Below are positions 1 to 64,000 of a DNA stretch of 64,000 bases, in pieces. The position numbers were made by a program, and so were the translations under genes. The stretch is from Bacillota bacterium (GTDB lineage: Bacteria > Bacillota > Clostridia > Oscillospirales > Acutalibacteraceae). The stretch covers positions 1-64,000 of the forward strand of contig JAETSA010000010.1 in NCBI GenBank assembly GCA_021769885.1. The letters run 5' to 3'. Under the pieces are notes generated by a model. That model was not told the DNA's origin, searched no databases, and was given only the letters and a program-made list of their open reading frames with translations. Numbering within the stretch: position 1 is the first letter of the stretch; each line of letters opens with the position of its first letter.

Positions 1-176
1 CGCAAAATTCACACAAATCTAACGGCGATGCACAAACCTCGTAGGGGCGCGCATTGCGCGCCCGCCGAAGTCTGATGAAATCTTTCGGAACGACACAGGG
101 GTCGTTCCCTACAATTTGTTAATCAAATTCACATTGTGCAAAATTTGCGGAACAACACAGAGGTTGTTCCCCGCCG
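1..176. repeat. Intergenic palindromic module array (array 1)
   Basis: This gene-free stretch carries the dispersed modules found throughout the window. There is a GTAGGGGCG-headed hairpin with stem halves GCGCGC at about 46-62, and two GGAAC-headed hairpins, one in the GGAACGAC...GTCGTTCC form near 87-110 and one in the GGAACAAC...GTTGTTCC form near 151-172. Between them is the AT-rich linker that usually follows (AATTTGTTAATCAAATTCAC). No coding potential is visible. Confidence 0.8.
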
Positions 177-221
177 TCCTATACATCGCTTTAAAGCGTC
201 AAAATATTTTTCGAAAAACGC

Positions 222-250
222 TTGACATTCCGCGTGCAGAGTGATAATAT
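222..250 (+). promoter_or_regulatory. Promoter of the aromatic amino acid operon
   Basis: TTGACA (222-227) and TAATAT (245-250) are separated by 17 bp, a near-consensus sigma-A promoter. It sits about 45 bp upstream of the leader peptide start and 215 bp upstream of aroF, so the transcript carries a long leader holding the attenuator. Confidence 0.85.
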
Positions 251-293
251 ACTTCCATTGGAAAAATCGTAGCATAGGAAAGGGCATTTCCGT

Positions 294-365
294 ATGTCTT
301 GTAAATTGTTTACAGCTGCATATTTTTACTTTTACTTTACCGGCTTTATGGGTAGGGTTAGTTGA
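294..365 (+). CDS. Tyr/Phe-rich leader peptide of the aro operon
   Basis: A 23-codon reading frame starts with ATG at 294, nine bases after a strong ribosome-binding site AGGAAAGGG (276-284), and ends with TGA at 363-365. The translation is MSCKLFTAAYFYFYFTGFMG followed by RVS. Codons 10-15 (321-338) alternate Tyr and Phe: TAT TTT TAC TTT TAC TTT, with another Phe at 345-347. This is the signature of a ribosome-sensing leader peptide such as enterobacterial pheL. The genes downstream make both phenylalanine and tyrosine, matching the codons. Its role would be to stall ribosomes when charged tRNA-Phe or tRNA-Tyr is scarce; the peptide itself probably has no function. A longer overlapping frame (241-480) runs through the terminator and was rejected. 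Confidence 0.88.
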   Translation: MSCKLFTAAYFYFYFTGFMGRVS

Positions 366-446
366 ATTTCGCTGTAAACGTTGTAGTTGCTTTAGATTTT
401 ACGAATTTTTAAACTACGCCGCAGTGAAATTCACTGCGGCGTTTTT
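308..446 (+). promoter_or_regulatory. Transcription attenuator (Phe/Tyr) of the aro operon
   Basis: Three helices can form. Helix 1: GTTTACAGC (308-316, inside the leader peptide) pairs perfectly with GCTGTAAAC (371-379). Helix 2, the antiterminator: GAATTTCGCTG (364-374) pairs with CAGTGAAATTC (422-432), 11 pairs with one G-U. Helix 3, the terminator: 416-426 with 432-442. Helices 1 and 2 share 371-374, and helices 2 and 3 share 422-432, so each excludes the next. A ribosome stalled at the Tyr/Phe codons (321-338) would cover 308-316 and free the antiterminator. A ribosome reaching the stop codon (363-365) would cover 364-374 and let the terminator form. This is the full logic of ribosome-mediated attenuation, read directly from the sequence. 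Confidence 0.85.
416..446 (+). terminator. Leader terminator of the aro attenuator
   Basis: ACGCCGCAGTG (416-426) pairs with CACTGCGGCGT (432-442) around an AAATT loop and is followed by a T-run (442-446). It lies only a few bases before the aroF ribosome-binding site GGAGG (451-455), so it can only serve as a conditional terminator within the leader. Confidence 0.92.
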
Positions 447-464
447 GTGTGGAGGTTTAAAAGT

Positions 465-1469
465 ATGGTTGTTATTTTAAAAGACAATGCCGAACAGAAA
501 AAAGTCAAGACCCTGACGGACTGGCTCGAAAATCAGGGACTTTCCGTGCACACCGTCACCGGTGCATATCAAACCATTTTAGGATTGATTGGGGACACCA
601 GCAAGGTGGATACCGACCTTATAGAGGGGCTGGATATTGTTGCGAAGGTTAAGCGGATTTCAGAGCCGTATAAAAACGCCAACCGCAAGTTCCACCCTGA
701 TGATACGGTCATTGACGTCGGCGGCGTAAAAATCGGCGGCGGCAGCTTCCAGTTTTTCGCCGGTCCCTGCTCGGTGGAAAGCCGCGAACAGATTCTCTCC
801 ATCGCGCGCGATGTGAAGGCGGCAGGCGCAAACATTCTGCGCGGCGGCGCGTTCAAGCCGAGAACCTCACCGTATGCATTCCAAGGGATGCGTGCCGAGG
901 GATTGGAGCTTTTATTAGAGGCGAAAAAAGAAACCGGAATGCCCATCGTTACGGAAATTATGGACGCGTCGCACATTCCGCTGTTTGAAAATGTAGACAT
1001 CATTCAAGTCGGCGCGCGCAATATGCAGAACTTTGAGCTGTTAAAAGAGCTCGGCAAAACGAATAAGCCAATCTTTCTGAAACGCGGGCTTTGCTCGACC
1101 TATCAGGAATGGCTGATGAGCGCGGAATACATTATGGCAGAGGGCAATCAAAATGTTATCCTTTGCGAGCGCGGCATCCGCACCTTTGAAACCGCGACGC
1201 GCAACACCTTGGATTTGACTGCTGTGCCGATGCTTAAGGAAAAAACGCATCTGCCCGTCATTATTGACCCGAGCCACGCGGCAGGCATCGCACGTATGGT
1301 GAAACCGATGTCTTTCGCGGCGGCGGCGTGCGGCGCGGACGGCTTGATGATTGAAGTCCACAACGACCCCGCGCACGCGCTTTGTGACGGTCCGCAGGCA
1401 CTGCGTCCCGAGGAATTTGCAGAGGTCACCGCGGGCGTACAAAAGATTTTGAAGGCAGTAAAGGAATGA
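465..1469 (+). CDS. aroF: 3-deoxy-7-phosphoheptulonate synthase (DAHP synthase, type I-beta)
   Basis: Condenses phosphoenolpyruvate and erythrose 4-phosphate, the first step of the shikimate pathway. The protein is 334 residues, like the Thermotoga-type enzyme. Residues 1 to about 65 form a ferredoxin-like regulatory domain, and the rest is the (beta/alpha)8 barrel. GPCSVES places the metal-binding Cys at residue 102; DPSHAAG and MIEVHNDP supply further metal ligands. In this subfamily the N-terminal domain mediates feedback inhibition by Tyr and Phe (family knowledge). The ATG at 465 is chosen because GGAGG (451-455) sits nine bases upstream; an upstream GTG at 447 lies next to the terminator and lacks a site. 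It is the first gene of the attenuated operon. Confidence 0.95.
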
Positions 1470-1473
1470 AACT

Positions 1474-2319
1474 ATGAAAATCGGTATTGTCGGCTTGGGG
1501 CTGATAGGCGGCTCGCTTGCCAAAGCACTGAAATACAATACGGAGCACACCGTGCTTGGTTGGAATCGAAGCGAAGATACACTTTTAAAGGCAAAACTGC
1601 TCGGCGCGATTGACGGAGAGCTTACGGACGAAGAAATTCCGCAGTGCGATATGCTCATTTGTGCGCTCTACCCGAAGCTGACGGTGGATTTCGTGCTGAA
1701 ATATGCACCCGTGCTCAAAAAGGGCGCGATTGTTTTGGATTGCTGCGGCGTCAAGCGCGTGATTTGCAATACCCTGTGGGAAGCGGCAGATACCTACGGA
1801 TTTAAGTTCTACGGCGGTCACCCGATGGCGGGACTGCATTATTCGGGCTTTTCGTATTCCGATGTAGAGATGTTTCAAAACGCATCAATGGTGCTTGTGC
1901 CCCCGAAGGATGCGGACATCAACGATTTAGCCGATTTAAAGGCACTGTTTTCCTCCATCGGCTTTACCAATCTGCAAATCACCACACCCGAGGAGCACGA
2001 CCGTATTATTGCCTATACCTCACAGCTGGCGCACGTGGTTTCCAACGCCTATGTCAAAAGCCCCGAGGCGCAGGTGCACAGCGGCTTTTCGGCGGGGAGC
2101 TATAAGGATTTGACCCGCGTTGCGAAACTGAATGCGGGGATGTGGACGGAGCTGTTCTTTGACAACGCGGACAATTTGATTTCGGAAATTGACGGGATTA
2201 TTGCCAATTTACAGCAGTACAGCGACGCGCTGAAAGCCCACGATGAAAAAGCCCTGTACACGCTTTTGAAAGCGGGCAGTGACCGCAAGGAAGAAATTGA
2301 CGGAATGTACAAGTCGTAA
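1474..2319 (+). CDS. tyrA: Prephenate dehydrogenase
   Basis: Oxidatively decarboxylates prephenate to 4-hydroxyphenylpyruvate, the tyrosine branch. The 281-residue protein opens with the NAD(P)-binding motif GLGLIGGS, has GGHPMAG with the conserved catalytic His in the middle, and ends with the all-helical dimerisation domain. There is no fused chorismate mutase and no C-terminal ACT domain, so feedback control of this step is not evident from the sequence. It starts 4 bases after aroF and ends 16 bases before aroB. Confidence 0.95.
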   Translation: MKIGIVGLGLIGGSLAKALKYNTEHTVLGWNRSEDTLLKAKLLGAIDGELTDEEIPQCDMLICALYPKLTVDFVLKYAPVLKKGAIVLDCCGVKRVICNTLWEAADTYGFKFYGGHPMAGLHYSGFSYSDVEMFQNASMVLVPPKDADINDLADLKALFSSIGFTNLQITTPEEHDRIIAYTSQLAHVVSNAYVKSPEAQVHSGFSAGSYKDLTRVAKLNAGMWTELFFDNADNLISEIDGIIANLQQYSDALKAHDEKALYTLLKAGSDRKEEIDGMYKS

Positions 2320-2335
2320 AACGGAGGGACAAAAA

Positions 2336-3394
2336 ATGAAAAAGGTTGCCGTGCACACCGGCACAAGCTATGATATTACCATCCAAAACGGCATTTTGGA
2401 CGAAGTCGGCACCTATTTGCGCGCATTGACTGCGGCAAAGACCGCCGTACTCATTACGGACGATATTGTAGACGGTCTGTATGCCGCGCGTGCGGAGAAA
2501 TCCTTACAGGCGGCGGATTTCAGGACGCTCAAATTTGTATTCCCGAACGGTGAGCAGTCGAAAAACATTCATATTTACGCAGAGATTTTAGAGTTCTTAG
2601 CGCAAAACCGCGTCACCCGTACGGACTGCATCGTTGCGCTCGGCGGCGGCGTTGTCGGCGATATGGCGGGCTTTGCGGCGGCGACCTATCAGCGCGGCAT
2701 CGATTTCATTCAAGTCCCGACTACGCTCCTTGCGTGTGTGGATTCCTCTGTCGGCGGCAAAACTGCGATAGATTTGACCGCGGGCAAAAATCTGGCGGGC
2801 GCATTTTATCAGCCACGCGCGGTACTGTGCGACCCCGAAACGCTTTCGACGCTCTCCGACCGTCTGTTTTCCGACGGTATGGCAGAGGTGATTAAATACG
2901 GCGTGATATTTGATAAACCGTTTTTTGATTTTCTTTGTGAAAACGAAGCCAAAGAAAATTTAGAAACCGTTATAGAAACCTGTGTCAAGCTCAAACGCGA
3001 TGTTGTGGAACAGGATGAAAAGGACAGAGGACTGCGCGGGCTTTTAAACTTTGGGCATACCTTGGGGCACGCGGTGGAGGGCTGCAGTGACTTCTCGGTT
3101 TCCCACGGCAGTGCTGTGGCAATCGGGATGGTGCTCGCCTCACGCGGGGCATACCGCACGGGGATGACCGAAAACGACTGCACCGCACCGATTTTGGCTG
3201 CACTCCAAAAATACGATTTACCGACCGCGACAGAATATACCGCACAACAGCTTTTAGACCGCGCCCTTTCCGACAAAAAGCGGGACGGCGGCTCGATTAC
3301 GCTGGTCATTCCAAAGACCTTGGGCGAATGCGTGCTCCAAAAGGTCAGCACCGATGCGCTTCTGCCCTTTATTGAGAAAGGACTCGGACAATGA
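2336..3394 (+). CDS. aroB: 3-dehydroquinate synthase
   Basis: Converts DAHP to 3-dehydroquinate using NAD and a divalent metal. The 352-residue protein has the typical length. NAD binding is seen in ALGGGVVGDMAGF and in VPTTLLACVDSSVGGKT; the metal ligands are Glu in GMAEVIKYG and the His residues in NFGHTLGHA and HGSAVAIGM. The ATG at 2336 follows a strong GGAGG (about 2323-2327); longer in-frame extensions would overlap tyrA without a site. The stop overlaps the aroA start (ATGA), implying translational coupling. Confidence 0.96.
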   Translation: MKKVAVHTGTSYDITIQNGILDEVGTYLRALTAAKTAVLITDDIVDGLYAARAEKSLQAADFRTLKFVFPNGEQSKNIHIYAEILEFLAQNRVTRTDCIVALGGGVVGDMAGFAAATYQRGIDFIQVPTTLLACVDSSVGGKTAIDLTAGKNLAGAFYQPRAVLCDPETLSTLSDRLFSDGMAEVIKYGVIFDKPFFDFLCENEAKENLETVIETCVKLKRDVVEQDEKDRGLRGLLNFGHTLGHAVEGCSDFSVSHGSAVAIGMVLASRGAYRTGMTENDCTAPILAALQKYDLPTATEYTAQQLLDRALSDKKRDGGSITLVIPKTLGECVLQKVSTDALLPFIEKGLGQ

Positions 3395-4653
3395 ACGTCA
3401 AGCTTTCCCCGTCCGCACTTTCGGGCACGGTTTCCGCGATTTCTTCCAAATCCGACGCGCACCGCATCTTAATTGCGGCGGCACTCGCGGACGCGCCTAC
3501 GGAAGTCCGGTGCAACGTCTTATCCGCAGACATTCGCGCTACGGCGGATTGCCTTTGCGCGTTGGGCGCGCACATAGAATTTACAGGCGGAAAAATTTTG
3601 GTAAATCCAATCAGGGAAACGAAAGATTTTTCGTCGCTCGACTGTAACGAAAGCGGCTCGACCCTGCGCTTTTTACTGCCGCTTGTTTCCGCACTCGGCG
3701 TAAACGGCGAGTTTACAGGGCGGGGGCGTCTGCCCGAACGCCCCGTGACCGAATTGCGGCAGGCAATGGAAGCGCACGGCGTCACCTTTTCGCCGAACGG
3801 CGTATTTCCCATTCGCACAAGCGGGAAACTGCAGGCGGGCAAATACATTTTAAAGGGCAATGTCAGCTCACAGTATGTGACAGGTCTGCTGTTTGCTTTG
3901 CCGCTTTTGGACGGGGACAGTGAGATTGAATTGTTGCCGCCTGTCGAGTCGAAAGCATACATTCAAATGACCCTTTCTACTCTACGGCGGTTCGGTATTT
4001 CCGCAGAGCAATCGGAAAACCGTTTCTATATAAAAGGAAAGCAAGCCTACCGTTCGCCCAAATCCGTAACGGTGGACGGCGACTGGTCGAACGCGGCGTT
4101 TTTCCTCACCGCAGGCGCACTGCGTGCCCCCGTGACGGTCACAGGGCTGTTCGCCGATTCCATACAAGGCGACAAAGCGGTGTTAGACGTGCTCTCGAAA
4201 ATGGGCGCAAAGGTCGCGTGGCAGGGGAATGCCGTCACGGTTTCGCCTGCGCCCTTGCACGGCGTAACGGTGGATGTCTCGAACATCCCCGACCTCGTAC
4301 CGATTCTCTCTGTCGCGGCGGCAAATGCCGACGGCGTGACCGAATTTCAAAACGCGGGGCGGCTGCGCATCAAGGAATGTGACCGCTTGTCGGCGATTGC
4401 CGAGCTGCTTGACACGCTCGGTATCCGTACCGAAGAAACCACCGACACCTTGTGTGTATACGGCGGCACGATGCAGGGGGGCGAGGTGCAGGGCTTTAAC
4501 GACCACCGTATGGTGATGTCCGCCGCCGTCGCCGCGACTGCTGCGCAAGGCGCAGTTACAGTCTGCGGTGCACAGGCGATTCGCAAATCCTACCCGCACT
4601 TTTTTGAAGATTTTAAACTTTTGGGAGGCAAAGCCGATGTCCTCGATTCTTGA
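3391..4653 (+). CDS. aroA: 3-phosphoshikimate 1-carboxyvinyltransferase (EPSP synthase)
   Basis: Transfers the enolpyruvyl group of PEP to shikimate 3-phosphate, the sixth pathway step. At 420 residues it has the two-domain length of the family. Motifs: SKSDAHRILIAAAL near the N-terminus (PEP/S3P binding), NESGSTLRFLLPL, SSQYVTGLLFALPL, RIKECDRLSAIAELL and NDHRMVMSAA. It starts in the ATGA overlap with aroB. The end overlaps aroC by 17 bases, another sign of coupled translation. Confidence 0.96.
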   Translation: MNVKLSPSALSGTVSAISSKSDAHRILIAAALADAPTEVRCNVLSADIRATADCLCALGAHIEFTGGKILVNPIRETKDFSSLDCNESGSTLRFLLPLVSALGVNGEFTGRGRLPERPVTELRQAMEAHGVTFSPNGVFPIRTSGKLQAGKYILKGNVSSQYVTGLLFALPLLDGDSEIELLPPVESKAYIQMTLSTLRRFGISAEQSENRFYIKGKQAYRSPKSVTVDGDWSNAAFFLTAGALRAPVTVTGLFADSIQGDKAVLDVLSKMGAKVAWQGNAVTVSPAPLHGVTVDVSNIPDLVPILSVAAANADGVTEFQNAGRLRIKECDRLSAIAELLDTLGIRTEETTDTLCVYGGTMQGGEVQGFNDHRMVMSAAVAATAAQGAVTVCGAQAIRKSYPHFFEDFKLLGGKADVLDS

Positions 4654-5713
4654 AGGCAAACATATTCGGGTTTCCGTATTTGGGCAGTCCCATTCCGCCG
4701 CGATTGGCGCGGTGATTGACGGACTCCCCGCAGGATTTCACATAAACGAAGAAGAAATTGCCGCCTTTATGGCGCGGCGTGCACCGGGCAAAGCGAAATT
4801 CGCGACCTCGCGCAAAGAGGCAGACGCGCCTGTCGTGCTGTCGGGACTCTTAGACGGCGTAACCTGCGGCGCACCGCTCGGGATGCTGATTCAAAACACC
4901 AACACCCGTTCAGGCGATTACAGCAATCTGCGTACAACGCCCCGTCCGTCACATTCCGATTATGCGGCGGTGGTACGCTACAACGGCTTCAACGATATTG
5001 CGGGCGGCGGACATTTTTCAGGCCGCCTGACCGCACCCCTCGTCTTCGCGGGAGCAATTTGCCTGCAAATCCTCAAACAAAAGGGAATTGAAGTCCGCGC
5101 GCATATTTATTCTATCGGCGACGTTCCCGATACACCGTTTAACCCTGTGCATATTCAAAATGAGGATATCGCAGGCAAGGCATTCCCCGTACTTTCCGAC
5201 GAACAGGGCGAAAAAATGCAGGCGGTTATCGAGGCGGCGCGTTTGGATGCGGATTCTGTCGGCGGCGTGGTGGAATGCGCCGTTACAGGTGTGCCTGTCG
5301 GCTTCGGCGACCCGATGTTTGACGGCGTGGAAAATCAGCTTGCACGCAATCTGTTCGCCATTCCTGCGCTCAAGGGCCTGGAGTTCGGAAGCGGCTTTGC
5401 GGGTACAAAAAAACGCGGCAGTGAAAACAACGACCCGTTCACAGTAGATGCAGACGGCAATATCGTCACCGAAAAAAACGACCACGGCGGCATTTTGGGC
5501 GGCATTACTTCGGGAATGCCGATTGTGTTTCGCGCGGCGTTCAAGCCGACGCCCTCTATCGGCAAAACACAGCAAAGCGTGAATTTAGAGAAAAAAACGG
5601 TCGAAGAACTGCAAATCGTCGGTCGGCACGACCCGTGTATTGTCCCGCGTGCCGTGCCTGTGGTTGAAGCGGTTACGGCGATTACAATTTTAGATTTGCT
5701 TGGTGGGAAATAA
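4637..5713 (+). CDS. aroC: Chorismate synthase
   Basis: Anti-1,4-elimination of phosphate from EPSP to give chorismate, with reduced FMN as cofactor. The 358-residue protein starts MSSILEGKHIRVSVFGQSHS and carries the family signatures FGQSHSAAIGAVIDGLPAG, RPSHSDYAAVVRYN and GGGHFSGRLTAPLVFAGAI. The ATG at 4637 has GGGAGG at about 4623-4628. A longer frame from 4568 would overlap aroA deeply and is not supported. pheA follows after one base. Confidence 0.96.
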   Translation: MSSILEGKHIRVSVFGQSHSAAIGAVIDGLPAGFHINEEEIAAFMARRAPGKAKFATSRKEADAPVVLSGLLDGVTCGAPLGMLIQNTNTRSGDYSNLRTTPRPSHSDYAAVVRYNGFNDIAGGGHFSGRLTAPLVFAGAICLQILKQKGIEVRAHIYSIGDVPDTPFNPVHIQNEDIAGKAFPVLSDEQGEKMQAVIEAARLDADSVGGVVECAVTGVPVGFGDPMFDGVENQLARNLFAIPALKGLEFGSGFAGTKKRGSENNDPFTVDADGNIVTEKNDHGGILGGITSGMPIVFRAAFKPTPSIGKTQQSVNLEKKTVEELQIVGRHDPCIVPRAVPVVEAVTAITILDLLGGK

Positions 5714-5714
5714 G

Positions 5715-6875
5715 ATGGAAAATTTGGATTTAAACGAATTACGAGCGGAAATCAACGAAATCGATGCACAGCTGGTTCCGCTGTTTTTAAAGCGAATGGG
5801 CGTTTCTTTAAAGGTGGCACAGTATAAGCAGGCAAACCACAAGCCCGTTTTGGACCGCACACGGGAGCGCGAGCTGTTAAAACGCGTCGGCGGTATGGCA
5901 GAGGACGCGGATTTAGGGCTGTACACGCGATTGCTGTATTCGGATATTATGGGGCTTTCACGCTCCTATCAGCGTAAATATTTGGAAAACGAGATGTCTG
6001 CATTTGTGAAAAAGGTGCAGACCGCCGTGCAGTCGCCGAAGCAGTTGGATCTGCCCGAGGAGGCAATCGTCGCGTGCCAGGGCGTGGAGGGCGCATACTC
6101 GTCGCTTGCGTGCGCACGGCTGTTCAAGCGCCCCGATATTCTGTTTTTTGACGCTTGGGAAGGCGTGTTCTCCGCCGTTCAGCAGGGGCTTTGCCAATAC
6201 GGCATTCTGCCGATTGAAAACAGCACGGCAGGCTCTGTGAACCACGTATATGATTTGATGAATCAATATAAATTTCATATTGTCAAAAGTGTGCGCTTAA
6301 AGGTTGAACACGCATTGCTTGCGAAAAAAGGCGTACGGCTTTCGGAAATTAAAGAGATTTTCTCGCACGAGCAGGCAATCAATCAGTGCAGTTTGTTCTT
6401 AAACGGACTTTCGGACGTAAAGGTCACGGTCTGCGAAAATACCGCCGCCGCCGCAAAGCGTGTGGCGGAAAGCGACCGCCGCGACATCGCCGCCATCTCG
6501 TCAAAGGATTGTATGGAGCTGTACGGGCTGTCCGCGCTTTGTGAAAATATACAAAATTCCGACAGCAACTACACGCGCTTTATTTGCATCGGCAAGGATT
6601 TGGAGATTTTTCCTGGAGCCTGCAAAACCAGTCTGATGCTCACTCTGCCGCATAAGCCCGGCGCACTTTACGATGTGCTGTCGCGCTTTTACGCACTGGA
6701 CATCAATCTTTTAAAGCTGGAAAGCCGTCCGCGCCCGAACAGCGATTTTGAATTTCGATTCTATTTCGACGTGGAAGCATCGGTTTATTCCGAAAACTTT
6801 TTACGGATGCTTTCGGAATTGGAAGCCTCCACCGAGCAGTTCTGCTATCTCGGCAGTTATACCGAGATTTTGTAG
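5715..6875 (+). CDS. pheA: Bifunctional chorismate mutase / prephenate dehydratase (P-protein)
   Basis: Converts chorismate to prephenate and then to phenylpyruvate, the phenylalanine branch. The 386 residues show an AroQ-type mutase (about 1-90; LRAEINEIDAQLVPLFLKRM and KPVLDRTRERELL), the dehydratase domain (about 110-290; GVEGAYSSLACARLF, GILPIENSTAGSVNHVYDLM, and the TRF motif in NYTRFICIG), and an ACT domain at the end with PHKPGALYDVL and LESRP, the Phe-binding GALV/ESRP-type signatures. Phenylalanine feedback is therefore expected in addition to attenuation. The start at 5715 is one base after the aroC stop. It also supplies the mutase for the tyrA branch, since tyrA has none. Confidence 0.95.
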   Translation: MENLDLNELRAEINEIDAQLVPLFLKRMGVSLKVAQYKQANHKPVLDRTRERELLKRVGGMAEDADLGLYTRLLYSDIMGLSRSYQRKYLENEMSAFVKKVQTAVQSPKQLDLPEEAIVACQGVEGAYSSLACARLFKRPDILFFDAWEGVFSAVQQGLCQYGILPIENSTAGSVNHVYDLMNQYKFHIVKSVRLKVEHALLAKKGVRLSEIKEIFSHEQAINQCSLFLNGLSDVKVTVCENTAAAAKRVAESDRRDIAAISSKDCMELYGLSALCENIQNSDSNYTRFICIGKDLEIFPGACKTSLMLTLPHKPGALYDVLSRFYALDINLLKLESRPRPNSDFEFRFYFDVEASVYSENFLRMLSELEASTEQFCYLGSYTEIL

Positions 6876-7083
6876 ACGACTGTCGATTTCTGTCGTTTTG
6901 TTATTTTTATGTTGCTTTTTGTTTACAAAACGTTCAACAAATGGCTATTTTCAGGAAATAATTTGTCCCTATACTAAAGACATCAAATCAAGAGAGCATC
7001 TTGATTTGGTCGAACAGAATTACCCCCTTCTGTTTGAAGAACTTTTTCATTTCTCCCCCTTCTTTTTCAACAAAAGAGAAAAG

Positions 7084-7113
7084 CCGTCTGCGCTCCCCCG
7101 CAGGCGGTTTTTT
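7084..7113 (+). terminator. Terminator of the aro operon
   Basis: CCGTCTGCG (7084-7092) pairs with CGCAGGCGG (7099-7107, one G-U) and is followed by six T. It lies 210 bp after pheA. The 6876-7083 stretch before it has no convincing gene, only a weaker hairpin (about 7013-7036, GAACAGAA with TTCTGTTT). Confidence 0.9.
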
Positions 7114-7135
7114 CTTGTGGAGATTACATTGTGAT

Positions 7136-7412
7136 GCGTAAACGGTTCGCAAACCCCGTAGGGGCGAACTGTAAAGCCTCCCTTGTTAAAGGGAGGTGGC
7201 ACGGCGAAGCCGTGACGGAGGGATTTCCACCCGCCAAATCTGATGAATTTTTACGGAACAACACAGAGGTTGTTCCCTACAAGTCGTAGGGGCGGGTTTC
7301 CACGCCCGCCCGAGCAAGTGTAAAAATCTGCACAACCAAACGGCAATGCGCCCCCGTAGGGGTCGCCGACCTCGGCGACCCGCGGGCGGCTGAAGTAGCC
7401 ACCCTACTGCTT
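7136..7412. repeat. Intergenic palindromic module array (array 2)
   Basis: A mosaic of modules between the aro terminator and zapA. It contains a GCCTCCCTTGTTAAAGGGAGG stem followed by a CACGGC...GCCGTG stem, a GGAACAAC...GTTGTTCC hairpin at about 7255-7276, a GTAGGGGCG hairpin with GGGC/GCCC arms at about 7287-7310, and a GTAGGGGTCGCC...GGCGACC hairpin at about 7357-7382. No gene is visible. Confidence 0.8.
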
Positions 7413-7519
7413 TTATCACATTTATTATACGGAATCCCCAATACAAAAGGTTGCAGTTTTGAAAAATTTCAAGTATAATAGAAAAAACAGGCAAATCTAT
7501 GGATTTGAGGTGTTCGGAT

Positions 7520-7891
7520 ATGGAAAGAAACAAAGTCAGAGTGACCATCGCGGGCGTGAATTATTCGCTGATTACGGATGAAACCGCCGAGTATACCAAT
7601 GAAATCGCGGCGGAAATCGACAGCAAAATGAAAGAACTGCAGGGGGCAAATCCGTTTATGTCCGCCAATCAGGCGGCGGTGCTTGTCGCGATTGAATTTG
7701 CCGACAAGGCGAGAAAGTCGGAGCAGACTGCAGAAGGCTACCGTGCGCAAATCAAGGATTACTTGAAGGATGCTTCCGAGGCGCAGACAGAGCGCGATTT
7801 TTACAAGCGCGAACTCGACCGTGTGCGTACGGAAGCCAAAGCAAAATCCAATCAGATGAATTTATTTACGCCACAAACGGATGCGCAATGA
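7520..7891 (+). CDS. zapA: Cell division protein ZapA
   Basis: ZapA binds and bundles FtsZ protofilaments at the division site. The 123-residue protein starts MERNKVRVTIAGVNYSLITD, the ZapA N-terminal beta motif, followed by a long helical/coiled-coil region rich in Glu, Lys and Ala. ATG 7520 is preferred because TTGAGGTG lies just upstream; an ATG at 7499 is in frame but would place that site inside the gene. It overlaps the U32 peptidase gene by 4 bases (ATGA), a pairing often seen in Firmicutes. Confidence 0.88.
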   Translation: MERNKVRVTIAGVNYSLITDETAEYTNEIAAEIDSKMKELQGANPFMSANQAAVLVAIEFADKARKSEQTAEGYRAQIKDYLKDASEAQTERDFYKRELDRVRTEAKAKSNQMNLFTPQTDAQ

Positions 7892-9915
7892 GACGTCCCG
7901 AAATTTTAGCACCCTGCGGCAGTGAAGAAGCACTGACAGCCGCCGTGCGAAGTGGTGCGGATGCGGTGTATTTCGGCGCGGGGGACTTTAATGCCCGCAG
8001 AAATGCCGACAATTTTGACGGCGACGCGCTAACGCGTGCCGCCGCACTTTGCCGTGCGCACGGCGTACGGTTTCATATAACCTTAAATACATTGGTTGCG
8101 GACAGTCAGCTTGCCGATCTGCAGAAAACCGTTGCGCGCATCTGCTGCATATCTGCCGATGCGCTGATCGTGCAGGATTTGGGCGTACTGCGGCTCGTTC
8201 GGCAAATGTGCCCCGATATGGAACTGCACGCATCTACACAGATGTCTGTCGGCACACACGCGGGGCTTTCTTTGTTGCATTCGTGTGGCTTTGCCCGTGC
8301 GGTTTTGCCGCGTGAACTGTCAAAATCCGAAATTGCGGCACTTTGTGCGGACAAGCCCTTGGAGCTTGAAATGTTCGTGCACGGTGCTTTATGTATGTGT
8401 GTGTCGGGGCAGTGCCTGTTGAGCGCAATGCTCGGTTCGCGAAGCGGCAACCGCGGGCTTTGTGCCCAGCCGTGCCGTTTGCAGTTCGCCGCTGAGGGCG
8501 GGACAGGGCACGATTTGAGCTTGAAGGATTTATCTCTGCTCGAAAATGCGGGAACACTTGCCGCGCTCGGAATCGATTCCTTTAAAATTGAAGGCAGAAT
8601 GAAACGCCCCGAATATGTTGCGGCGGCGGTGACTGCCTGTAAATCCGCATTGGAAGGCCGTTATTCCGCACAGCAAAAATCGGAACTCGGCGCGCTGTTT
8701 TCCCGCTCAGGCTTTACGGACGGCTATTTTAACAACAACCTTGGCAAAGAGATGTTCGGCACGCGCCAAAAAGAAAATGTGACTGCGGCGACGAACGCGC
8801 TTTTCAAAAAATATGCCGCACTTTACGAAAAAGAACGTACCGTATTCCCTGTGGATTTCACCTTGCAGGCAAAAGTCGGCGAACTGCCGACCTTGCAGGC
8901 GGTGTGTGGGGAATACCGTGCTTCGATGGTCGGCAAATCCGCTTGCGAAGCGGCAAAAACCGTTCCGCTGACTGAGGAAAAGGCGTGCGCACAGCTGCAA
9001 AAATGCGGCGGCACGGTGTTTTATGCACGGGGGATTACCTGTGTGCTTTCCGAAGCTGTCAGCTTGCCGCTGTCTGTCTTAAATGCCTTGCGCCGAAATG
9101 TCCTTGAAAAGCTGGAAACACAAATTTGTGCGGCAAAGCCGAAATCGATTATAAATGTGCCGTTGGATTTTTCCGCGCATACGGCAGGTAAACCAAAACG
9201 GTATATCCGATTCCGAAGTCTTGCACAAATCCCCGAGGACGTGACGGCAGACCGCATCTTTTTACCAATCGATACACCGAAAGAGGTGCTGAAACGCTAT
9301 CACGCAGGCGTATATCTGCCGCGCGGGCTGTTTGGTACGGAAGAACAAATTTCGGAGCAGTTAAAAAAGAGCGGCGCAGAATATGCGCTGTGCGATACCT
9401 TGGATGCGGTCGCTATCGCCGAAAACGTGGGTGTGGAGGTTATCGGCGGTGCATTTCTCAATATATTTAATACATTGGCACTCGAAGAGCTTGCGGAAAT
9501 CGGCGTCAAAGAGACAACGCTTTCCAATGAACTGACCGTTTCACAAATCGGCACGCTCGGCGGTGGTTTGCCGCGCGGCGTGTGCGTGTACGGCAGAACG
9601 CCGCTGATGCTCACCAGAAACTGTCCCGTCAAAAACGGCAAATCCTGCAAGGAATGCAGGAGACAAAGCGGACTTACCGACCGCAAGGGCATCTTTTTCC
9701 CCGTGCTTTGCGAAAACGGCTTTTCCGAAATCTTCAATTCCCGCCCCACCTATATGGGCGACCGACTTTCGAAACTGTGCCGTGTGGATTTTCATTTGTA
9801 CGATTTTACAACGGAATCGAAAACGGAATGTGCCGAAATCCTGCGCGCCTATGCGGCGGGGAAAGCACCCGTCGGCGAATATACCAGAGGATTATTTTAC
9901 AGAGGTGTTGAATAA
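7888..9915 (+). CDS. U32 family peptidase (RlhA-like, with DUF3656-type C-terminal region)
   Basis: The 675-residue protein starts RRPEILAPCGSEEALTAAV, the U32 signature, with GADAVYFGAG close behind. A Cys-rich segment (CVSGQCLLS and GLCAQPCR, about residues 170-197) and a later one (NCPVKNGKSCKECRR) are candidate iron-sulfur ligands, as in U32 proteins that hydroxylate RNA. The length matches E. coli RlhA (YdcP), which modifies C2501 of 23S rRNA; that role here is an inference. Classical collagenase activity is less likely. It is translationally coupled to zapA and dut (overlaps of 4 and 1 bases). Confidence 0.87.
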   Translation: MRRPEILAPCGSEEALTAAVRSGADAVYFGAGDFNARRNADNFDGDALTRAAALCRAHGVRFHITLNTLVADSQLADLQKTVARICCISADALIVQDLGVLRLVRQMCPDMELHASTQMSVGTHAGLSLLHSCGFARAVLPRELSKSEIAALCADKPLELEMFVHGALCMCVSGQCLLSAMLGSRSGNRGLCAQPCRLQFAAEGGTGHDLSLKDLSLLENAGTLAALGIDSFKIEGRMKRPEYVAAAVTACKSALEGRYSAQQKSELGALFSRSGFTDGYFNNNLGKEMFGTRQKENVTAATNALFKKYAALYEKERTVFPVDFTLQAKVGELPTLQAVCGEYRASMVGKSACEAAKTVPLTEEKACAQLQKCGGTVFYARGITCVLSEAVSLPLSVLNALRRNVLEKLETQICAAKPKSIINVPLDFSAHTAGKPKRYIRFRSLAQIPEDVTADRIFLPIDTPKEVLKRYHAGVYLPRGLFGTEEQISEQLKKSGAEYALCDTLDAVAIAENVGVEVIGGAFLNIFNTLALEELAEIGVKETTLSNELTVSQIGTLGGGLPRGVCVYGRTPLMLTRNCPVKNGKSCKECRRQSGLTDRKGIFFPVLCENGFSEIFNSRPTYMGDRLSKLCRVDFHLYDFTTESKTECAEILRAYAAGKAPVGEYTRGLFYRGVE

Positions 9916-10358
9916 TGGAAACGCTGAAAATCAAAAAAGTAAACGAAAACGCAGTCATCCCGCACCGTGCCACCGAAGGGAGCGCGGGCTTGGATCTTTG
10001 CGCTTGCATCGACGAGCCGCTGACGCTCGGCGGCGGCGAGACCGCGTTGATTCCCACGGGGCTTGCGATTGCACTGCCGAGTGCGCAGTACGGCGCGTTC
10101 ATATTTGCACGAAGCGGGCTGTCGATTAAACACGGCATCGGATTGCTCAATGCCGTCGGCGTGATTGACAGCGATTACCGCGGGGAAATCAAGGTCGGCG
10201 TCATCAATCAAGTAAAAGAACCGTATACCATTCAGCCGGGGGAACGTATCGCCCAGCTCGTGGTGATGCCCGTTTCCACGATGCCCGTGGAGGAAGCGGA
10301 ATCCTTAGACGAAACCGAACGGGGTAGTGGCGGCTTCGGTTCTACGGGGACGAAATAA
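9915..10358 (+). CDS. dut: Deoxyuridine 5'-triphosphate nucleotidohydrolase (dUTPase)
   Basis: Hydrolyses dUTP to dUMP, keeping uracil out of DNA and feeding dTMP synthesis. All five trimeric dUTPase motifs are present in the 147 residues: GSAGLDL, ARSGLSIKHGI, GVIDSDYRGEIKV, GERIAQLVV and the P-loop-like RGSGGFGSTG at the C-terminus. The start overlaps the preceding stop (TAATG). No intrinsic terminator follows; a module array begins about 13 bp after the stop. Confidence 0.96.
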   Translation: METLKIKKVNENAVIPHRATEGSAGLDLCACIDEPLTLGGGETALIPTGLAIALPSAQYGAFIFARSGLSIKHGIGLLNAVGVIDSDYRGEIKVGVINQVKEPYTIQPGERIAQLVVMPVSTMPVEEAESLDETERGSGGFGSTGTK

Positions 10359-10365
10359 TTTTGTT

Positions 10366-10556
10366 GGCGTGTAGGGGTCGGCACTCCTGTCATTCTGCGC
10401 GATAGCGAAGAATCTCACATAGAACAATGTGCATTGGATACCGTGTAGGGAACAACCTCTGTGTTGTTCCGTAAAGTTTTATCAAGCTTTGGCGGGCGAT
10501 TCGTGAATCGCCCCTACGGGTTGCACTGCCGTTGGGCTTATAATCATAGGGGGCGA
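10366..10556. repeat. Intergenic palindromic module array (array 3)
   Basis: Between dut and the Cys-rich gene lie a GTAGGGGTCGG start, the GCGAAGAATCTCAC-type module (about 10395-10425), a GGAACAAC-type hairpin in reverse (about 10448-10470), and the inverted GGCGATTCGTGAATCGCC hairpin (about 10493-10516). A partial GGGGCGATG...CATCGTCCC hairpin (about 10549-10572) follows. Nothing coding is seen. Confidence 0.78.
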
Positions 10557-10593
10557 TGCTTTCATCGTCCCTTAAATTTTTATCGAATTTTCA

Positions 10594-10633
10594 CGGAACA
10601 TCCGTCACACAACCGAAAATTCCCCATACAATG
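10594..10633 (+). promoter_or_regulatory. Possible sigma-K-type promoter of the Cys-rich protein gene
   Basis: CATACAATG (10625-10633) resembles the sigma-K -10 element (CATAnnnTA), with an AC dinucleotide 16 bases upstream at the -35 position. The spacing to the gene start is 48 bp. The same CATAnnnTG form occurs before dpaA, a known late mother-cell gene in Bacillus. This is a motif match by eye only. Confidence 0.35.
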
Positions 10634-10680
10634 TTAATAAAGTTTCATACTTTATTCGATTACATTCAGGAGGAATTTGT

Positions 10681-11544
10681 ATGGCAGAGAACAAGGCCTG
10701 CTGTCAAAACGACAAAGGCGGACTTCCGAAGATTCGCGAGGCAGTCTGCATCGACACCAACCGTGTGTATGATTCCTGCGCCGACAAGGACTGCCTTGCC
10801 GACCTGCGTGTGTATTTCCCACCGCAGTGTCAGGAAACGATTGAACACGCGACCGGTGTGCGCTGCCGCGGCACGGAGATTCTCAATGTGTTTATGGATG
10901 TGGAAAAAGTACCGTTTAACCGCGGTTGTTATTCGGTGGATATTACCTTCTTTTTCAAGGTTACGGTGGAAGTATTCACGGGTGCGTGCAATCCGCCGGA
11001 GACCCTGTGCGGATTTTCAACGTTTTCGAAGAAATGCATTTTGTACGGCAGTGACGGCAATGTGCGCGTGTATTCATCCGAATACCGTGCAGACAGCGAC
11101 GACAATCAGCTCATTCCGACCAATACGAATCCGCGCGCCAAAATTCAGGTGGCGGACCCCATTTGCTTGGACGCGAAGCTGTGCCGTCCGTGCGACTGCT
11201 GCTGCAATCTGAACGACAGCTGTATGCCCATTCCGCATTGCGTGCGCCGTGCGTTCCGCGAGGAGTTCCCCGAGGATTACGGACGCTCCCGCCACGAGGA
11301 GCGCGTTGTGGCGGTCACCATCGGCATCTTTACAATCATTCAGCTGGAGCGCGATGTGCAGATGCTCATTCCCGCTTACGATTTCTGCATCCCGCAGAAG
11401 GAATGCAGCTGTGATACCGATGACCCGTGCGAAGCCTTCCGCAAAATCCAGTTCCCGGTGGATTCGTTCTTCCCGCCGAACGACGGAAGCGGCAGCTGCT
11501 GTAACAGCGCAGGACCTTTCTGTGCCTGCGGCGGCAACAGCTAA
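10681..11544 (+). CDS. Conserved Cys-rich clostridial protein, possibly spore-associated
   Basis: I recognise this type of protein from sporulating clostridia (RVYDSCADKDCLADLRVYF near the N-terminus) but no characterised function. The 287 residues hold about 29 cysteines, including a CRPCDCCCN cluster in the middle and CSCD, SCCN and CACGG near the end. There is no signal peptide or membrane segment, so it is cytoplasmic or mother-cell assembled. A strong AGGAGG lies before ATG 10681. A possible sigma-K-like promoter upstream and two coat protein genes 2 kb away fit a coat or crust role, but that is inference. Confidence 0.7.
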   Translation: MAENKACCQNDKGGLPKIREAVCIDTNRVYDSCADKDCLADLRVYFPPQCQETIEHATGVRCRGTEILNVFMDVEKVPFNRGCYSVDITFFFKVTVEVFTGACNPPETLCGFSTFSKKCILYGSDGNVRVYSSEYRADSDDNQLIPTNTNPRAKIQVADPICLDAKLCRPCDCCCNLNDSCMPIPHCVRRAFREEFPEDYGRSRHEERVVAVTIGIFTIIQLERDVQMLIPAYDFCIPQKECSCDTDDPCEAFRKIQFPVDSFFPPNDGSGSCCNSAGPFCACGGNS

Positions 11545-11570
11545 AATAATCGCCCTTACACAAAACAAAA

Positions 11571-11601
11571 ACACGCCGGCTAAAAACCGACGTGTTTTTT
11601 T
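11571..11601. terminator. Terminator, usable from both sides
   Basis: ACACGCCGG (11571-11579) pairs with CCGACGTGT (11587-11595, one G-U) and is followed by seven T on the plus strand; an A-rich stretch before the stem could serve the convergent minus-strand gene. It lies between two converging genes. Confidence 0.88.
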
Positions 11602-12373
11602 AAATTTCATTTTCCGCAATGGCTTTTTGCAGAGTGGCTTGGATTTGCGGGGAGAGGGGATACAAATCCCTTGTTCGCCAGCCGATGTCATTGATGTGAT
11701 ACGGACTTTCGGTCAGATACAGGTTGCCTTGGCTGTCTGTTAGCAGACAGCCGCCTTGCTGATACAAGGGAACATCGCCCTCCACACGCCATTGCAGTGG
11801 GATGACCTTCGGCTCGCCTTTTTCATAGACCCAATCCGATTCCGTTAAGTCCCAAACCTGCAAGGGCTCGCCGTCACGCCGCCACTTGCCCAACTCATTG
11901 AATACGGTATACCGAATCTGTTCGGTTTCTTCTTCGGACAGCGCAGGGGCAAACCCCGTATCGGAAGATTGCTTTGGACAGCAATATAATTTTGCCTGCG
12001 CAATGGTGGGATAGCAAAAATCCCGTTTCACATAATAGGTTTCATCGAACTGACTGTCCCAAGTGTCATATCGCACGGAAATGATAAAATCCGTGCCGCC
12101 GTTCAAAAAAAGCACGGCGGAATCCGACTGCATAATGTATGCCGTCGGCGCGGCGTCGATTTGCCACGGCGCATCGTACTTTTCATAATCCTGCCAATCA
12201 AACGAGGCTTGAAGCGCCTCGGAAGCTTCGGGGATGGCTCGAATCTTGAAATATGCATCCCAGTCTTTTTCACTTTGGTCTTCAAGCACAAAGACCAGAC
12301 CAAACAGCACTGTCAGCGACAGCACAAGACATCCTGCGAACACACACAGTGCGACTTTCCAAACTTTTCGCAT
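11600..12373 (-). CDS. Membrane-anchored protein of unknown function
   Basis: Not recognised. The 257-residue protein begins with a short basic stretch and one hydrophobic segment (about residues 6-30), then an extracytoplasmic domain rich in Trp, Tyr and Asp with two adjacent cysteines near residue 130. It is 11 bases downstream of the XRE-like membrane gene, so they are probably one transcription unit. The extracytoplasmic part could sense or bind something for its partner, but nothing shows what. Confidence 0.6.
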   Translation of the reverse strand: MRKVWKVALCVFAGCLVLSLTVLFGLVFVLEDQSEKDWDAYFKIRAIPEASEALQASFDWQDYEKYDAPWQIDAAPTAYIMQSDSAVLFLNGGTDFIISVRYDTWDSQFDETYYVKRDFCYPTIAQAKLYCCPKQSSDTGFAPALSEEETEQIRYTVFNELGKWRRDGEPLQVWDLTESDWVYEKGEPKVIPLQWRVEGDVPLYQQGGCLLTDSQGNLYLTESPYHINDIGWRTRDLYPLSPQIQATLQKAIAENEI

Positions 12374-12384
12374 AAATGTACCCC

Positions 12385-13401
12385 TCAGCTCACGTATAAA
12401 ACCGCCCGTATAATCGTAAACGGCATCTGTATCAGTACGGCGGCAAGGGGCAGTACCTTAAATATAAGCGTTTCGGCTTTCGGACTCTTTTTCGGCACAA
12501 AGCCGATGCACACAGCGGCCGCCACCGTCAGCACAAGCGCGGAGATATGCTCCACCCAAAACAGAACGCCTGCCGCAGTCCCCGAAAAAAAGACTTGGAA
12601 CACACACGAAATCCCGAAGCTAAGCACGCCCGCCGCCGCAGTCCATCCGCCGAACAGACGGAGCTTGCGCTGGTGCTTTTCATCATCCTCTGTAACCGCC
12701 GTATCTAAAAGCAGTGAACACAGCCAAACATCCAAGAGAAACACGCCGCAGACGGTAAGAAACTCTATGCCTGAGCGTAAAATCGTAAGCGGAAGCGACA
12801 TTGTCCGCGTTCGCAAGAAGGAAGTCACAGCCGTCAAAATCGGTGCTGTGAGGATAGTCGGCAAAGCCCAATACAGAAACTGATATTTTTTCAAATTTCC
12901 CTGCAAGTCTGTTCTTTTGGTGATATGCTTTGCTAAAAATATGCCTGAAAATGCGGGTAAACCTGTCATTAAAAACGAGGACACAATCAGCTCCGCTTTG
13001 AGAAATGTTTCGTTAGACAGGAATGTTTCCGCCGGATTTGTACCTTGCCCAACACGGACAATTGTATCCAACAGCCCGACAATGCTTGTGAGAAAATACG
13101 GTACGGCGACAATCAGTTCCACCAAAAACAGCCACACAAAGGCCGTTTTAAAAAAGTACCCCTTCAGTTGTGCAAGGTCGTAAATCGGTTTGCCGTCCTT
13201 TAAACACAACGGTGTTTGCGGCTCGATCGTGAAATAGTCCGTCGGAATCCCAAAGGACGCCGTAACGGTTTTCTGCATAGCTTCGCTCGGCACGGACGCT
13301 TCTTCCTCTGCCTGCAGTGCTTCCGCAGAAATGCCCAAGCGCTCCGCGAGCTCTGTGCGGCAGACGCCTTGCTCTACGTAAAAATCCCCTAAGCTTTTCA
13401 T
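12385..13401 (-). CDS. XRE-like HTH domain fused to a multi-pass membrane protein
   Basis: The 338 residues start with a helix-turn-helix-like region (about 1-60; CRTELAERLGISAEALQAEE), then a linker, then about seven hydrophobic segments (first around residues 88-110). This architecture, an XRE-type domain tethered to the membrane, recurs in Firmicutes, usually without a defined role. It has its own promoter and is followed by the 257-residue membrane-anchored gene. It could be a one-component membrane regulator or a non-DNA-binding relic; the recognition helix looks weak. Confidence 0.65.
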   Translation of the reverse strand: MKSLGDFYVEQGVCRTELAERLGISAEALQAEEEASVPSEAMQKTVTASFGIPTDYFTIEPQTPLCLKDGKPIYDLAQLKGYFFKTAFVWLFLVELIVAVPYFLTSIVGLLDTIVRVGQGTNPAETFLSNETFLKAELIVSSFLMTGLPAFSGIFLAKHITKRTDLQGNLKKYQFLYWALPTILTAPILTAVTSFLRTRTMSLPLTILRSGIEFLTVCGVFLLDVWLCSLLLDTAVTEDDEKHQRKLRLFGGWTAAAGVLSFGISCVFQVFFSGTAAGVLFWVEHISALVLTVAAAVCIGFVPKKSPKAETLIFKVLPLAAVLIQMPFTIIRAVLYVS

Positions 13402-13442
13402 ATGTACCCTCTCGTCTTAAAAATGTGAAATCCTTCTTATTT

Positions 13443-13471
13443 ATCCTACCAAAATTTATAATTTTTGTCAA
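13443..13471 (-). promoter_or_regulatory. Promoter of the XRE-like membrane gene
   Basis: Read on the minus strand, TTGACA (13471-13466) and TAGGAT (13448-13443) are separated by 17 bp. The gene starts about 40 bases further on at 13401. Confidence 0.75.
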
Positions 13472-13507
13472 TTGTGATGAAATCTCGCCGAAGCTTTGCG
13501 AAAATCA

Positions 13508-13540
13508 ACCCCGCTTCCGCGAAATGCGGGAAAGCGGGGT
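13508..13540 (-). terminator. Hairpin terminator after the coat gene pair
   Basis: ACCCCGCTT/AAGCGGGGT with an inner CCGC/GCGG pairing forms a stable stem just past the stop of the coat gene (13545). On the minus strand it is followed by TTGATTTTC, only a modest T-run, so termination may be weak. Confidence 0.65.
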
Positions 13541-13544
13541 GCGA

Positions 13545-13790
13545 TTACTGCGCAGAATATTTCTGTTTTACGGTGGTTACTTTGGTCTGCTCGACCTGCT
13601 CGGTCGGGTACCAGCCTTTTTGCGCCATTTTGCCGTACAGGGTATCCTGCATACACAGGGATTCATTCAGTGCATCGTTAAACGTCTTACGCACATTGCC
13701 CGTCGGCGATTCGATTGTGCCGTGCATATAGAGGTCGCAAACGCCTTTTTCCAAAAGCAGAATGCCTTCCATCAAATTTTTATCATCCAT
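13545..13790 (-). CDS. Small spore coat protein, CotF family
   Basis: An 81-residue helical protein with the CotF-type pattern: hydrophobic heptads near the N-terminus (NLMEGILLLEKGVCDLYMHG), a segment of a few residues linking to a second helix, and the end YGKMAQKGWYPTEQVEQ. CotF-domain proteins are small structural proteins of the spore coat in Bacillus and clostridia. It lies 18 bases downstream of the second coat gene, in one unit. Together with dpaAB it marks the organism as a spore former. Confidence 0.8.
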   Translation of the reverse strand: MDDKNLMEGILLLEKGVCDLYMHGTIESPTGNVRKTFNDALNESLCMQDTLYGKMAQKGWYPTEQVEQTKVTTVKQKYSAQ

Positions 13791-13808
13791 AAAATTACTC
13801 CTTTTTCT

Positions 13809-13982
13809 TTACAGCAAGCCGTAAAAGCTTTGGAACAGCTGACTGTGGCGCTGTGCCATTTGCTGTACACACATTTTCAAGTCGGCATCCTGCAGCTGGC
13901 CGATGACTTCGTTACAGCGCGTCTGAAAATATTGCTCGTGTCCGAGCGCATCCTCTACATATAACAGTTCTTTGTTTGTCAT
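13809..13982 (-). CDS. Small spore coat-associated protein (CotF-like)
   Basis: A 57-residue protein, MTNKELLYVEDALGHEQYFQ at the start and ending HSQLFQSFYGLL, is the short coat protein type that precedes a CotF gene in many clostridia. The start at 13982 follows GGAGGTGAAGTCAAA; longer frames in the same phase would enter the terminator of the next gene. It is the first gene of the two-gene coat unit. Confidence 0.78.
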   Translation of the reverse strand: MTNKELLYVEDALGHEQYFQTRCNEVIGQLQDADLKMCVQQMAQRHSQLFQSFYGLL

Positions 13983-14043
13983 TTTGACTTCACCTCCGTC
14001 ACTTTTAGTATTTGAAAATGCGCAAAAAATATGCAAAAAGAAA

Positions 14044-14067
14044 ACCGCCGACGGAAAAATCGGCGGT
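14044..14067 (-). terminator. Terminator of the ArsC/Spx-like gene
   Basis: ACCGCCGA (14044-14051) pairs with TCGGCGGT (14060-14067). On the minus strand the stem runs into TTTCTTTTTG, a good T-rich tail. It lies 20 bases past the stop at 14086. Confidence 0.88.
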
Positions 14068-14085
14068 AAAATTTGGATTTTTTAT

Positions 14086-14445
14086 TTATTTTATACCGAG
14101 TGCCGCCGCCCACTTTTCGGCGCGGAAGCCTGTCAGCACAAAATCCGCACCGACGAGCAGCGGACGCTTCACAAGCATACCGTCTGTTGAGAGGAGCTTT
14201 AACTGCGTTTCCTCGGTCATTTCGGACAGCTTGTCTTTCAGCCCCATAGATTTGTACAAAAGCCCGCTGGTATTGAAAAAGCTTTTGAGCGGCAAACCGC
14301 TTTTTGCGTACCATTCGGACAACTCTTCGAAGGTCGGATTTTGCAGCTTGATGTCGCGGTCTTCAAATTCCACACCTTGCTCCGTCAGCCATTTTTTGGC
14401 TTTTTGGCAGGTAGTGCATTTCGGATATTCTAAAAATAAAAGCAT
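14086..14445 (-). CDS. ArsC/Spx-family thioredoxin-fold protein
   Basis: A 119-residue protein beginning MLLFLEYPKCTTCQKAKKWL, with a CxxC redox pair in the usual place, followed by the ArsC-type pattern (LPLKSFFNTSGLLYKSMGLK and later MLVKRPLLVG). In B. subtilis the relatives Spx and MgsR bind RNA polymerase, while ArsC relatives reduce arsenate. The RPLL motif and length fit both. No arsenic genes are adjacent, so a stress regulator or thiol oxidoreductase (YffB-like) is more likely. Start 14445 is chosen because AAAGGA lies about nine bases upstream; an ATG three codons earlier is too close to it. Confidence 0.8.
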   Translation of the reverse strand: MLLFLEYPKCTTCQKAKKWLTEQGVEFEDRDIKLQNPTFEELSEWYAKSGLPLKSFFNTSGLLYKSMGLKDKLSEMTEETQLKLLSTDGMLVKRPLLVGADFVLTGFRAEKWAAALGIK

Positions 14446-14564
14446 ATTTATCATTCCTTTTTTGTTTTGAAGTATAAAAAGTATAGCATTGAAAGCAGGA
14501 ACTTGCAAGTGCGCGTATTGCGTATGAATCAGGAAACCCTGTGGATATCGCCTTTTGCAGGCGT

Positions 14565-15215
14565 TGCGCCCGTTAAAGTCAGATGGGAATTTTACGGAAC
14601 AACACTGAGGTTGTTCCCTACACTTGTAGGGGCGCTTCACGAAGCGCCCGAGCACGGTTAAATTTTGCACAAACCTGCGGCGGGAGCAAGTTACGGCTAC
14701 GCCATTACCCTTTTGTCGCTTTGCGACATTTTCCCTAATAGGGAAATCTTCCCCGCCCTACGCCTGTAGGGGCGGGGTGCGGGTCTCCGGTGGAGACCTC
14801 TGCATACGGAAGTATGCAGAAGCACCGACCGAGCCGGCAGGCGAGACATTCCACGCCCGCCCGAGCACGGTTAAATTTTGCACAAACCCAACGGCGAATC
14901 GCACTCTGTAGGGGCGGATGAAGATTCCCCTAATAGGGGAAATGTCGCGAAGCGACAAAAGGGTAATGGCGCAGCCGTAACTTCATCCGCCCGCGCACAT
15001 TCGATTTTTGCATAAACCGAATGGTGAATTGCAACCCGTAGGGACGCTGCATCGCCTCCTTTGTAAAAGGGAGGGGGACCGCGTTAGCGGTGGAGGGATT
15101 CGTCGCCCGCAGACGGACAGCGTGCCCGGGCTGTCCCTACGATTTGCGAGTCCAATTCACATTGCGCAGATTTCACGGAACGCGTCTTCGGTCGCCTCCT
15201 ACGCTTATCAATTTT
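14565..15215. repeat. Largest palindromic module array (array 4)
   Basis: About 650 bp between two divergent genes, made almost wholly of modules. It includes GGAACAAC hairpins, GTAGGGGCGCTTCACGAAGCGCCC (as two arms), the block with TACGGCTACGCCAT / GTCGC...GCGAC / TTTCCCTAATAGGGAAA, the double palindrome at 14782-14847, the same block again inverted at about 14920-14990, and the TCCTTTGTAAAAGGGAGG / ACCGCG...GCGGT module at about 15052-15105. Linkers such as GAGCACGGTTAAATTTTGCA separate them. No gene was found. Confidence 0.82.
14782..14847 (+). repeat. Double-palindrome module, copy 1
   Basis: GGTCTCC/GGAGACC (7-bp arms, 3-base loop) followed at once by CTGCATAC/GTATGCAG (8-bp arms, 4-base loop), then a conserved tail ending GCCGGCAGGCGAGAC. 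Seven copies in the window share this layout. Confidence 0.85.
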
Positions 15216-15237
15216 ACATTGCGATGTGCTTGTTGTT

Positions 15238-15262
15238 CACAAAAAGTTTAAAACTTTTTGTG
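15238..15262. terminator. A/T-rich perfect palindrome upstream of htpG
   Basis: CACAAAAAGTTT and AAACTTTTTGTG form a 25-bp palindrome centred at 15250. It may insulate the htpG promoter from upstream transcription; the T-run lies inside the arm, so its strength as a terminator is uncertain. Confidence 0.4.
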
Positions 15263-15271
15263 CTTGCCTGC

Positions 15272-15300
15272 TTGAAAAATGGAAAAAACAGGTGTATAGT
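15272..15300 (+). promoter_or_regulatory. Promoter of htpG
   Basis: TTGAAA (15272-15277) and TATAGT (15295-15300) are 17 bp apart. The CIRCE operator starts six bases after the -10 element, so HrcA would cover the start site. Confidence 0.88.
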
Positions 15301-15305
15301 GTATA

Positions 15306-15332
15306 TTAGCACTCAAGAGTGACGAGTGCTAA
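15306..15332 (+). promoter_or_regulatory. CIRCE operator (HrcA binding site)
   Basis: TTAGCACTC (15306-15314), nine spacer bases, then GAGTGCTAA (15324-15332): an exact match to the CIRCE consensus. In most bacteria it controls hrcA-grpE-dnaK and groESL; here it lies directly at the htpG start site. Confidence 0.97.
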
Positions 15333-15431
15333 TTTCAATTTACAGGGTGCATATTCCCCGAATATATAGGAAAGGAACGATACCGGGGACAGCGTCTTGA
15401 CGCGTCTCTTTGTATCCACACGGTGAACAGT

Positions 15432-17321
15432 ATGGCAAAAAAGCAATTTAAAACCGAGTCCAAGCGGATGCTGGATTTGATGATTCACTCCATCTATACC
15501 AATCAGGAAATTTTCCTGCGTGAGCTGATTTCCAACGCGAGCGACGCGATTGATAAGCTGTATTTCAAATCGCTGACCGATGAAAATGTGCATATGGCGC
15601 GTGAGGATTTCAAAATTGATATTTCTATCGATAAGGAAAACCGTCTTTTGAAAATCTCCGACAACGGTATCGGTATGACCGAGGAAGAGCTGGACAAAAA
15701 CCTCGGTACGATTGCGAAAAGCGGTTCTTTGCAGTTTTCCAAGGAAAACGAAACCGATGCGCACGATGTGGATATCATCGGGCAGTTCGGCGTCGGCTTT
15801 TATGCGGCATTTATGGTCGCCGACAAGGTGGAAGTCGTCAGCCGCGCATACGGCGCGGAACAGGCATTCAAATGGCAGTCGGCAGGCGCGGACGGCTACA
15901 CGATTACCGAAGCCCAAAAGGACAACGTCGGTACAGATATCACGCTCCACATTAAAGAGAGCAGTGAGGAAGCCGATTTCGATAAGTATTTAGAAACGTA
16001 CACGATTTCCTCGCTCATCAAAAAATACTCCGACTACATCCGTTTCCCGATTAAAATGGATATGGAGCATTCCCGTCCGAAAGAGGGCACGGAAGGGGAA
16101 TACGAAACCTATACGGAAAATGAAACCATTAACAGTATGATTCCGCTTTGGAAGAAAAACAAAAGCGAAATCACCGAAGAGGAATACAACAAATTCTACA
16201 GCGACCAATTTTTCGCCTATGACAAGCCTCTGCACGTCATTCATCAAAAAGCAGAGGGCACAACCAGCTATCAGGCTCTGCTGTTCATTCCCGAAAAGGC
16301 GGACTACAATTACTATTCCAAGAATTTTGAAAAAGGCTTGGCACTGTATTGCAGCGGCGTGAAAATTATGGATAAATGCGCCGACTTACTGCCCGACTGC
16401 TTCAGCTTCGTGAAAGGCATTGTGGATTCCGAGGACCTTTCCTTAAATATTTCGCGTGAAATGCTCCAGCAGGACAGACAGTTAAAGGTTATTGCCCGTG
16501 CGCTTGAAAAGAAGATTAAAAAAGAACTAGAAGAGCTGCTCGCGAAATCCCGTGCGGAGTATGAAAAATTCTGGAAATCGTTCGGTCTGCAGCTGAAATA
16601 TGCGCTGTACAGCTCGTTCGGCGGCGAGCGCGAATTGCTCGAAAACCTGCTCCTGTTCACGCGCGCGTCCGACTCCAAGCTTTGCACTTTAAAAGAGTAC
16701 CGCGATGCGATGCCCGAAAGTCAAAAATACATTTACTACGCGGCGGGTGAAAGCGCACAGAAGCTCAATCTCTTACCGCAGGCAGAGGCTGTGCGCGACA
16801 AGGGCTATGATATGCTTTGCCTGACGGACGATGTGGACGAATTTTTGATGCAGATTTTGCACGCCTACGACGAAAAAGAGTTTCGCTCGATTTCAGGCGG
16901 GGATTTGGGACTTGAAACCGAAGAAGAGAAGAAAGCGCACGACGAAAAAGCAGAGTCCAATAAGCCGCTGTTTGACTTTATGAAAGAAGCCTTAGACGGC
17001 AAGGTCAGCGAGGTTGTGCTGAGCACCAAGCTGAAATCGCACCCCGTGTGCCTTTCGAGCAAGGGTGCGGTCAGCATTGAAATGGAAAAGGTGCTCGACA
17101 GTATGCCCAACGCCGAAAACGCCCCGAAGGCGGAAAAGGTGCTTGAATTAAACGGCAATCACCCCGTATTTGAAGCCCTTTCCAAAGCTTTTGCCGCAGA
17201 CGATAAAGAAAAAGCGAAGCAGTATACCGATTTGCTGTATAACCAGGCGTTGCTGATAGAGGGGCTTTCGGTGGAAGACCCCGTCGCATTCTCCAACGCG
17301 ATTTGCGCATTGATGCAGTAA
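15432..17321 (+). CDS. htpG: Chaperone protein HtpG (Hsp90)
   Basis: ATP-dependent chaperone. The 629-residue protein has the GHKL ATPase domain at the N-terminus (RELISNASDAIDKLYFKS, DNGIGMTEEEL, GQFGVGFYAAFMVADKV), the middle domain (NISREMLQQDRQLKVIARAL) and a C-terminal dimerisation region. Its length is typical. The start at 15432 is preferred with GGTGA at 15422-15426; the GTG at 15423 is in frame but lies in that site. It is a single-gene unit under an HrcA operator, with a leader of about 125 bases and a terminator right after. Confidence 0.96.
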   Translation: MAKKQFKTESKRMLDLMIHSIYTNQEIFLRELISNASDAIDKLYFKSLTDENVHMAREDFKIDISIDKENRLLKISDNGIGMTEEELDKNLGTIAKSGSLQFSKENETDAHDVDIIGQFGVGFYAAFMVADKVEVVSRAYGAEQAFKWQSAGADGYTITEAQKDNVGTDITLHIKESSEEADFDKYLETYTISSLIKKYSDYIRFPIKMDMEHSRPKEGTEGEYETYTENETINSMIPLWKKNKSEITEEEYNKFYSDQFFAYDKPLHVIHQKAEGTTSYQALLFIPEKADYNYYSKNFEKGLALYCSGVKIMDKCADLLPDCFSFVKGIVDSEDLSLNISREMLQQDRQLKVIARALEKKIKKELEELLAKSRAEYEKFWKSFGLQLKYALYSSFGGERELLENLLLFTRASDSKLCTLKEYRDAMPESQKYIYYAAGESAQKLNLLPQAEAVRDKGYDMLCLTDDVDEFLMQILHAYDEKEFRSISGGDLGLETEEEKKAHDEKAESNKPLFDFMKEALDGKVSEVVLSTKLKSHPVCLSSKGAVSIEMEKVLDSMPNAENAPKAEKVLELNGNHPVFEALSKAFAADDKEKAKQYTDLLYNQALLIEGLSVEDPVAFSNAICALMQ

Positions 17322-17352
17322 GTGTTTCAGAATATAAAGTATAAAAATAAAA

Positions 17353-17392
17353 CCGCCCGCGCAGTCCGTTTCGGCTTACGTGGGCGGTTTTT
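17353..17392 (+). terminator. Terminator of htpG
   Basis: CCGCCCGCG (17353-17361) pairs with CGTGGGCGG (17379-17387, one G-U), followed by TTTTTG and more T. It lies 30 bases after the htpG stop. Confidence 0.92.
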
Positions 17393-17404
17393 GTTTTGTA
17401 TAAG

Positions 17405-17692
17405 ACCGTAGGGGCGGGGTGCGGGTCTCCGGTGGAGACCTCTGCATACGGAAGTATGCAGAAGCACCGACCGAGCCGGCAGGCGAGACCTTCCACGCCC
17501 GCCCGAGCAATCTTGCAAATTTGCACGAATCCAATGGTGGTGCACCAAACGTAGGGGCGAACTGTGTTCGCCCGCCGAAGTCTGATAAAACTTCGCGGAA
17601 CGACACAGAGGTCGTTCCCTACACGGTATCAAATTCACCTTGTTCTGTGTGAGATTCTTCGCCTTTGGCTCAGAATGACAGGTGGTGTAAAC
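17405..17692. repeat. Intergenic palindromic module array (array 5)
   Basis: Between two convergent genes. It contains the double-palindrome module (17424-17489), a GTAGGGGCGAAC...GTTCGCCC hairpin (about 17551-17573), a GGAACGAC...GTCGTTCC hairpin (about 17596-17619), and the GAGATTCTTCGCC...GGCTCAGAATGACA module (about 17650-17682). No gene seen. Confidence 0.8.
17424..17489 (+). repeat. Double-palindrome module, copy 2
   Basis: Same layout and nearly the same sequence as the copy at 14782-14847: GGTCTCC/GGAGACC then CTGCATAC/GTATGCAG and the tail to GGCGAGAC. Confidence 0.85.
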
Positions 17693-17709
17693 GACATACT
17701 GTGTATTCG

Positions 17710-18693
17710 TTATCTGTAATATACCAGCTTATAAAAATTCGGATACACGGACACAAAGTCGGAAAGCCGTGTGCGGGAATTGGAACCGGGGTCGTTGATT
17801 GTAAAATTCGCCGCCGTCAGTGTGCCGCCTGTAAAGCCTGTTACGACCACCCAATGCTGTGCGCCGTTCGACTTTTTCATACCGAGAATTGCGGGCTTAC
17901 CCGATTTCAGCAAATTATAAACCGTCTGCAAATAATTTGTGCCGTCGGTGGAGAGCACATAATTCGACGGCCAGTACAGCCACCCTGCAGGGGCATAGGT
18001 CAGTTTGTTTGCCATTGCCGCAGGCGTCAGGGTCGTGCCTGTGCGGTAGCTTTCCGTCATCGCGAGTGCGGTTGTAGTACAGCCCGACTTGCCGATGGTA
18101 TCGCCCGCCGTACCGATTTTGACATTCGCCCAGCGCGCATCCGTCTGCTTAAAGCTCGGTACGGACAGCTTGACTGCCGCATTGCCTGTCGCCGTACTGC
18201 CGGATGATGCTGTCAGATAAGACGCACTGACAAACCCCGTACTTTTGCCGTTATACAAAATTTTTGCCCAGCCGTTACTTTGCGACAGCACCACAATATT
18301 TTTGCCGTTCGGAAGCGCGGTTTTGACCGCATAGCCCGTGCCCGCACCCGTGCGGACATTCAAATTGCCGCCCGAGGTCTTGACGCGTGCGCCGTAGCTG
18401 CCCGCAATCTCTTTCACATACTGTGCCGAAGCATAGCCGTATGCGCCGTTTGCGTATTCAATCTTCCAAAAATCGCCGCTTTTTTGCAGAAGCGTTACGG
18501 TTTCATCCTTATACAGGGACGAAACCACTGCGGATGATGTGGACGGCGCACTGCGGACGTTCAGCCGTCCGGAAGTGATGCGCACCGTCCCCGCACGGCT
18601 GTTCGAGTCCGCCGCGAAGCCCGTGAGGGTGCAAAGGCAAAGCATCAGCACGCAAAGCACCGCCGCGCAGAATTTCTTATATCGTTTTTGCAT
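17710..18693 (-). CDS. Secreted protein with two SH3b domains and a C39-like peptidase domain
   Basis: The 327 residues begin with a signal peptide (about 1-27, ending GFAA). Two bacterial SH3 domains follow (about 37-95 and 102-162; GRLNVRSAPSTSS and GGNLNVRTGAGTGY), which bind peptidoglycan. The C-terminal part (about 175-325) is a C39_2-type papain-like domain with candidate catalytic Cys205 (KSGCTTTALAM), His280 (QHWVVVTGF) and Asn300/Asp301 (INDPGS). It is probably a cell-wall-associated hydrolase or peptidase; the exact substrate cannot be told. It is a lone gene. Confidence 0.85.
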   Translation of the reverse strand: MQKRYKKFCAAVLCVLMLCLCTLTGFAADSNSRAGTVRITSGRLNVRSAPSTSSAVVSSLYKDETVTLLQKSGDFWKIEYANGAYGYASAQYVKEIAGSYGARVKTSGGNLNVRTGAGTGYAVKTALPNGKNIVVLSQSNGWAKILYNGKSTGFVSASYLTASSGSTATGNAAVKLSVPSFKQTDARWANVKIGTAGDTIGKSGCTTTALAMTESYRTGTTLTPAAMANKLTYAPAGWLYWPSNYVLSTDGTNYLQTVYNLLKSGKPAILGMKKSNGAQHWVVVTGFTGGTLTAANFTINDPGSNSRTRLSDFVSVYPNFYKLVYYR

Positions 18694-18826
18694 ATGTGTT
18701 CCTCCTTGTTTTTGAGATGCAACGCCATTGTATCAAACCGCAAAGCAATTTGCACGCTCCAAATAGCGGTATGCCTGTATACGGTTGCTAAAGCTTCCAA
18801 AAATCGAAAAAAATACAAAATTTTCG

Positions 18827-18854
18827 TTGACATTTCGAAAATCTCTGCTATAAT
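18827..18854 (+). promoter_or_regulatory. Promoter of glnA
   Basis: TTGACA (18827-18832) and a perfect TATAAT (18849-18854) at 16-bp spacing. A terminator hairpin begins only about 16 bases after the -10 element, before glnA. Confidence 0.88.
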
Positions 18855-18869
18855 GGGAGCATAACGAAA

Positions 18870-18909
18870 GGCAACGAGGTCTGTCGAAAGACTTCGTTGC
18901 CCTTTTTTT
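18870..18909 (+). terminator. Leader terminator between the glnA promoter and glnA
   Basis: GGCAACGAGGTCT (18870-18882) pairs with AGACTTCGTTGCC (18890-18902), 13 pairs with one G-U, loop GTCGAAA, followed by a run of seven T. It starts within about ten bases of the likely transcription start. Readthrough would need a factor or condition that prevents the hairpin; no obvious antiterminator pairing or second ANTAR-type hairpin is seen. Confidence 0.88.
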
Positions 18910-18931
18910 GATTCTGAAAGGAGTAAAAAGT

Positions 18932-20257
18932 ATGGGTTACACCAAAGAGGACATTTTACGCATCGCGGAAGAAAAGGATGTACAGTTTATCCGTTTGCAG
19001 TTTACGGATATTTTCGGGCAAATGAAAAATGTTGCCATTACAAGAAGTCAGCTGAAAAAGGCACTGGATAATGAGTGTATGTTTGACGGCTCGTCGATTG
19101 AGGGCTTCGTGCGCATCAACGAATCCGATATGTATCTGCGTCCCGATTATGATTCCTTCGTCATTCTGCCGTGGAAAGACAGAGTTGCGCGCTTGATTTG
19201 TGACGTATACTGCGCGGACGGCGAAACACCGTTCTTGGGCGATCCGCGTAACGTTTTGAAAAAGGTGATGAAAGACGCGGCGGATATGGGCTACACCTTT
19301 AACGTTGGTCCCGAGTGCGAATTTTTCCTGTTCCAGCTCGATGAGGACGGCAACCCCACCACCAAAACCGCCGATGTGGCAGGCTATTTCGATATGGGAC
19401 CGTCCGACCAGGGCGAGCAGTGCCGCCGCGACATCTGCTTAGCACTTGAAGAAATGGGCTTCGAAATCGAAGCTTCGCATCACGAGGTTGCCGAGGGTCA
19501 GCACGAAATCGACTTCCGCTTTGACGAGGTTCTGAAAACCGCCGATAACGTTGTGACCTTTAAACACGTTGTAAAAACCTATGCACGCCGCCACGGTCTG
19601 CACGCCACCTTTATGCCGAAGCCCGTATTCGGCATTAACGGTTCGGGTATGCATACCAATATGTCCTTGATGAAAGACGGCAAAAACGCGTTTTATGACC
19701 CCGATGCAGAATTGGGTCTGAGCGAAACCGCGATGCACTTCATCGCAGGTATCTTAGCGCACGTCAAAGGGATTACGGCGATTGCGAATCCGCTTGTAAA
19801 CTCCTATAAGCGTCTTGTTCCCGGCTATGAAGCACCCGTATATCTCGCATGGTCGGCATCGAACCGCTCCGTTTTGGTGCGCGTTCCCGCGGCACGCGGT
19901 ATGGGCACGCGCGTAGAACTGCGTTCTCCCGACCCGTCCTGCAACCCGTATTTGGAAATGGCGCTGTGCCTTGCGGCAGGCTTGGACGGCATCAAACAGA
20001 AGATGACTCCGCCCGCAGGTACAACCGAGAACCTGTATGAAATGACCGACGAGGAACGCGCGGCGGCAGGCATTGAAAGTCTGCCCGGTTCTTTAGAGGA
20101 AGCACTCGCGGAATTCAAGAAAGACGAAGCGTTTCTGAAAGCGGCACTCGGTGAGCACGTGTATGATAAGTACCTCGAAGGTAAAGAACGTGAATGGGAT
20201 AAATACCGCATTTACGTGACCGGCTGGGAAGTGGACAGATACCTTTCGAAATATTAA
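18932..20257 (+). CDS. glnA: Glutamine synthetase, type I
   Basis: Makes glutamine from glutamate and ammonia with ATP. The 441-residue protein matches GSI-alpha length. Motifs: [30 protein letters not shown] (ATP/glutamate site), [20 protein letters not shown] and [15 protein letters not shown]. The start at 18932 has AAAGGAG eight bases upstream; a longer in-frame start near 18908 would overlap the leader terminator. It is a lone gene with a terminator on each side. No glnR lies next to it. Confidence 0.97.
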
Positions 20258-20287
20258 GCTGTAAGCTACCGCATTTTTCTCTCCTGT

Positions 20288-20328
20288 GATTCGGGAAAGT
20301 CGATTTCGGCTTTCCTGAATCTTTTTTT
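20288..20328 (+). terminator. Terminator of glnA
   Basis: GATTCGGGAAAG (20288-20299) pairs with CTTTCCTGAATC (20310-20321, one G-U), followed by seven T. Confidence 0.93.
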
Positions 20329-20378
20329 GTCATTTTTTGGATTTTCGGCGACTACTTTATAGGAAGGAAGGGAAGCCT

Positions 20379-21887
20379 ATGTCAAAGGTACTCAAAAAAG
20401 CTGTTTCTGTTGTATTATCTCTGGTTCTGCTGCTCAGCACATTCGGCGGCGTATCTGTATTCGCGGCAGAAAGCGGCAGCTTCAGCTACACGGTTTTAGA
20501 GGACGGCACCGCACAAATTACAGGGTATTCGGGCACGGATACCGTTCTGGAAATTCCGTCGGAAATAGACGGATATACCGTGACACATATCAAAAGCGTT
20601 ACGGCTTCTTCCCTGACGGCAAAAACGATTGTCGTGCCTGCAAGCATTATTGCCGTCGGGGAAAGGAATTTGCCGGCGTTTTACGGTTGTACAACCGTTG
20701 AAAATTTTGTGGTTGCGGAAGAAAATCCTGCATTCTGTGCAATAGACGGTGTTTTGTATAATAAAGCGCAAACCAAAATCGTCAGCTATCCGAAAGGCAG
20801 AGCACAAAAAAGCTATGTTGTGCCCGAGGGGGTAACCGTAATCGGCGAAGGCGCGTTCTGGTTTGCAGAAACGCTGACCAGTCTTACACTGCCGAATACA
20901 CTTGTGGAAATCGAGCCCGACGGGATTCGCGGCTGTTCAGGGATAACAGAGCTAAAGCTCCCCGAAAGTCTGCGCATCATCGGCGACTGTTCTATTCAAA
21001 CCTGCAAAAAGCTGAAAAGCATTGAAATTCCGAGCGGTGTTACGGAAATTCCCTTCGGCGCATTTTGGGATTGCTGGGCACTGGAGAGCGTCCACTTGCC
21101 TGATACAGTGACCTCAATTGGCCATTATGCATTTGCAGCGTGCGAAAAGCTTTCTGAAATTAACTTCCCCGAGGGGCTTTTGAACATCGGCGGTTTGATT
21201 TTTACACTGTGCTCCAACTTAAAAAGCGTAACCCTGCCGAAAAGCTTAGAGAGTATTCATTCCAAAGCCTTTACGGATTCGGGTGTGACAATCATTTACG
21301 GCTATAGCGGCACGCTTGCCGAAACACACGCCAACAAGCGCGGATACACGTTCATTCCACTGGATGAACCGCCTGCCTTGCCCACTGTTGCGAAATATAA
21401 ATCACAGGTACGGTTTTCGACCGTAGATGGCGTTTTACAGGATGCGTTTGAGTACCGCTTGATTTCCGTGATTCCCGATGCGGACTGGGATGCGTTTTTC
21501 ATCGGTGAAAACGGACAGGTTCGCATCACGGCGGTCGGCTTCGTTGCGGCAAATGCAAGCAGTCTCCAGACGCTTGCATTTGCAAAAACTGCGGTGGAAA
21601 ACGGAACAGCGATGCCCGCAGGCTGGCGCACCGCGTCCACCGACTATATCCAAAAGATAAACGGTGAATCCGATGCCTACTTCGGCTGTCGGATTCGCGG
21701 TATCCGACATAGCATCCAAAAAGAAGACATTGTATGCAGTGCGTACGTTGCCTACACGGACGCCGACGGCAATCCTGCCTATGTGTGGTATGAAAATGCA
21801 GTTACTGCCGCCGTCGCTACAGGATATGATAAAGTTGTTGCGGCGTACTTACAGCTAAATCCCGATACGGTTCTGCCGTATGCATAA
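20379..21887 (+). CDS. Secreted BspA-type leucine-rich-repeat protein
   Basis: The 502-residue protein has a signal peptide (about 1-29, ending VFAAE) and then LRR_5/BspA-type repeats through about residue 320, for example LPNTLVEIEPDGIRGCSGIT, LPDTVTSIGHYAFAACEKLS and LPKSLESIHSKAFTDSGVT. The last 160 residues form a separate domain with few Cys. No sorting signal is seen at the end. Proteins of this type are exported and may bind host or microbial surfaces. The ATG at 20379 follows GGAAGGAAGGGAAG. It is a single-gene unit closed by a strong terminator. Confidence 0.85.
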   Translation: MSKVLKKAVSVVLSLVLLLSTFGGVSVFAAESGSFSYTVLEDGTAQITGYSGTDTVLEIPSEIDGYTVTHIKSVTASSLTAKTIVVPASIIAVGERNLPAFYGCTTVENFVVAEENPAFCAIDGVLYNKAQTKIVSYPKGRAQKSYVVPEGVTVIGEGAFWFAETLTSLTLPNTLVEIEPDGIRGCSGITELKLPESLRIIGDCSIQTCKKLKSIEIPSGVTEIPFGAFWDCWALESVHLPDTVTSIGHYAFAACEKLSEINFPEGLLNIGGLIFTLCSNLKSVTLPKSLESIHSKAFTDSGVTIIYGYSGTLAETHANKRGYTFIPLDEPPALPTVAKYKSQVRFSTVDGVLQDAFEYRLISVIPDADWDAFFIGENGQVRITAVGFVAANASSLQTLAFAKTAVENGTAMPAGWRTASTDYIQKINGESDAYFGCRIRGIRHSIQKEDIVCSAYVAYTDADGNPAYVWYENAVTAAVATGYDKVVAAYLQLNPDTVLPYA

Positions 21888-21926
21888 AAAACGACCCGTC
21901 TGTTGTGCACAGACGGGTCGTTTTTT
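21886..21926. terminator. Bidirectional terminator
   Basis: AAACGACCCGTCTGT and ACAGACGGGTCGTTT form a perfect stem with a T-run on the plus side and an A-run at the other foot, serving the two converging genes on either side. Confidence 0.95.
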
Positions 21927-21939
21927 ATGTAGTATTTTC

Positions 21940-22476
21940 TTATTTTGCTTCTGCTTCGGATTTTTCCTCTTTCTTTTTGTGGAAGAGAATCTTATCCACG
22001 GGGAAGTACAGGAAGAACTGAATTGCACCGCAAATTGCGCCGGAAATGGAAATTGCCGCATTTTCGCCGACTTTATCCGCGAAGAATGTAATCAATGTGG
22101 GAGAAAGCCATGCAGAGAAGCAAATCAAAGCAATGGTAAACACAATGTAAATCGGAAGTGTAACAGCAACGTTCGCATCGGAATTAAAGGTCTTATCTCT
22201 GTTAATGAAGAACGAGACAATCTGTGCGATAATGTTGCTCAAATTTGCGGCAATAAAGATGCCGAGACCGACTTCCGCAGTAGATTTAAATACCCAAAAT
22301 GCAAATTCTTTGTACAAAAACGCATCAGACATCGGCAGCTTAATCAGCAGCGGCAAAAAGGTCTGAATGACGAATGCCCCGAGGCTGACGACAATAAATT
22401 TTACAAACTGCCACAGCGTGTTGATTGCGCTGCCCTTGCCCTCGGCAGCCTTATCAATGTTGTTTAACTTTCCCAT
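21940..22476 (-). CDS. GtrA-like membrane protein
   Basis: The 178-residue protein has four hydrophobic segments and the GtrA-type pattern: a polar start, KFIVVSLGAFVIQTFLPLLI, then IIAQIVSFFINRDKTF, which corresponds to the usual N-x-R-x-x-T-F motif. GtrA relatives take part in the transfer of undecaprenyl-phosphate-linked sugars for cell-surface polymers. The C-terminus is rich in Lys and Glu. No glycosyltransferase gene is adjacent, so its substrate cannot be inferred. Confidence 0.72.
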   Translation of the reverse strand: MGKLNNIDKAAEGKGSAINTLWQFVKFIVVSLGAFVIQTFLPLLIKLPMSDAFLYKEFAFWVFKSTAEVGLGIFIAANLSNIIAQIVSFFINRDKTFNSDANVAVTLPIYIVFTIALICFSAWLSPTLITFFADKVGENAAISISGAICGAIQFFLYFPVDKILFHKKKEEKSEAEAK

Positions 22477-22652
22477 TGAACAAATCTCCTTTTTCTGTCA
22501 AAAATATATCTTATTTTATCACGTAGAGCCCGGCACGCGCAAGTGAAAAAGTGAATAAGATTTACTTTTTATATTTATGAATATTCCACAAAACCCGATG
22601 CTCTGTTTGTTATAACTTTCACAAACAAAGCGAGAAGATTGCCGCCACGGGA

Positions 22653-22681
22653 TTGCAAAATGCGGCAGAGTTTTATATAAT
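22653..22681 (+). promoter_or_regulatory. Candidate promoter upstream of tcdA
   Basis: TTGCAA (22653-22658) and TATAAT (22676-22681) with 17-bp spacing. If it drives tcdA, the leader would be about 410 bases and would carry array 6. The 22477-22652 stretch before it holds nothing else I can name. Confidence 0.55.
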
Positions 22682-22706
22682 ATAGAAAACGGGGGATTGG
22701 GCTGTA

Positions 22707-23062
22707 AAAATTTGTTATTCTGAGCGAAGCGAAGAATCTCCTTTTGTGCGAGCTTCTTCTGATGGAGATCCTTCGCTCCGCTCAGGATGACAGTGCGGGT
22801 GCGCATTGCACGCCCTTACGGGATTGCGCATTATTTTACACATATCGTAGGGACAGCCCTCGCGGCTGTCCGCTTTCTCCACGGCGCAAAGTGAATTGGG
22901 CAGATATGTAGGGAACGACCGAAGACGCGTTCCGCAAAGTTTCATCTGCTTTTGCGGGCTACGCGCAATCGCCCCTACAAGGGTTGCGTATTACCGTTGG
23001 GTTTGTGCAAAATCCAACTGTGCTCGGGCGGATGATGGCATCCGCCCCTACAGGTTTGTGCG
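22707..23062. repeat. Intergenic palindromic module array (array 6)
   Basis: Contains the TTCTGAGCGAAGCGAAGAAT module and its inverse (GATCCTTCGCTCCGCTCAGG) at about 22720-22790, a GTAGGGACAGCC...GGCTGTCC hairpin (about 22848-22872), a GTAGGGAACGACC / GCGTTCC form (about 22907-22935), and GGGCGGATG...CATCCGCCC (about 23028-23050). No gene seen. Confidence 0.8.
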
Positions 23063-23102
23063 TAAATAAAGTGAACACACGAAATAAAAAGGCGGTGGTT
23101 TT

Positions 23103-23816
23103 ATGGATACGGCAGATTCCCGCACGCGTCTGATGCTCGGGGACGCAGGTGTGCAGGCGCTTCGAAACGCGCACGTTGCGATATTCGGCATCGGCGGCGT
23201 GGGCGGATATGTGTGCGAAGCATTGGCGCGCTGCGGCGTGGGTACGCTTGATTTAATCGACAGCGACACCGTCAGCGTCAGCAATCTGAACCGTCAAATT
23301 CTCGCTCTGCATTCCACCGTCGGGCGCGATAAGGTCGAGGTGATGCGCGAACGCATTGCGGATATTGACCCGCATATATTGGTGCGTACCTTTAAAACCT
23401 TTTTCACTCCCGAAAATGCGGAGGATTTTGATTTTTCGCAGTATACCTATGTGGTAGATGCGATTGATACCGTCGCAGGCAAAATCGAATTGGCGGTGCG
23501 CTGTCATAAGGCAAATGTTCCGCTGATTTCCTCTATGGGTGCGGGCAATAAGCTGCATCCCGAAGCATTCGAGATTGCGGATATTTACAAAACCTCGGTC
23601 TGTCCGCTGGCGCGCGTGATGCGCACGGAGCTTCGAAAACGCGGGATTCCGCATCTGAAGGTTGTGTATTCCAAAGAAATTCCGCGCAAATCCGCCGACG
23701 GTGTCCCGCCCGAAAGCCACGGGCGGCATTTGCCGGGCAGCATATCCTTTACCCCGTCCGCCGCAGGACTGATTCTTGCAGGCGCAGTTGTGCGCGATAT
23801 ACTGAATATAGAATAG
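23103..23816 (+). CDS. tcdA: tRNA threonylcarbamoyladenosine dehydratase
   Basis: ThiF/E1-type ATP-dependent dehydratase that cyclises t6A37 to ct6A in tRNA. The 237 residues show GIGGVGGYVCEALARCGVG (nucleotide binding), DSDTVSVSNLNRQ, and DAIDTVAGK. There is a single Cys in KTSVCPL at the place of the family's conserved Cys. GGCGGTGG precedes ATG 23103. The aldo/keto reductase gene follows after 11 bases. Confidence 0.88.
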   Translation: MDTADSRTRLMLGDAGVQALRNAHVAIFGIGGVGGYVCEALARCGVGTLDLIDSDTVSVSNLNRQILALHSTVGRDKVEVMRERIADIDPHILVRTFKTFFTPENAEDFDFSQYTYVVDAIDTVAGKIELAVRCHKANVPLISSMGAGNKLHPEAFEIADIYKTSVCPLARVMRTELRKRGIPHLKVVYSKEIPRKSADGVPPESHGRHLPGSISFTPSAAGLILAGAVVRDILNIE

Positions 23817-23827
23817 GAGAGAGTACG

Positions 23828-24946
23828 ATGCAATACCGTGATTTCGGCAAAACAGGTGAAACCGTTTCCGCACTGGGCTTTGGGTGTATGCGCCTGCCCA
23901 CGCAAAACAATTTACTGCACAGCATTGATGAAGCAGAAGCAACAAAAATTGTCCGCGAGGGGATTGACCAAGGCATCAATTACATAGATACCGCGTTTTT
24001 CTATCACAACGGCAAAAGCGAGAGTTTTGTCGGCAAGGCCTTGCAGGACGGTTATCGGGATAAGGTCCTGCTTGCCACAAAATCGCCGTTCGGCGGATTC
24101 AAATTCGGCTTTGAGTTTGATAAGATTTTAGATACACAGTTAAAACGGTTACAGACCGACCATGTTGATATGTATCTTTTGCACGCGGCGAATTTGAAAT
24201 CCTGGAAAAACGTTGCGTTGAAATTCGATTTACTTTCTAAATTGGAAAAGGCACGTGATGCGGGCAAAATTCGTTATATCGGTTTTTCCTTTCACGACAA
24301 CTTTGATGCATTTATGACGATTTTGAACGGCTATGACCGTTGGGATTTCTGTCAGATTCAGTATAATTACGTAAATACCGACTATCAGGCGGGCACAAAA
24401 GGCTTGGAAGCCGCCGCCGCAAAAGGACTCGGCGTGATTATAATGGAACCGTTGCTCGGCGGCAAATTGGCAACGCCTACCGAGAATATCAAAGCCGCGC
24501 TTCCCGAAGGTGTTCCGCCCGTGCAGGCGGCACTCGACTTTATTTGGGACAGACCCGAGGTCAGCCTGCTTTTAAGCGGAATGAGCAATGCACAGCAGGT
24601 GCGCGAGAATTTGCAGTATGCAGAGGAAAGCCGCATCGGGAAATTGAGTGACGCGCAAAAATCGTGCTATCCGAAGGCAAAGCAGATATTCGATACCGCC
24701 GCACGCGTATCGTGCACGCACTGCGAATACTGTATGCCCTGCCCTGCGGGGGTGGAGATTCCCGAGATTTTCGCCTGCTACAACAAAAGTGTGGCAGATA
24801 AAAATGAAGCGAAAAAGCAGTATAAAAAAATCAAAGGTGCGGCGCAGAAATGCGTTTCCTGCGGCAAATGCGAGGCAAAATGTCCGCAGCAGCTCCCGAT
24901 TCGCGAAAAATTAAAAGAAGCGGACGCATTTTTCAAAGGAGCATAA
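23828..24946 (+). CDS. Aldo/keto reductase with C-terminal [4Fe-4S] ferredoxin-type domain
   Basis: The N-terminal 290 or so residues form the AKR barrel with the catalytic tetrad Asp54, Tyr59, Lys85 and His119. The C-terminus holds two Cys clusters, CTHCEYCMPCPAG and CVSCGKCEAKCPQ, the ligands of two [4Fe-4S] clusters. This fusion type is widespread in anaerobes; the electron partner and substrate are unknown. The length is 372 residues. It lies in a row with tcdA and the ECF gene (gaps of 11 and 4 bases). Confidence 0.88.
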   Translation: MQYRDFGKTGETVSALGFGCMRLPTQNNLLHSIDEAEATKIVREGIDQGINYIDTAFFYHNGKSESFVGKALQDGYRDKVLLATKSPFGGFKFGFEFDKILDTQLKRLQTDHVDMYLLHAANLKSWKNVALKFDLLSKLEKARDAGKIRYIGFSFHDNFDAFMTILNGYDRWDFCQIQYNYVNTDYQAGTKGLEAAAAKGLGVIIMEPLLGGKLATPTENIKAALPEGVPPVQAALDFIWDRPEVSLLLSGMSNAQQVRENLQYAEESRIGKLSDAQKSCYPKAKQIFDTAARVSCTHCEYCMPCPAGVEIPEIFACYNKSVADKNEAKKQYKKIKGAAQKCVSCGKCEAKCPQQLPIREKLKEADAFFKGA

Positions 24947-24950
24947 GCAC

Positions 24951-25529
24951 GTGACCCGTACAGAAATCAAATCCAAGGGCTTTTCCACGCGCACGGTTGC
25001 CACGGCGGCGCTGGTGTGCGCACTGTCGGTGATTTTGCCGCAAGTTTTTCATCTGCTCGGCGGCAAGCCCTTGGGCAACGCATTTTTGCCGATGCATCTG
25101 CCCGTACTGCTGGGCGGCTATTTGCTGAACCCTGCCGCGGCGGCAATCTGCGGGATGCTTTCGCCGATTTTAAGCTTTTTGCTGACAGGAATGCCTCCGA
25201 TTCCGCGCCTGTTCTTTATGATTTTGGAGCTTGGCGCATACGGATTTTTCACATCCCTGTTTGCGTACAAGTGCAGACTGCCCGTGTTTTTGAGCCTTCC
25301 CCTCGCCATGCTTGCGGGCAGAGCGGTCTATTTTTTAAGCTTGGTGTTCGCTTTGAACATTCTGCATTTAGAGATTTCGGGAATGCCCTCTGCCGTAGCG
25401 GCACTCCTTTCCGCCGTAACCGCGGGAGTACCCGGAATGATTTTACAGCTTTGCGCAGTGCCTGCATTGCTCGCGGCACTGCGGAGAGCCAAGGTGATTG
25501 ACTATGAACCGAGATTTGGAAAACTGTAA
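24951..25529 (+). CDS. ECF transporter S component (substrate unknown)
   Basis: A 192-residue protein with about six hydrophobic segments; the start is GTG at 24951, four bases after the preceding stop. Features fitting an energy-coupling-factor S component are the N-terminal ATAALVCALSVILPQVFHLL, then PMHLPVLLGGYLLNP, and the Ala-rich helices used to bind the T component. No EcfA/EcfT genes are here, so it would share a module encoded elsewhere. The substrate cannot be told; vitamins are usual for the family. Confidence 0.75.
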   Translation: MTRTEIKSKGFSTRTVATAALVCALSVILPQVFHLLGGKPLGNAFLPMHLPVLLGGYLLNPAAAAICGMLSPILSFLLTGMPPIPRLFFMILELGAYGFFTSLFAYKCRLPVFLSLPLAMLAGRAVYFLSLVFALNILHLEISGMPSAVAALLSAVTAGVPGMILQLCAVPALLAALRRAKVIDYEPRFGKL

Positions 25530-25920
25530 ATCCGTTTTGCACGAGGGCAGCTACACCTGCGTTGTGCAAAATGGGCAATTGTATACTGCCACAGAACGCG
25601 GCATCCGCCCGCTGATGGGCTGGCTGGAGTCGGGTGTTCTGCACGACGCTGTTCTTGCAGATAAGGTCATTGGCAAAGCGGCGGCGTTTTTGCTCGAAAA
25701 AGGCGGCGCAAAAGCGATATATGCCGATGTCATCAGCGACCCCGCCGCCGAGGTGCTGGCACGCGCCGAAATTGCGTACAGCTTTCAAACAAAAGTCCCC
25801 TATATCCGAAACCGCGCAGGCGACGGCGTGTGCCCGATGGAAAGCGCCGTGCTCGGCATCCAAAACGCCGACGAAGCCTATCTGAAATTACAGGAAACCC
25901 TGCAAAAATTAATGAAATAA
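25504..25920 (+). CDS. DUF1893 domain protein
   Basis: A 138-residue protein with the DUF1893 pattern: CKSVLHEGSYTCVVQNGQLY near the start, then GIRPLMGWLESG, VIGKAAAFLLEKGGAKAIYA and CPMESAVLG. It resembles cytidine-deaminase-fold proteins and is often next to ECF genes. No catalytic function is established. The ATG at 25504 has AAGGTGA seven bases upstream; it overlaps the ECF gene by 26 bases, so translation is probably coupled. Confidence 0.82.
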   Translation: MNRDLENCKSVLHEGSYTCVVQNGQLYTATERGIRPLMGWLESGVLHDAVLADKVIGKAAAFLLEKGGAKAIYADVISDPAAEVLARAEIAYSFQTKVPYIRNRAGDGVCPMESAVLGIQNADEAYLKLQETLQKLMK

Positions 25921-25970
25921 TCCGAAATCGGCAGAGCCAAGGGCTAATTTCTGCATCTAAAGATACAAGT

Positions 25971-26015
25971 AAATGATGACCACCCGTTAAATAGATAGGG
26001 TGGTCATCATTTTTT
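25971..26015. terminator. Bidirectional terminator
   Basis: AAATGATGACCACCC (25971-25985) pairs with GGGTGGTCATCATTT (25998-26012), with T-rich continuation on the plus strand and an A-rich foot that serves nadC from the other side. Confidence 0.93.
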
Positions 26016-26027
26016 AACTTCAAATTT

Positions 26028-26867
26028 TTACTTTTTCATCCGCATGGAAATGTCGAATGCTTGTACGGAGTGGGTGAGGGCGCCGAGGGAGATGATGTCT
26101 ACGCCTGTTTTGGCGACTTCGGCGAGGGTTTCGAGGGTGATGCCGCCCGAGGCTTCGGTTTTGGCTTTGCCGCCGATGATCGTGACGGCTTCGCGCATCA
26201 TATCGTTCGGCATATTGTCGAGCATAATGATGTCCGCGCCTGCCGCGACGGCTTCGTGCACCTCGTCGAGATTGCGGGTTTCCACCTCGATTTTGACCAT
26301 ATGCCCGAGCTTACCGCGCAGTGCGGCTACGGCATTCGTAATGCCGCCGCCCGCGTCGATGTGGTTATCCTTGAGCATAGCACCGTCGGAAAGATTAAAA
26401 CGGTGGTTTTTACCGCCGCCGCAGACGACTGCGTATTTTTGCAGTGCACGCATCCCGGGCAGGGTTTTGCGGGTATCGGTAATCTGTGCGTTTGTGCCTT
26501 CCACAAGCTCTACCGCTTTTGCGGTTGCGGTCGCAATACCCGACATATGCTGTAACAGATTGAGTGCGGTACGCTCGCCCTTTAAAAGCAAAACGGTTTT
26601 GCCTGAAAATTCGGCAATTAAATCGCCTTTTTGAACCTTGTCGCCGTCTTGCTTATAAATTTTTGCCTCAAAGGTATTGTCCAAAAGCTCGAACGTGCGA
26701 AGTGCTACGGAAAGTCCGCACAGCACACCGTCCGCTTTGGCGATAAAGTACGCTTCGTCGCGCTGACTTTCCGGAATCAAATAGTCCGAAGCGACATCTA
26801 CATAGTTAATATCCTCTTTGAGTGCGCGGGTGATGATATCATCCACATAAAACTGCGGCAAATTCAT
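26028..26867 (-). CDS. nadC: Nicotinate-nucleotide diphosphorylase (quinolinate phosphoribosyltransferase)
   Basis: Makes nicotinate mononucleotide from quinolinate and PRPP in NAD biosynthesis. The 279-residue protein has DTRKTLPGMRALQKYAVVCG, GGKNHRFNLSDGAMLKDNHI, KIEVETRNLDEV, IIMLDNM and EASGGI, all family signatures. It overlaps nadB by 4 bases. Confidence 0.96.
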   Translation of the reverse strand: MNLPQFYVDDIITRALKEDINYVDVASDYLIPESQRDEAYFIAKADGVLCGLSVALRTFELLDNTFEAKIYKQDGDKVQKGDLIAEFSGKTVLLLKGERTALNLLQHMSGIATATAKAVELVEGTNAQITDTRKTLPGMRALQKYAVVCGGGKNHRFNLSDGAMLKDNHIDAGGGITNAVAALRGKLGHMVKIEVETRNLDEVHEAVAAGADIIMLDNMPNDMMREAVTIIGGKAKTEASGGITLETLAEVAKTGVDIISLGALTHSVQAFDISMRMKK

Positions 26868-28318
26868 CCCTCATCGACCTCCTTTAATATGATGTGCGCC
26901 ACCGTGGCAAGGCTCAGTGCCTCGCAGTAATCGGGGGTGACGGCAAATTTTCCCGTTTGCAGACGTTTGAGAATGGCATCTACACGCTTCAAGCCTGTAC
27001 GTACCGCCCCGGGGTCGGGAATGACAAAATATGCCCGTTGCATAATGGTGCGGATTTCCGTGCGCAGACCCTTCGGGAGCGGTGCGCCCGTGATATCCGT
27101 GGTATGTTCTGTTTCTGCAACGTGCGCAAAGCCTGCGCCGATACAACGTGTGATGTCCTCTGCGGCGCGTCTGCCGAATACAAGCGCTTCCAAAAGGGAG
27201 TTGGAGGCGAGGCGGTTTTTCCCGTGGACGCCCGTGCAGGAGCATTCGCCGACGGCATACAGCCGTGCAATGCTTGTCCGCGCGTCCAAATCCACACCGA
27301 TGCCGCCCATCAAATAGTGCTGACAGGGGAATACGGGAATCAAATCCTTTGTGATGTCTACGCCGTGCTTCAGACAGCCCTCGTGAATCCCCGGGAAGCG
27401 GTTCAGCAGATAGTCGCGGTCGCGATGGGTGATGTCCAAATAAAACGCATTACTGCCTGTTTTGCGGCTTTCCATAATGATGCATTTCGATACAACGTCG
27501 CGCGGGGCTAACTCCAAGCGCTGGTCGTAGCGGTGCATAAACCGTTCTTTTTTGCAGTTGAGTAAGTAGGCACCCTCGCCGCGCACCGCCTCGCTGATGA
27601 GAAACTGTTCGCGGTCTGCGCCGTTGAAGGCGGTCGGGTGGAACTGTACATAGCTGAGATTTTTGATGGTTGCGCCCAGCTCATAGGCAAGGCGAATGCC
27701 ATCGCCTGTTGCCACCGCGGGATTGGTGGTGTATTTGTAGACCCTGCCGATGCCGCCCGTGGCAAGTACGCAGTAGTCGCAAAAGACGGTGTGACTTTCG
27801 CCGTTTTTCAAAATATCGGCACAAAAGCCGCTTTTGACCTTTTTGAGCGCATAGACCATAGAATTGTCGCAAAGCGTGATGTTCTTGCGCGTTTTGACTT
27901 CCCGGAGCAGCTTGTTGACGATTTCCGCGCCTGTGGTGTCCTTGTGATGCACAATGCGGCGGCGGCAATGCCCGCCCTCTAAGGTCTTTTGAATCGTGCC
28001 GTCGGGATTTTTGTCAAAATCTACGCCGTAGGTCATAATTTTGCGCACATCGTCAGGACCTTCGTGCACCAGTACATCCACCGCGTCAGGGTCGTTTTCC
28101 CGCTGACCCGCGATGAGGGTATCCTCATAGTGCAAGTCAAAGCTGTCATTTTCAAAGCTCAGAACGGCGGCAACGCCGCCCTGCGCTAAGGAACTGTTAG
28201 AAAGCGTATCCTCTTTTTTCGACAGCATCAGCACTGACAGGCTGTCGGGAAGCGACAGCGCGGTATACAAGCCGCCGACCCCCGCGCCGACAATCAATAC
28301 GTCATATTTTTTTTGCAT
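26864..28318 (-). CDS. nadB: L-aspartate oxidase
   Basis: FAD enzyme that oxidises aspartate to iminoaspartate for quinolinate synthesis. The 484-residue protein shows the FAD motif DVLIVGAGVGGLYTALSL, SSLAQGGVAAV, QFHPTAF, and GKNRLASNSLLEALVFG. nadA, the usual partner, is not here: upstream lies the truncated murC, 23 bases away. The ribosome site before the ATG at 28318 is weak (AAGGCGATTGTT). Confidence 0.95.
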   Translation of the reverse strand: MQKKYDVLIVGAGVGGLYTALSLPDSLSVLMLSKKEDTLSNSSLAQGGVAAVLSFENDSFDLHYEDTLIAGQRENDPDAVDVLVHEGPDDVRKIMTYGVDFDKNPDGTIQKTLEGGHCRRRIVHHKDTTGAEIVNKLLREVKTRKNITLCDNSMVYALKKVKSGFCADILKNGESHTVFCDYCVLATGGIGRVYKYTTNPAVATGDGIRLAYELGATIKNLSYVQFHPTAFNGADREQFLISEAVRGEGAYLLNCKKERFMHRYDQRLELAPRDVVSKCIIMESRKTGSNAFYLDITHRDRDYLLNRFPGIHEGCLKHGVDITKDLIPVFPCQHYLMGGIGVDLDARTSIARLYAVGECSCTGVHGKNRLASNSLLEALVFGRRAAEDITRCIGAGFAHVAETEHTTDITGAPLPKGLRTEIRTIMQRAYFVIPDPGAVRTGLKRVDAILKRLQTGKFAVTPDYCEALSLATVAHIILKEVDEG

Positions 28319-28341
28319 AACAATCGCCTTACTTTTTCAGC

Positions 28342-29502
28342 CTATTTATCATAATTTTCGCGGCTTTGTAAATGGAAATCGTCCATCAGCATATAGGTGC
28401 GCGAATAGGTGAATGGCTGAAAGACTGCCCACACGCGGTTGTAATCCATTTTCATCGCGGATTCGAGTGTCACGCGCAGTTCTGCGGGGTGGTGCGCGTA
28501 ATCGTCTGCAAACGTGATGCCCGCATAAACGCCTAGCATTTCAAATCTGCGCCCTGCGCCGCCGAATGCTTCAAGTCCCGCTTTGCAGGCGGTAAAATCC
28601 GCGCCTGCGTGCATACTTGCGGCAATTGCCGCCAAGGCATTCAGAATATTATGCCGCCCCGGTACATTTAATTGTATATGCCCCAAATTCTTGCCGCCGT
28701 GCATCACGTCGAAGCCGTAAAATGCACCGCGCACCGTCCCGATGTTTTCGGGATACCAGTCATTGGTATTTTGAAATCCGAAAGTGACAAGCGTTTTATT
28801 TTCGATGCCCTCCATCGCTTTCAAGGTGTTTGCGTCGTCGCCGTTGTAAAGCACCGCGTCCGTTGCCAGTTCGGCGAATTTATGAAAGCTCAGAATCAAA
28901 TTGTCGAGCGTTTTGAAATAATCCAAATGATCCTCGTCAATATTCAGAATGACTGCAACAGCAGGGGACAGCTCTAAAAACGTATCGACAAACTCGCACG
29001 CCTCGCAGACAAAATGCTCGCTTTTGCCGACGCGTCCGTTGGCGTCAATCAGCGGAAGCTTGCCGCCGATGACCGCCGACGGATCGAGATCGGCTTCCAG
29101 CATAATCTGTGTGGTCATAGAGGTGACGGTTGTTTTGCCGTGCGTGCCACAGATGCCGATGCAGTCGGGGTAGAGCCGTGAAATTGCACCGAACAGCTTC
29201 GCGCGCTCAAAGGTCGGAATGCCGCTCGCCTTTGCGGCGACCAGCTCGGGGTTATCCTTTAACAGCGCGGCGGTATACACGACCATTTCCGCGCCCGCAA
29301 TGTTTTCGGCCTTTTGCCCCATCGTGACGGGGATGCCGAGTGCGCGAATGCGCGCGAGCGTATCGCTTTCGTTGTTGTCACTGCCTGAAAGCGCATACCC
29401 TTCATTGTGCAAAATTTCCGCCAAAGGACACATCCCGCTGCCGCCGATGCCGATAAAGTGAATCCGTTTAACCTGTTTTAATAAGGTATCTATATTTTCC
29501 AT
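28342..29502 (-). CDS. murC: UDP-N-acetylmuramate-L-alanine ligase, C-terminally truncated
   Basis: MurC adds L-Ala to UDP-MurNAc. The family motifs are present: GIGGSGMCPL (about 18-27), the ATP loop GTHGKTT (119-125), NIDEDHLDYF, GRHNILNALAA and FADDYAHHPAE. The protein stops after WAVFQPFTYSRTYMLMDDF and ten unrelated-looking residues, at 386 residues; relatives are about 430-490, so about 60 C-terminal residues are missing. nadB starts 23 bases later. The gene may be inactive, or a deletion or assembly join may have removed the 3' end. Start 29502 has GTGAGG upstream; an in-frame GTG at 29517 lies in that site. Confidence 0.85.
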   Translation of the reverse strand: MENIDTLLKQVKRIHFIGIGGSGMCPLAEILHNEGYALSGSDNNESDTLARIRALGIPVTMGQKAENIAGAEMVVYTAALLKDNPELVAAKASGIPTFERAKLFGAISRLYPDCIGICGTHGKTTVTSMTTQIMLEADLDPSAVIGGKLPLIDANGRVGKSEHFVCEACEFVDTFLELSPAVAVILNIDEDHLDYFKTLDNLILSFHKFAELATDAVLYNGDDANTLKAMEGIENKTLVTFGFQNTNDWYPENIGTVRGAFYGFDVMHGGKNLGHIQLNVPGRHNILNALAAIAASMHAGADFTACKAGLEAFGGAGRRFEMLGVYAGITFADDYAHHPAELRVTLESAMKMDYNRVWAVFQPFTYSRTYMLMDDFHLQSRENYDK

Positions 29503-29591
29503 AAGCTTTGACCTCACAAATGTGTTTGCATATATACTTCTTTATTATATTGCAAACCGCAAAAAAATTAAACCCCTAAACGCATTTTTTA

Positions 29592-29621
29592 TCACAAGAA
29601 TTTGCGCGATTTCATAGTATG
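29592..29621 (+). promoter_or_regulatory. Possible sigma-K promoter of dpaAB
   Basis: AC at 29594-29595, 17 bases, then CATAGTATG (29613-29621), close to the sigma-K pattern AC-N16/17-CATAnnnTA. In B. subtilis the dipicolinate operon is transcribed by sigma-K in the mother cell, which fits. The gene begins about 30 bases later. Confidence 0.45.
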
Positions 29622-29651
29622 GGGTAGAAAATAAAAAAGAGGTGCCAAGGT

Positions 29652-30482
29652 ATGCAGACCGTAATCATTCTCGGCGGTGACCGAAGAAGCCGCTTTTTGG
29701 ATACATATTTTCGAGAGAACGGATTTTTTACATATTGCTTCGGCTTAGAACAGGATTTCAGCGCGGCGTCCCTCGAAAAGACGCTTCGAAGCAATATGGC
29801 GGCTTTGATTTTGCCGCTTCCCGCATCGCGTGACGGCAAAACCGTTCAAATGCCGCTGTGCGCGGGTGAGTTGACTTTTGGGGAATTGGCGGCGATGCTC
29901 CCGCGAGGACTTGCCGTATTCGGCGGGATGCTGTCGGAAAACTTGAAAGCACAACTGACCGCACGCGGCGCGCGGGTGACGGATTACTATGATGACGAAG
30001 TGATTGTAAAAAACGCCGTGCTGACCGCACGCGGTGCTATGCGAGTGCTCGCAAGTATGACAGCTGTACCGCCCGCCCGTTTGCACATCGCTGTAACAGG
30101 CTTCGGCAGAGTAGGTGCGGCGGTTGCCGCCTGTCTGCAAGAGAACGGCTGTACTGCCACGGTGGCGGCTCGCCGTGCCGAGGTGCGTGCACACGCACAG
30201 CGGTTGGGATATCACGTCTGCACGATTGCGGAATTACAGCAGCGGCTCTCGATGTTTGACGTCGTAATCAACACGGTGCCTGCACGGATTTTTCCGGCGG
30301 AAGGTTGGGGAGCTGCGCCGCATATACAGTATATGGAGCTTGCGGGCGCGCCCCACGGGGTAGATTTGGATGCGGCGGAAGCCCTCGGACTGACGGTGGT
30401 CAATGCGCAGAGTCTGCCCGGAAAGTATTTCCCGTGCGAGGCGGCTATGATTGTGGGAGAAAAAATCAAAAGTTTCTTGTAA
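29652..30482 (+). CDS. dpaA: Dipicolinate synthase subunit A
   Basis: With DpaB it makes dipicolinic acid, the calcium-chelated core component of the spore, in the mother cell. The 276-residue protein has an N-terminal Rossmann-like part (TVIILGGDRRSRFL) and a dehydrogenase domain with VTGFGRVGAAVAACL around residues 145-160. GAGGTG precedes ATG 29652. dpaB follows after 16 bases. Confidence 0.92.
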   Translation: MQTVIILGGDRRSRFLDTYFRENGFFTYCFGLEQDFSAASLEKTLRSNMAALILPLPASRDGKTVQMPLCAGELTFGELAAMLPRGLAVFGGMLSENLKAQLTARGARVTDYYDDEVIVKNAVLTARGAMRVLASMTAVPPARLHIAVTGFGRVGAAVAACLQENGCTATVAARRAEVRAHAQRLGYHVCTIAELQQRLSMFDVVINTVPARIFPAEGWGAAPHIQYMELAGAPHGVDLDAAEALGLTVVNAQSLPGKYFPCEAAMIVGEKIKSFL

Positions 30483-30498
30483 AAAGGAGGGATAGCCA

Positions 30499-31071
30499 AT
30501 GTCCCAAATTCGTGTGGGATTTGCTATGTGCGGTTCGTTTTGCACCTTTCACAAGGCAATCCCCGAAATGGAGCGGCTCACAGAGCTTGGATATAATGTA
30601 ATACCGATTCTGTCGCATACGGCGTATACAACGGATACACGCTTCGGAAGCGCGGCGGATTTTATAGAAAGAATTAAAAAAATCACCGGCAACGAAATCA
30701 TCCATACGGTGTTCTCGGCAGAGCCCATCGGTCCGAAAAAGCTGTTGGATGCACTTGTGATTGCGCCCGCGACAGGCAACACGATTGCGAAGCTTGCGAA
30801 CGGTATTACCGACACGTCTGTTACGCTCGCGTGCAAGGCGCATCTTCGGAATGCCCGACCGGTGCTTATCGCGGTATCGACCAACGATGCACTCGGCGCG
30901 GCGGCAAAAAACATAGGACTGTTACTCAATGCCAAAAACATTTATTTTGTACCGATGCGGCAGGATGACCCCGAAAACAAACCCAATTCCATTGTGGCGG
31001 ATTTCTCGAAAATCCCCGAAGCACTTGAAAGCGCGCTTAAAGGAGAACAGATACAGCCGATTTTGATGTAG
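30499..31071 (+). CDS. dpaB: Dipicolinate synthase subunit B
   Basis: Flavoprotein-like subunit of dipicolinate synthase, 190 residues. Motifs: GFAMCGSFCTFHKAIPEMER near the N-terminus, IAPATGNTIAKLANGITDT and DALGAAAKNIGLLLN. AAAGGAGG precedes the ATG at 30499. It forms the spoVF/dpa pair with dpaA and has no clear intrinsic terminator; a module array begins about 45 bp later. Confidence 0.92.
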   Translation: MSQIRVGFAMCGSFCTFHKAIPEMERLTELGYNVIPILSHTAYTTDTRFGSAADFIERIKKITGNEIIHTVFSAEPIGPKKLLDALVIAPATGNTIAKLANGITDTSVTLACKAHLRNARPVLIAVSTNDALGAAAKNIGLLLNAKNIYFVPMRQDDPENKPNSIVADFSKIPEALESALKGEQIQPILM

Positions 31072-31113
31072 GATTTGCAAGGGAATTTTGCCGTAGGCAA
31101 AAGACGGAGGGAG

Positions 31114-31664
31114 AGTGTAGGGGCGATTCACGAATCGCCCGCGAAAATCTGCTGAAACCCTGCGGAACGACACAGAGGTCGTTCCCTACAATAGGGGTGA
31201 ACTCGTTCGCTCGCAAGCAGACAGCCGCGAGGGCTGTCCCTACGGTATGTAAAACAGCACACTGATTGCGTAGGGGGGTACGGGTCTCCAGTGGAGACCT
31301 CTGCATACGGAAGTATGCAGAAGCGCAACCGAGCCGGCAGGCGAGACCTTCCACGCCCACCCGAGCACGGTCGGATTCTGCACAAACTCAACGGTGAAGC
31401 ACAACCTCGTAGGGGCGGATGCCTTCATCCGCCCGAACACGGTCGAATTTTACACAAGTCTACGGCGGGAGCAAGTTACGGCTTCGCCATAACCCTTTTG
31501 TCGCTTCGCGACATTTTCCCTATCAGGGAAATCTTCCCCGCCCTACACCCGTAGGGGCAAAGTCTAATGAAATTTACGGAACGACACTGAGGTCGTTCCC
31601 TACGAATCATCAAATTCACGTTGCTCTGATTGAGATTCTTCGCATTGCGCAGAATGACAAAAAA
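31114..31664. repeat. Intergenic palindromic module array (array 7)
   Basis: Modules in order: GTAGGGGCGATTC/GAATCGCCC hairpin (31117-31140), GGAACGAC/GTCGTTCC (about 31163-31187), AACTCGTTCGC and ACAGCC/GGCTGT (about 31199-31240), double palindrome (31283-31347), GGGCGGATG/CATCCGCCC (about 31413-31434), the block with TACGGCTTCGCCAT / GTCGC...GCGAC / TTTCCCTATCAGGGAAA (about 31477-31535), GGAACGAC again (31577-31603), and the GAGATTCTTCGC...GCAGAATGACA module (31631-31659). No gene seen. Confidence 0.82.
31283..31347 (+). repeat. Double-palindrome module, copy 3
   Basis: Same layout as the other copies; the loop is AGT instead of GGT in the first hairpin, and the tail reads AAGCGCAACCGAGCC instead of AAGCACCGACCGAGCC. 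Confidence 0.85.
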
Positions 31665-31696
31665 CAAGCCAAGCACTCCTCAAAAGTGCTTGGCTT
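31664..31696 (-). terminator. Terminator of the small RHH gene
   Basis: AAGCCAAGCACT (31666-31677) pairs perfectly with AGTGCTTGGCTT (31685-31696); on the minus strand it is followed by GTTTTTTGTC. It lies 23 bases past the stop of the RHH gene. Confidence 0.9.
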
Positions 31697-31719
31697 TAAA
31701 AATGTAAATTCAAACCGAT

Positions 31720-31881
31720 TTACACATCAATTTCACCGTGTTTTTCTTCGTATTCTTCAATCGCATTGCGAATCAGGACAAGAATTTCGCTGTTTGCACT
31801 GCGTCCCTCGTAGTTTGCAACAATATGCAGTTTATGCAGCATTTTCTCGTCAATGCGGATAGACAGACTTTTCACAGACAT
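31720..31881 (-). CDS. Small ribbon-helix-helix protein
   Basis: A 53-residue frame from ATG at 31881 to TAA at 31722-31720, with CGAGGT before the start. It begins MSVKSLSIRIDEKMLHKLHI, the Arc/CopG pattern of a beta strand (KSLSIRID) followed by helices (EKMLHKLHIVANYEGRSANS and EILVLIRNAIEEYEEKH). Such proteins bind DNA as dimers of paired ribbons. It faces a divergent SLOG gene across 110 bp with a palindrome between them. It is likely a repressor of that region. Confidence 0.82.
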   Translation of the reverse strand: MSVKSLSIRIDEKMLHKLHIVANYEGRSANSEILVLIRNAIEEYEEKHGEIDV

Positions 31882-31946
31882 ATTATAACCTCGAAATATA
31901 TTTATTCTGTATTTATTTTACATCTGTTTTGTGTTACAATTCCAAA

Positions 31947-31970
31947 ATAGATATAAAACATATCTATAAT
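31947..31970 (+). promoter_or_regulatory. Palindromic operator and -10 element before the SLOG gene
   Basis: ATAGATAT (31947-31954) and ATATCTAT (31960-31967) form an 8+5+8 inverted repeat that overlaps a TATAAT element (31965-31970). A regulator bound here would block the promoter. The neighbouring RHH protein is the obvious candidate. No clear -35 was seen. Confidence 0.6.
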
Positions 31971-31991
31971 ATATCTAATCGAGGAGAAAAA

Positions 31992-32354
31992 ATGAAAATA
32001 GCAATTGTCGGGTCAAGGGATTTGATTGTAAAAAACTTAGCACACTATCTGCCGCCTTCGGATAGGATTACAGAAATCGTTTCAGGCGGTGCACGTGGGA
32101 TAGATACCTGTGCCGCCGCGTATGCGCGTACTGCCAATATTAAGCTGACCGAATTTTTGCCCGATTACGAAAAATACGGCAGACAAGCACCCTTGATTCG
32201 AAACTTGCAAATTATCGAATACGCTGATTGTGTGCTTGCCTTTTGGGACGGTCAATCGCGGGGGACGGGGTTTGTCATTTCGCAGTGTAAAAATCGAAAG
32301 AAACCGATTCGGGTTTACATACCGAGCGGACAAAGCATTTGCACAACTCCGTAG
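31992..32354 (+). CDS. YspA/cpYpsA-like SLOG family protein
   Basis: A 120-residue Rossmannoid protein: MKIAIVGSRDLIV at the N-terminus, VSGGARGIDTCAAAYA (the SLOG nucleotide-binding loop), PDYEKYGRQAPLIRNLQI and ADCVLAFWDGQSRGTGFVI. SLOG/DprA-like proteins bind nucleotide derivatives and are linked to nucleotide signalling or DNA processing. Start 31992 follows GAGGAG. The final codons TTPTAG run into a palindromic module, so the stop codon TAG is supplied by the repeat (GTAGGGG). Confidence 0.8.
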   Translation: MKIAIVGSRDLIVKNLAHYLPPSDRITEIVSGGARGIDTCAAAYARTANIKLTEFLPDYEKYGRQAPLIRNLQIIEYADCVLAFWDGQSRGTGFVISQCKNRKKPIRVYIPSGQSICTTP

Positions 32355-32390
32355 GGGCGATTCACGAATCGCCCCTACGAGCGGTAGGTC
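32353..32390. repeat. Single full GTAGGGGCGATTC palindrome
   Basis: GTAGGGGCGATTC (32352-32364) and GAATCGCCCCTAC (32367-32379) form a complete 28-bp palindrome, the cleanest copy of the commonest module. It provides the stop codon of the SLOG gene. Confidence 0.85.
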
Positions 32391-32568
32391 GGGGGGCTTG
32401 CTCCTGCTGTGCTTTGCGGAAAGCATCATCGGTCTACTCCCTTGCGCAAAACTCAGCGAATTACGCATATTCGACAGCGCGATCTTTCGTTGCCGATTTT
32501 GTATAAAAATTACTAAATAGGTTTGTAAAAAGTGCAATAAAGCACTACGATAAGCGCAATTGTCTATA

Positions 32569-32597
32569 TTGACAAAAAACAGCGCCTGCATTATAAT
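32569..32597 (+). promoter_or_regulatory. Promoter of the lipoprotein gene
   Basis: TTGACA (32569-32574) and TATAAT (32592-32597) at exactly 17 bp, both perfect consensus. 32391-32568 before it holds no gene or repeat I can name. Confidence 0.93.
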
Positions 32598-32641
32598 TTT
32601 ATGTAACATATTTACAATACTGGGTGCGGGGGATTTTTATC

Positions 32642-33076
32642 ATGAAGAAATATCGAGTTTGTGCATTTCTGATGGTTTTGTCTGTATTGTTTTCTGTGTT
32701 TTTCAGTGCTTGTTCTCTTTTAAAGCCCGACAGCACAGTCAAATTATTGGTGGAATCTCCGCAGGGAGAACCGATTGCCGAGGTGTATGTGTATGCGGAA
32801 AAATATCCGAACGGCATAGAACCTTGGCCGGGTCCCTTGCTCGGGGTGACGGATGAAAACGGAATTTTAGAGTACACGCCCGAAGCATACGGCAAACAAA
32901 ACCTCACGTTTCTGAAATACGGCTATACTACGGAGGGCGAGGCGCGCAGAATCACGGAAGGGACTGCGCCTTCCGGCATTGTAGAGGTTGAGATTACGCG
33001 GAAAGATGTCAAGGAAAACCGCACGATTCCCGTGCAAGTTCCTTCCGTGCCATTTAAAGAAACGCAAGTTCCGTAA
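32642..33076 (+). CDS. Lipoprotein of unknown function with a CnaB/peptidase-regulatory-like fold
   Basis: A 144-residue protein: a hydrophobic signal (MKKYRVCAFLMVLSVLFSVF) ending in the lipobox FSAC, with the lipidated Cys near residue 24. The mature part starts STVKLLVESPQGEPIAEVYV and includes LGVTDENGILEYTPEAYG, the pattern of small beta-sandwich carboxypeptidase-regulatory-like domains. It has a perfect promoter and its own terminator, so it is a single-gene unit. Start 32642 follows GGGGGA; a GTG at 32624 is less likely. Confidence 0.72.
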   Translation: MKKYRVCAFLMVLSVLFSVFFSACSLLKPDSTVKLLVESPQGEPIAEVYVYAEKYPNGIEPWPGPLLGVTDENGILEYTPEAYGKQNLTFLKYGYTTEGEARRITEGTAPSGIVEVEITRKDVKENRTIPVQVPSVPFKETQVP

Positions 33077-33126
33077 AAAGCAAAGCGAAAATGCAAATAC
33101 GAATAGCAAGTAAAAACTGCAAGTCC

Positions 33127-33159
33127 CGCCGCCGATGGCAAAAATCGGCGGCGATTTTT
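33127..33159 (+). terminator. Terminator of the lipoprotein gene
   Basis: CGCCGCCGAT (33127-33136) pairs perfectly with ATCGGCGGCG (33144-33153), followed by ATTTTTG. Confidence 0.92.
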
Positions 33160-33238
33160 GTGCGAAATGCTCAAAATTGCCGACCGTGAGAAAATTCGTG
33201 GAATTTCGCTGAGAACTGTGATACAATACTAATCACTT

Positions 33239-33270
33239 ATAAAATGAAACCGATGCGGCTTTCATTTTAT
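33239..33270 (+). promoter_or_regulatory. Inverted repeat upstream of the ABC exporter genes
   Basis: ATAAAATGAAA (33239-33249) and TTTCATTTTAT (33260-33270) are perfect inverted repeats around CCGATGCGGC, located between a possible -10 (TACAAT, about 33222-33227) and the ribosome site (AGGAGG, 33280-33285). It could be an operator or a leader hairpin. Confidence 0.55.
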
Positions 33271-33291
33271 ATTGAACACAGGAGGCACAAA

Positions 33292-33993
33292 ATGTCTTTT
33301 ATTGAAGTCAAAAACGTGACGAAAACATACAAAATGGGCGAGGTAGAAATTAAGGCGCTTGACGATGCGGGCTTCGGCATTGAAAAAGGGGAATTTGTGG
33401 TGGTTGTCGGTCCGTCAGGTGCGGGCAAGACAACGATTCTGAATATTTTGGGCGGGATGGATACCGCGACCTCCGGCGAGATTTTTGTGGATAACGAGGA
33501 CATCGCCAAATTCGACGAAAAAGCACTGACGGCATATCGCCGCGACGACGTCGGGTTTGTGTTTCAGTTTTATAATTTGGTCGGAAACCTGACTGCGCTT
33601 GAAAATGTGGAGCTGGCACTGCAAATCTCCAAAAATCCGCTGAGTGCGAAATCCGTTTTGCAGGAGGTCGGGCTTTCCAACCGTATGGAAAACTTCCCCG
33701 CACAGCTTTCGGGCGGTGAACAGCAGCGTGTTTCCATTGCACGTGCGCTTGCCAAAAATCCGAAGCTCCTGCTTTGCGACGAGCCGACGGGTGCGCTTGA
33801 CTATGTGACGGGCAAATCTATTTTAAAGCTTTTGCAGGATACCTGCCGCGAAAAAGGTGTGACTATTGTCGTTATTACACACAACCTTGCGATTGCACCG
33901 ATGGCGGACAAGGTAATTAAGGTGAAAAACGGCAAAATCGACCAAATTCTGCAAAATAAACGTCCCACGCCTGTGGAATACATTGAGTGGTAA
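33292..33993 (+). CDS. ABC transporter ATP-binding protein (MacB/LolD type)
   Basis: A 233-residue ATPase with Walker [11 protein letters not shown]-loop [17 protein letters not shown], signature LSGGEQQR, Walker [13 protein letters not shown] and the H-loop VITHN. It pairs with the very large FtsX-type permease that starts 12 bases later, as in MacB-like exporters of peptides or cell-envelope stress systems. Start 33292 follows GGAGG. No two-component system is adjacent. Confidence 0.93.
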
Positions 33994-34005
33994 AGGAAAT
34001 CGGCT

Positions 34006-37000
34006 ATGACTAAAGGAATGAGAAAGGATTTCCGTCGGGAAATCCAAAAAAGCTTCAGTCGGTTTTTGTCGATTCTTTTGATTTCGGCGCTCGGCGTGGC
34101 ATTTTTTTCGGGTATCCGCTCGGCAAGCCCTGCAATGCTTTTGTCGGCAGACGCAACCTATGACAGTGAAAATTTAACGGATATCCGTGTACTCGGCACG
34201 CTCGGAATGACCGATTCCGACGTTTCCGCGCTTTTGAGTGTGGACGGTGTTTCCGAGGCGGAGGGCATTTATACCAAGGACTTTCTGTGCGAAACAGCGG
34301 ACAATACCGTAGTCGCGAAGGCGGTTTCGCTGACGAACAGCATTGACGCGGTGAAGGTCAAAGAGGGACGCTTCCCCGAACGATACAACGAATGCATTGC
34401 CGACCGCGAATTTTTAGCGGCGTCGGGCTACGCCTTGGGCGACAAGGTGTCTTTAAAAACCGGCACGGATGAAAAAGTCAGCGACACTCTGGCAGACAAT
34501 GAATTTACCATTGTCGGCGTGGGGCAGACCTCGTATTATCTCGATTCCGACCGCGGCACGGCGGCAATCGGCGACGGTACGGTGGACGGGTTGCTGATTA
34601 TCCCGAAAGAGGCATTCACGCAGGAGGTTTATTCCGAAGTGCTTGTGACTGTGGCAGGCACCGCAGAGCTGAATTGCTTCGGCAAGGAATATCAAGCATT
34701 GATGGAGACCGTCACAGCGAATATTGCGAATATTGCTGAGACGCGCTGTGAACTGCGCTTACAGCAGTTCCGTGCGGATGCGGACAAAGAACTCAACGAT
34801 GCAAAATTTGAGTTTCAGAAGAAAAAGGATAAGGCGATTGCCGACCTTGCGGATGCCGCGCAGACCCTTGCCACCAAAGAGGCGGAATTAGAGGGCGGAA
34901 AATTGGAGATTGAACAGCGGCGCAATCAGCTCAATGAACTGCGTGCCCTGTTTGATTCGGGCGACCAAGGGCTTACCGAGGGAAAAGCGCAGATTGCGGA
35001 AGCCCGCGCAACCTTAACCGATTTGGAAACACAGAAGCGCACGCTTGAGGAAACGATTGCCAAGGAAGAAGCACGCATTGCCGAAGAAGAGCGTCAGCTG
35101 CAAAAGGATGCGCCGTACATTTCGAATGAGGAATACTACCGCCGCAGTATGCAGATTATTCAGGATACAGCGGCAGTGGAGTATTATAAAAATCAGCTGC
35201 CCGCGATTGAACAAAGCATCGAGAGTGTGAATGCCCGCGTCAGCACGGCGGAGGCATTTATTGAGAATTACCCGCAGGCGGCGGCAAATGCGCGTGTGCA
35301 GATTGCCGAGGGCGAGAAGCAGTTAGAGGAAGCCGAAAAGAAAATCTTAGACGGCGAAATTCAGCTGGAACGCGCCAAAGAGGATTATCAGCTCGCACAA
35401 GAGGATGCGGATGCCGAAATCAGTGCCGCGGAGGAAAAGCTGAAAAAATCCGAGGATGAAATCAACAATGTCGGTATGCCGAAATGGCATATTTTGGACC
35501 GTTCCTCCATTGCGAGCTTTGCCGCATTCAAAAACGATGCGGACGGCATCGGTGCGGTTGGAACGGTATTTCCGATTATCTTCTTCTTAGTTGCGGCACT
35601 CGTGTCCCTGACTACGATGACGCGTATGGTCGAGGAAGAACGCACGCAGATTGGTACGCTCAAGGCTTTGGGCTACAAGAAGCGTGAAATCACGGCAAAG
35701 TATGTACTGTATGCACTGCTTTCCACACTGCTCGGCAGTGTGCTCGGTGTGGCGGTCGGCGAATCGCTGTTGCCCTCGTTGATTATTCGAACCTACCGCT
35801 TGGTTTATGTCAATCTGACCCAATCCGTGGTGCGTATACAGGTGCTGAATGCCGCCGTGGCGATTGTACTTGCGGTGTGCGCAACGGTCGGCGGCGCATT
35901 TGCCGCCTGTCGGCGTGCGCTTTCCGACAATCCGGCATCGCTGATGCGTCCTGTCGCGCCGCAGGCGGGCAGACGCACCTTTGTGGAGGATATCGACTTT
36001 ATTTGGCTGCGTCTGAATTTTGCGCAGAAAGCGGCTTGCCGCAACCTTTTCCGTTATAAAAAGCGGTTGTTTATGACCGTGCTCGGCGTGGCGGGCTGTA
36101 CGGCATTGCTGTTGACGGGCTTCGGTATTCGCGATTCGGTTAAAATGGTACCTGAAAAGCAGTTTAACGAGGTGTTCTCTTATCAGGGCACTGTCGGTGC
36201 GGATGCTTCGCTTTCCCGTGCGGAACGCCGTCAGCTGTTGGCAAAGGTCAGCTCTGTCGAGGGCGTGACCGATTATTTACAGACCAAGAGCACCGTGACC
36301 TATGCCCAGACGGAAAAAGGCGAAACGACGGCGTATTTGATTGTTCCGCAGGATACCGCGAAGCTCGGCGAATACGTGCGGCTGCGTTCGGCGTCGCTTC
36401 CGCACGACAGCCTGTCGCTTACGGACGACGGCATCATCGTGACCGAGAAATTCGCACAGATGCTGGGGCTGAAGGTCGGCGATATGCTGACCATCAAAGA
36501 AGATAAGACCGCCGAACCGGTCGGCGATGTGCGTGTGGCGGGCATCACCGAGAACTATCTGAACAATTACATTTATATGACGCCCAATATTTACAAGGCA
36601 CTTTACGGTGAAACCGCCTCTTTAAATGCGGCGCTGATTTGTGTAGAACCGGGAACAGATACCGAAAAGGCGGCAAAAAGCCTGTTGGATATCAGCGGTG
36701 TGACCTCGGTCTCAATGCATTCCACCGCACAAAAGCAGGTGGACGATATGCTCGGCAATCTGTCTGTGATTATTGCCGTGATGATTCTTGCGGCGGGACT
36801 GTTGGCGTTCGTGGTGCTTTACAACCTCAACAACATCAACATTACCGAGCGGCGGCGGGAGCTTGCCACCTTAAAGGTGCTCGGCTTCTACGACGGTGAG
36901 CTTGCGGCGTATGTCTATCGCGAAAATGTACTGCTCACACTGTTCGGTATTGTGGTGGGTTTGGTGCTCGGCTTCTTCCTGCATCTGTTCGTGATGTATA

Positions 37001-37161
37001 CCATCGCGACGGATATGGTGATGTTCAGTGCCGAAATGCACGTGTTAAGCTACGTGCTCGCCGTCTTGATTACAGCTGTGTTTGCGGTGCTTGTCAACTG
37101 GATTATGTATTTCCGCCTGAAGAAAGTGGATATGGTGGAATCCTTAAAATCGGTGGAATAA
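34006..37161 (+). CDS. FtsX-like ABC permease with long extracytoplasmic coiled coil
   Basis: At 1051 residues this has the single-polypeptide layout with two FtsX domains. A first membrane segment lies at about residues 20-40. A periplasmic-side domain follows, then a long Glu/Gln/Ala-rich coiled coil (about 250-490; for example AQIAEARATLTDLETQKRTL). The first FtsX core is at about 515-660 (IIFFLVAALVSLTTMTRMVE, GTLKALGYKKREI) and the second at about 920-1045 (LATLKVLGFYDGELAAY). Such permeases move substrates or transmit force rather than import nutrients. The coiled coil could reach through the wall. Substrate unknown. Confidence 0.9.
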   Translation: MTKGMRKDFRREIQKSFSRFLSILLISALGVAFFSGIRSASPAMLLSADATYDSENLTDIRVLGTLGMTDSDVSALLSVDGVSEAEGIYTKDFLCETADNTVVAKAVSLTNSIDAVKVKEGRFPERYNECIADREFLAASGYALGDKVSLKTGTDEKVSDTLADNEFTIVGVGQTSYYLDSDRGTAAIGDGTVDGLLIIPKEAFTQEVYSEVLVTVAGTAELNCFGKEYQALMETVTANIANIAETRCELRLQQFRADADKELNDAKFEFQKKKDKAIADLADAAQTLATKEAELEGGKLEIEQRRNQLNELRALFDSGDQGLTEGKAQIAEARATLTDLETQKRTLEETIAKEEARIAEEERQLQKDAPYISNEEYYRRSMQIIQDTAAVEYYKNQLPAIEQSIESVNARVSTAEAFIENYPQAAANARVQIAEGEKQLEEAEKKILDGEIQLERAKEDYQLAQEDADAEISAAEEKLKKSEDEINNVGMPKWHILDRSSIASFAAFKNDADGIGAVGTVFPIIFFLVAALVSLTTMTRMVEEERTQIGTLKALGYKKREITAKYVLYALLSTLLGSVLGVAVGESLLPSLIIRTYRLVYVNLTQSVVRIQVLNAAVAIVLAVCATVGGAFAACRRALSDNPASLMRPVAPQAGRRTFVEDIDFIWLRLNFAQKAACRNLFRYKKRLFMTVLGVAGCTALLLTGFGIRDSVKMVPEKQFNEVFSYQGTVGADASLSRAERRQLLAKVSSVEGVTDYLQTKSTVTYAQTEKGETTAYLIVPQDTAKLGEYVRLRSASLPHDSLSLTDDGIIVTEKFAQMLGLKVGDMLTIKEDKTAEPVGDVRVAGITENYLNNYIYMTPNIYKALYGETASLNAALICVEPGTDTEKAAKSLLDISGVTSVSMHSTAQKQVDDMLGNLSVIIAVMILAAGLLAFVVLYNLNNINITERRRELATLKVLGFYDGELAAYVYRENVLLTLFGIVVGLVLGFFLHLFVMYTIATDMVMFSAEMHVLSYVLAVLITAVFAVLVNWIMYFRLKKVDMVESLKSVE

Positions 37162-37173
37162 AACTAAAAATGT

Positions 37174-37208
37174 ACAGGGGCAGGAACGAAAAGCGTTCTT
37201 GCCCCTGT
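37174..37208 (+). terminator. Hairpin after the exporter operon
   Basis: ACAGGGGCAGGAACG (37174-37188) pairs with CGTTCTTGCCCCTGT (37194-37208, one G-U). No T-run follows, so it may stabilise the 3' end rather than terminate. Confidence 0.6.
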
Positions 37209-37219
37209 CAGCGTGTCGA

Positions 37220-37595
37220 AAAAGCAGATTTTGCTCCCCTTGTCAGGGGAGCTGTCGCGCGTAGCGCGACTGAGGGGTAGTTAAAAAGCTTAGTTTATCA
37301 AGCTTTTCTCTCCCTCCGTCACGTGGTTTTGTTCAAATTCGCCCCTATAATGTAGGGAACAACCTCTGTGTTGTTCCGCAAGGTTGTTCGTGCCTCTACG
37401 AGGGCGTAGGGCGGGAGCTTGCTCCCGCCGTTCGGTTTGTGCGAAATCTGACTTTGCTCGGGCGGGCGTGGAAGGTCTCGCCTGCCGGCTCGGTTGCGCT
37501 TCTGCATACTTCCGTATGCAGAGGTCTCCACCGGAGACCCGCACCCCGCCCCTACGGGGTTGCGTATCTCCCCGCACCGTGGGGAGTCACCCCCT
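37220..37595. repeat. Intergenic palindromic module array (array 8)
   Basis: Starts with the TGCTCCCCTTGTCAGGGGAGC / GTCGCGC...GCGCGAC module (about 37231-37272), then a GGAACAAC-type hairpin (about 37355-37378), a GCGGGAGC...GCTCCCGC hairpin (about 37412-37430), the linker with GCTCGGGCGGGCG, the double palindrome in reverse (37475-37539), and a GTGGGGAG-type end. It lies between two convergent genes. Confidence 0.8.
37475..37539 (-). repeat. Double-palindrome module, copy 4 (reverse)
   Basis: Reverse orientation of the same module: GTCTCGCC...GGCTCGG, CTGCATAC/GTATGCAG, GGTCTCC/GGAGACC. It shares TTGCGCTT in the middle with copy 3, so copies 3 and 4 form a subtype. Confidence 0.85.
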
Positions 37596-37596
37596 G

Positions 37597-37767
37597 CTAG
37601 TCCTGTTCCAAATCCTCTAAAGCAGAGCGTACCGCCGCGATGACAAACGCGGAAAATGTACATTCTTTCCCCTGAATGACCTGTTCAACCTGTTCTACGA
37701 CATCGTTCGGAAAGCGAATGGTCTTATTCGTCGTAGGGGGAACGGAAGGAATTTTGAATTTGCCCAT
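37597..37767 (-). CDS. Small ribbon-helix-helix regulator (YlcI/YnfO-like)
   Basis: A 56-residue protein: MGKFKIPSVPPTTNKTIRFP, then NDVVEQVEQVIQGKECTFSA and FVIAAVRSALEDLEQD. The pattern (short strand KTIRFP, then two helices) is that of the small RHH proteins found beside clostridial regulators. Start 37767 follows GCGAGG. A perfect palindrome sits just upstream (37779-37796), probably its operator. It diverges from a small zinc-ribbon gene. Confidence 0.75.
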   Translation of the reverse strand: MGKFKIPSVPPTTNKTIRFPNDVVEQVEQVIQGKECTFSAFVIAAVRSALEDLEQD

Positions 37768-37778
37768 AAACGCGCCTC

Positions 37779-37846
37779 GCAATACATTTGTATTGCTTAT
37801 AGTGTATTTCATCCAGCACTCGAAATATGCATTGCGTTTGCAATGC
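37779..37846. promoter_or_regulatory. Two similar palindromes between divergent small genes
   Basis: GCAATAC-ATTT-GTATTGC (37779-37796) and GCATTGC-GTTT-GCAATGC (37829-37846), each 7+4+7, centres 50 bp apart. The second lies just before the TATACT-like -10 (about 37854-37859) of the small zinc-ribbon gene. They look like two operators of one regulator, most likely the RHH protein. Confidence 0.6.
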
Positions 37847-37878
37847 GGTTGTGATATACTTTCGTTGAGGTGATAAAT

Positions 37879-38100
37879 ATGGCAGAATTTTGTTTAGACT
37901 GTTGGGGTAAAATCAACGGTGAAGAAGCGACGGAAAGTCAATATGTACTATCTGAGGAATTGGAGCTTTGTGAGGGATGCGGTGAGTGGAAACGTGTGAT
38001 TATTTCGGAACGCAGTTTTTTGGATTGCTTGATTTTTCATCCTATAAAACTGATTAATAAAATAATCTGTATTTTTCAGCGATGGATAGAGTCCCCCTAA
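37879..38100 (+). CDS. Small zinc-ribbon-like protein
   Basis: A 73-residue protein with two Cys pairs, CLDC (near residue 5) and CEGC (near residue 34), spaced as in a treble-clef or zinc-ribbon protein, and a hydrophobic C-terminal half (DCLIFHPIKLINKIICIFQR) that might be a membrane or surface helix. It starts at 37879 after GAGGTGAT. No family was recognised. The divergent RHH gene suggests local regulation. Confidence 0.65.
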   Translation: MAEFCLDCWGKINGEEATESQYVLSEELELCEGCGEWKRVIISERSFLDCLIFHPIKLINKIICIFQRWIESP

Positions 38101-38116
38101 ACAAAATAGCATAACC

Positions 38117-38166
38117 AAACATCCCGGAAATACACGACTGCTCGTATATTTCCGGGATGTTTTTGA
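38117..38166 (+). terminator. Terminator of the zinc-ribbon gene
   Basis: AAACATCCCGGAAATA (38117-38132) pairs with TATTTCCGGGATGTTT (38147-38162), then TTTT. Confidence 0.92.
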
Positions 38167-38309
38167 CTAGCCAGACGGCGCAAATTTGAACCCGGTTTTG
38201 CAGGATATATTTCCCCCTGCACGGCGTCAAAAATGCTCGCAATCCGACAGGATTGCTGTGCTTTTTTCCTTGTTCAGGAAAAAATCTATTCCCGCAAAAC
38301 TCTGCGACC
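38167..38309. other. Non-coding block with two tandem hairpins
   Basis: GCAATCC/GGATTGC (38239-38256) followed by a T-run and then TTTTCCT/AGGAAAA (about 38264-38284). No convincing gene; a 62-residue minus-strand frame (38054-38242) reads across the terminator and was rejected. Confidence 0.5.
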
Positions 38310-38455
38310 TAAAATGTCGTTCCGCAGAATTTCAGCAGATTTCGGCGGGCGGATGAAGGCATCCGCCTCTACGGGATGGCGCATCACCGTTTCGTTTGCA
38401 CAAATTTGTAAGGTTGCTCGGGCGATTCGTGAATCGCCCCTACGGGGTTGTGCAA
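38310..38455. repeat. Intergenic palindromic module array (array 9)
   Basis: Contains GGGCGGATG/CATCCGCC (about 38346-38368) and GGGCGATTC/GAATCGCCC (about 38420-38445), ending right at the stop of the DUF2804 gene. No intrinsic terminator is seen for that gene. Confidence 0.78.
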
Positions 38456-38457
38456 AC

Positions 38458-39486
38458 TCACCACTTATTATACGCCTTTTCGCAGAACGCGTACATATCC
38501 TTGATTTCTAAAACCTTGCCGTCATCCAAGGTAATTGTGCCGTTCCAAAGACCGTGCACCTGGTGTGTTTTGATGCCGTACAAATCAAGCGGCATCATAT
38601 TGGAGTAGTTGTCGAAAAACGGCGTCATCGTAAGGTCAAGCCGTCCGTCTTTATCGGTGAAATGCCACGGCTGCATCCAGGCGTCGCCGATTTCGGGATC
38701 GCTTTCGAGCGAAACATCGTTGATTTTGTGGCAGATGCCGTCATAGAAAAAGGCGGTTTCCGTTGCGTGGGATTCATCACCGAAGCCCCACGTCAGCTCA
38801 AAGCCGAACAGCTTACCGTCTATTTTTGTGCAGCCGTTGCCCCAATACCAAACATTGCCGTAGGGCCAAATGCCGCGCCCCCAGTCGAGCACCGTGTAGG
38901 TGTTATCGGGCGAAAATTCGAAGACCTCATCACCGAAGGAGACCGAGCCGCTCGTTTCTAAGCAGTTGATTTTATTGGTGTAAAAGAAATGGCCTTTTTT
39001 CGGAAAGGGCGTTGCAATCGTGATGCTTTCGTGCTGCGGCAGACGCTTGCAGTTGAACTCTGCAATAATCGGCTTGCCTTCGCTCACGCCCGAAAAGCGA
39101 ATGCGGTGGCGGTTTTGATTTGTGTCAAACGCGAGGGAGGTCTTACCGCGTCGGTAGTCGATGTGATTCGGGAAATCCCCGTTTTTGTTGAGCCTGTTTT
39201 TGTGCGGCGTGAACAGCTCCACACTCATCGTGTCAAACTTGCGTCCGCTTTTCAAATCCAAAAAGCCGAAGGTTGCACAGGTCGCCACAGAGATGTTGAA
39301 CAGATTGATTTGTATCATAATCTCGCCGTTGCAGACCTGGTAAAAATCCCATTCCTTCAAACGCATTGCGCTGATTTTGCTTTTTTCTATGTTGTAGTTG
39401 TAGAGGTTGCGCCGACACCAGCCGGGATTCGCAAGATTGCCGTCATCGTCCAGCAAATCCTGCCGTGTAGTAATTTCGTTTTGCAT
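38458..39486 (-). CDS. DUF2804 domain protein
   Basis: A 342-residue protein with the DUF2804 pattern: a start with LLDDDGNLANPGWCRRNLYN, the middle FSPDNTYTVLDWGRGIWPYG, and NVWYWGNGCTKIDGKLFGFE, GFGDESHATETAFFYDG. No signal peptide. Its function is not established; the fold is thought to resemble lipocalin/AttH-like beta barrels. It has no operon partners. The promoter is not obvious. Confidence 0.85.
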   Translation of the reverse strand: MQNEITTRQDLLDDDGNLANPGWCRRNLYNYNIEKSKISAMRLKEWDFYQVCNGEIMIQINLFNISVATCATFGFLDLKSGRKFDTMSVELFTPHKNRLNKNGDFPNHIDYRRGKTSLAFDTNQNRHRIRFSGVSEGKPIIAEFNCKRLPQHESITIATPFPKKGHFFYTNKINCLETSGSVSFGDEVFEFSPDNTYTVLDWGRGIWPYGNVWYWGNGCTKIDGKLFGFELTWGFGDESHATETAFFYDGICHKINDVSLESDPEIGDAWMQPWHFTDKDGRLDLTMTPFFDNYSNMMPLDLYGIKTHQVHGLWNGTITLDDGKVLEIKDMYAFCEKAYNKW

Positions 39487-39637
39487 CGTGTTTGCCCCCT
39501 TATTTTATAATTTTGCCGCTGAGATAGTTAATATCTTAACAATATCACAAATTTTTTGAAAAAGCAAATAAATTCGAAATCTTTTTGTGCAAATTTCACA
39601 TTTTTATGGAAATACATACTGATTTTAAAAATGTATA

Positions 39638-39666
39638 TTGACATATATATAGTGGAATGATATAAT
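39638..39666 (+). promoter_or_regulatory. Promoter of pflB
   Basis: TTGACA (39638-39643) and TATAAT (39661-39666), 17 bp apart, both consensus. Transcription starts just before the riboswitch. Confidence 0.93.
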
Positions 39667-39682
39667 GACACCACAATATAAA

Positions 39683-39794
39683 GGGCTGTGCACCTGACGG
39701 ATGGCAGATACAAACTTTGCATTTTGCCGGCAGAAAAAACTGCGTGGAGCACAGAAACGGGTGTTGCCCGACCTTTTTGCCGACCGTCTGGGCA
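39683..39794 (+). promoter_or_regulatory. ZTP (pfl) riboswitch
   Basis: The order of elements matches the pfl motif: GGGCTGTGC (39683-39691), CCTGACGG (39693-39700), the CTGCGTGGAGCACAG segment (39740-39754), and the highly conserved CCGTCTGGGCA (39784-39794). CTGTGC pairs with GCACAG, and GACGG (39696-39700) with CCGTC (39784-39788) as the pseudoknot. The terminator stem starts inside the last element, so ligand binding would prevent termination. ZTP/ZMP riboswitches report low 10-formyl-tetrahydrofolate; pyruvate formate-lyase supplies formate for it. Confidence 0.87.
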
Positions 39795-39822
39795 ATCTTG
39801 CAAAAGCGAGGTTGCCTTTTTT
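39791..39822 (+). terminator. Riboswitch-controlled terminator of pflB
   Basis: GGCAATCTTGC (39791-39801) pairs with GCGAGGTTGCC (39806-39816, with G-U pairs), followed by six T. Its 5' arm overlaps the conserved TGGGCA of the riboswitch (39789-39794). Confidence 0.9.
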
Positions 39823-39850
39823 CTATGATTGAATAGATAAGGAGAAGAAA

Positions 39851-42082
39851 ATGGAATTTACAGCTTGGAACGGATTCAAAAAAGGGGAATGGAGTGAAAA
39901 AATCGCCGTCCGCGATTTTATTCAGCGCAACTATACGCCGTATACGGGCGAAGCAGACTTTTTGGCGGATGCCACGCCCCGCACAAAAGCGTTAATGGAA
40001 AAATGCAACGCGCTGTTCAAGGCGGAGCGGGATAAGGGCGGTGTTTTGGATGTAGACACCGAGCACGTCACCTCGCTTGTGACCTACGGCGCAGGCTATA
40101 TTGACAAAGAAAATGAGCTGATTGTCGGCTTGCAGACAGACGCACCCTTGCGCCGCGGCGTGAATCCGTTCGGCGGTATGCGTATGGCGCGCAGTGCCGC
40201 CAAGGCATACGGCTACGAACTTTCCGACACGATTGAAACGGAATTTCGTTATAAGACCACCCACAACGACGGCGTGTTCCGCGCTTATACCGATGAAATG
40301 CGCGCAGTGCGCCATATCGGTCTTTTGACAGGGCTGCCCGATGCCTATGGCCGCGGCCGCATCATCGGCGACTACCGCCGTGTGGCACTGTACGGTGTGG
40401 ATGTGCTGATTGCCGAAAAGAAAAAGGACAAGGCAGATTTGGGCAAGCGCAATATGAATGAGGAAACCATCCGCCTTGCCGAAGAGCTGTTCCGCCAAAT
40501 CGACTTTTTGGAGCAGCTGAAAGCGATGGCGCAGATTTACGGCGTGGATATCAGTGCGCCTGCAAACAACGCGCGTGAAGCCGTACAGTGGCTGTATTTC
40601 GGCTATCTTGCCGCAATCAAGGAGCAAAACGGCGCGGCAATGTCTTTAGGGCGGACAAGCACATTCTTGGATATTTATATTGAGCGCGACCTCAAAAACG
40701 GTACACTCACCGAGACGCAGGCGCAGGAATTGATGGATGATTTCGTTATGAAGCTTCGCTTGGCTCGGCACTTGCGCACACCCGAATATAACGAGCTGTT
40801 CGGCGGCGATCCGATGTGGATTACCGAGAGCATCGGCGGTATGACGGAAGCAGGGCAGACCCTCGTTACCAAAAACTCGTACCGTATTTTGAATACGCTT
40901 TACACACTCGGTTCTTCCGCAGAGCCGAACCTCACGGTGCTGTGGTCGGAGCAGCTCCCCGAGCCGTTCAAGAAATTCTGCGCAAAGGTTTCGATTGATA
41001 CCGACTCCATTCAGTATGAAAACGACGACGTGATGCGCCCGATTTACGGCGATGATTATGCGATTGCCTGCTGTGTGTCCGCTATGCAGGTCGGCAAGCA
41101 GATGCAGTTCTTCGGCGCGAGATGCAATTTGGCAAAGCTTTTACTGCTCTCTATTAACGGCGGCTACGACAATATGTCCGAACAGAAAATCGGTCCGCAG
41201 ATGGAGTCGCTCGCAGGCGATACGCTCGATTACAACGAGGTTGCGGGGCGTTTTTCCGTGTACCTTTCGTGGCTTTGCAATTTGTATGTCAACACAATGA
41301 ATATTATCCATTATATGCACGACAAATACGCTTATGAAAAGCTGCAAATGGCGTTGCACGATACCGATGTGACGCGTTTTATGGCGTTCGGCGTGGCGGG
41401 ACTTTCCGTTGCGGCAGACAGCCTGTCGGCGATTCGGTATGCAAAGGTGCATCCTGTGCGTGACGAGAACGGCTATATTGTGGATTTTGAGACCGAAGGC
41501 GAATTTCCGACCTACGGCAACGACGATGACCGTGTGGATTCGATTGCAAAATCCCTTTTGGAAAACACGATTGCCGAACTGCGCAAAACCCCGACCTACA
41601 GAAATGCGATTCACACGCTGTCGGCGCTGACAATTACCTCGAACGTCGTTTACGGCAAAAAGACAGGCGCGACGCCCGACGGCAGAAAGAAGGGCGAGCC
41701 GTTTGCACCGGGCGCAAACCCGATGCACAACCGCGAAAAGAACGGTGCGCTGGCATCTCTCAATTCCGTTGCCAAAATGCCGTATGACGCTTGCCGCGAT
41801 GGGATTTCCAACACGTTCTCCATCATTCCGCAGGCACTCGGCAAGACGGAAGCCGAGCGCGTAGACAATCTTGTGTCCGTATTGAACGGCTATTTCAAAA
41901 ATCACGCGCACCACATCAATGTCAACGTGATGAACCGTGAATTGCTGATGGACGCCTACGAAAATCCCGAAAAATATCCGAATCTGACGATTCGCGTTTC
42001 GGGCTACGCAGTGAATTTCCACAAGCTTTCCCGCGAACAGCAGCGCGAAGTCATTATGCGCACTTTCCACAGCGCGATGTAA
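39851..42082 (+). CDS. pflB: Formate acetyltransferase (pyruvate formate-lyase)
   Basis: Converts pyruvate and CoA to acetyl-CoA and formate by a glycyl radical. The 743-residue protein has the active-site pair CC in [15 protein letters not shown] and the radical loop [12 protein letters not shown] near the C-terminus. It provides fermentation acetyl-CoA and formate for folate one-carbon units. GGAGAAG precedes ATG 39851. The activating enzyme (pflA) is not in the window. Confidence 0.97.
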
Positions 42083-42121
42083 GCTGTCCGTTTGCAAACA
42101 ATCGAAAAACGCCTAATAACC

Positions 42122-42158
42122 CGCCTCCTGTATTTCCGACTGCGAAATACAGGGGGCG
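42122..42158 (+). terminator. Hairpin after pflB
   Basis: CGCCTCCTGTATTTC (42122-42136) pairs with GAAATACAGGGGGCG (42144-42158), followed by CGTTTG. The T-run is short. Confidence 0.78.
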
Positions 42159-42188
42159 CGTTTGTATAAAAGAAACGGTGACACGTAA

Positions 42189-42650
42189 CCTCGTAGGGGC
42201 GGGCTTCCACGCCCGCCCGAGCGACCTTGCAAATTCGCGAAAGCCTAACGGTTGCCCACAATTGTAGGGGCGATTCACGAATCGCCCGAGCACGGTCGGG
42301 TTTTGCACAAGCCAAACGGTGGTGCAAAAACCCCGTAGGGGCGAACTGCCTCCCTTGTGAAAGGGAGGGGGACCGCGGTAGCGGTGGAGGGATTCCTCGC
42401 CCGAAAACGGACAGCGTGCCCGGGCTGTGGTCTCGCCTGCCGGCTCGGTCGGTGCTTTTGAATACTTCGTATTCAAAGGTCTCCACCGGAGACCCGCGCC
42501 CTCATCCGCCCGCGCACAGTCGGATTTCGCGCAACCCAACGGCGAACCGCAATTCGTAGGGGCGAACTGTGTTCGCCCGCGGGTCGCTGAGGTCAGCGAC
42601 CCCTACAATTTGTAAATCAAATTCACTTCGTGCAGATTTCACGGAAGGTG
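42189..42650. repeat. Intergenic palindromic module array (array 10)
   Basis: Modules: GGGCGGGCTTCC/ACGCCCGCCC (about 42195-42220), GTAGGGGCGATTC/GAATCGCCC (42264-42288), GCCTCCCTTGTGAAAGGGAGG / ACCGCGG...GCGGT (about 42349-42390), the variant double palindrome (42430-42494), GTAGGGGCGAAC/GTTCGCCC (about 42556-42580), and GGGTCGCTGAGGTCAGCGACCC (about 42582-42603). It sits between converging genes. Confidence 0.82.
42430..42494 (-). repeat. Double-palindrome module, copy 5 (reverse, variant stem)
   Basis: Same layout, but the second palindrome is TTTGAATAC/GTATTCAAA instead of CTGCATAC/GTATGCAG. Both arms changed together, so base pairing is kept. Confidence 0.87.
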
Positions 42651-42672
42651 GGTTTTTATGCTCCAATGTGAT

Positions 42673-44457
42673 TTATTTCATCGAACTGACTTCAATAATC
42701 TCGCCCTCGGCGTCTGCCGCTACCGTAAAGGTTGCCGCACTGCCGACGTTCAAAAGCACGACCTTTTCCGCATTTGCGACAGGGACTTTATAGAACGCCG
42801 CGTCGTCCGCTAAGCGAATGTAGAAATACGTTTCGCCGCCGGTGACCACAGAGCGGATTTCCGCGACGGTACCGCTGACTTCCTTGGTTGCGGGTGCTCC
42901 CGAATTGCCCTGGGTTTCCTCGTTCCCCATATTGTCAACGTCGATATCCAGATTTACGCCGTTGCGCTTTAATTCTGCGGCGTAATTTTCGGTGCATTCC
43001 GTTAAGTTATAGCCTGTACCGACAATCGTGGACTGCTTCACATTGACCATCGCATACATTTTTACCAACTGACTGGAATCCTTGAGTGCCATAAAGTAGG
43101 TCGGCTCGCCGCTGATGTTTAAAAGCAGCGGGAAAGTCGCCACATAGCCGTATTGCTGTACCGCGCCCTGCGCCGAGGTTTGTGCGGTCTGCTCCAATGC
43201 ACCGGAAACGGCATAATATTTGGTTTCCTTGGTGCGCTGATTCAACAGCACGAAACCGATGATGGACTGGTCAGAGCTGATAGAGGTGACGCCTGTATAC
43301 ATATACACGTCATCGTTGAGTGCTAAGTAGTTATAGCCTTCACTGGTGACCTTTACATCTGCCTGCCCAATCACGGAGTTGATAAAGCCGCCCGACAGCT
43401 TGCCGTAATAGTTATACTGCGCGTTTAGGATATTTGCAGAATATACGCGATCCAGCCACTGCCATTCGGGGTCGTTCACGGTGCTTTCGGTTTGCAGCTT
43501 GCCGTCTTTTGCGACGGAAACCAGCTGTGTTTCGCCGGTGACTGCGTTGACGACTGCCGCACCGATGACATCCGTACCGCCGAACAGACCGATGGTCTTG
43601 TCGAGTACCGGCACAACCCAATAGGGCTGACCGTTTTCGTCGATTTCAAGATTCGGTGCTTCGAACATCAGGGTCGGATACTGAAAACGCAGATGCCGTG
43701 CCAGATACCGATTGAAATGTTCATCGGGTGTATAGCGCATCCCGCCGTTTTCCAAGCGGACAATCTGCCCCTCTTGCGTGGTCATATCCACAATAATGTA
43801 AGCGGGAATGCCCTCTTTCGTGTTCTTCAGCCACTTAAAAATATCGCCGTAGGCGAGTGCATTGACGCGCACGGGTGTGTTTTTATAGTTGATTTGCGCG
43901 GAATAATCGGAAACCACAAACTGCGAAACATAGTCGGACAGCTCGCCGAGTGTACGTGTGGCAATGTTTTTTGCCGATGTGGAATCCAAGCGCGGAACGC
44001 TTGAAAAGTCAATTTCCGCAACGTCCTCGGCAAAGTCGCCTTCCTCCACCGTCAACAGCTTGCTGTAGGACTGTGCACGGAAAAAGGTTGCGCCGCTGAG
44101 GTAACCAATCAGCCCCACCACGGCAATTACGCCGATGATAATGGCAGGAATTTTCGAGCGTTTGCGCACATAAGGGGAGTATTCGGGTTTGATGAATACT
44201 TTTGTAGACAAAACTGTCAATACAAGATAAATCATCACCACGAATACCACGTAAAGATACAATTCCACCGCCTTAAAGTTCAGCGCGGGAATCATAAAGT
44301 AGTAGAGCACCGCCGCCGCAATTGCCGTCAATATGAGATTGATTGCAATTTTTCTGCCCGCGTGCTCCGGGGGGATGAGGATGTCAGCCGCAGAGGATTT
44401 GCCGTTGTCCTTGCCGCCGCCTGTGAAATCCACATTAATCGGTTCCAAAAAATCCAC
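42673..44457 (-). CDS. Conserved membrane protein with large extracytoplasmic region
   Basis: A 594-residue protein with a short cytoplasmic head (MDFLEPINVDFTGGGKDNGK), three hydrophobic segments (about 35-57, 63-85 and 103-125), then about 460 residues outside. That part has no Cys-rich cluster and ends with an OB- or beta-type region (VSGTVAEIRSVVTGGETYFY and IRLADDAAFYKVPV). I recognise similar proteins from clostridia but no function. It is a lone gene with no clear terminator and repeats downstream. Confidence 0.65.
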   Translation of the reverse strand: MDFLEPINVDFTGGGKDNGKSSAADILIPPEHAGRKIAINLILTAIAAAVLYYFMIPALNFKAVELYLYVVFVVMIYLVLTVLSTKVFIKPEYSPYVRKRSKIPAIIIGVIAVVGLIGYLSGATFFRAQSYSKLLTVEEGDFAEDVAEIDFSSVPRLDSTSAKNIATRTLGELSDYVSQFVVSDYSAQINYKNTPVRVNALAYGDIFKWLKNTKEGIPAYIIVDMTTQEGQIVRLENGGMRYTPDEHFNRYLARHLRFQYPTLMFEAPNLEIDENGQPYWVVPVLDKTIGLFGGTDVIGAAVVNAVTGETQLVSVAKDGKLQTESTVNDPEWQWLDRVYSANILNAQYNYYGKLSGGFINSVIGQADVKVTSEGYNYLALNDDVYMYTGVTSISSDQSIIGFVLLNQRTKETKYYAVSGALEQTAQTSAQGAVQQYGYVATFPLLLNISGEPTYFMALKDSSQLVKMYAMVNVKQSTIVGTGYNLTECTENYAAELKRNGVNLDIDVDNMGNEETQGNSGAPATKEVSGTVAEIRSVVTGGETYFYIRLADDAAFYKVPVANAEKVVLLNVGSAATFTVAADAEGEIIEVSSMK

Positions 44458-44564
44458 TCCTTTTTGTAGTTTTGGAAATTATTACAAGTACAGTATACTT
44501 TATTTTACAGCCGTTTGCAAGAAATTAAACGAAAAGATAGGGGAATGTGGAAAATATTGTGCAA

Positions 44565-44830
44565 ATCGTAGGGGTTGGCGTTCTCGCCTGCCGGCTCGGT
44601 CGGGTTTTGCACAATCCAACGGCGGTACACCAACCGTAGGGGCGTGCATCGCGCGCCCGCGGACGGACAAGGATGTCCGTCCCTACGCGCTCGAATAATA
44701 ATTCGCACCACCCGTAGGGGCCGCCGACTCGGTGGCCCGTTAAAATCTGCTGAAAATTTACGGAACGCGTCTTCGGTCGTTCCCTACAAATCGTAGGGGT
44801 GAACTGCGCGCCCGCGAGTCACTGCAGGCG
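44565..44830. repeat. Intergenic palindromic module array (array 11)
   Basis: Has a truncated double-palindrome tail (TTCTCGCCTGCCGGCTCGG, 44580-44600), GTAGGGGCGTGCATCGCGCGCCC (arms, about 44635-44659), GGACGGACA/TGTCCGTCC (about 44661-44684), GGAACGCGTC...GTCGTTCC (about 44762-44785) and GTAGGGGTGAACTGCGCGCCC. It ends about 10 bp before the nagA stop; no intrinsic terminator for nagA is seen. Confidence 0.78.
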
Positions 44831-44841
44831 GCGAAATTTTT

Positions 44842-45999
44842 TTATATCCGTTTCCCGCTGACGAACACTGCCGAAATGTTTATATCGTCGTCGAACAACA
44901 AGAGGTCCGCATCGTAGCCGACCGCGATTTTGCCCTTGCACTCGCCAATACCGACGACGCGCGCGGGGGTAAGACTTGCCATTTTGACACAGTCGCAAAG
45001 CGGAATCCCGACGGTCTTGTAAAGATTTTTCACCAATACATCGCACGTCGCGACTGACCCTGCCAGACACGAACGGTCTGAGAGGAGCATTACACCGTCC
45101 GAATAGACCACGGACATCCCGTTTTCCTGTGTGAAGCTTTCGCCCTCGTGCAAATCCGAAGCGGCGTATTCGAGACCGTCCGTAATCACATACATTTTGT
45201 CTGCGCCCTTGCATTTATAAATGAGCCGCAGTACGCCCGCAGGCTGATGCCGCAAATCGGCGATAACCTGCACAGTGACACTGTCGTTGACGAGTGCCGC
45301 TTCCACCGTGCCCGCGTGGCGGAATGCGCCGACCTTGTGGCAGGAGGTGCAGGCGTTGTAGAGATGCGTGACATCGCTGTACCCGTTTTGAAACGCGACC
45401 TCGGCAGTGTCGTAATCCGCCGTAGAGTGTGCCACGGATGCCACCGCACCGTGCGCACGAATCGCTTTGCCGAGGCTCAGCCCACCGTCGGTTTCGGGTG
45501 CCGCGCCGACGATTTTGATGCCGTCCCAGTACGAGAGCAGGTCTTCATAATCCTCTTGGGCGGGGACGAGGATGTTTTCGGGGCTTTGCGCGCCGCACAT
45601 ATTGGGCGATAGGAACGGTCCTTCCAAATGTGCGCCGAGGATGTGTACCTTGTCGGTTGCCGTTTGTGCTTCGCGGATACCGTCTATCGCTGTTTTCAGC
45701 TGTGCAATCGGTGCGGCAAGCGTGGTCGGCAGAATCGAAGTCGTGCCGTGCTTGGCGTGCGCCTCGCACATTTTGACAACGGCATCCTTGCCGCCCATCG
45801 CGGAATATCCGCCGCCGCCGTGTACGTGTAAATCGATAAAGCCGGGCGCAAGGTATTGCCCGTCACCGTCGATGACCTCTGCGCCCTGCGGTGCGTCAAT
45901 ATGCGGCTGAACGGCGGTGATTTTGCCGTTTTCCACGGCGACCTCGCCGAAAACAACTTCATTTTCTTTTATGATGTTTACATTTTTAAATATGGTCAT
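44842..45999 (-). CDS. nagA: N-acetylglucosamine-6-phosphate deacetylase
   Basis: Removes the acetyl group from GlcNAc-6-P, channelling amino sugars to glycolysis or cell-wall precursor synthesis. The 385-residue amidohydrolase has PGFIDLHVHGGGGYSAMGG, LGAHLEGPFLSPNMCGAQ, DVTHLYNACTS, IADLRHQPAGVLRL (unusual RHQP, where HxSP-like patterns are frequent) and VITDGLE. nagB is not adjacent. It is preceded by a 150-bp gap to the phosphodiesterase gene on the same strand. Confidence 0.93.
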   Translation of the reverse strand: MTIFKNVNIIKENEVVFGEVAVENGKITAVQPHIDAPQGAEVIDGDGQYLAPGFIDLHVHGGGGYSAMGGKDAVVKMCEAHAKHGTTSILPTTLAAPIAQLKTAIDGIREAQTATDKVHILGAHLEGPFLSPNMCGAQSPENILVPAQEDYEDLLSYWDGIKIVGAAPETDGGLSLGKAIRAHGAVASVAHSTADYDTAEVAFQNGYSDVTHLYNACTSCHKVGAFRHAGTVEAALVNDSVTVQVIADLRHQPAGVLRLIYKCKGADKMYVITDGLEYAASDLHEGESFTQENGMSVVYSDGVMLLSDRSCLAGSVATCDVLVKNLYKTVGIPLCDCVKMASLTPARVVGIGECKGKIAVGYDADLLLFDDDINISAVFVSGKRI

Positions 46000-46144
46000 A
46001 TGTTATTGTCCTTTCTTAAGCTGAGGAGAGTCGAACCCAATATGGTTTTAAATGCCCTATTTCCGCTGAAACTGCGTTAAAAATCTCGGCATACGGCAGT
46101 ATGCCGTCGATTTTGTGCCTTGTTTCAACAAAAATATGACTATT

Positions 46145-46630
46145 TTAAACTGCGAAGCACCGAAAATTCGCTGTGAAGCACAGCACCTCGCCTTTATCGG
46201 TAATATCCACAATGCCGTAAGAGCCTTCGCGAATACTGCCCGGGCACAAAAACCAAATGCCGTCCAAGCGTTCGGCACGCGGAATATGCGTGTGCCCGTA
46301 AAGCACAATATCCGCTCCGCTTTCGTGTGCCGCCTCTAAAAGCATTTGCAGTCCGCTTTTCACAAACCGCGTGTGCCCGTGCAGGGCAAGAAAAAGTTTT
46401 CCCGACAGAGGCAAAAGCACTTCTTTCGGCAGTTCAGAGTAAAAGTCACAATTTCCGCAGACGGCTGTAAATTTTTTATTCACAAGCTCTTTTTCCACAG
46501 ACGTCATTTTTAAATCGGACTCTCCGTCGCCGAGAAAGAAAACGGCATCCGCCTCGCGGTGCAGGCGAAGTGCTTCGGCAAGTGAAAAGTAATCGCGGTG
46601 CGAATCGGACAGCACCAGTGCACGAAACAT
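46145..46630 (-). CDS. YfcE/MJ0936-type metallophosphoesterase
   Basis: A 161-residue calcineurin-like phosphoesterase. Metal-binding motifs appear in order: LVLSDSHRD (DxH), FLGDGESD (GDxxxD), VCGNCD (GNxD), ALHGH and YGHTHIPRAE (GHTH). Relatives hydrolyse phosphodiester bonds of unknown natural substrates. Start 46630 follows AAAGGA; a longer start at 46672 would run into the divergent gene's promoter region. It diverges from the small-protein trio by 60 bp. Confidence 0.9.
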   Translation of the reverse strand: MFRALVLSDSHRDYFSLAEALRLHREADAVFFLGDGESDLKMTSVEKELVNKKFTAVCGNCDFYSELPKEVLLPLSGKLFLALHGHTRFVKSGLQMLLEAAHESGADIVLYGHTHIPRAERLDGIWFLCPGSIREGSYGIVDITDKGEVLCFTANFRCFAV

Positions 46631-46690
46631 ATTTTCAGCGTCCTTTACATAGTATTGGAATAAGTATAACAAATCAGTGAGGTGTTTGCA

Positions 46691-46915
46691 ATGCAGGAGA
46701 AAGGTTTTTTAGACAAAATGGTGGCAGAACTGAAAAACAAGGGGACAAAAAAGGAAGCGGAGGACTATTTAATGCAGCAGCTGTCACCTGCACAGTCCGA
46801 AAAACTGCAGGCGGTACTGCAGGATGAAAATGCGGCGAAGGAATTGCTTTCCACGCCGCAGGCACAAAGTCTTTTAAAAAAATTGATGGGGGATCAAAAT
46901 GGACAGCATCAGTGA
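46691..46915 (+). CDS. Small helical protein, first of a trio
   Basis: A 74-residue protein, highly helical and charged: MQEKGFLDKMVAELKNKGTK, then DYLMQQLSPAQSEKLQAVLQ and AKELLSTPQAQSLLKKLMG. No membrane segment. GTGAGGTG precedes ATG 46691. It overlaps the next gene by 17 bases, so the two are translationally coupled. Function unknown. Confidence 0.7.
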   Translation: MQEKGFLDKMVAELKNKGTKKEAEDYLMQQLSPAQSEKLQAVLQDENAAKELLSTPQAQSLLKKLMGDQNGQHQ

Positions 46916-47246
46916 ACTGCTATCAAGTGTCAGTCCTGAGGAATTGGAACGGCTCAAGGGCGTGGCGCAAAGCCTGATTGCGCAAAACGGCGCGGAGCAG
47001 GGGAGCAAATCCGCCCCGACGCCGCAAAAATCACAGGAAAGCGGCGGTGTCGGTTCACTGTTCGGTGCGGATACGGCAAAAATGCTCGCCACTGTAGCGG
47101 GACAGCTGAACCGAGAGGATGACCGCACAAAATTCATCGCGGCGTTGAAGCCGCTTTTGTCTGAAGAACGCCGCAAGCGGGCGGACGAAGCGATGCGCTT
47201 CTTGCGCCTAATGGACACATTACCGCTGTTGAAGGGGCTGTTTTGA
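46899..47246 (+). CDS. Small protein, second of a trio
   Basis: A 115-residue protein with two halves joined by a Gly/Ser/Gln/Pro linker: MDSISELLSSVSPEELERLK, then the linker (about 35-55), then KMLATVAGQLNREDDRTKF and LLSEERRKRADEAMRFLRLM ending LPLLKGLF. The last segment is of a type seen as the tail of several small clostridial proteins. No signal peptide. Function unknown. Confidence 0.7.
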   Translation: MDSISELLSSVSPEELERLKGVAQSLIAQNGAEQGSKSAPTPQKSQESGGVGSLFGADTAKMLATVAGQLNREDDRTKFIAALKPLLSEERRKRADEAMRFLRLMDTLPLLKGLF

Positions 47247-47247
47247 T

Positions 47248-47679
47248 ATGCGGGAATACACATATGACGAGTTACAGCAGATGCAGGAAAAAGCCTTGGA
47301 ACGCGTCCGCAATATGCAAAAATATTCCGAAGAAGCAGTCAAGGGGACAGTAGACGCATCAAAATCGGTGCAAAGAACCGCGCCGCCCGAAAAACCGCGC
47401 CCGACACCGACCGAAGCTGTAAAGAAACCGCAGGGCAGAATCAAAATGCCGCTGAATCTGCCAGAAAATAAAGACCTCGTGTACCCAAGCTTTCAGGAAT
47501 ATTTTGCGCCCGAAACGAAAAAAACACAGCAGCTGACCACACAGAAAAACAAGGCGACGCTGTTGGATTCCGTTTTGAAAGAACCCGATGAAGCAATGCT
47601 GTTTTCGCTTTTATTGCTGTTAAAATCCGAGGGCGCGGACGAAGCATTGATGATGGCATTGTTGTATATTATGTCGTAG
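47248..47679 (+). CDS. Small protein, third of a trio
   Basis: A 143-residue protein: charged helix first (REYTYDELQQMQEKALERVR), Pro-rich basic middle (about 45-70), and a hydrophobic C-terminal segment (EAMLFSLLLLLKSEGADEAL and MMALLYIMS). It starts one base after the previous stop. The three genes together look like one functional unit, perhaps at the inner face of a membrane or in spore morphogenesis; neither is shown. Confidence 0.7.
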   Translation: MREYTYDELQQMQEKALERVRNMQKYSEEAVKGTVDASKSVQRTAPPEKPRPTPTEAVKKPQGRIKMPLNLPENKDLVYPSFQEYFAPETKKTQQLTTQKNKATLLDSVLKEPDEAMLFSLLLLLKSEGADEALMMALLYIMS

Positions 47680-47696
47680 AGCGGGTTTATGGGGGA

Positions 47697-48182
47697 TTTC
47701 GTAGGGGCGATTTTGCACAAACTCAACGGTGGCACACAAATCTTGTAGGGGCGATTCACGAATCGCCCGAGCACGGTCAGATTTTGCGTAAACCCAATAG
47801 CGGGCGTGGAAGCCCGCCACTACGCGCAACTTCAATTTATTTTGTACGGATTCCACGGAACGACACTTAAGGTCGTACCCTACACGCGTAGGGGCGAACT
47901 GTGTTCGCCCGCGGGTCGCCGAGTCGGCGCCCCCTACAATTTGTAAATCAAACCCACCTTGTGTGGCGTGAGAATCTTCCAAGCGGACAGCGTGCCCGGG
48001 CTGTCCCTACGGCGTGTAAATAACGCGCCGACTGTAGGAGCGCTTCACGAATCGCCCGTGGATGGGTCGTCGGGGTACGGCTTCGCGACATTTTCCCTAA
48101 TAGGGGAATCTTCGCCGACCCCTACATACTATATCCAAATTCACATTGTTCTATGTGAGATTCTTCTCCTGACGGCTCAAAG
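47697..48182. repeat. Intergenic palindromic module array (array 12)
   Basis: Between converging genes. It includes GTAGGGGCGATTC/GAATCGCCC (47745-47769), GGGCGTGGAAGCCCGCC (about 47803-47818), GGAACGAC...GTCGTACC (about 47858-47878), GTAGGGGCGAAC/GTTCGCCC (about 47888-47911), GACAGC...GCTGTCC (about 47982-48006), GCTTCACGAATCGCCC (mixed arms), TTTCCCTAATAGGGGAA, and the GAGATTCTTCTCCTGACGGCTCA module (48150-48182). No gene. Confidence 0.78.
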
Positions 48183-48184
48183 TG

Positions 48185-48220
48185 ACAAAACTGTGCAGAT
48201 GTTGTTCTGCACAGTTTTGT
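48185..48220. terminator. Palindromic hairpin between converging genes
   Basis: ACAAAACTGTGCAGA (48185-48199) pairs perfectly with TCTGCACAGTTTTGT (48206-48220). T/A-rich feet on both sides make it a likely terminator for either strand, although the T-run is only four bases. Confidence 0.65.
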
Positions 48221-48299
48221 CCGCTTTATTTTTGGATGTTGGGATAGAATGAGATTGCACAATATGCCGTTCAGACTATCTGCATTTTGAATACATTCT

Positions 48300-48608
48300 T
48301 TATTTTTCCTCGTAATCTGCGTTGTCGGCGGGTTGACTGCCATCCAAGCCCGCATTGCGAATTACAGCTTGCGCGTAAGCCTCTAAAAGATAGGTATCGC
48401 CGTCCTCACATTCCGCACAAAGCGTGGCAGGTTCAGCAGCAGCCGTCAGCCAATCCTTGTCAAACGGATTTCTGTCCAATATTTCATCATCGCCATCCGG
48501 CTGCCGTGCCGCATACAAACCGTTGTTCAAGCCCGTACAATAAACATCATCTAAAAACGCTTCTAATTGTATATGGTTCATTTTTAGTATAGCACTGTAA
48601 TTATCCAT
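48300..48608 (-). CDS. Hypothetical protein, acidic, 102 residues
   Basis: Not recognised. An acidic protein with MNHIQLEAFLDDVYCTGLNN near the N-terminus, a Cys pair CAEC around residue 65, and an acidic tail. It overlaps the upstream membrane-anchored gene by 8 bases; GGAGACAAAG lies before ATG 48608. The two are one transcription unit. Confidence 0.6.
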   Translation of the reverse strand: MDNYSAILKMNHIQLEAFLDDVYCTGLNNGLYAARQPDGDDEILDRNPFDKDWLTAAAEPATLCAECEDGDTYLLEAYAQAVIRNAGLDGSQPADNADYEEK

Positions 48609-49062
48609 CTACTTTGTCTCCTTGCGTGTCGGAAGCATCCAACCGATAAAAATGTATCTTATCCCCGATATCATAATATGTGCTTTCTTTCACTTCTGCT
48701 GTAAATTCGGAATCTTTTTTGAACGTACCCACCCAATGCTCCAAGCGTGCATCGCCCGATATTGTTCGAATGTCTCCGTCACGGACAACACTTGACAGTG
48801 GATACACGTCCAACCCTGTTGCCGGACCGATTTCAACCGCAATGTCAACGGTTTCGCCGTTGTGATTTATCGTTCCGGTTCCTGCACCCAAATCGTCAAT
48901 TGAAAATGTAATCGCGCCGTTGTTGGATTTCCATACCGTTCCCGGTTGGTCACAGGGTCTTTTTCCTAAATATGATTTATAATGTGTCAGAACGAAAGCG
49001 ACAGTAACAATGAATAGCAGAGATAAAACAATAAGCCATCCTTTTTTATGCATTTTTTTCAT
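48601..49062 (-). CDS. Membrane-anchored protein, 153 residues
   Basis: Not recognised. A basic head and one hydrophobic helix (KKGWLIVLSLLFIVTVAFVL), then a 125-residue extracytoplasmic domain with IEIGP/GLDVYPLS-type beta strands and a single Cys. The start at 49062 follows GGAGGCGTGTCTT; longer frames run into repeats. It overlaps the next gene by 8 bases. Confidence 0.62.
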   Translation of the reverse strand: MKKMHKKGWLIVLSLLFIVTVAFVLTHYKSYLGKRPCDQPGTVWKSNNGAITFSIDDLGAGTGTINHNGETVDIAVEIGPATGLDVYPLSSVVRDGDIRTISGDARLEHWVGTFKKDSEFTAEVKESTYYDIGDKIHFYRLDASDTQGDKVDG

Positions 49063-49194
49063 AAGACACGCCTCCGTTTTGTGCGCAAATGTACGCAATT
49101 TCATAACTGAACAGGGAATTGATGCGAATTGCTTGGATTTATTTCCCGGTGTATGTGAATTGCAGAGCAAGGCACAATTACGCAAATCCCGACG

Positions 49195-49398
49195 GTGAAT
49201 GGAACCCAAATGTAGGTGAGATGCACGAATCACTCGTGCAAAGTGAAAAATCAGCACAACCCAATGGCAAAACACCAATCGTGGGGGCGCGCAATGCGCG
49301 CCTGCGGGACGCTGAGGTCAGCGTCCCCTACGTGAGTACCCAATCACCCCGCGAATTGGCAAAACGGACAGCCACGAGGACTGTCCGTACGAGTTTTC
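49195..49398. repeat. Intergenic palindromic module array (array 13)
   Basis: Degenerate copies: GTAGGTGAGATGCACGAATCACTC (a decayed GTAGGGGCG hairpin), GTGGGGGCGCGCAATGCGCGCC (about 49280-49302), GGGACGCTGAGGTCAGCGTCCC (about 49305-49326) and GGACAGCC...GGACTGTCC (about 49366-49388). The first copy has lost most pairing, so this array seems older than others. The remaining part (49063-49194) holds nothing I can name. Confidence 0.75.
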
Positions 49399-49402
49399 GT
49401 GT

Positions 49403-50512
49403 TTACGCCTTTGCCGCTTCTGCGGTGATTTTTTGCATTTCCGCCATTTTCTTTTCCATATCCGCGACCAGTGTGAATTGCGTGCGGCAACGGACGAGGT
49501 TATGTTCAGGGTATTCCGTTTTAAAATATGTGTCGCCGTTCAAATAATCGGTTAAAAAGCGCATACCGCATTCAAAGGTCATCAGCTTTGCAGAAAACGG
49601 CAGATATTCGATTTCACGCGCCCAAAGGCTGTCCTTTGCCGTGTGCAAATACCCTTCGATATAGGCTTTATACAGCGGCAGGCTTAAAGAAACCTTGGAA
49701 AGGTCTTTTTCATCCTCACTTGCGGTGTTTGCACCGAAACGGATGCTGTCGCCGAAGTCGTACAGCGAAAGCCCGGGCATTACAGTGTCCAAATCTATAA
49801 TGCAAATGCCCTGATTGGTTTTGCTATCAAATAAGATGTTATTCAGCTTTGTATCGTTGTGCGTTACACGCAGCGGCAGTTCGCGTTTTTCAATCAAATC
49901 AAGCAGAACGTGTGTATCTGCCTCACGGTCACGGACAAACTGAATTTCCGCTGCCACCGTATCCCGCCGTCCGGAGCGGTTTTCCTGCACAGCGGTTTCA
50001 AAATCCAAAAAGCGCGAATATGTATTGTGGAAATTCGGGATGGTTTCTGCCAGCGTTTCGGCGGGGTAGTCTGCCAAAGCCTTTTGGAACGCGCCGAAAG
50101 CAAGCCCCGAATTGTAAAACACCTCTGCGCTGTCAATCGTATTGCAGGTGTAAACATCGTCTACATAACGGTAGCAGCGCCAGCAGTCCCCGTTTGCATC
50201 CGTGGCGTAGTATTTCCCGTCCTGTGCCGGTAAAAAGCAAAGCGTTTCGCGGTCAGGGTCGCCGCCGCGTGCCGCAATTTTTTCGCGCAAAAAGGAAGTT
50301 ACGCCGACAATGTTCTGCATCAGCGCGTCAGGGTCTTTAAATACATTGGTGTTGATGCGCTGCACGGTGTAATCCGATTTTTTTCCGTTTTCCTCGAAAT
50401 GCAGAACGAAGGTTGCGTTGATGTGCCCGTCGTTTTTTACGGTATATCCTAAATAGTTGCCTGTGATGGGAAAATTATTTTGAATAAAAGATAAATCAAA
50501 TTGCGGTGTCAC
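49403..50512 (-). CDS. Aminoglycoside-phosphotransferase-fold kinase, NahK-like
   Basis: A 369-residue kinase with the Brenner motif VTHNDTKLNNILF, the metal motif ICIIDLDTVMPG and YDFGDSIRFG. This set and length resemble N-acetylhexosamine 1-kinase (NahK) of bifidobacteria, which phosphorylates GlcNAc/GalNAc at C1; other sugar or amino alcohol kinases of the fold cannot be excluded. The start is GTG at 50512, ten bases after AAAGGG; longer frames reach into the tandem repeat. It diverges from a small membrane gene. nagA nearby also handles amino sugars. Confidence 0.82.
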   Translation of the reverse strand: MTPQFDLSFIQNNFPITGNYLGYTVKNDGHINATFVLHFEENGKKSDYTVQRINTNVFKDPDALMQNIVGVTSFLREKIAARGGDPDRETLCFLPAQDGKYYATDANGDCWRCYRYVDDVYTCNTIDSAEVFYNSGLAFGAFQKALADYPAETLAETIPNFHNTYSRFLDFETAVQENRSGRRDTVAAEIQFVRDREADTHVLLDLIEKRELPLRVTHNDTKLNNILFDSKTNQGICIIDLDTVMPGLSLYDFGDSIRFGANTASEDEKDLSKVSLSLPLYKAYIEGYLHTAKDSLWAREIEYLPFSAKLMTFECGMRFLTDYLNGDTYFKTEYPEHNLVRCRTQFTLVADMEKKMAEMQKITAEAAKA

Positions 50513-50598
50513 GAAAACAACACCCTTTCTTACAATATTCGATAGTAACTCTATTATTATAAACTGTTTTTTTCGTTTCGTCAATGTGATTTTATTTT

Positions 50599-50638
50599 CT
50601 CGGGATTTCTCGGGATTTCTCGGAATTTCTCGGAATTT
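50599..50638. repeat. Four tandem 10-bp repeats CTCGGRATTT
   Basis: CTCGGGATTT twice (50599-50618) followed by CTCGGAATTT twice (50619-50638), exactly 10 bp, one helical turn, per unit. They sit between two divergent genes and five bases before a promoter (50643-50670). Confidence 0.9.
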
Positions 50639-50642
50639 CCTC

Positions 50643-50670
50643 TTGTCAAATTCGGTTCGATGTGTATAAT
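50643..50670 (+). promoter_or_regulatory. Promoter of the 149-residue membrane protein gene
   Basis: TTGTCA (50643-50648) and TATAAT (50665-50670), 16 bp apart. The tandem repeats end four bases upstream. Confidence 0.8.
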
Positions 50671-50704
50671 AGAGTTCGGAAAAATGCGGAAGAGAGGTGG
50701 AAGA

Positions 50705-51154
50705 ATGGAAAAGGAATATGAATCGGAACGGCAGTTGGGACGCAGGCTTACGGAATGCGAAGCGGACAGGGGCAAAATCGCTTTGCGCACAGGACTGCAT
50801 ATGATTTTTTGTATTCTAATGGATATTGTAAGTCTCGGCGGCATCCGCGCGATTCGGAATTTTGCCGTGCGCCCGCCCAATATGGGCGTTGTGATTCTGG
50901 ATGTGGTTTTAACGCTCGTGATTGGGCTGTATCCGTTGATACACCTGCGGGACACGCTTGCTTTTTATGAGTACGGCATTGTCTTTCGAAAGAAAGTATA
51001 TTTTTGGTCGGAGCTCGGTTCTGTGGAATGGCGAACCCACACCTACGGCGGGATTTTTACGAGTGTTGTGATGGCGACCAACAAGCGGGCGTTTTCGGTC
51101 ACCTATTTGAAACAGCCGAAAAAGCAGTATAATCGGGCATATATGAAGCAGTAA
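50705..51154 (+). CDS. Small membrane protein, 149 residues
   Basis: Not recognised. Charged head, two hydrophobic segments (about 30-50 and 62-82), then a hydrophilic half with FYEYGIVFRKKVYFWSELGS and AFSVTYLKQPKKQYN, reminiscent of PH-like/DUF-type membrane proteins. AGAGGTGG precedes ATG 50705. It is followed by another membrane protein after 13 bases. Confidence 0.62.
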   Translation: MEKEYESERQLGRRLTECEADRGKIALRTGLHMIFCILMDIVSLGGIRAIRNFAVRPPNMGVVILDVVLTLVIGLYPLIHLRDTLAFYEYGIVFRKKVYFWSELGSVEWRTHTYGGIFTSVVMATNKRAFSVTYLKQPKKQYNRAYMKQ

Positions 51155-51167
51155 AAGGGACGCGAAA

Positions 51168-51785
51168 ATGTATTTTTTAAGAACAGCAACCAACAATGTA
51201 TCCGCAAAAGAGGCAATCATCGGTACGGTGATTATGGTCGTGATTGCTACGGTTTTTGTTCTGATTCGGGACAAAATCAATAAGAAAAAGGCAAGCACGG
51301 GGGAAGACAGAGAAGCACTGTGGAATATTCTGCAAAAAGCTGTACCCGACGTGCAGAATTATACCAAGGCCTATGCCTGCTGGGAGTGGACAGTCTATCA
51401 GGGCAAAACCCGAAAGACCACCTACTGGTATTACGGCATTGCATTCAACAGCGAACAGATTTTTATTGTGCCGATTTCCTGTGCGGGCGGCGATATCAGC
51501 TATTTGGAAGCGTTTTGCATTCGAAAATCCGACCTCGGTATGGTGAATTCCAAAACGGATGCTGCGTGGGCGGAGCTTTACGACAAAAATTTCAACGAAA
51601 TCATTTCTCTGTCGGTATTCGGAGAAAATCTGAAGGATGATAAATATCATCCGTTGAATATTATACAAGAAGAGGAAGCCAAGAAGTTTGTCGCTTGGAA
51701 GGATAATTGGATGGCGTCTGTCAATGCGGCAAACGGCGTGGAAGTGACGGGAAAAATGAAAAAGCCCGTAAAGCGCAGAATCTGA
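51168..51785 (+). CDS. Membrane-anchored protein, 205 residues
   Basis: Not recognised. One hydrophobic segment (about 15-35, IIGTVIMVVIATVFVLI), then a cytoplasmic-like region rich in Trp/Tyr (YACWEWTVYQGKTRKTTYWY) and ending with basic residues. It is likely co-transcribed with the preceding gene and closed by a strong terminator. Confidence 0.6.
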   Translation: MYFLRTATNNVSAKEAIIGTVIMVVIATVFVLIRDKINKKKASTGEDREALWNILQKAVPDVQNYTKAYACWEWTVYQGKTRKTTYWYYGIAFNSEQIFIVPISCAGGDISYLEAFCIRKSDLGMVNSKTDAAWAELYDKNFNEIISLSVFGENLKDDKYHPLNIIQEEEAKKFVAWKDNWMASVNAANGVEVTGKMKKPVKRRI

Positions 51786-51804
51786 TTTCTGCACACAAAT
51801 GCAC

Positions 51805-51838
51805 AAAGACCCGCCAAAAAACAGGCGGGTCTTTTTTT
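51805..51838 (+). terminator. Terminator after the two membrane genes
   Basis: AAAGACCCGCC pairs with GGCGGGTCTTT, followed by TTTTT. It may also act for the minus-strand gene ending at 51851. Confidence 0.93.
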
Positions 51839-51850
51839 GATGGTAACTTC

Positions 51851-52714
51851 TTACCGATTATTTTTTACTGCATTGTGCCGCACAAGGCTCAGAAGCACCG
51901 TCAGCAACGCGGGCACTGCCGCAGATGCCGCAATACTGCCCAATACACCGTTCATCATACCTGTGGCAAAATCATAAAGCGATGCATTGCTAATGCTGAT
52001 GCTGCCGCCGATATCCGCAATCAAGGCAATCAGCGGGGCTGTAAGCAACATCAGTGTTGCGGCGGAAAATGCGTAAATGAAGTAACGCAAATAGTTTTTC
52101 TTTTTTTGGAAATACAGCCGCAAAATCACGGCAGAAACCGCAAACAAAACAGCACCTGCCGCCGCAGCGTACCAGCCGAACGGACGGTATCTTGCAAGAA
52201 GGCGTGAGACGGTTTTGAATACGGACATCGAAAATACGGAAACATAGGCGTTGTATACATCGCAAAGCTCTGATGAAATACCGCGCAGATTTTCATTTAC
52301 CTCGTCAGAAAGCGTAAAGCCTTTTTCGACGGCATATGCCTGCAGACGCGTAAATAATGCATCCTCTAAGGCGGCAGTATCCCGCTTTTCCTGTACCTCG
52401 CCTGCGTAAAATTCACGCAGAACGGCTTCGGTATCCCGATCAATGGAGTCGGGCGTGATTACATCCGTAAAAATGCTGTCGAAAAATGCGGCGTCCACAT
52501 TACAGGCGTTGCCGAAGGAAACAAATTCTTCTTTCAGCTCTGCTGAGAGGTGCTCACTGTATTCGGAACGCATCGCTGTTCTCACGGCGAATGTTGGGTT
52601 GAGTGCCGTCAGGGACAGCGTCGCACAGAGAACGGTCAGCGTGATGCTAAGAGACATCACAAAGGAAACGATTGTGCAAATTACAGAGCGTGTCCGTTTT
52701 GCAGTCTTTGTCAT
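51851..52714 (-). CDS. Membrane protein in the sortase unit
   Basis: Not recognised. A 287-residue protein with an N-terminal hydrophobic segment (about 10-35), a 120-residue extracytoplasmic helical region with two Cys, and three further hydrophobic segments (about 178-200, 210-235, 255-280). It is the third gene of a unit after a surface protein and a sortase, 12 bases past the sortase stop. It may aid secretion or sorting, but nothing shows this directly. Confidence 0.62.
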   Translation of the reverse strand: MTKTAKRTRSVICTIVSFVMSLSITLTVLCATLSLTALNPTFAVRTAMRSEYSEHLSAELKEEFVSFGNACNVDAAFFDSIFTDVITPDSIDRDTEAVLREFYAGEVQEKRDTAALEDALFTRLQAYAVEKGFTLSDEVNENLRGISSELCDVYNAYVSVFSMSVFKTVSRLLARYRPFGWYAAAAGAVLFAVSAVILRLYFQKKKNYLRYFIYAFSAATLMLLTAPLIALIADIGGSISISNASLYDFATGMMNGVLGSIAASAAVPALLTVLLSLVRHNAVKNNR

Positions 52715-52726
52715 CTGGGCACCCCC

Positions 52727-53419
52727 TTATTCATACAGATTCACCGTCGGACCGGAAACATATTCGCAAAATGCAAAAAACCGATACGGGGTGGATGCAA
52801 TAGTATCGTTCGGATAGCAGGTATACAAAAGCAGAACTTCCTTGTCGCCGTTCAATTCATTGCGGTAGCCTGCGCTGTCATCATTTTTGAGAATGGCGGT
52901 TTTGTAAACACGGTATACATAAGACCCGTAGGTCGTTTCCACGTGCACGGTCGCACCCTCTTTGACATACGGTAGGGTGTGAAAATAGGTGTTGTTGTGT
53001 GCACCGATTAAAATGCCCGAGCCGCAGCCGGGAATGTGGCTGTACATAGACATACACGCGCCGCGTTTGAGAAGTGCTGTGCTGTCGCCGTAGATGACGT
53101 CCGTATCAATATCGGTTCCCTCTACAGTGATTCTGCCGAATGCAGAGCCGTATTCGGGAAATTCGAAGTCATTCCAATTTAAGTGGCCGGTTGTAAGGCC
53201 GGTCGAACCATTGAAAATGCTGCCCGCCCCCGGTTCGTCAATGGTTTCGACATTGGCACCTGAAAATGCCAGTCGGTATGCCGAAAGCAGGGGTTCGAGA
53301 ATCGGCGTAAGAGATGCGAAGAGCAGCATATATCCGCACAGTAAAAAAACTACCGGAAACAGCAAAAACTGCTTCCGGTAGCTCTTCTTACTCCGATTTT
53401 TTTCGGAATTAGTCTTCAT
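52727..53419 (-). CDS. Sortase (class D-like)
   Basis: A transpeptidase that anchors surface proteins to the wall. The 230-residue protein has an N-terminal membrane anchor (about 17-40) and a sortase domain with catalytic His141 (GAHNNTYFHTL), Cys201 (LLLYTCYPND) and Arg213 (TPYRFF). The layout fits class D or E more than housekeeping class A. It overlaps the upstream surface protein gene by 11 bases, so that protein is probably its substrate. Confidence 0.9.
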   Translation of the reverse strand: MKTNSEKNRSKKSYRKQFLLFPVVFLLCGYMLLFASLTPILEPLLSAYRLAFSGANVETIDEPGAGSIFNGSTGLTTGHLNWNDFEFPEYGSAFGRITVEGTDIDTDVIYGDSTALLKRGACMSMYSHIPGCGSGILIGAHNNTYFHTLPYVKEGATVHVETTYGSYVYRVYKTAILKNDDSAGYRNELNGDKEVLLLYTCYPNDTIASTPYRFFAFCEYVSGPTVNLYE

Positions 53420-53987
53420 CAGACTCTTTGCGGAAGCGCTTCACAGCAACGCCTGCAGCAGCGAGAACTGCAACAGCAGCTGCACCGCAGAAAGCAGCGG
53501 AAGTGAAGTCAGCACCGGTCTTGGTGATAACTGCCGGATGCAGCTCAGCAATCACTTTGCCGTTTGCATCGGTGATGATCAACAGACCGTGGTCAGGATC
53601 CGCAAGAGAACCTTTGGTCGAAAGATGGAAGCCAACAACGCCGAGAGCTTTGTCAGCATAATCAAGAAGGGTCTTGGTAGAGCCGGTCTTGGTGATGTCA
53701 TCCAACGTCTGAAGGTTCTTGGACTTAACAAAAGCGAGTGCTTCATCAAGGATACCCTTGATTTCGTTGTACTGCGCCTCTGTTGTGTCTACATTGGTAA
53801 ACACGTTCTCGAGAGCCGTGATGTACTCAGCGGGAACCGTGATGGTTTTGCCGTCAACGACATATGCAGTCTGCACATATTCGATGAGTTTCTTCTCGTA
53901 CTCATTGATGCCCGAAGCCGCAAAGGCCGGAACCATGGAAACGACAAGAAGGACAGCTACAACCATGAGGCATGCCAATTTCTTCAT
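53409..53987 (-). CDS. Surface protein, likely sortase substrate
   Basis: A 192-residue protein with a signal peptide (1-23, ending AFA), a helical/beta domain, and a sorting-signal-like tail: ITKTG at 154-158, a hydrophobic segment (about 163-182) and KRFRKESDED. ITKTG fits the general pattern of an LPxTG-like motif with noncanonical first positions. Start 53987 follows GGGAGAG, and a good promoter lies upstream. Its function beyond being a wall protein is unknown. Confidence 0.8.
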   Translation of the reverse strand: MKKLACLMVVAVLLVVSMVPAFAASGINEYEKKLIEYVQTAYVVDGKTITVPAEYITALENVFTNVDTTEAQYNEIKGILDEALAFVKSKNLQTLDDITKTGSTKTLLDYADKALGVVGFHLSTKGSLADPDHGLLIITDANGKVIAELHPAVITKTGADFTSAAFCGAAAVAVLAAAGVAVKRFRKESDED

Positions 53988-54058
53988 GTTAGGAACTCTC
54001 CCTTGTGTGATTTTTGCGTATTCGGCAGTGATAGCGAGATACCTAATACAGCAGAATT

Positions 54059-54087
54059 ATTGTAACACAACTTTTTAAATTTGTAAA
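54059..54087 (-). promoter_or_regulatory. Promoter of the surface protein/sortase unit
   Basis: On the minus strand, TTTACA (54087-54082) and TACAAT (54064-54059), 17 bp apart, about 70 bp before the gene start at 53987. Confidence 0.8.
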
Positions 54088-54189
54088 GCCTTTTTTACGA
54101 TGGGATGTTTTGGAATTTTAAATTTTTGATTTTTGTCTGTCGGCGCAGTCGTGGCTGAATTTTCTGCTTTACGGCATATAACGCGCAAA

Positions 54190-54228
54190 GAAAAAAGCAG
54201 GCGAACCGTTTACGGTCTGCCTGCTTTG
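54190..54228 (-). terminator. Terminator of murA
   Basis: AAAGCAGGC (54194-54202) pairs with GCCTGCTTT (54219-54227), with inner ACCG/CGGT. On the minus strand it is followed by TTTTTC. It lies 13 bases past the murA stop. Confidence 0.9.
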
Positions 54229-54240
54229 TAAATGCCGAAT

Positions 54241-55536
54241 TTACCCGGCATTTCTTTGGGCGTTTGCGTCATCATCGGGGAAAGCGCGACGTTCGATGAT
54301 GGCACCGAGTGAACGGAATTTGTCTACGACGTTTTCGTAGCCGCGCTCAATGTGCTGGATTTCTTCCAATTCCGATACGCCGTTTGCCGCCATTGCCGCA
54401 ATCAGCATCGCCGCGCCGGCACGCAAATCATCCGCACGGACGGGTGCACCCTTTAAGGCTTCCACACCCTCGATTACGGCTGTTTTGCCGTTGACGTGAA
54501 TGCTCGCGCCCATTCTTTGCAGCTGTTCCGCATAGCGGAAACGATTGTCCCAAACACTTTCGGAAACAAAGCTCGTACCCTCTGCAAGGCACAGCAATGT
54601 GGAAAACTGCGGCTGCATATCTGTCGGGAAGCCCGGATGCGGCATCGTTTTGATGTTGCAGTGCCCGGGACGTTTGTGCATCATCACGCGCACGGCCTCG
54701 TCGTATTCCAAAACGGTCGCGCCGGCTTCAATCAGCTTCGCAGTAATGGATTCCAAGTGCTTCGGAATGACATTTTTTACGAGCACATCACCTTGCGTTG
54801 CCGCGGCGGCGACCATATAAGTGCCCGCCTCGATTTGGTCGGGAATAATCGAATATTCACAGCCGTGCAAATGCTCCACACCGCGAATTTTGATGACATC
54901 TGTACCCGCGCCGCGTACGTCTGCGCCCATGGTGTTGAGGAAGTTTGCAAGGTCAACAATGTGCGGTTCTTTCGCGGCGTTTTCAATCACCGTGAGCCCG
55001 TGCGCCTTGACCGCCGCCAGCATCACATTGATGGTAGCACCTACGGAAACCACATCCAAATACACGGAATTGCCCAAGAGATTTTCCGCCTGCACATTCA
55101 CCATGGCGTTTTCTTCCATCGTGACTTCCGCGCCGAGCATTTCAAAGCCCTTGATATGCTGGTCGATTGGGCGAAGACCTAAATAACAGCCGCCCGGCAT
55201 TGCCACACGTGCACGCCCGAAACGCCCAATCAGCGCACCGATTAGGTAGTAGGAGGCGCGAAGCTGTTTTGTCAGTTCATGCGCAACTTCATACGAAGAG
55301 ATAAATCTTGTATCGATTTCTAAAGTGGTTTTATTGATATATTTGATGCCCGCGCCCATATTTTTGAGAATTTTCACCATTGCCGAAACATCGCTGATAT
55401 TCGGAATGTTTTCGATTCTGCAAATATCCTGTGCCAAAATGGTTGCGGGAAGAATTGCGACAACCGCATTTTTTGCGCCGCTGACCGTAACTTCACCGGT
55501 CAGGCGCTGACCGCCGGTAATGACAAATTTATCCAA
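54241..55536 (-). CDS. murA: UDP-N-acetylglucosamine 1-carboxyvinyltransferase
   Basis: First committed step of peptidoglycan synthesis, transfer of enolpyruvate from PEP to UDP-GlcNAc. The 431-residue protein has TVSGAKNAVVAILPATIL (the Lys/Asn pair) and the catalytic Cys in MPGGCYLGLRPID. The start is TTG at 55536 with AGGGAG ten bases upstream; no ATG in frame is available. It is a single-gene unit. Firmicutes often carry two murA genes, so a second may exist elsewhere. Confidence 0.95.
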   Translation of the reverse strand: MDKFVITGGQRLTGEVTVSGAKNAVVAILPATILAQDICRIENIPNISDVSAMVKILKNMGAGIKYINKTTLEIDTRFISSYEVAHELTKQLRASYYLIGALIGRFGRARVAMPGGCYLGLRPIDQHIKGFEMLGAEVTMEENAMVNVQAENLLGNSVYLDVVSVGATINVMLAAVKAHGLTVIENAAKEPHIVDLANFLNTMGADVRGAGTDVIKIRGVEHLHGCEYSIIPDQIEAGTYMVAAAATQGDVLVKNVIPKHLESITAKLIEAGATVLEYDEAVRVMMHKRPGHCNIKTMPHPGFPTDMQPQFSTLLCLAEGTSFVSESVWDNRFRYAEQLQRMGASIHVNGKTAVIEGVEALKGAPVRADDLRAGAAMLIAAMAANGVSELEEIQHIERGYENVVDKFRSLGAIIERRAFPDDDANAQRNAG

Positions 55537-55808
55537 AGACGGTTCACTCCCTAATTCGTTCTATGTAAAGGTCTAAATTCCGATAAGAAAAAATCGAACC
55601 ATCATTCGCAAACAAAAAACGGGATTTGCCCTTATCGGGATTCAGACGGAATATGCACTAAGATAGTATACCACTGAACGACCGAAAATAAAAGCCTTTT
55701 TTCATAGAATTTTCGGCGTGGTTTTTGTCCAATTTACCGTGACATTTTTTACAAAATATAACAAAAAACTTGTAAAAAGTCACGAAAAACAAAAATTGTA
55801 ATTCGGCA
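55537..55808. other. Upstream region of murA, no gene
   Basis: A TATACT-like -10 on the minus strand (AGTATA, 55665-55670) is the likely murA start region; no good -35 is seen. A short CCCGATAAGGG and AAATCCCGTTTTTT segment follows in the leader and might form a weak hairpin. Otherwise AT-rich with nothing I can name. Confidence 0.45.
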
Positions 55809-55845
55809 CAAAAAGCACGTTCCCACGCGGAAACGTGCTTTTTTA
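55809..55845 (-). terminator. Terminator of fba
   Basis: AAAAAGCACGTT (55811-55822) pairs with AACGTGCTTTTTT (55832-55844) and has an A-run on one foot and a T-run on the other. It lies 17 bases after the fba stop. Confidence 0.92.
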
Positions 55846-55861
55846 TGCGTATTTTGATTCG

Positions 55862-56797
55862 TTATGCTTTGCCTGCACAGCCGAGAACGGTTTCAATCTT
55901 ATGCGAAACAACGCCCTCAATCGCATCTCTTGCGGGAGTCAGGTACTGTCTGGGGTCGAAGTGGGTCGGATTCTCAGAGAAGTGCTTGCGGATTGCCGCA
56001 GTCATCGCGATACGGATGTCGGAGTCCACGTTGATTTTGCAAACTGCCATAGATGCCGCTTCACGAAGCATATCCTCGGGAATGCCGATGGCGTCGGGCA
56101 TCTGACCGCCGAATTCGTTAATGGTTTTCACGTCGTCCTGATTTACGGAGCTTGCACCGTGCAGAACAATCGGGAAGCCGGGGAGCTTTTCTTCAACTTC
56201 CTTGAGGATGTCGAAACGAAGCTGCGGTTTCTGACCGGGCTTGAATTTATATGCGCCGTGGCTGGTGCCGATGGCGATAGCAAGAGAATCTACACCGGTT
56301 CTGGTTACGAAATCGTAAACCTGTTCGGGCTTTGTAAAGCTTGCATCCTCTGCGCTGACGTTAACGTCGTCTTCAATGCCTGCCAGCTGACCAAGCTCGC
56401 CTTCGACAACAACGCCGCGTGCGTGTGCGTATTCAACGACCTTTTTGGTCAAAGCAACGTTTTCTTCGTAAGGCAGATGGCTGCCGTCAATCATAACGGA
56501 AGTGAAGCCACCGTCGATGCAGGACTTGCAGGTCTCGAAATCCGGACCGTGGTCAAGATGCAGGGCAATGGGAAGACCGGTTTCTTCCGCCGCCGCCTTA
56601 ACCATCGCAACGAGGTAATCGTGCGAAGCGTATTTTCTTGCGCCTGCGGAGCACTGCAGAATCACGGGTGCGTTCAGCTTTTTCGCCGCGCGGGTGATTC
56701 CCTGAATGATCTCCATATTGTTGACGTTAAACGCGCCGATGGCGTAACCGCCCTCGTACGCTTTTTTGAACATTTCGGTAGTGGTAACTAAAGGCAT
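55862..56797 (-). CDS. fba: Fructose-bisphosphate aldolase, class II
   Basis: Zinc enzyme of glycolysis. The 311-residue protein has AFNVNNMEIIQGITRAAKKL, the metal ligands in ALHLDHG and DGSHLPYEEN, GTSHGAYK, IVLHGASSV and KINVDSD. The start at 56797 follows AAGGAGTGACAAA; a GTG three codons earlier lies within the ribosome site. It has a perfect promoter and its own terminator. Confidence 0.96.
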   Translation of the reverse strand: MPLVTTTEMFKKAYEGGYAIGAFNVNNMEIIQGITRAAKKLNAPVILQCSAGARKYASHDYLVAMVKAAAEETGLPIALHLDHGPDFETCKSCIDGGFTSVMIDGSHLPYEENVALTKKVVEYAHARGVVVEGELGQLAGIEDDVNVSAEDASFTKPEQVYDFVTRTGVDSLAIAIGTSHGAYKFKPGQKPQLRFDILKEVEEKLPGFPIVLHGASSVNQDDVKTINEFGGQMPDAIGIPEDMLREAASMAVCKINVDSDIRIAMTAAIRKHFSENPTHFDPRQYLTPARDAIEGVVSHKIETVLGCAGKA

Positions 56798-56837
56798 TTT
56801 TGTCACTCCTTGATAGCTTTCAAAAATTTATGTATTT

Positions 56838-56866
56838 ATTATACAGTATCCGTCCGCACTTGTCAA
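56838..56866 (-). promoter_or_regulatory. Promoter of fba
   Basis: On the minus strand, TTGACA (56866-56861) and TATAAT (56843-56838) at 17 bp, both consensus. Confidence 0.93.
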
Positions 56867-56918
56867 ATTGGTAACACACCGAAAAAAGCCGAAATATACT
56901 GCTTTAGAGGTGAAGAAT

Positions 56919-57983
56919 TTGGATACTTTTTTCTGTAAGCCGTCCGCAGACGCACTGAAAGCCGCCGTTCCCGCATCGGATTGCTTCGAGCTTTTTGCAA
57001 TCTGCGGCGAAAACGGGCGGAAAAAACGCGAATTATTGGATATACTTTGTACAGAGGCGCGCGCCCGCCGTTTTCCGACGGTGCGGATGCTGGATGCGCA
57101 CAACGCAGACCGCACGGTTGCCGTGTGTTTGCCGTTACAGCGAAAAATGGCGGCGGACGGAGATTATTTTTCCGAATATTTGCGAAAAAACGCCGATAGA
57201 ATTATATTTTCTTTACATACCGATTCGTTTACAGCTTCTTCCTGCGCCGACTGCCGCATGGATTTTGAAGCTTTGCAAAGCGAAGCGGTGCAGTGTCGGG
57301 CGCGCGCCGAAACGCTTTTGCGCGCCGCTGCGCGGAAAAAGCAGGCTCAGGCAAGCTTGCTCCTGCCGCATTGCGACAAGTCACGGCTGATGCACGCGGT
57401 ACTGCGCCTGAGCGAAGCCTATTTGCCGCCGAAACCGCACAAGAAAACAGAGGGAAAAATCGTTTTTTACCGTACGCTCGGGGCTTTGGGCGCTTGGGGC
57501 GTGGAAACAGTGTATGCGCCGTTTGCCGCACCGAGCTGTACGCGTATACTGCTATGTGATGCGTTCGGCTGTTTTGCCCCCGCTTTGCTGGATGGGTTCG
57601 CCGCCGCTTGCACCGCTTGCGGCTATTCTGTGCGGGTATACCGATGTGCACTGCGCGGCGTGACGGAGCATATACACGTGCCGTCGCTTTCCCTTGCGCT
57701 GTGTACCGAAAATACGGCGCATCCGTTCCCGTTCCCGGTGCAGAAAATATTTTTTGCGGAGCCTTTTTTGAAGAAATCGGCAGAAAAAATACCGCATACC
57801 GCGCTCCTGCGGTATGAACGGGCGGCGGAAACCTTGCTTGAGGAAGCGGCATTTTCTTTCTATGAAGCCGCAGAAGCGGAACACGCCGCAGAAACGCTTT
57901 TGGATGTATACACGGACGAAACACGGTTTGCACTCGCAAAAAACTTGCTTTGTAATCAGATTTTTACAGACTCGGCAAAATGA
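56919..57983 (+). CDS. Two-halved ATPase-like protein (PRK06851-like) with both P-loops lost
   Basis: A 354-residue protein whose second half (SVRVYRCALRGVTEHIHVPS and SLALCTENTAHPF) resembles the PRK06851 family of clostridial/bacillar ATPases, which carry one P-loop in each half. Here the expected P-loops are replaced by ICGENGRKK (about 28-36) and LLCDAFGCFAPALL (in the second half), neither with GxxxxGK[ST]. So it may bind but not hydrolyse nucleotide, or has another role. Cys content is high. The start is TTG at 56919, six bases after GAGGTG; a GTG at 56868 lacks a site. Confidence 0.6.
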   Translation: MDTFFCKPSADALKAAVPASDCFELFAICGENGRKKRELLDILCTEARARRFPTVRMLDAHNADRTVAVCLPLQRKMAADGDYFSEYLRKNADRIIFSLHTDSFTASSCADCRMDFEALQSEAVQCRARAETLLRAAARKKQAQASLLLPHCDKSRLMHAVLRLSEAYLPPKPHKKTEGKIVFYRTLGALGAWGVETVYAPFAAPSCTRILLCDAFGCFAPALLDGFAAACTACGYSVRVYRCALRGVTEHIHVPSLSLALCTENTAHPFPFPVQKIFFAEPFLKKSAEKIPHTALLRYERAAETLLEEAAFSFYEAAEAEHAAETLLDVYTDETRFALAKNLLCNQIFTDSAK

Positions 57984-58147
57984 CGAAAACAAAATCGAAA
58001 AATAGTGAATATAAATTCATTTTACTTTGGCGAAAACCTTGAAAAACGGCGAATTTTCATAAGTGCTAAGAACCAATCCAAAGAATTACGCATATAATGT
58101 ATAGTAATAGTGCATAAAATTTTTATTAAAAAGTTGTGCAAAAACAC

Positions 58148-58176
58148 TTGACAAATCCGATAGCTGGTGGTATTAT
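58148..58176 (+). promoter_or_regulatory. Promoter of a small gene
   Basis: TTGACA (58148-58153) and TATTAT (58171-58176), 17 bp apart. The AT-rich 57984-58147 stretch before it holds no gene. Confidence 0.88.
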
Positions 58177-58208
58177 ATGGGCACAAAAGCAAAGGAAAGG
58201 AGCGAAAA

Positions 58209-58331
58209 ATGATGCATTTTACAGACGAGGAAGCCTATGAGCGCAAGTTGCTTCAAGAGCTGACGCACGAGAAATTCTCTTGGCACACAGTTCTGAACGC
58301 GATCCGTTTGGTTGCATTACTGCACAACTAA
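58209..58331 (+). CDS. Small protein, 40 residues
   Basis: A short frame with ATG at 58209 (a second ATG follows at 58212), six bases after the strong site AAAGGAAAGGAG, ending TAA at 58329-58331. The translation starts MMHFTDEEAYERKLLQELTH and continues EKFSWHTVLNAIRLVALLHN, an amphipathic helical protein. It has its own consensus promoter and terminator (58433-58473), so it is a complete small transcription unit of about 290 bases. Function unknown; the long 3' part could also act as RNA. Confidence 0.7.
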   Translation: MMHFTDEEAYERKLLQELTHEKFSWHTVLNAIRLVALLHN

Positions 58332-58432
58332 CGGACTGCCTTCAGGGCGTGATTCTGACCGTTTCTCCCGCTTTGCGGGTTTATATATATTGTTTTCCCC
58401 TCTCTCTTTTTATACACAACCCCAAGCAAAGC

Positions 58433-58473
58433 GAACCCCCTTCGGTACAAAAACCGAGGGGGTTCACTTTTTT
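58433..58473 (+). terminator. Terminator of the 40-residue gene
   Basis: GAACCCCCTTCGGT (58433-58446) pairs with ACCGAGGGGGTTC (58453-58465) with one bulged T, followed by ACTTTTTTGG. 58332-58432 is an untranslated tail with a small CCCGC/GCGGG hairpin (about 58368-58380). Confidence 0.9.
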
Positions 58474-58504
58474 GGAAATTTTATTTCAGCACGGAGCGGA
58501 TTGG

Positions 58505-58608
58505 GTTATCCGTAGGGCGCGGGCTTGCTTGCACCGCAGGATCTTGTATCGCGCAAAGAAAATTGGATTCGCAAATCGTAGGGGGCGAAGACTCGGTGCC
58601 CCGCAAAA
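58505..58608. repeat. Intergenic module array (array 14) with a 41-bp duplicated segment
   Basis: GTAGGGCGCGGGCTTGCTTGC and a segment at 58534-58574 that recurs identically (41 bp) at 59305-59345, then GTAGGGGGCGAAG...GTGCCCC. The copies flank the XRE/DUF6809 pair in the same orientation. Confidence 0.85.
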
Positions 58609-58639
58609 ATTTATCGGATTTTCGCTTCTTTGGGAAAAT

Positions 58640-58861
58640 TTATTTCAGTGGCTGTGCGGTGTCGGTCAAGCCGATAATGTAATCTGCCGAAACATTATAT
58701 AATGCGCATAAATCTTTTAAATCTTTAATAGAAAGCTCTGCACGTCCGTTTTCTAAATGGGCATATCCTTGTTGGGACTTGTTCAGAATTTTTGCAACCT
58801 GTGCCTGTGTCAAATCGTGATCCTCACGTAGACTGCGAATCCGAAGCTGTTCGATTTTCAT
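58640..58861 (-). CDS. XRE-family transcriptional regulator
   Basis: A 73-residue single-domain helix-turn-helix protein: IRSLREDHDLTQAQVAKILN, then KSQQGYAHLENGRAELSIKD and LCALYNVSADYIIGLTD, the classic XRE/Cro pattern. AGAGGTGACTTTTGT lies before ATG 58861. It diverges from a DUF6809 gene with two matching palindromes in between, which are its likely operators. Confidence 0.92.
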   Translation of the reverse strand: MKIEQLRIRSLREDHDLTQAQVAKILNKSQQGYAHLENGRAELSIKDLKDLCALYNVSADYIIGLTDTAQPLK

Positions 58862-58890
58862 ACAAAAGTCACCTCTTATATGAATCTAAC

Positions 58891-58935
58891 ATACTCTGAA
58901 CCTGAGTATTGGCATTTACTCAATATTTGAGTAAA
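58891..58935. promoter_or_regulatory. Two operators TACTC-N7-GAGTA between divergent genes
   Basis: ATACTC-TGAACCT-GAGTAT (58891-58909) and TTTACTCAA-TAT-TTGAGTAAA (58915-58935). Both contain TACTC, seven bases, GAGTA; centres are 25 bp apart. They are placed before the XRE gene on one side and the DUF6809 gene on the other, as expected of an autoregulated XRE repressor. Confidence 0.75.
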
Positions 58936-58968
58936 ATGGTTGAAAAGTAAAAGAAGCAGGAGATGTAT

Positions 58969-59274
58969 ATGAAATCCGTATTACAGGAATTTTACAGGGG
59001 CAATTTTGTGCCCTGTAACCGTGAATTTGAAAACAGCGGTGCGGCGAGAATGTATCGAGAACTGCTGCAGAAGCAAGAAACCATATACAAACGGTTGGAA
59101 ACTTCGTTTGATGCGCAGCAGGCAAAAGATTTTCAGGCATATTGTGCGCTTCAGGCGCAAATGGAAGCGGAAGAACAGGAAGATTTGTTTTTATATTCGT
59201 TTCGGCTCGGTGCGCGGTGGGAGCGCGAACTGTTTTCTCGGCGCACAGACGGTATCGTAAAAGAACCGTTTTAA
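58969..59274 (+). CDS. DUF6809 family protein
   Basis: A 101-residue helical protein with MKSVLQEFYRGNFVPCNREF at the start and the family-typical FSYSFRLGAR-like end (FLYSFRLGARWERELFSR). This family is common in clostridia, often beside small regulators. No function is known. Start 58969 is preferred because AGGAG lies six bases upstream; an ATG two codons earlier is too close to it. Confidence 0.78.
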   Translation: MKSVLQEFYRGNFVPCNREFENSGAARMYRELLQKQETIYKRLETSFDAQQAKDFQAYCALQAQMEAEEQEDLFLYSFRLGARWERELFSRRTDGIVKEPF

Positions 59275-59280
59275 AAGAGA

Positions 59281-59995
59281 TCGTAGGGCGCGGGCTTGCT
59301 CGCGCCGCAGGATCTTGTATCGCGCAAAGAAAATTGGATTCGCAATTTGTAGGGGTCGCTGTTCTCGCCTGCCGGCTCGGTCGGTGCTTCTGCATACTTC
59401 CGTATGCAGAGGTCTCCACCGGAGACCCGCACCCCGCCCCTACGGGGGTAGGGCGGGGGCTTGCTCGCGCCGTTTTTTTGTTTGTGCTGACTTTTCGGTT
59501 GCTCGGGCGATTCGTGAATCGCCCCTACAGGCGTAGGGAACAACCTCTGTGTTGTTCCGTGAAGTTTCAGAAGATTTCAGCGGGTCGCGGGCGAACGCAG
59601 TTCGCCCCTACAGGCGTAGGAAAGGACCGAAGACGCGTTCCGTAAAGTTCACACAAAATAAATTGAATCTGCGCGTAGGGACGGACGTCCCGTCCGTCCG
59701 CGGGTCGCCGAGGTCGGCGACCCCTACGGGTTGCGTTTCACCATTGGGTTTGCGCCAAAATCAACCGTGCTCGGGCGATTCGTGAATCGCCCCTACGGGT
59801 TGCGATTCATCGTTTATTTGTTTTGATTTTTGCGGGCGCGCAATGCGCGTCCCTACGGTCGGGTAGGTGTAGGGCGGGGGCTTGCTCGCGCCGTTGATGC
59901 GCTCGGGCGGATGAAGTTACGGCTTCGCCATTACCCTTTTGTCGCTTCGCGACATTTTCCCTAAAAGGGAAATCTTCATCCGCCCCTACGTTATC
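59281..59995. repeat. Intergenic palindromic module array (array 15)
   Basis: The longest array after number 4. In order: a GCGGGCTTGCTCGCGC hairpin, the 41-bp duplicated segment (59305-59345), double palindrome in reverse (59361-59427), GGGCGATTC/GAATCGCCC (about 59504-59525), GGAACAAC/GTTGTTCC (59538-59560), GCGAAC/GTTCGC (about 59588-59608), GGACGGACGTCC/CGTCCGTCC (about 59677-59699), GGGTCGCCGAGGTCGGCGACCC (59702-59723), another GATTC copy (about 59771-59795), GCGCGCAATGCGCG (about 59834-59850), and the GCCAT/GTCGC...GCGAC/TTTCCCTAAAAGGGAAA block (about 59914-59972). No gene. Confidence 0.82.
59361..59427 (-). repeat. Double-palindrome module, copy 6 (reverse)
   Basis: Reverse copy with TTCTCGCC in place of GTCTCGCC, then CTGCATAC/GTATGCAG and GGTCTCC/GGAGACC. 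Confidence 0.85.
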
Positions 59996-60008
59996 CTACT
60001 GCAAAAGA

Positions 60009-60047
60009 AACCCCTTAGATTTTCAGTTTCTGAAAATCTAAGGGGTT
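60009..60047 (-). terminator. Terminator of the CD1247-like gene
   Basis: AACCCCTTAGATTTTCAG (60009-60026) pairs perfectly with CTGAAAATCTAAGGGGTT (60030-60047), an 18-bp stem. On the minus strand TTTCTTTTG follows. It lies 45 bases past the stop. Confidence 0.92.
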
Positions 60048-60091
60048 GTTTAAATGCTTTTTGTTTTATGCGCGTGTAATGTGCGTGAAAA

Positions 60092-60526
60092 TTATTCTGC
60101 GTCGCCTTCGTCGCAATCGCAGTCACAGCCGCAATCGCAGTCGCAGTCTTCCAGCTCAAATTCAAGCTTCTCGCCGCAGGCGGGGCAAGCCGCAAAGCCT
60201 GCGTCAATGTCTTCGCCGTCAAAGAAGACGGTTTCGCCGCAAGCGGGGCAGTCTACCTCGTAAACGTCCTCGTCATCGTCACAGCAGCAGTCATCATCGC
60301 AGTCGTCTTCGTAAACAAATTCCTCCAAATCGCTGAGGTCTTCGTCTACTGCATCGACCTGCTCGGTGAGCATAGCGACTTCATCCTCTAAATCGGATAC
60401 GGTCAAAGAAAGGTCGTCAATCACATCAAGCATCGCTTTGATGATTTTGGTGGTGTCCTTGTCGTCATCGAGGTCAAGACCCTCAAAAAGGCCTCTGAGA
60501 TATGCGGATTTTTCCGTAACAGTCAT
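60092..60526 (-). CDS. CD1247 N-terminal domain protein with Cys/Asp-rich tail
   Basis: A 144-residue protein: a helical head (MTVTEKSAYLRGLFEGLDLD), a coiled-coil stretch with LSLTVSDLEDEVAMLTEQVD, a run of Asp and Cys, two zinc-ribbon-type CPACGE pairs (VDCPACGETVFFDG and AACPACGEKLEFE) and the tail DCDCDCGCDCDCDEGDAE. The end resembles a metal-binding tail. This domain is clostridium-specific with unknown function. AGGAGG lies before ATG 60526. It is followed upstream by efp after 22 bases. Confidence 0.82.
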   Translation of the reverse strand: MTVTEKSAYLRGLFEGLDLDDDKDTTKIIKAMLDVIDDLSLTVSDLEDEVAMLTEQVDAVDEDLSDLEEFVYEDDCDDDCCCDDDEDVYEVDCPACGETVFFDGEDIDAGFAACPACGEKLEFELEDCDCDCGCDCDCDEGDAE

Positions 60527-60548
60527 TTTGATTTCCTCCTGATTCAAT

Positions 60549-61106
60549 TTATGCGCGGGACATATACTCGCCGGTTCTGGTATCGATGTTGATCATTTCG
60601 CCCTCATCGATGAACAGCGGGACTTTAATCTCCGCACCGGTTTCAAGTGTTGCGGGCTTGGTAGCGTTGGTTGCGGTGTCGCCCTTGAAGCCGGGGTCGG
60701 TCTTCGTAACTTCGAGAGTTACGAATGTCGGCGGTTCCACGCCGAACACCTTGCCTTTGTAGGAAAGGATTTTGCACGCCATATTCTCTTTGACAAATCT
60801 GAAGTTGTCGGAAAGGTCGGACGCGTTAATCGGTACCATATCATAGGTTTCGGTGTCCATAAAGTAGTAAAGATCGCCGTCGTTGTAGGAATATTCCATT
60901 TCTTTTCTTTCAATGAAAGCGGTCGGGAATTTTGCCGTCGGGTTGTAGCTCTTTTCTACCACGGCACCTGTAATTACGTTTTTGGTTTTGGTGCGTACGA
61001 ACGCAGCGCCTTTACCGGGCTTGACGTGCTGAAATTCTACGACTTGCAGAACCTGCCCGTCCTCCTCAAATGTGACGCCGTTTCTGAAATCACCTGCTGT
61101 AATCAT
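60549..61106 (-). CDS. efp: Elongation factor P
   Basis: Relieves ribosome stalling at polyproline stretches. The 185-residue protein has [20 protein letters not shown] and the modified-Lys loop [13 protein letters not shown]. The start at 61106 follows GGAGG. A promoter lies about 70 bp upstream. It is probably the first gene of the efp - CD1247 unit. Confidence 0.96.
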
Positions 61107-61175
61107 ATTTTTATCCTCCGTTTTTAGACTGCGCAGACTTACGCCTAAAATACACAGTCGCATACTATCGTTACT

Positions 61176-61204
61176 ATTTTATAGGATTGCTGTATATTTT
61201 TCAA
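61176..61204 (-). promoter_or_regulatory. Promoter of efp
   Basis: On the minus strand, TTGAAA (61204-61199) and TAAAAT (61181-61176), 17 bp apart, between pepP and efp. Confidence 0.75.
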
Positions 61205-61212
61205 GCCCTTTT

Positions 61213-62277
61213 TTACAGAATTATGAGCTCTTTGGGACATTGTGCCAAATTTTCGCACCCGTCGGACGTAATCAGCGCCATATCTTCGATGCGCACGCCG
61301 AATGCACCGGGCAAATAGATGCCGGGTTCGTTGGTGATGACATTGCCGATTTCGAGTATACTTTCCGCACGAGGGGAGAGATTTGGGAATTCGTGAATCT
61401 CCACACCGACGCCGTGCCCGGTGGAATGTGTGAAGTATTCCCCGTAGCTTGCCTGTGTGATGACATCGCGCGCAATCCTGTCTGCCTCACGGCAGGAAAG
61501 CCCGGGCTTTAAGGCGGCAAGCACGGCTTCCTGTGCACGCAAAACGGTATTGTATACCTCTTTTTGCCGTTCGCTCACCGCACCGACTGCGACGGTACGC
61601 GTCATATCGCTGTGGTAGCCGTCCACTACAGCACCGAAATCCATCGTGATAAAATCGCCGTTCTGCACAATATTGCCGTCGGGTACGCCGTGCGGCATCG
61701 AGGATTTTTTGCCGCTGACGGCGATGGTTTCAAACGAAAGTGCCTGTGCACCGTGCGAAAGCATATAAAAATCCAGCTCCAGCGCGATTTCCTTTTCGGT
61801 TTTACCGGGGGTGATAAAGCCGAGAATATGGTCAAACGCCGCCTCTGCGATGCGCTGTGCCGCTTTGATTTTTTTAATCTCCTGCGGTGTTTTGACCATA
61901 CGGAGTGTGCGGATGATTCCGTCTAAAAGCGGGTCGGGAATTAAGTCGGCGGGCTTCAGGAAATCGCTGTACTTTGCGAATTCCGCCACGCTGATGCGCT
62001 CGGTTTCTACAGCGACCTTGGAAACACCCATTTCCGCAAAGATATCCGCAAGCTGTGTGCCGACCGACGCCTGCAGTACGACTTCACAGCTTGTAACTGC
62101 ATTTTGCGCCGCTTCAATGTAGCGGCCGTCCGTGATAAATACCGCGCGGTCTGCGCTGACGAGCAAAAATCCGTCACTCGACGCGAAGTCCGTAAAATAA
62201 AAGCGGTTTTCGGGGGAGGTAATCAGCGCACCGTCAAAGTGCTTGGTTTCCCGTATCCGTTTCTGCAAATCTTTAAT
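61213..62277 (-). CDS. Xaa-Pro aminopeptidase (M24 family)
   Basis: A 354-residue metallopeptidase with the M24 signature residues: MDFGAVVDGYHSDMTRT (two Asp), STGHGVGVEIHEFP (His), TNEPGIY (Glu) and GVRIEDM (Glu). The N-terminal creatinase-like domain covers about 1-125. It cleaves N-terminal residues before proline; pairing with efp is often seen. The start overlaps the end of the yqeG-like gene; 62277 is preferred over 62280 on spacing to GGTG. Confidence 0.92.
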   Translation of the reverse strand: MKDLQKRIRETKHFDGALITSPENRFYFTDFASSDGFLLVSADRAVFITDGRYIEAAQNAVTSCEVVLQASVGTQLADIFAEMGVSKVAVETERISVAEFAKYSDFLKPADLIPDPLLDGIIRTLRMVKTPQEIKKIKAAQRIAEAAFDHILGFITPGKTEKEIALELDFYMLSHGAQALSFETIAVSGKKSSMPHGVPDGNIVQNGDFITMDFGAVVDGYHSDMTRTVAVGAVSERQKEVYNTVLRAQEAVLAALKPGLSCREADRIARDVITQASYGEYFTHSTGHGVGVEIHEFPNLSPRAESILEIGNVITNEPGIYLPGAFGVRIEDMALITSDGCENLAQCPKELIIL

Positions 62278-62803
62278 CATCATAAACACCGTACCCATGC
62301 ATTTTTTCAAATTCTGCTAAAATCGGTTCTTCGCGCTTTTCTTTCCACGCATAATAGTGCGGATACAAACTTTTCATCGGAATAGGGTCTATACGCACGG
62401 CAATCGCGCCGCAGCGGTTTGCCGCCTTCACATCGGAGAAAAGCTGATCGCCGAGCATTGCAAGCTCCCGAATGTCTACGTGCATACGCCGTGCGGCGCG
62501 GTGCAGACCGTTCGCATACGGCTTCATCGACAGCGAAACAAACGGCAGTCCGAATTTTTTGGCAATCGGACCGACGCGGAAAATCGTGCCGTTGGAGATA
62601 ATTGTAATCGGGAAGCCCGCCGCACGGATGGAGTCAATCCATTCCTGTGCGCCGTCAATGAATTTCAGCGTGCCGTCGGGGGCTAAGGTGTTGTCAATAT
62701 CCAAGCCCACGGCTTTTGCACCCATTTTATGAAGATCCTCGGGGGTAATGTCCAAAACAGACCGAAAGCGGTATTTCGGCATCAGTAAAGCGTTGTTTTT
62801 CAT
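62273..62803 (-). CDS. YqeG-family HAD IIIA-type phosphatase
   Basis: A 176-residue HAD phosphatase with GLDIDNTLAPDGTLKF (nucleophile Asp), TIISNGT and MLGDQLFSDVKAANRCG. YqeG is conserved in Firmicutes next to genes for ribosome biogenesis and shikimate (yqeH, aroE) in Bacillus, but those are not here. The substrate is not established. It overlaps the aminopeptidase gene by 5 bases. Confidence 0.92.
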   Translation of the reverse strand: MKNNALLMPKYRFRSVLDITPEDLHKMGAKAVGLDIDNTLAPDGTLKFIDGAQEWIDSIRAAGFPITIISNGTIFRVGPIAKKFGLPFVSLSMKPYANGLHRAARRMHVDIRELAMLGDQLFSDVKAANRCGAIAVRIDPIPMKSLYPHYYAWKEKREEPILAEFEKMHGYGVYDD

Positions 62804-62821
62804 AGCAATGTCACCAAAAAA

Positions 62822-62845
62822 GAAAAACGGGCAAAGCCCGTTTTC
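62822..62845 (-). terminator. Terminator of rpsU
   Basis: AAAACGGGC (62824-62832) pairs with GCCCGTTTT (62836-62844), with T-rich continuation on the minus strand (TTTTTCTTTTTTGG). Confidence 0.9.
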
Positions 62846-62856
62846 CCCTTCGTTTT

Positions 62857-63033
62857 TTACTTATACTTTCTTTTACGAGCGGCTTCTGATTTTTTCTTTC
62901 TTTTTACAGAAGGCTTCTCGTAATGCTCTCTTTTACGAACTTCTTGAATAACGCCGTCACGAGAGGTTTGTCTTTTAAAGCGACGAAGCGCGCTTTCCAA
63001 GGACTCGTTGTCCTTGACTTTTACCTGGCTCAT
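62857..63033 (-). CDS. rpsU: 30S ribosomal protein S21
   Basis: A 58-residue basic protein starting [20 protein letters not shown] with the typical Arg/Lys-rich end [30 protein letters not shown] precedes ATG 63033. A perfect promoter is close upstream. It is a single-gene unit. Confidence 0.97.
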
Positions 63034-63069
63034 CTTATTCCCTCCCTTTACTTGTTGAGATACCCCACA

Positions 63070-63098
63070 ATTATAACGCAAGGTTTTTCCCGTGTCAA
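63070..63098 (-). promoter_or_regulatory. Promoter of rpsU
   Basis: On the minus strand, TTGACA (63098-63093) and TATAAT (63075-63070) at 17 bp, both consensus. Confidence 0.95.
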
Positions 63099-63214
63099 GC
63101 AAAAAACCGCAGATTGTTTCGTCTTTTCTGCAATCTTCCGTGAATTTTGTCGGATGTACGGAAAAACTGCACGGTTTGTTTACAATTTGTTCACAAATCT
63201 GTATGTAAATTGCA

Positions 63215-63364
63215 ATAATCGGGTGGTATTCTATCCTCACAAGGCAGGGATGAGTCCCCTGCATATCGCACCGTATTTGCAGTGGTGAGCAAATACCGCG
63301 ATCCTATTTGTCTGATATCCTTCCGAAACCTCCACGCTGCGGCGTTGGGGGTTTCTCTCTTTTT
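63215..63364 (+). ncRNA. Candidate structured small RNA with terminator
   Basis: A run of hairpins: GCAGGG/CCCTGC (63244-63262), then ATCGC/GCGAT enclosing GTATTTGC/GCAAATAC (63265-63302, loop AGTGGTGA), then an intrinsic terminator GAAACC...GGTTTC (63325-63355) with CTCTCTTTTT. No open frame of note is on this strand, and no gene precedes it, so the terminator must end a short transcript from nearby. The start and promoter are uncertain; TTCACA (about 63191-63196) is a possible -35. It does not match tRNA, SRP RNA or 6S RNA as far as I can tell by eye. Confidence 0.5.
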
Positions 63365-63371
63365 GGGGGAA

Positions 63372-63843
63372 ATCCAACGGTGATGCACAACCCCGTAGGG
63401 GCGATTCACGAATCGCCCGCAACAGCATTCGGTTTTTCTCAATCTAACGGTAATGCGCAACCCGTAGGGGCGAACTGCGTTCGCCCGCAAGCGGACAGCC
63501 GCGAGGGCTATCCCTACGGTGTGCAAAACAACATACCGAACCGCAGGGGCGGGGTGCGGGTCTCCGGTGGAGACCTCTGCATACGGAAGTATGCAGAATC
63601 ATCGACCGAGCCGGCAGGCGAGACCTTCCGTGCCCGCCCGAGCAACCTTGCAAATTTGCGCAAACGAAACGGCGATGCGCAACCCGTAGGGGGCGACGAC
63701 TCGGCGCCCCGAGTACGGTTGGACTTTGCACAAACCCAACGGCGGTGCGCGCCCGCGGACGGACGGGACGTCCGTCCCTACGCGCAAGTCCAATTCACTT
63801 TGCGCTGTGTGAGATTCTTCACCTGCGGTTCAGAATGACAGGT
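63372..63843. repeat. Intergenic palindromic module array (array 16)
   Basis: Modules: GTAGGGGCGATTC/GAATCGCCC (63395-63418), GTAGGGGCGAAC/GTTCGCCC (about 63463-63486), GGACAGCC (63491-63498) with GGCTATCC (63506-63513) as a decayed copy, double palindrome (63559-63624), GTAGGGGGCGACGACTCGGCGCCCC (arms, about 63684-63708), GGACGGACG/CGTCCGTCC (about 63758-63778) and the GAGATTCTTCACCTGCGGTTCAGAATGACA module (arms). No gene. Confidence 0.82.
63559..63624 (+). repeat. Double-palindrome module, copy 7
   Basis: Forward copy: GGTCTCC/GGAGACC then CTGCATAC/GTATGCAG and a tail in which AAGCACCGACCGAG reads AATCATCGACCGAG. Confidence 0.85.
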
Positions 63844-63851
63844 TTATGCAG

Positions 63852-63895
63852 ACTCCGCGCAAAACGTAAATCAAACTCCGCGCAAAACGTAAATC
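63852..63895. repeat. Two tandem copies of a 21-bp segment
   Basis: ACTCCGCGCAAAACGTAAATC occurs at 63852-63872 and again at 63875-63895, two bases apart, just upstream of the last promoter. Confidence 0.88.
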
Positions 63896-63907
63896 GGATA
63901 CCCCCCC

Positions 63908-63937
63908 TTGACATTTTCCATAGAAATGCGGTATACT
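63908..63937 (+). promoter_or_regulatory. Promoter of the gene at the right edge
   Basis: TTGACA (63908-63913) and TATACT (63932-63937), 18 bp apart. A Fur-box-like site follows at 63951-63965. Confidence 0.82.
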
Positions 63938-63950
63938 TACGCTTACAAAA

Positions 63951-63965
63951 TGAAAACGATTTTCA
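63951..63965 (+). promoter_or_regulatory. Fur-box-like operator
   Basis: TGAAAACGATTTTCA matches 13 of the 14 defined positions of the Gram-positive 7-1-7 pattern in its TGAAAAT-N-ATTTTCA form. It lies about 14 bases downstream of the -10, over the transcript start, a classic repressor position. The gene downstream is likely metal- (iron-) responsive. Confidence 0.55.
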
Positions 63966-63989
63966 AATTCAAATTCGGAGCGCGCAGAA

Positions 63990-64000
63990 ATGGCATATAA
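63990..64000 (+). CDS. Start of a gene cut by the window edge
   Basis: ATG at 63990-63992 with GGAG (63977-63980) nine bases upstream; only M-A-Y and two more bases are inside the window. Behind a Fur-box-like site, so possibly an iron- or metal-uptake gene; the identity cannot be read. Confidence 0.6.

Follow-up and report, generated by a model that had tools for sequence, protein, structure and literature searches.

The window analysed here, by which we mean the whole stretch of 64,000 nt, covers positions 1–64,000 of contig JAETSA010000010.1 of the Bacillota bacterium assembly GCA_021769885.1, a host genome that is 97.6% complete. Close to its start lies the operon aroF-tyrA-aroB-aroA-aroC-pheA, preceded by a leader with a short peptide frame and a set of overlapping RNA helices (Table 1). 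No match for trpE was found in the host genome and none for IGPS exceeded the cut-off, the single match scoring 22 bits; the amino acid products of the operon are therefore probably Tyr and Phe alone, and these absences fit a leader without Trp codons. Among the related loci, the association of a Trp codon in the leader with the presence of IGPS (PF00218) was not significant (11/16 with a Trp codon, 21/51 without; Fisher p = 0.084).

Table 1. Features of the leader and of the operon that it precedes, in window coordinates
Feature	Position	Strand	Basis
Predicted sigma-70-type promoter: TTGACA 222–227, spacer 17 nt, TAATAT 245–250	222..250	+	sequence
Ribosome-binding site of the leader frame, AGGAAAGGG	276..284	+	sequence
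Leader peptide frame: ATG 294, 23 codons (MSCKLFTAAYFYFYFTGFMGRVS), stop TGA 363–365	294..365	+	sequence, conservation
Segment 1, 5' arm of helix 1:2 (protector); partner 371–379, 9/9 Watson-Crick	308..316	+	
Control codons TAT TTT TAC TTT TAC TTT, Tyr-Phe three times (YFYFYF)	321..338	+	sequence, genus alignment
Apical hairpin, 334–341 with 351–358, nested in helix 1:2	334..358	+	92.9% of cells paired, 3/8 pairs double-changed
Segment 2: antiterminator 5' arm 364–374 and helix-1 3' arm 371–379, mutually exclusive	364..379	+	
Intrinsic terminator, 416–427 with 431–442; T-run 442–446	416..446	+	10 pairs counted, 96.0% paired
Segment 3, antiterminator 3' arm, shared with the terminator; 364–374:422–432 form 11 pairs, one G-U	422..432	+	
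aroF, DAHP synthase; alternative start GTG 447	465..1469	+	NF006421 and TIGR01361 over cut-off
tyrA, prephenate dehydrogenase	1474..2319	+	best matches prephenate dehydrogenase models, all below curated cut-offs
aroB, 3-dehydroquinate synthase	2336..3394	+	TIGR01357 over cut-off
aroA, EPSP synthase	3391..4653	+	TIGR01356 over cut-off
aroC, chorismate synthase	4637..5713	+	NF003793 over cut-off
pheA, chorismate mutase-prephenate dehydratase	5715..6875	+	PF00800 over cut-off at 6069–6599; NCBIfam models below cut-off

An earlier note on this DNA had listed a promoter, a ribosome-binding site, a 23-codon Tyr/Phe frame, helices and a terminator, and each of these elements lies where it had been placed; the leader stop codon (363–365) likewise meets the antiterminator arm (364–374), as the coordinates show. 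The conserved apical hairpin was absent from that list. When folded, the RNA 255–450 adopts helix 1:2 and the terminator, with a z-score of −4.0 against dinucleotide shuffles, none of 200 being as good. A TTGAC box followed after 16–19 nt by an AT-rich −10 box is found no more than 130 nt upstream of the leader start in 21 of 26 loci of the same genus, and ribosome-binding sites of the GAAAGG type were also seen by eye in several relatives. The genome-wide rarity of the Tyr/Phe run was considered as evidence and rejected because the six-codon run by itself is not rare (7 matches as compared with 12 for a reversed control pattern). What counts is therefore its position and its conservation.

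AroF was present in 80 of 118 near genomes, and in 70 of these the DNA ahead of one copy was examined, giving 26 genus loci and 44 further loci, the latter group including one additional genus locus, L042. By a fixed rule (at least five Tyr/Phe codons in eight, in a startable frame, within 400 nt), a leader frame precedes aroF in 25 of the 26 genus loci (shuffles 1.0, reverse strand 3) and in 31 of the 44 further loci (shuffles 2.4, reverse strand 0); a terminator-like hairpin follows the frame in all passing loci of both sets. At the class level, 181 of 245 genomes had AroF, and 60 loci were taken, 58 of them from other orders; the rule is passed by 35 of the 59 that were usable (shuffles 3.3, reverse strand 9), and a terminator accompanies the frame in 31 of these. 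With a stricter threshold of six codons in eight, 19/26, 20/44, and 28/59 loci pass in the three sets, where 0.1, 0.3, and 0.3 are expected and 1, 0, and 1 were found on the reverse strand. Among 80 named loci, a set that partly overlaps the others (L087 is apparently a contig of G020), 61 of the 79 usable ones pass (3.5 expected, 5 on the reverse strand), 54 with a terminator. Among the named organisms with a frame of this kind are Angelakisella massiliensis, Yanshouia hominis, Oscillibacter valericigenes, Sporobacter termitidis, and Emergencia sp. The rate in the phylum-level search was 9/29 (1.2 expected), with two loci at contig ends, L235 and L254, counted as misses. The only genus miss, L017 (G035), has no leader; its aroF is behind a gene with a TrpS-like product end (by eye), and a terminator-like hairpin is found between the two.

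Other forms of leader were also encountered. A second type, seen by eye before aroF in other families (L185, L188, L194, L198, L200, L201, L206, L219, L221, L246, L248, and L261), has a peptide like FYFSWGYFYxAGYFFC, often with GACTCAT..ATGGGTC terminators; its non-aromatic residues recur over long distances, which may come from RNA pairing or from an effect of the peptide. A recurring RFTGF-like motif with fewer aromatic codons is present in L067, L072, L073, L075, L079, L225, and L226, all of which except L073 are below the threshold of the rule. Two aro operons with Tyr/Phe leaders of the clostridial type are in metagenome-assembled genomes titled Treponemataceae and Lentisphaerae (L108 and L156), through either transfer or a binning error.

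In the alignment of the 25 genus leaders, gaps come in threes up to the end of the run; beyond it, 4 of the 25 rows have a gap that is not in threes. Variation within the run is greatest at third codon positions (0.28), followed by second (0.20) and first positions (0.09). Codons 1 and 3 are Tyr and codons 2 and 4 are Phe or Tyr in all 25 leaders, whereas codon 5 is Tyr in 15; the codon pattern looks as it would under selection for Tyr/Phe. Both amino acids are present in the eight-codon window in 25/25 genus, 29/30 family/order, and 29/31 class leaders, but because random mixing would often bring them together, this co-occurrence shows only that a mix is the norm.

The RNA structure was taken from the window and compared with the same alignment. 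In the terminator, 7 of the 10 pairs have changed on both sides, with 37 such cells as compared with 10.9 in shuffled alignments (0/500 reach this number), and helix 1 together with the apical hairpin is 87.3% paired with 27 double-changed cells as compared with 12.3 (0/500), although these counts of double changes are inflated by related rows. Counted by pairs, helix 1 plus the apical hairpin has 6 double-changed pairs out of 17, which is not above shuffles (4.8; 123/500). The eight-pair core of the antiterminator is 99.0% paired (2/500 shuffles reach this value) and has one double-changed pair, again not above shuffles (0.4; 187/500); its low variation is what would be expected of bases that also have to serve the terminator. 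When partners were slid by 1–3 columns, pairing fell to 19–53% across the three helix counts, a comparison in which derivation of the structure from the window favors that structure over the slid versions. The leader frame and the helices, whose conservation the earlier note had left to a check of relatives, are thus both kept, as is the terminator, with pair changes on both sides.

This conservation and covariation make it extremely improbable that the frame is coincidental or acts as a passive uORF, with hairpins that belong to the terminator of an upstream unit or to part of another riboregulator, even though six-codon Tyr/Phe runs are not rare in the genome, which would favor such an explanation. 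A search of window positions 1–3000 against Rfam, which also argues against another riboregulator, yielded five weak matches up to E = 10, all to unrelated families and none that reached gathering level, and 20 class-level leader loci gave only a tRNA at gathering level. In particular, no covariance-model match to the amino-acid leader families of Rfam was found at the leader in the window or, at gathering level, in those 20 loci.

Very likely, the leader is a two-input ribosome-mediated transcription attenuator of the classical kind, for Tyr and Phe. From sequence, conservation, covariation, and composition, we infer ribosome stalling, coupling to the polymerase, termination, and the direction of the response as follows. 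The leader frame would be translated during its own transcription, with three possible outcomes. (i) When charged tRNA-Tyr or tRNA-Phe is in short supply, the ribosome would stall within 321–338, on segment 1, and break helix 1:2; the freed arm 364–374 would pair with 422–432, taking part of the terminator, and RNA polymerase would continue into aroF-tyrA-aroB-aroA-aroC-pheA. (ii) When both charged tRNAs are plentiful, the ribosome would reach the stop codon at 363–365 and cover 364–374, so that the terminator (416–442) would form. (iii) If the ribosome is absent, helix 1:2 and the terminator would form.

Predicted folding is consistent with this scheme. The RNA 352–434, which corresponds to a stalled ribosome and an incomplete 3' arm of the terminator, folds to the antiterminator (−22.7 kcal/mol), whereas at equilibrium the RNA 352–446 folds to the terminator (−27.2 kcal/mol) and the antiterminator is not formed; the choice must therefore fall during transcription. 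The stretch after the run pairs with a terminator arm better than shuffles (p < 0.05) in 20/25 genus, 15/30 family/order, 25/31 class, and 35/53 named leaders. A ribosome at the stop codon overlaps the antiterminator arm in 22/25 genus, 18/30 family/order, and 21/31 class leaders, and also, by its coordinates, in that of the host; with a stalled ribosome the arm is free in every leader, a result partly built in by a search that starts 18 nt into the run. A leader frame with end-product codons, mutually exclusive 1:2, 2:3, and 3:4 helices with a terminator, and codons that match the products of the operon were all found, with the covariation support for exclusive helices being strongest for the terminator. 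By the features tested, the leader is a ribosome-mediated attenuator, and it is outside the leader families of Rfam.

TnaC is a peptide that arrests the ribosome in response to Trp. A similar arrest, in which the nascent peptide (AEYFYFYF..FFGR in the genus) stalls the ribosome on free Tyr, Phe, or chorismate, could account for the conservation in the genus of residues outside the run and for the non-aromatic residues that are kept, by eye, in the second leader type elsewhere. However, the conserved residues of the genus coincide with helix 1 and its apical hairpin, in which compensating changes are frequent, so that pairing can explain them; the flanks differ between families, whereas Tyr and Phe stay, in free order; and the mix of Tyr and Phe tracks the content of the operon. 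Arrest by the peptide is therefore improbable, and attenuation through charged tRNAs is the preferred explanation.

The relation to operon content arose while pheA was being checked, when Tyr-only and Phe-only leaders were seen to go with operons that lack pheA or tyrA, respectively. Annotation covered 180 rows, comprising 100 aroF regions (most with ∼8.5 kb downstream, selected mostly for a leader already noticed there), 79 named loci (at most 7 kb), and the window. Left out of the count were 52 rows with a leader score below 5 or no terminator, 21 with a contig end too near, and one with a chorismate mutase lacking the dehydratase; five loci with neither branch gene were set apart (mean Tyr fraction 0.50), leaving 101 rows. 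The mean Tyr fraction of the leader codons is 0.76 in operons with tyrA only (n = 11, including three named loci in which pheA could lie past the 7 kb seen), 0.50 in those with both genes (n = 72), and 0.34 in those with pheA only (n = 18), and the fraction is correlated with operon type (Spearman 0.59, 0/20000 permutations). Collapsing the loci at 80% AroF identity left 73 points and a coefficient of 0.61 (0/20000), whereas collapsing at 70% left 14 points (p = 0.07) and at 65% left 7 points (p = 0.3). In a PGLS analysis on the AroF tree with full Brownian covariance, the slope per step was 0.24 (p = 3.4e-9), and parsimony counted 19 changes in operon type. Comparison with the nearest relative that has both genes gave the expected difference in 22 cases, the opposite one in 6, and a tie in 1. 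Without the window and the seven fetched loci that prompted the idea, the remaining 93 loci gave means of 0.68, 0.50, and 0.36 (rho 0.49, 0/20000). Exceptions are G027, which has both genes but a YYYYS leader (L299), and G249, in which the operon is without pheA yet the leader is Y3F4 (L332). That leader codon composition follows operon content is the strongest evidence obtained here, and it suggests that in related bacteria the codons of the switch have been retuned to whichever of Tyr and Phe the operon makes.

These data also bear on a switch that responds to Tyr as its single input, with the Phe codons as filler, for which the invariant Tyr at codons 1 and 3 of the 25 genus leaders could be cited, since codon 2 is Tyr in only 6 of them and codon 4 in 4. 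We consider such a switch unlikely, to the same degree as peptide arrest: beyond the genus the counts of Tyr and Phe codons are nearly equal (84:93 and 92:105), operons with pheA only have Phe-rich leaders (that of L265 has zero Tyr in the codon window), and two split-off pheA genes have leaders with Phe only.

The latter two genes relate to a prediction that a pheA outside the operon may need a sensor of its own. In G249 and G271, which belong to one genus, the separate pheA is preceded by the frames MNNFAFTSFGFFFAFTSRGI and MNKFAFTSVNFFFFAFTFEDI, which contain Phe and no Tyr (in either case 2/300 shuffles are as rich), and both show antiterminator pairing (3/200 and 1/200 shuffles as good) and a terminator; each is thus a candidate Phe-only attenuator. 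The stand-alone pheA of G001 and G002 has a weak frame of only 4/8 codons (69/300 shuffles reach this for L368), followed by a terminator, so that the prediction holds in two of the four genomes in which pheA stands alone. In G222, G244, and G081, pheA is after aroC and lacks a leader of its own, and G097 gave no match. An own Tyr leader was found in none of 10 loci with tyrA outside the leader operon (L370–L379), three of which (L371–L373) are directly behind a second aroF. The role of sensor that the earlier note had given to the Tyr and Phe codons is supported by the composition that follows the branch genes and by the Phe-only leaders of the two split-off pheA genes.

T-boxes are used in the same lineage. 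The host genome has nine matches to RF00230, four over the cut-off and none before this operon; eight of the genes that follow are cysE, tyrS, leuA, malQ, a TrpX-like binding protein, trpS, thrS, and pheS, and the ninth is without an assignment. The matches before tyrS and leuA are over the cut-off and those before pheS and trpS are below it, and in trpE loci of relatives a T-box over the cut-off precedes the gene in 2/6, with T-box-like sequence seen by eye in others. T-boxes thus serve aromatic genes in this lineage, but not this operon. Before aroF, a T-box was found in 2 of 20 leaderless class-level loci (L195 and L207) and in none of 16 order-level loci, 11 of which lack a leader according to the rule. 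A T-box decodes a single specifier codon, whereas a leader can read two, and we infer that the reading of two amino acids is the reason for a leader instead of a T-box. Of the host T-box matches, that of L035 (G000:C24:89822-90057; 90.7 bits, just under the cut-off) is directly before malQ (4-alpha-glucanotransferase) and resembles by eye those before trpS and the TrpX-like gene, and that of L033 (G000:C21:2802-3039), over the Rfam cut-off, is before a transposase-like frame (by eye), for which NCBIfam was empty at 1e-30.

The pheL-pheA and trpL-trp attenuators of Enterobacteria are leader families in Rfam. The clostridial leader has in common with them segments that pair as 1:2, 2:3, and 3:4, end-product control codons, and a stop codon beside segment 2, but differs in that it has no Rfam match, would read two amino acids, precedes the common pathway and both branches, and is found in Clostridia that have T-boxes as well.

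Leader-peptide attenuation is known in other Firmicutes. His leader attenuators are described in the Bacillus cereus group, Peptostreptococcaceae, and Erysipelotrichales (PMC9413887, PMC2965389), where one amino acid and other genes are concerned, and the Leu-rich ilv-leu attenuator of Staphylococcus aureus, which acts on another pathway, is supported by mutants (PMC5794164). The closest reports are two candidate F/Y uORFs before shikimate genes, given in a legend of a 2019 study of five genomes and matching the clostridial leader in amino acids and pathway (PMC6429828), and uORFC-13-1, described in 2021 before aroF in 24 sequences with at least one Phe, only from Acholeplasma and unassigned DNA (PMC8632094). 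The latter shares with the clostridial leader a short Phe-containing frame and a terminator before the DAHP synthase gene; compared by description, the section that presents it gives no Tyr/Phe run or link to operon content (PMC8632094). Beyond these two (PMC6429828, PMC8632094), no leader attenuator with Tyr/Phe codons upstream of aro genes in Clostridia was found among the open-access matches listed. The suggestion of the earlier note that such control may be undescribed thus stands in part: uORFs before shikimate genes and aroF were known, whereas a design with two inputs that spans the entire pathway, the breadth of its occurrence in Clostridia, and the retuning of codons were not found in print within that scope and, provisionally, appear to be new.

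For the class as a whole, we regard it as fairly probable that in much of the Clostridia the aromatic operon is under a rewritable two-input attenuator, a Tyr/Phe OR gate beyond the reach of a T-box with one specifier, in which the Tyr:Phe ratio is retuned when tyrA or pheA is absent and a split-off pheA can have a Phe-only attenuator of its own. This reading requires the ribosomes of Firmicutes to keep pace with RNA polymerase along the leader; in B. subtilis, the model organism of that phylum, runaway transcription has been reported, with no mention of Clostridia (PMC13323073). Because the mechanism depends on a ribosome that closely follows the polymerase, the leaders make transcription-translation coupling in Clostridia testable. 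If the reading is true, classical attenuation would move from a rare exception to a common form of aromatic control in a large group of anaerobes that also has T-boxes, and the leaders would represent a natural experiment in which the codons tell to which end product each operon answers.
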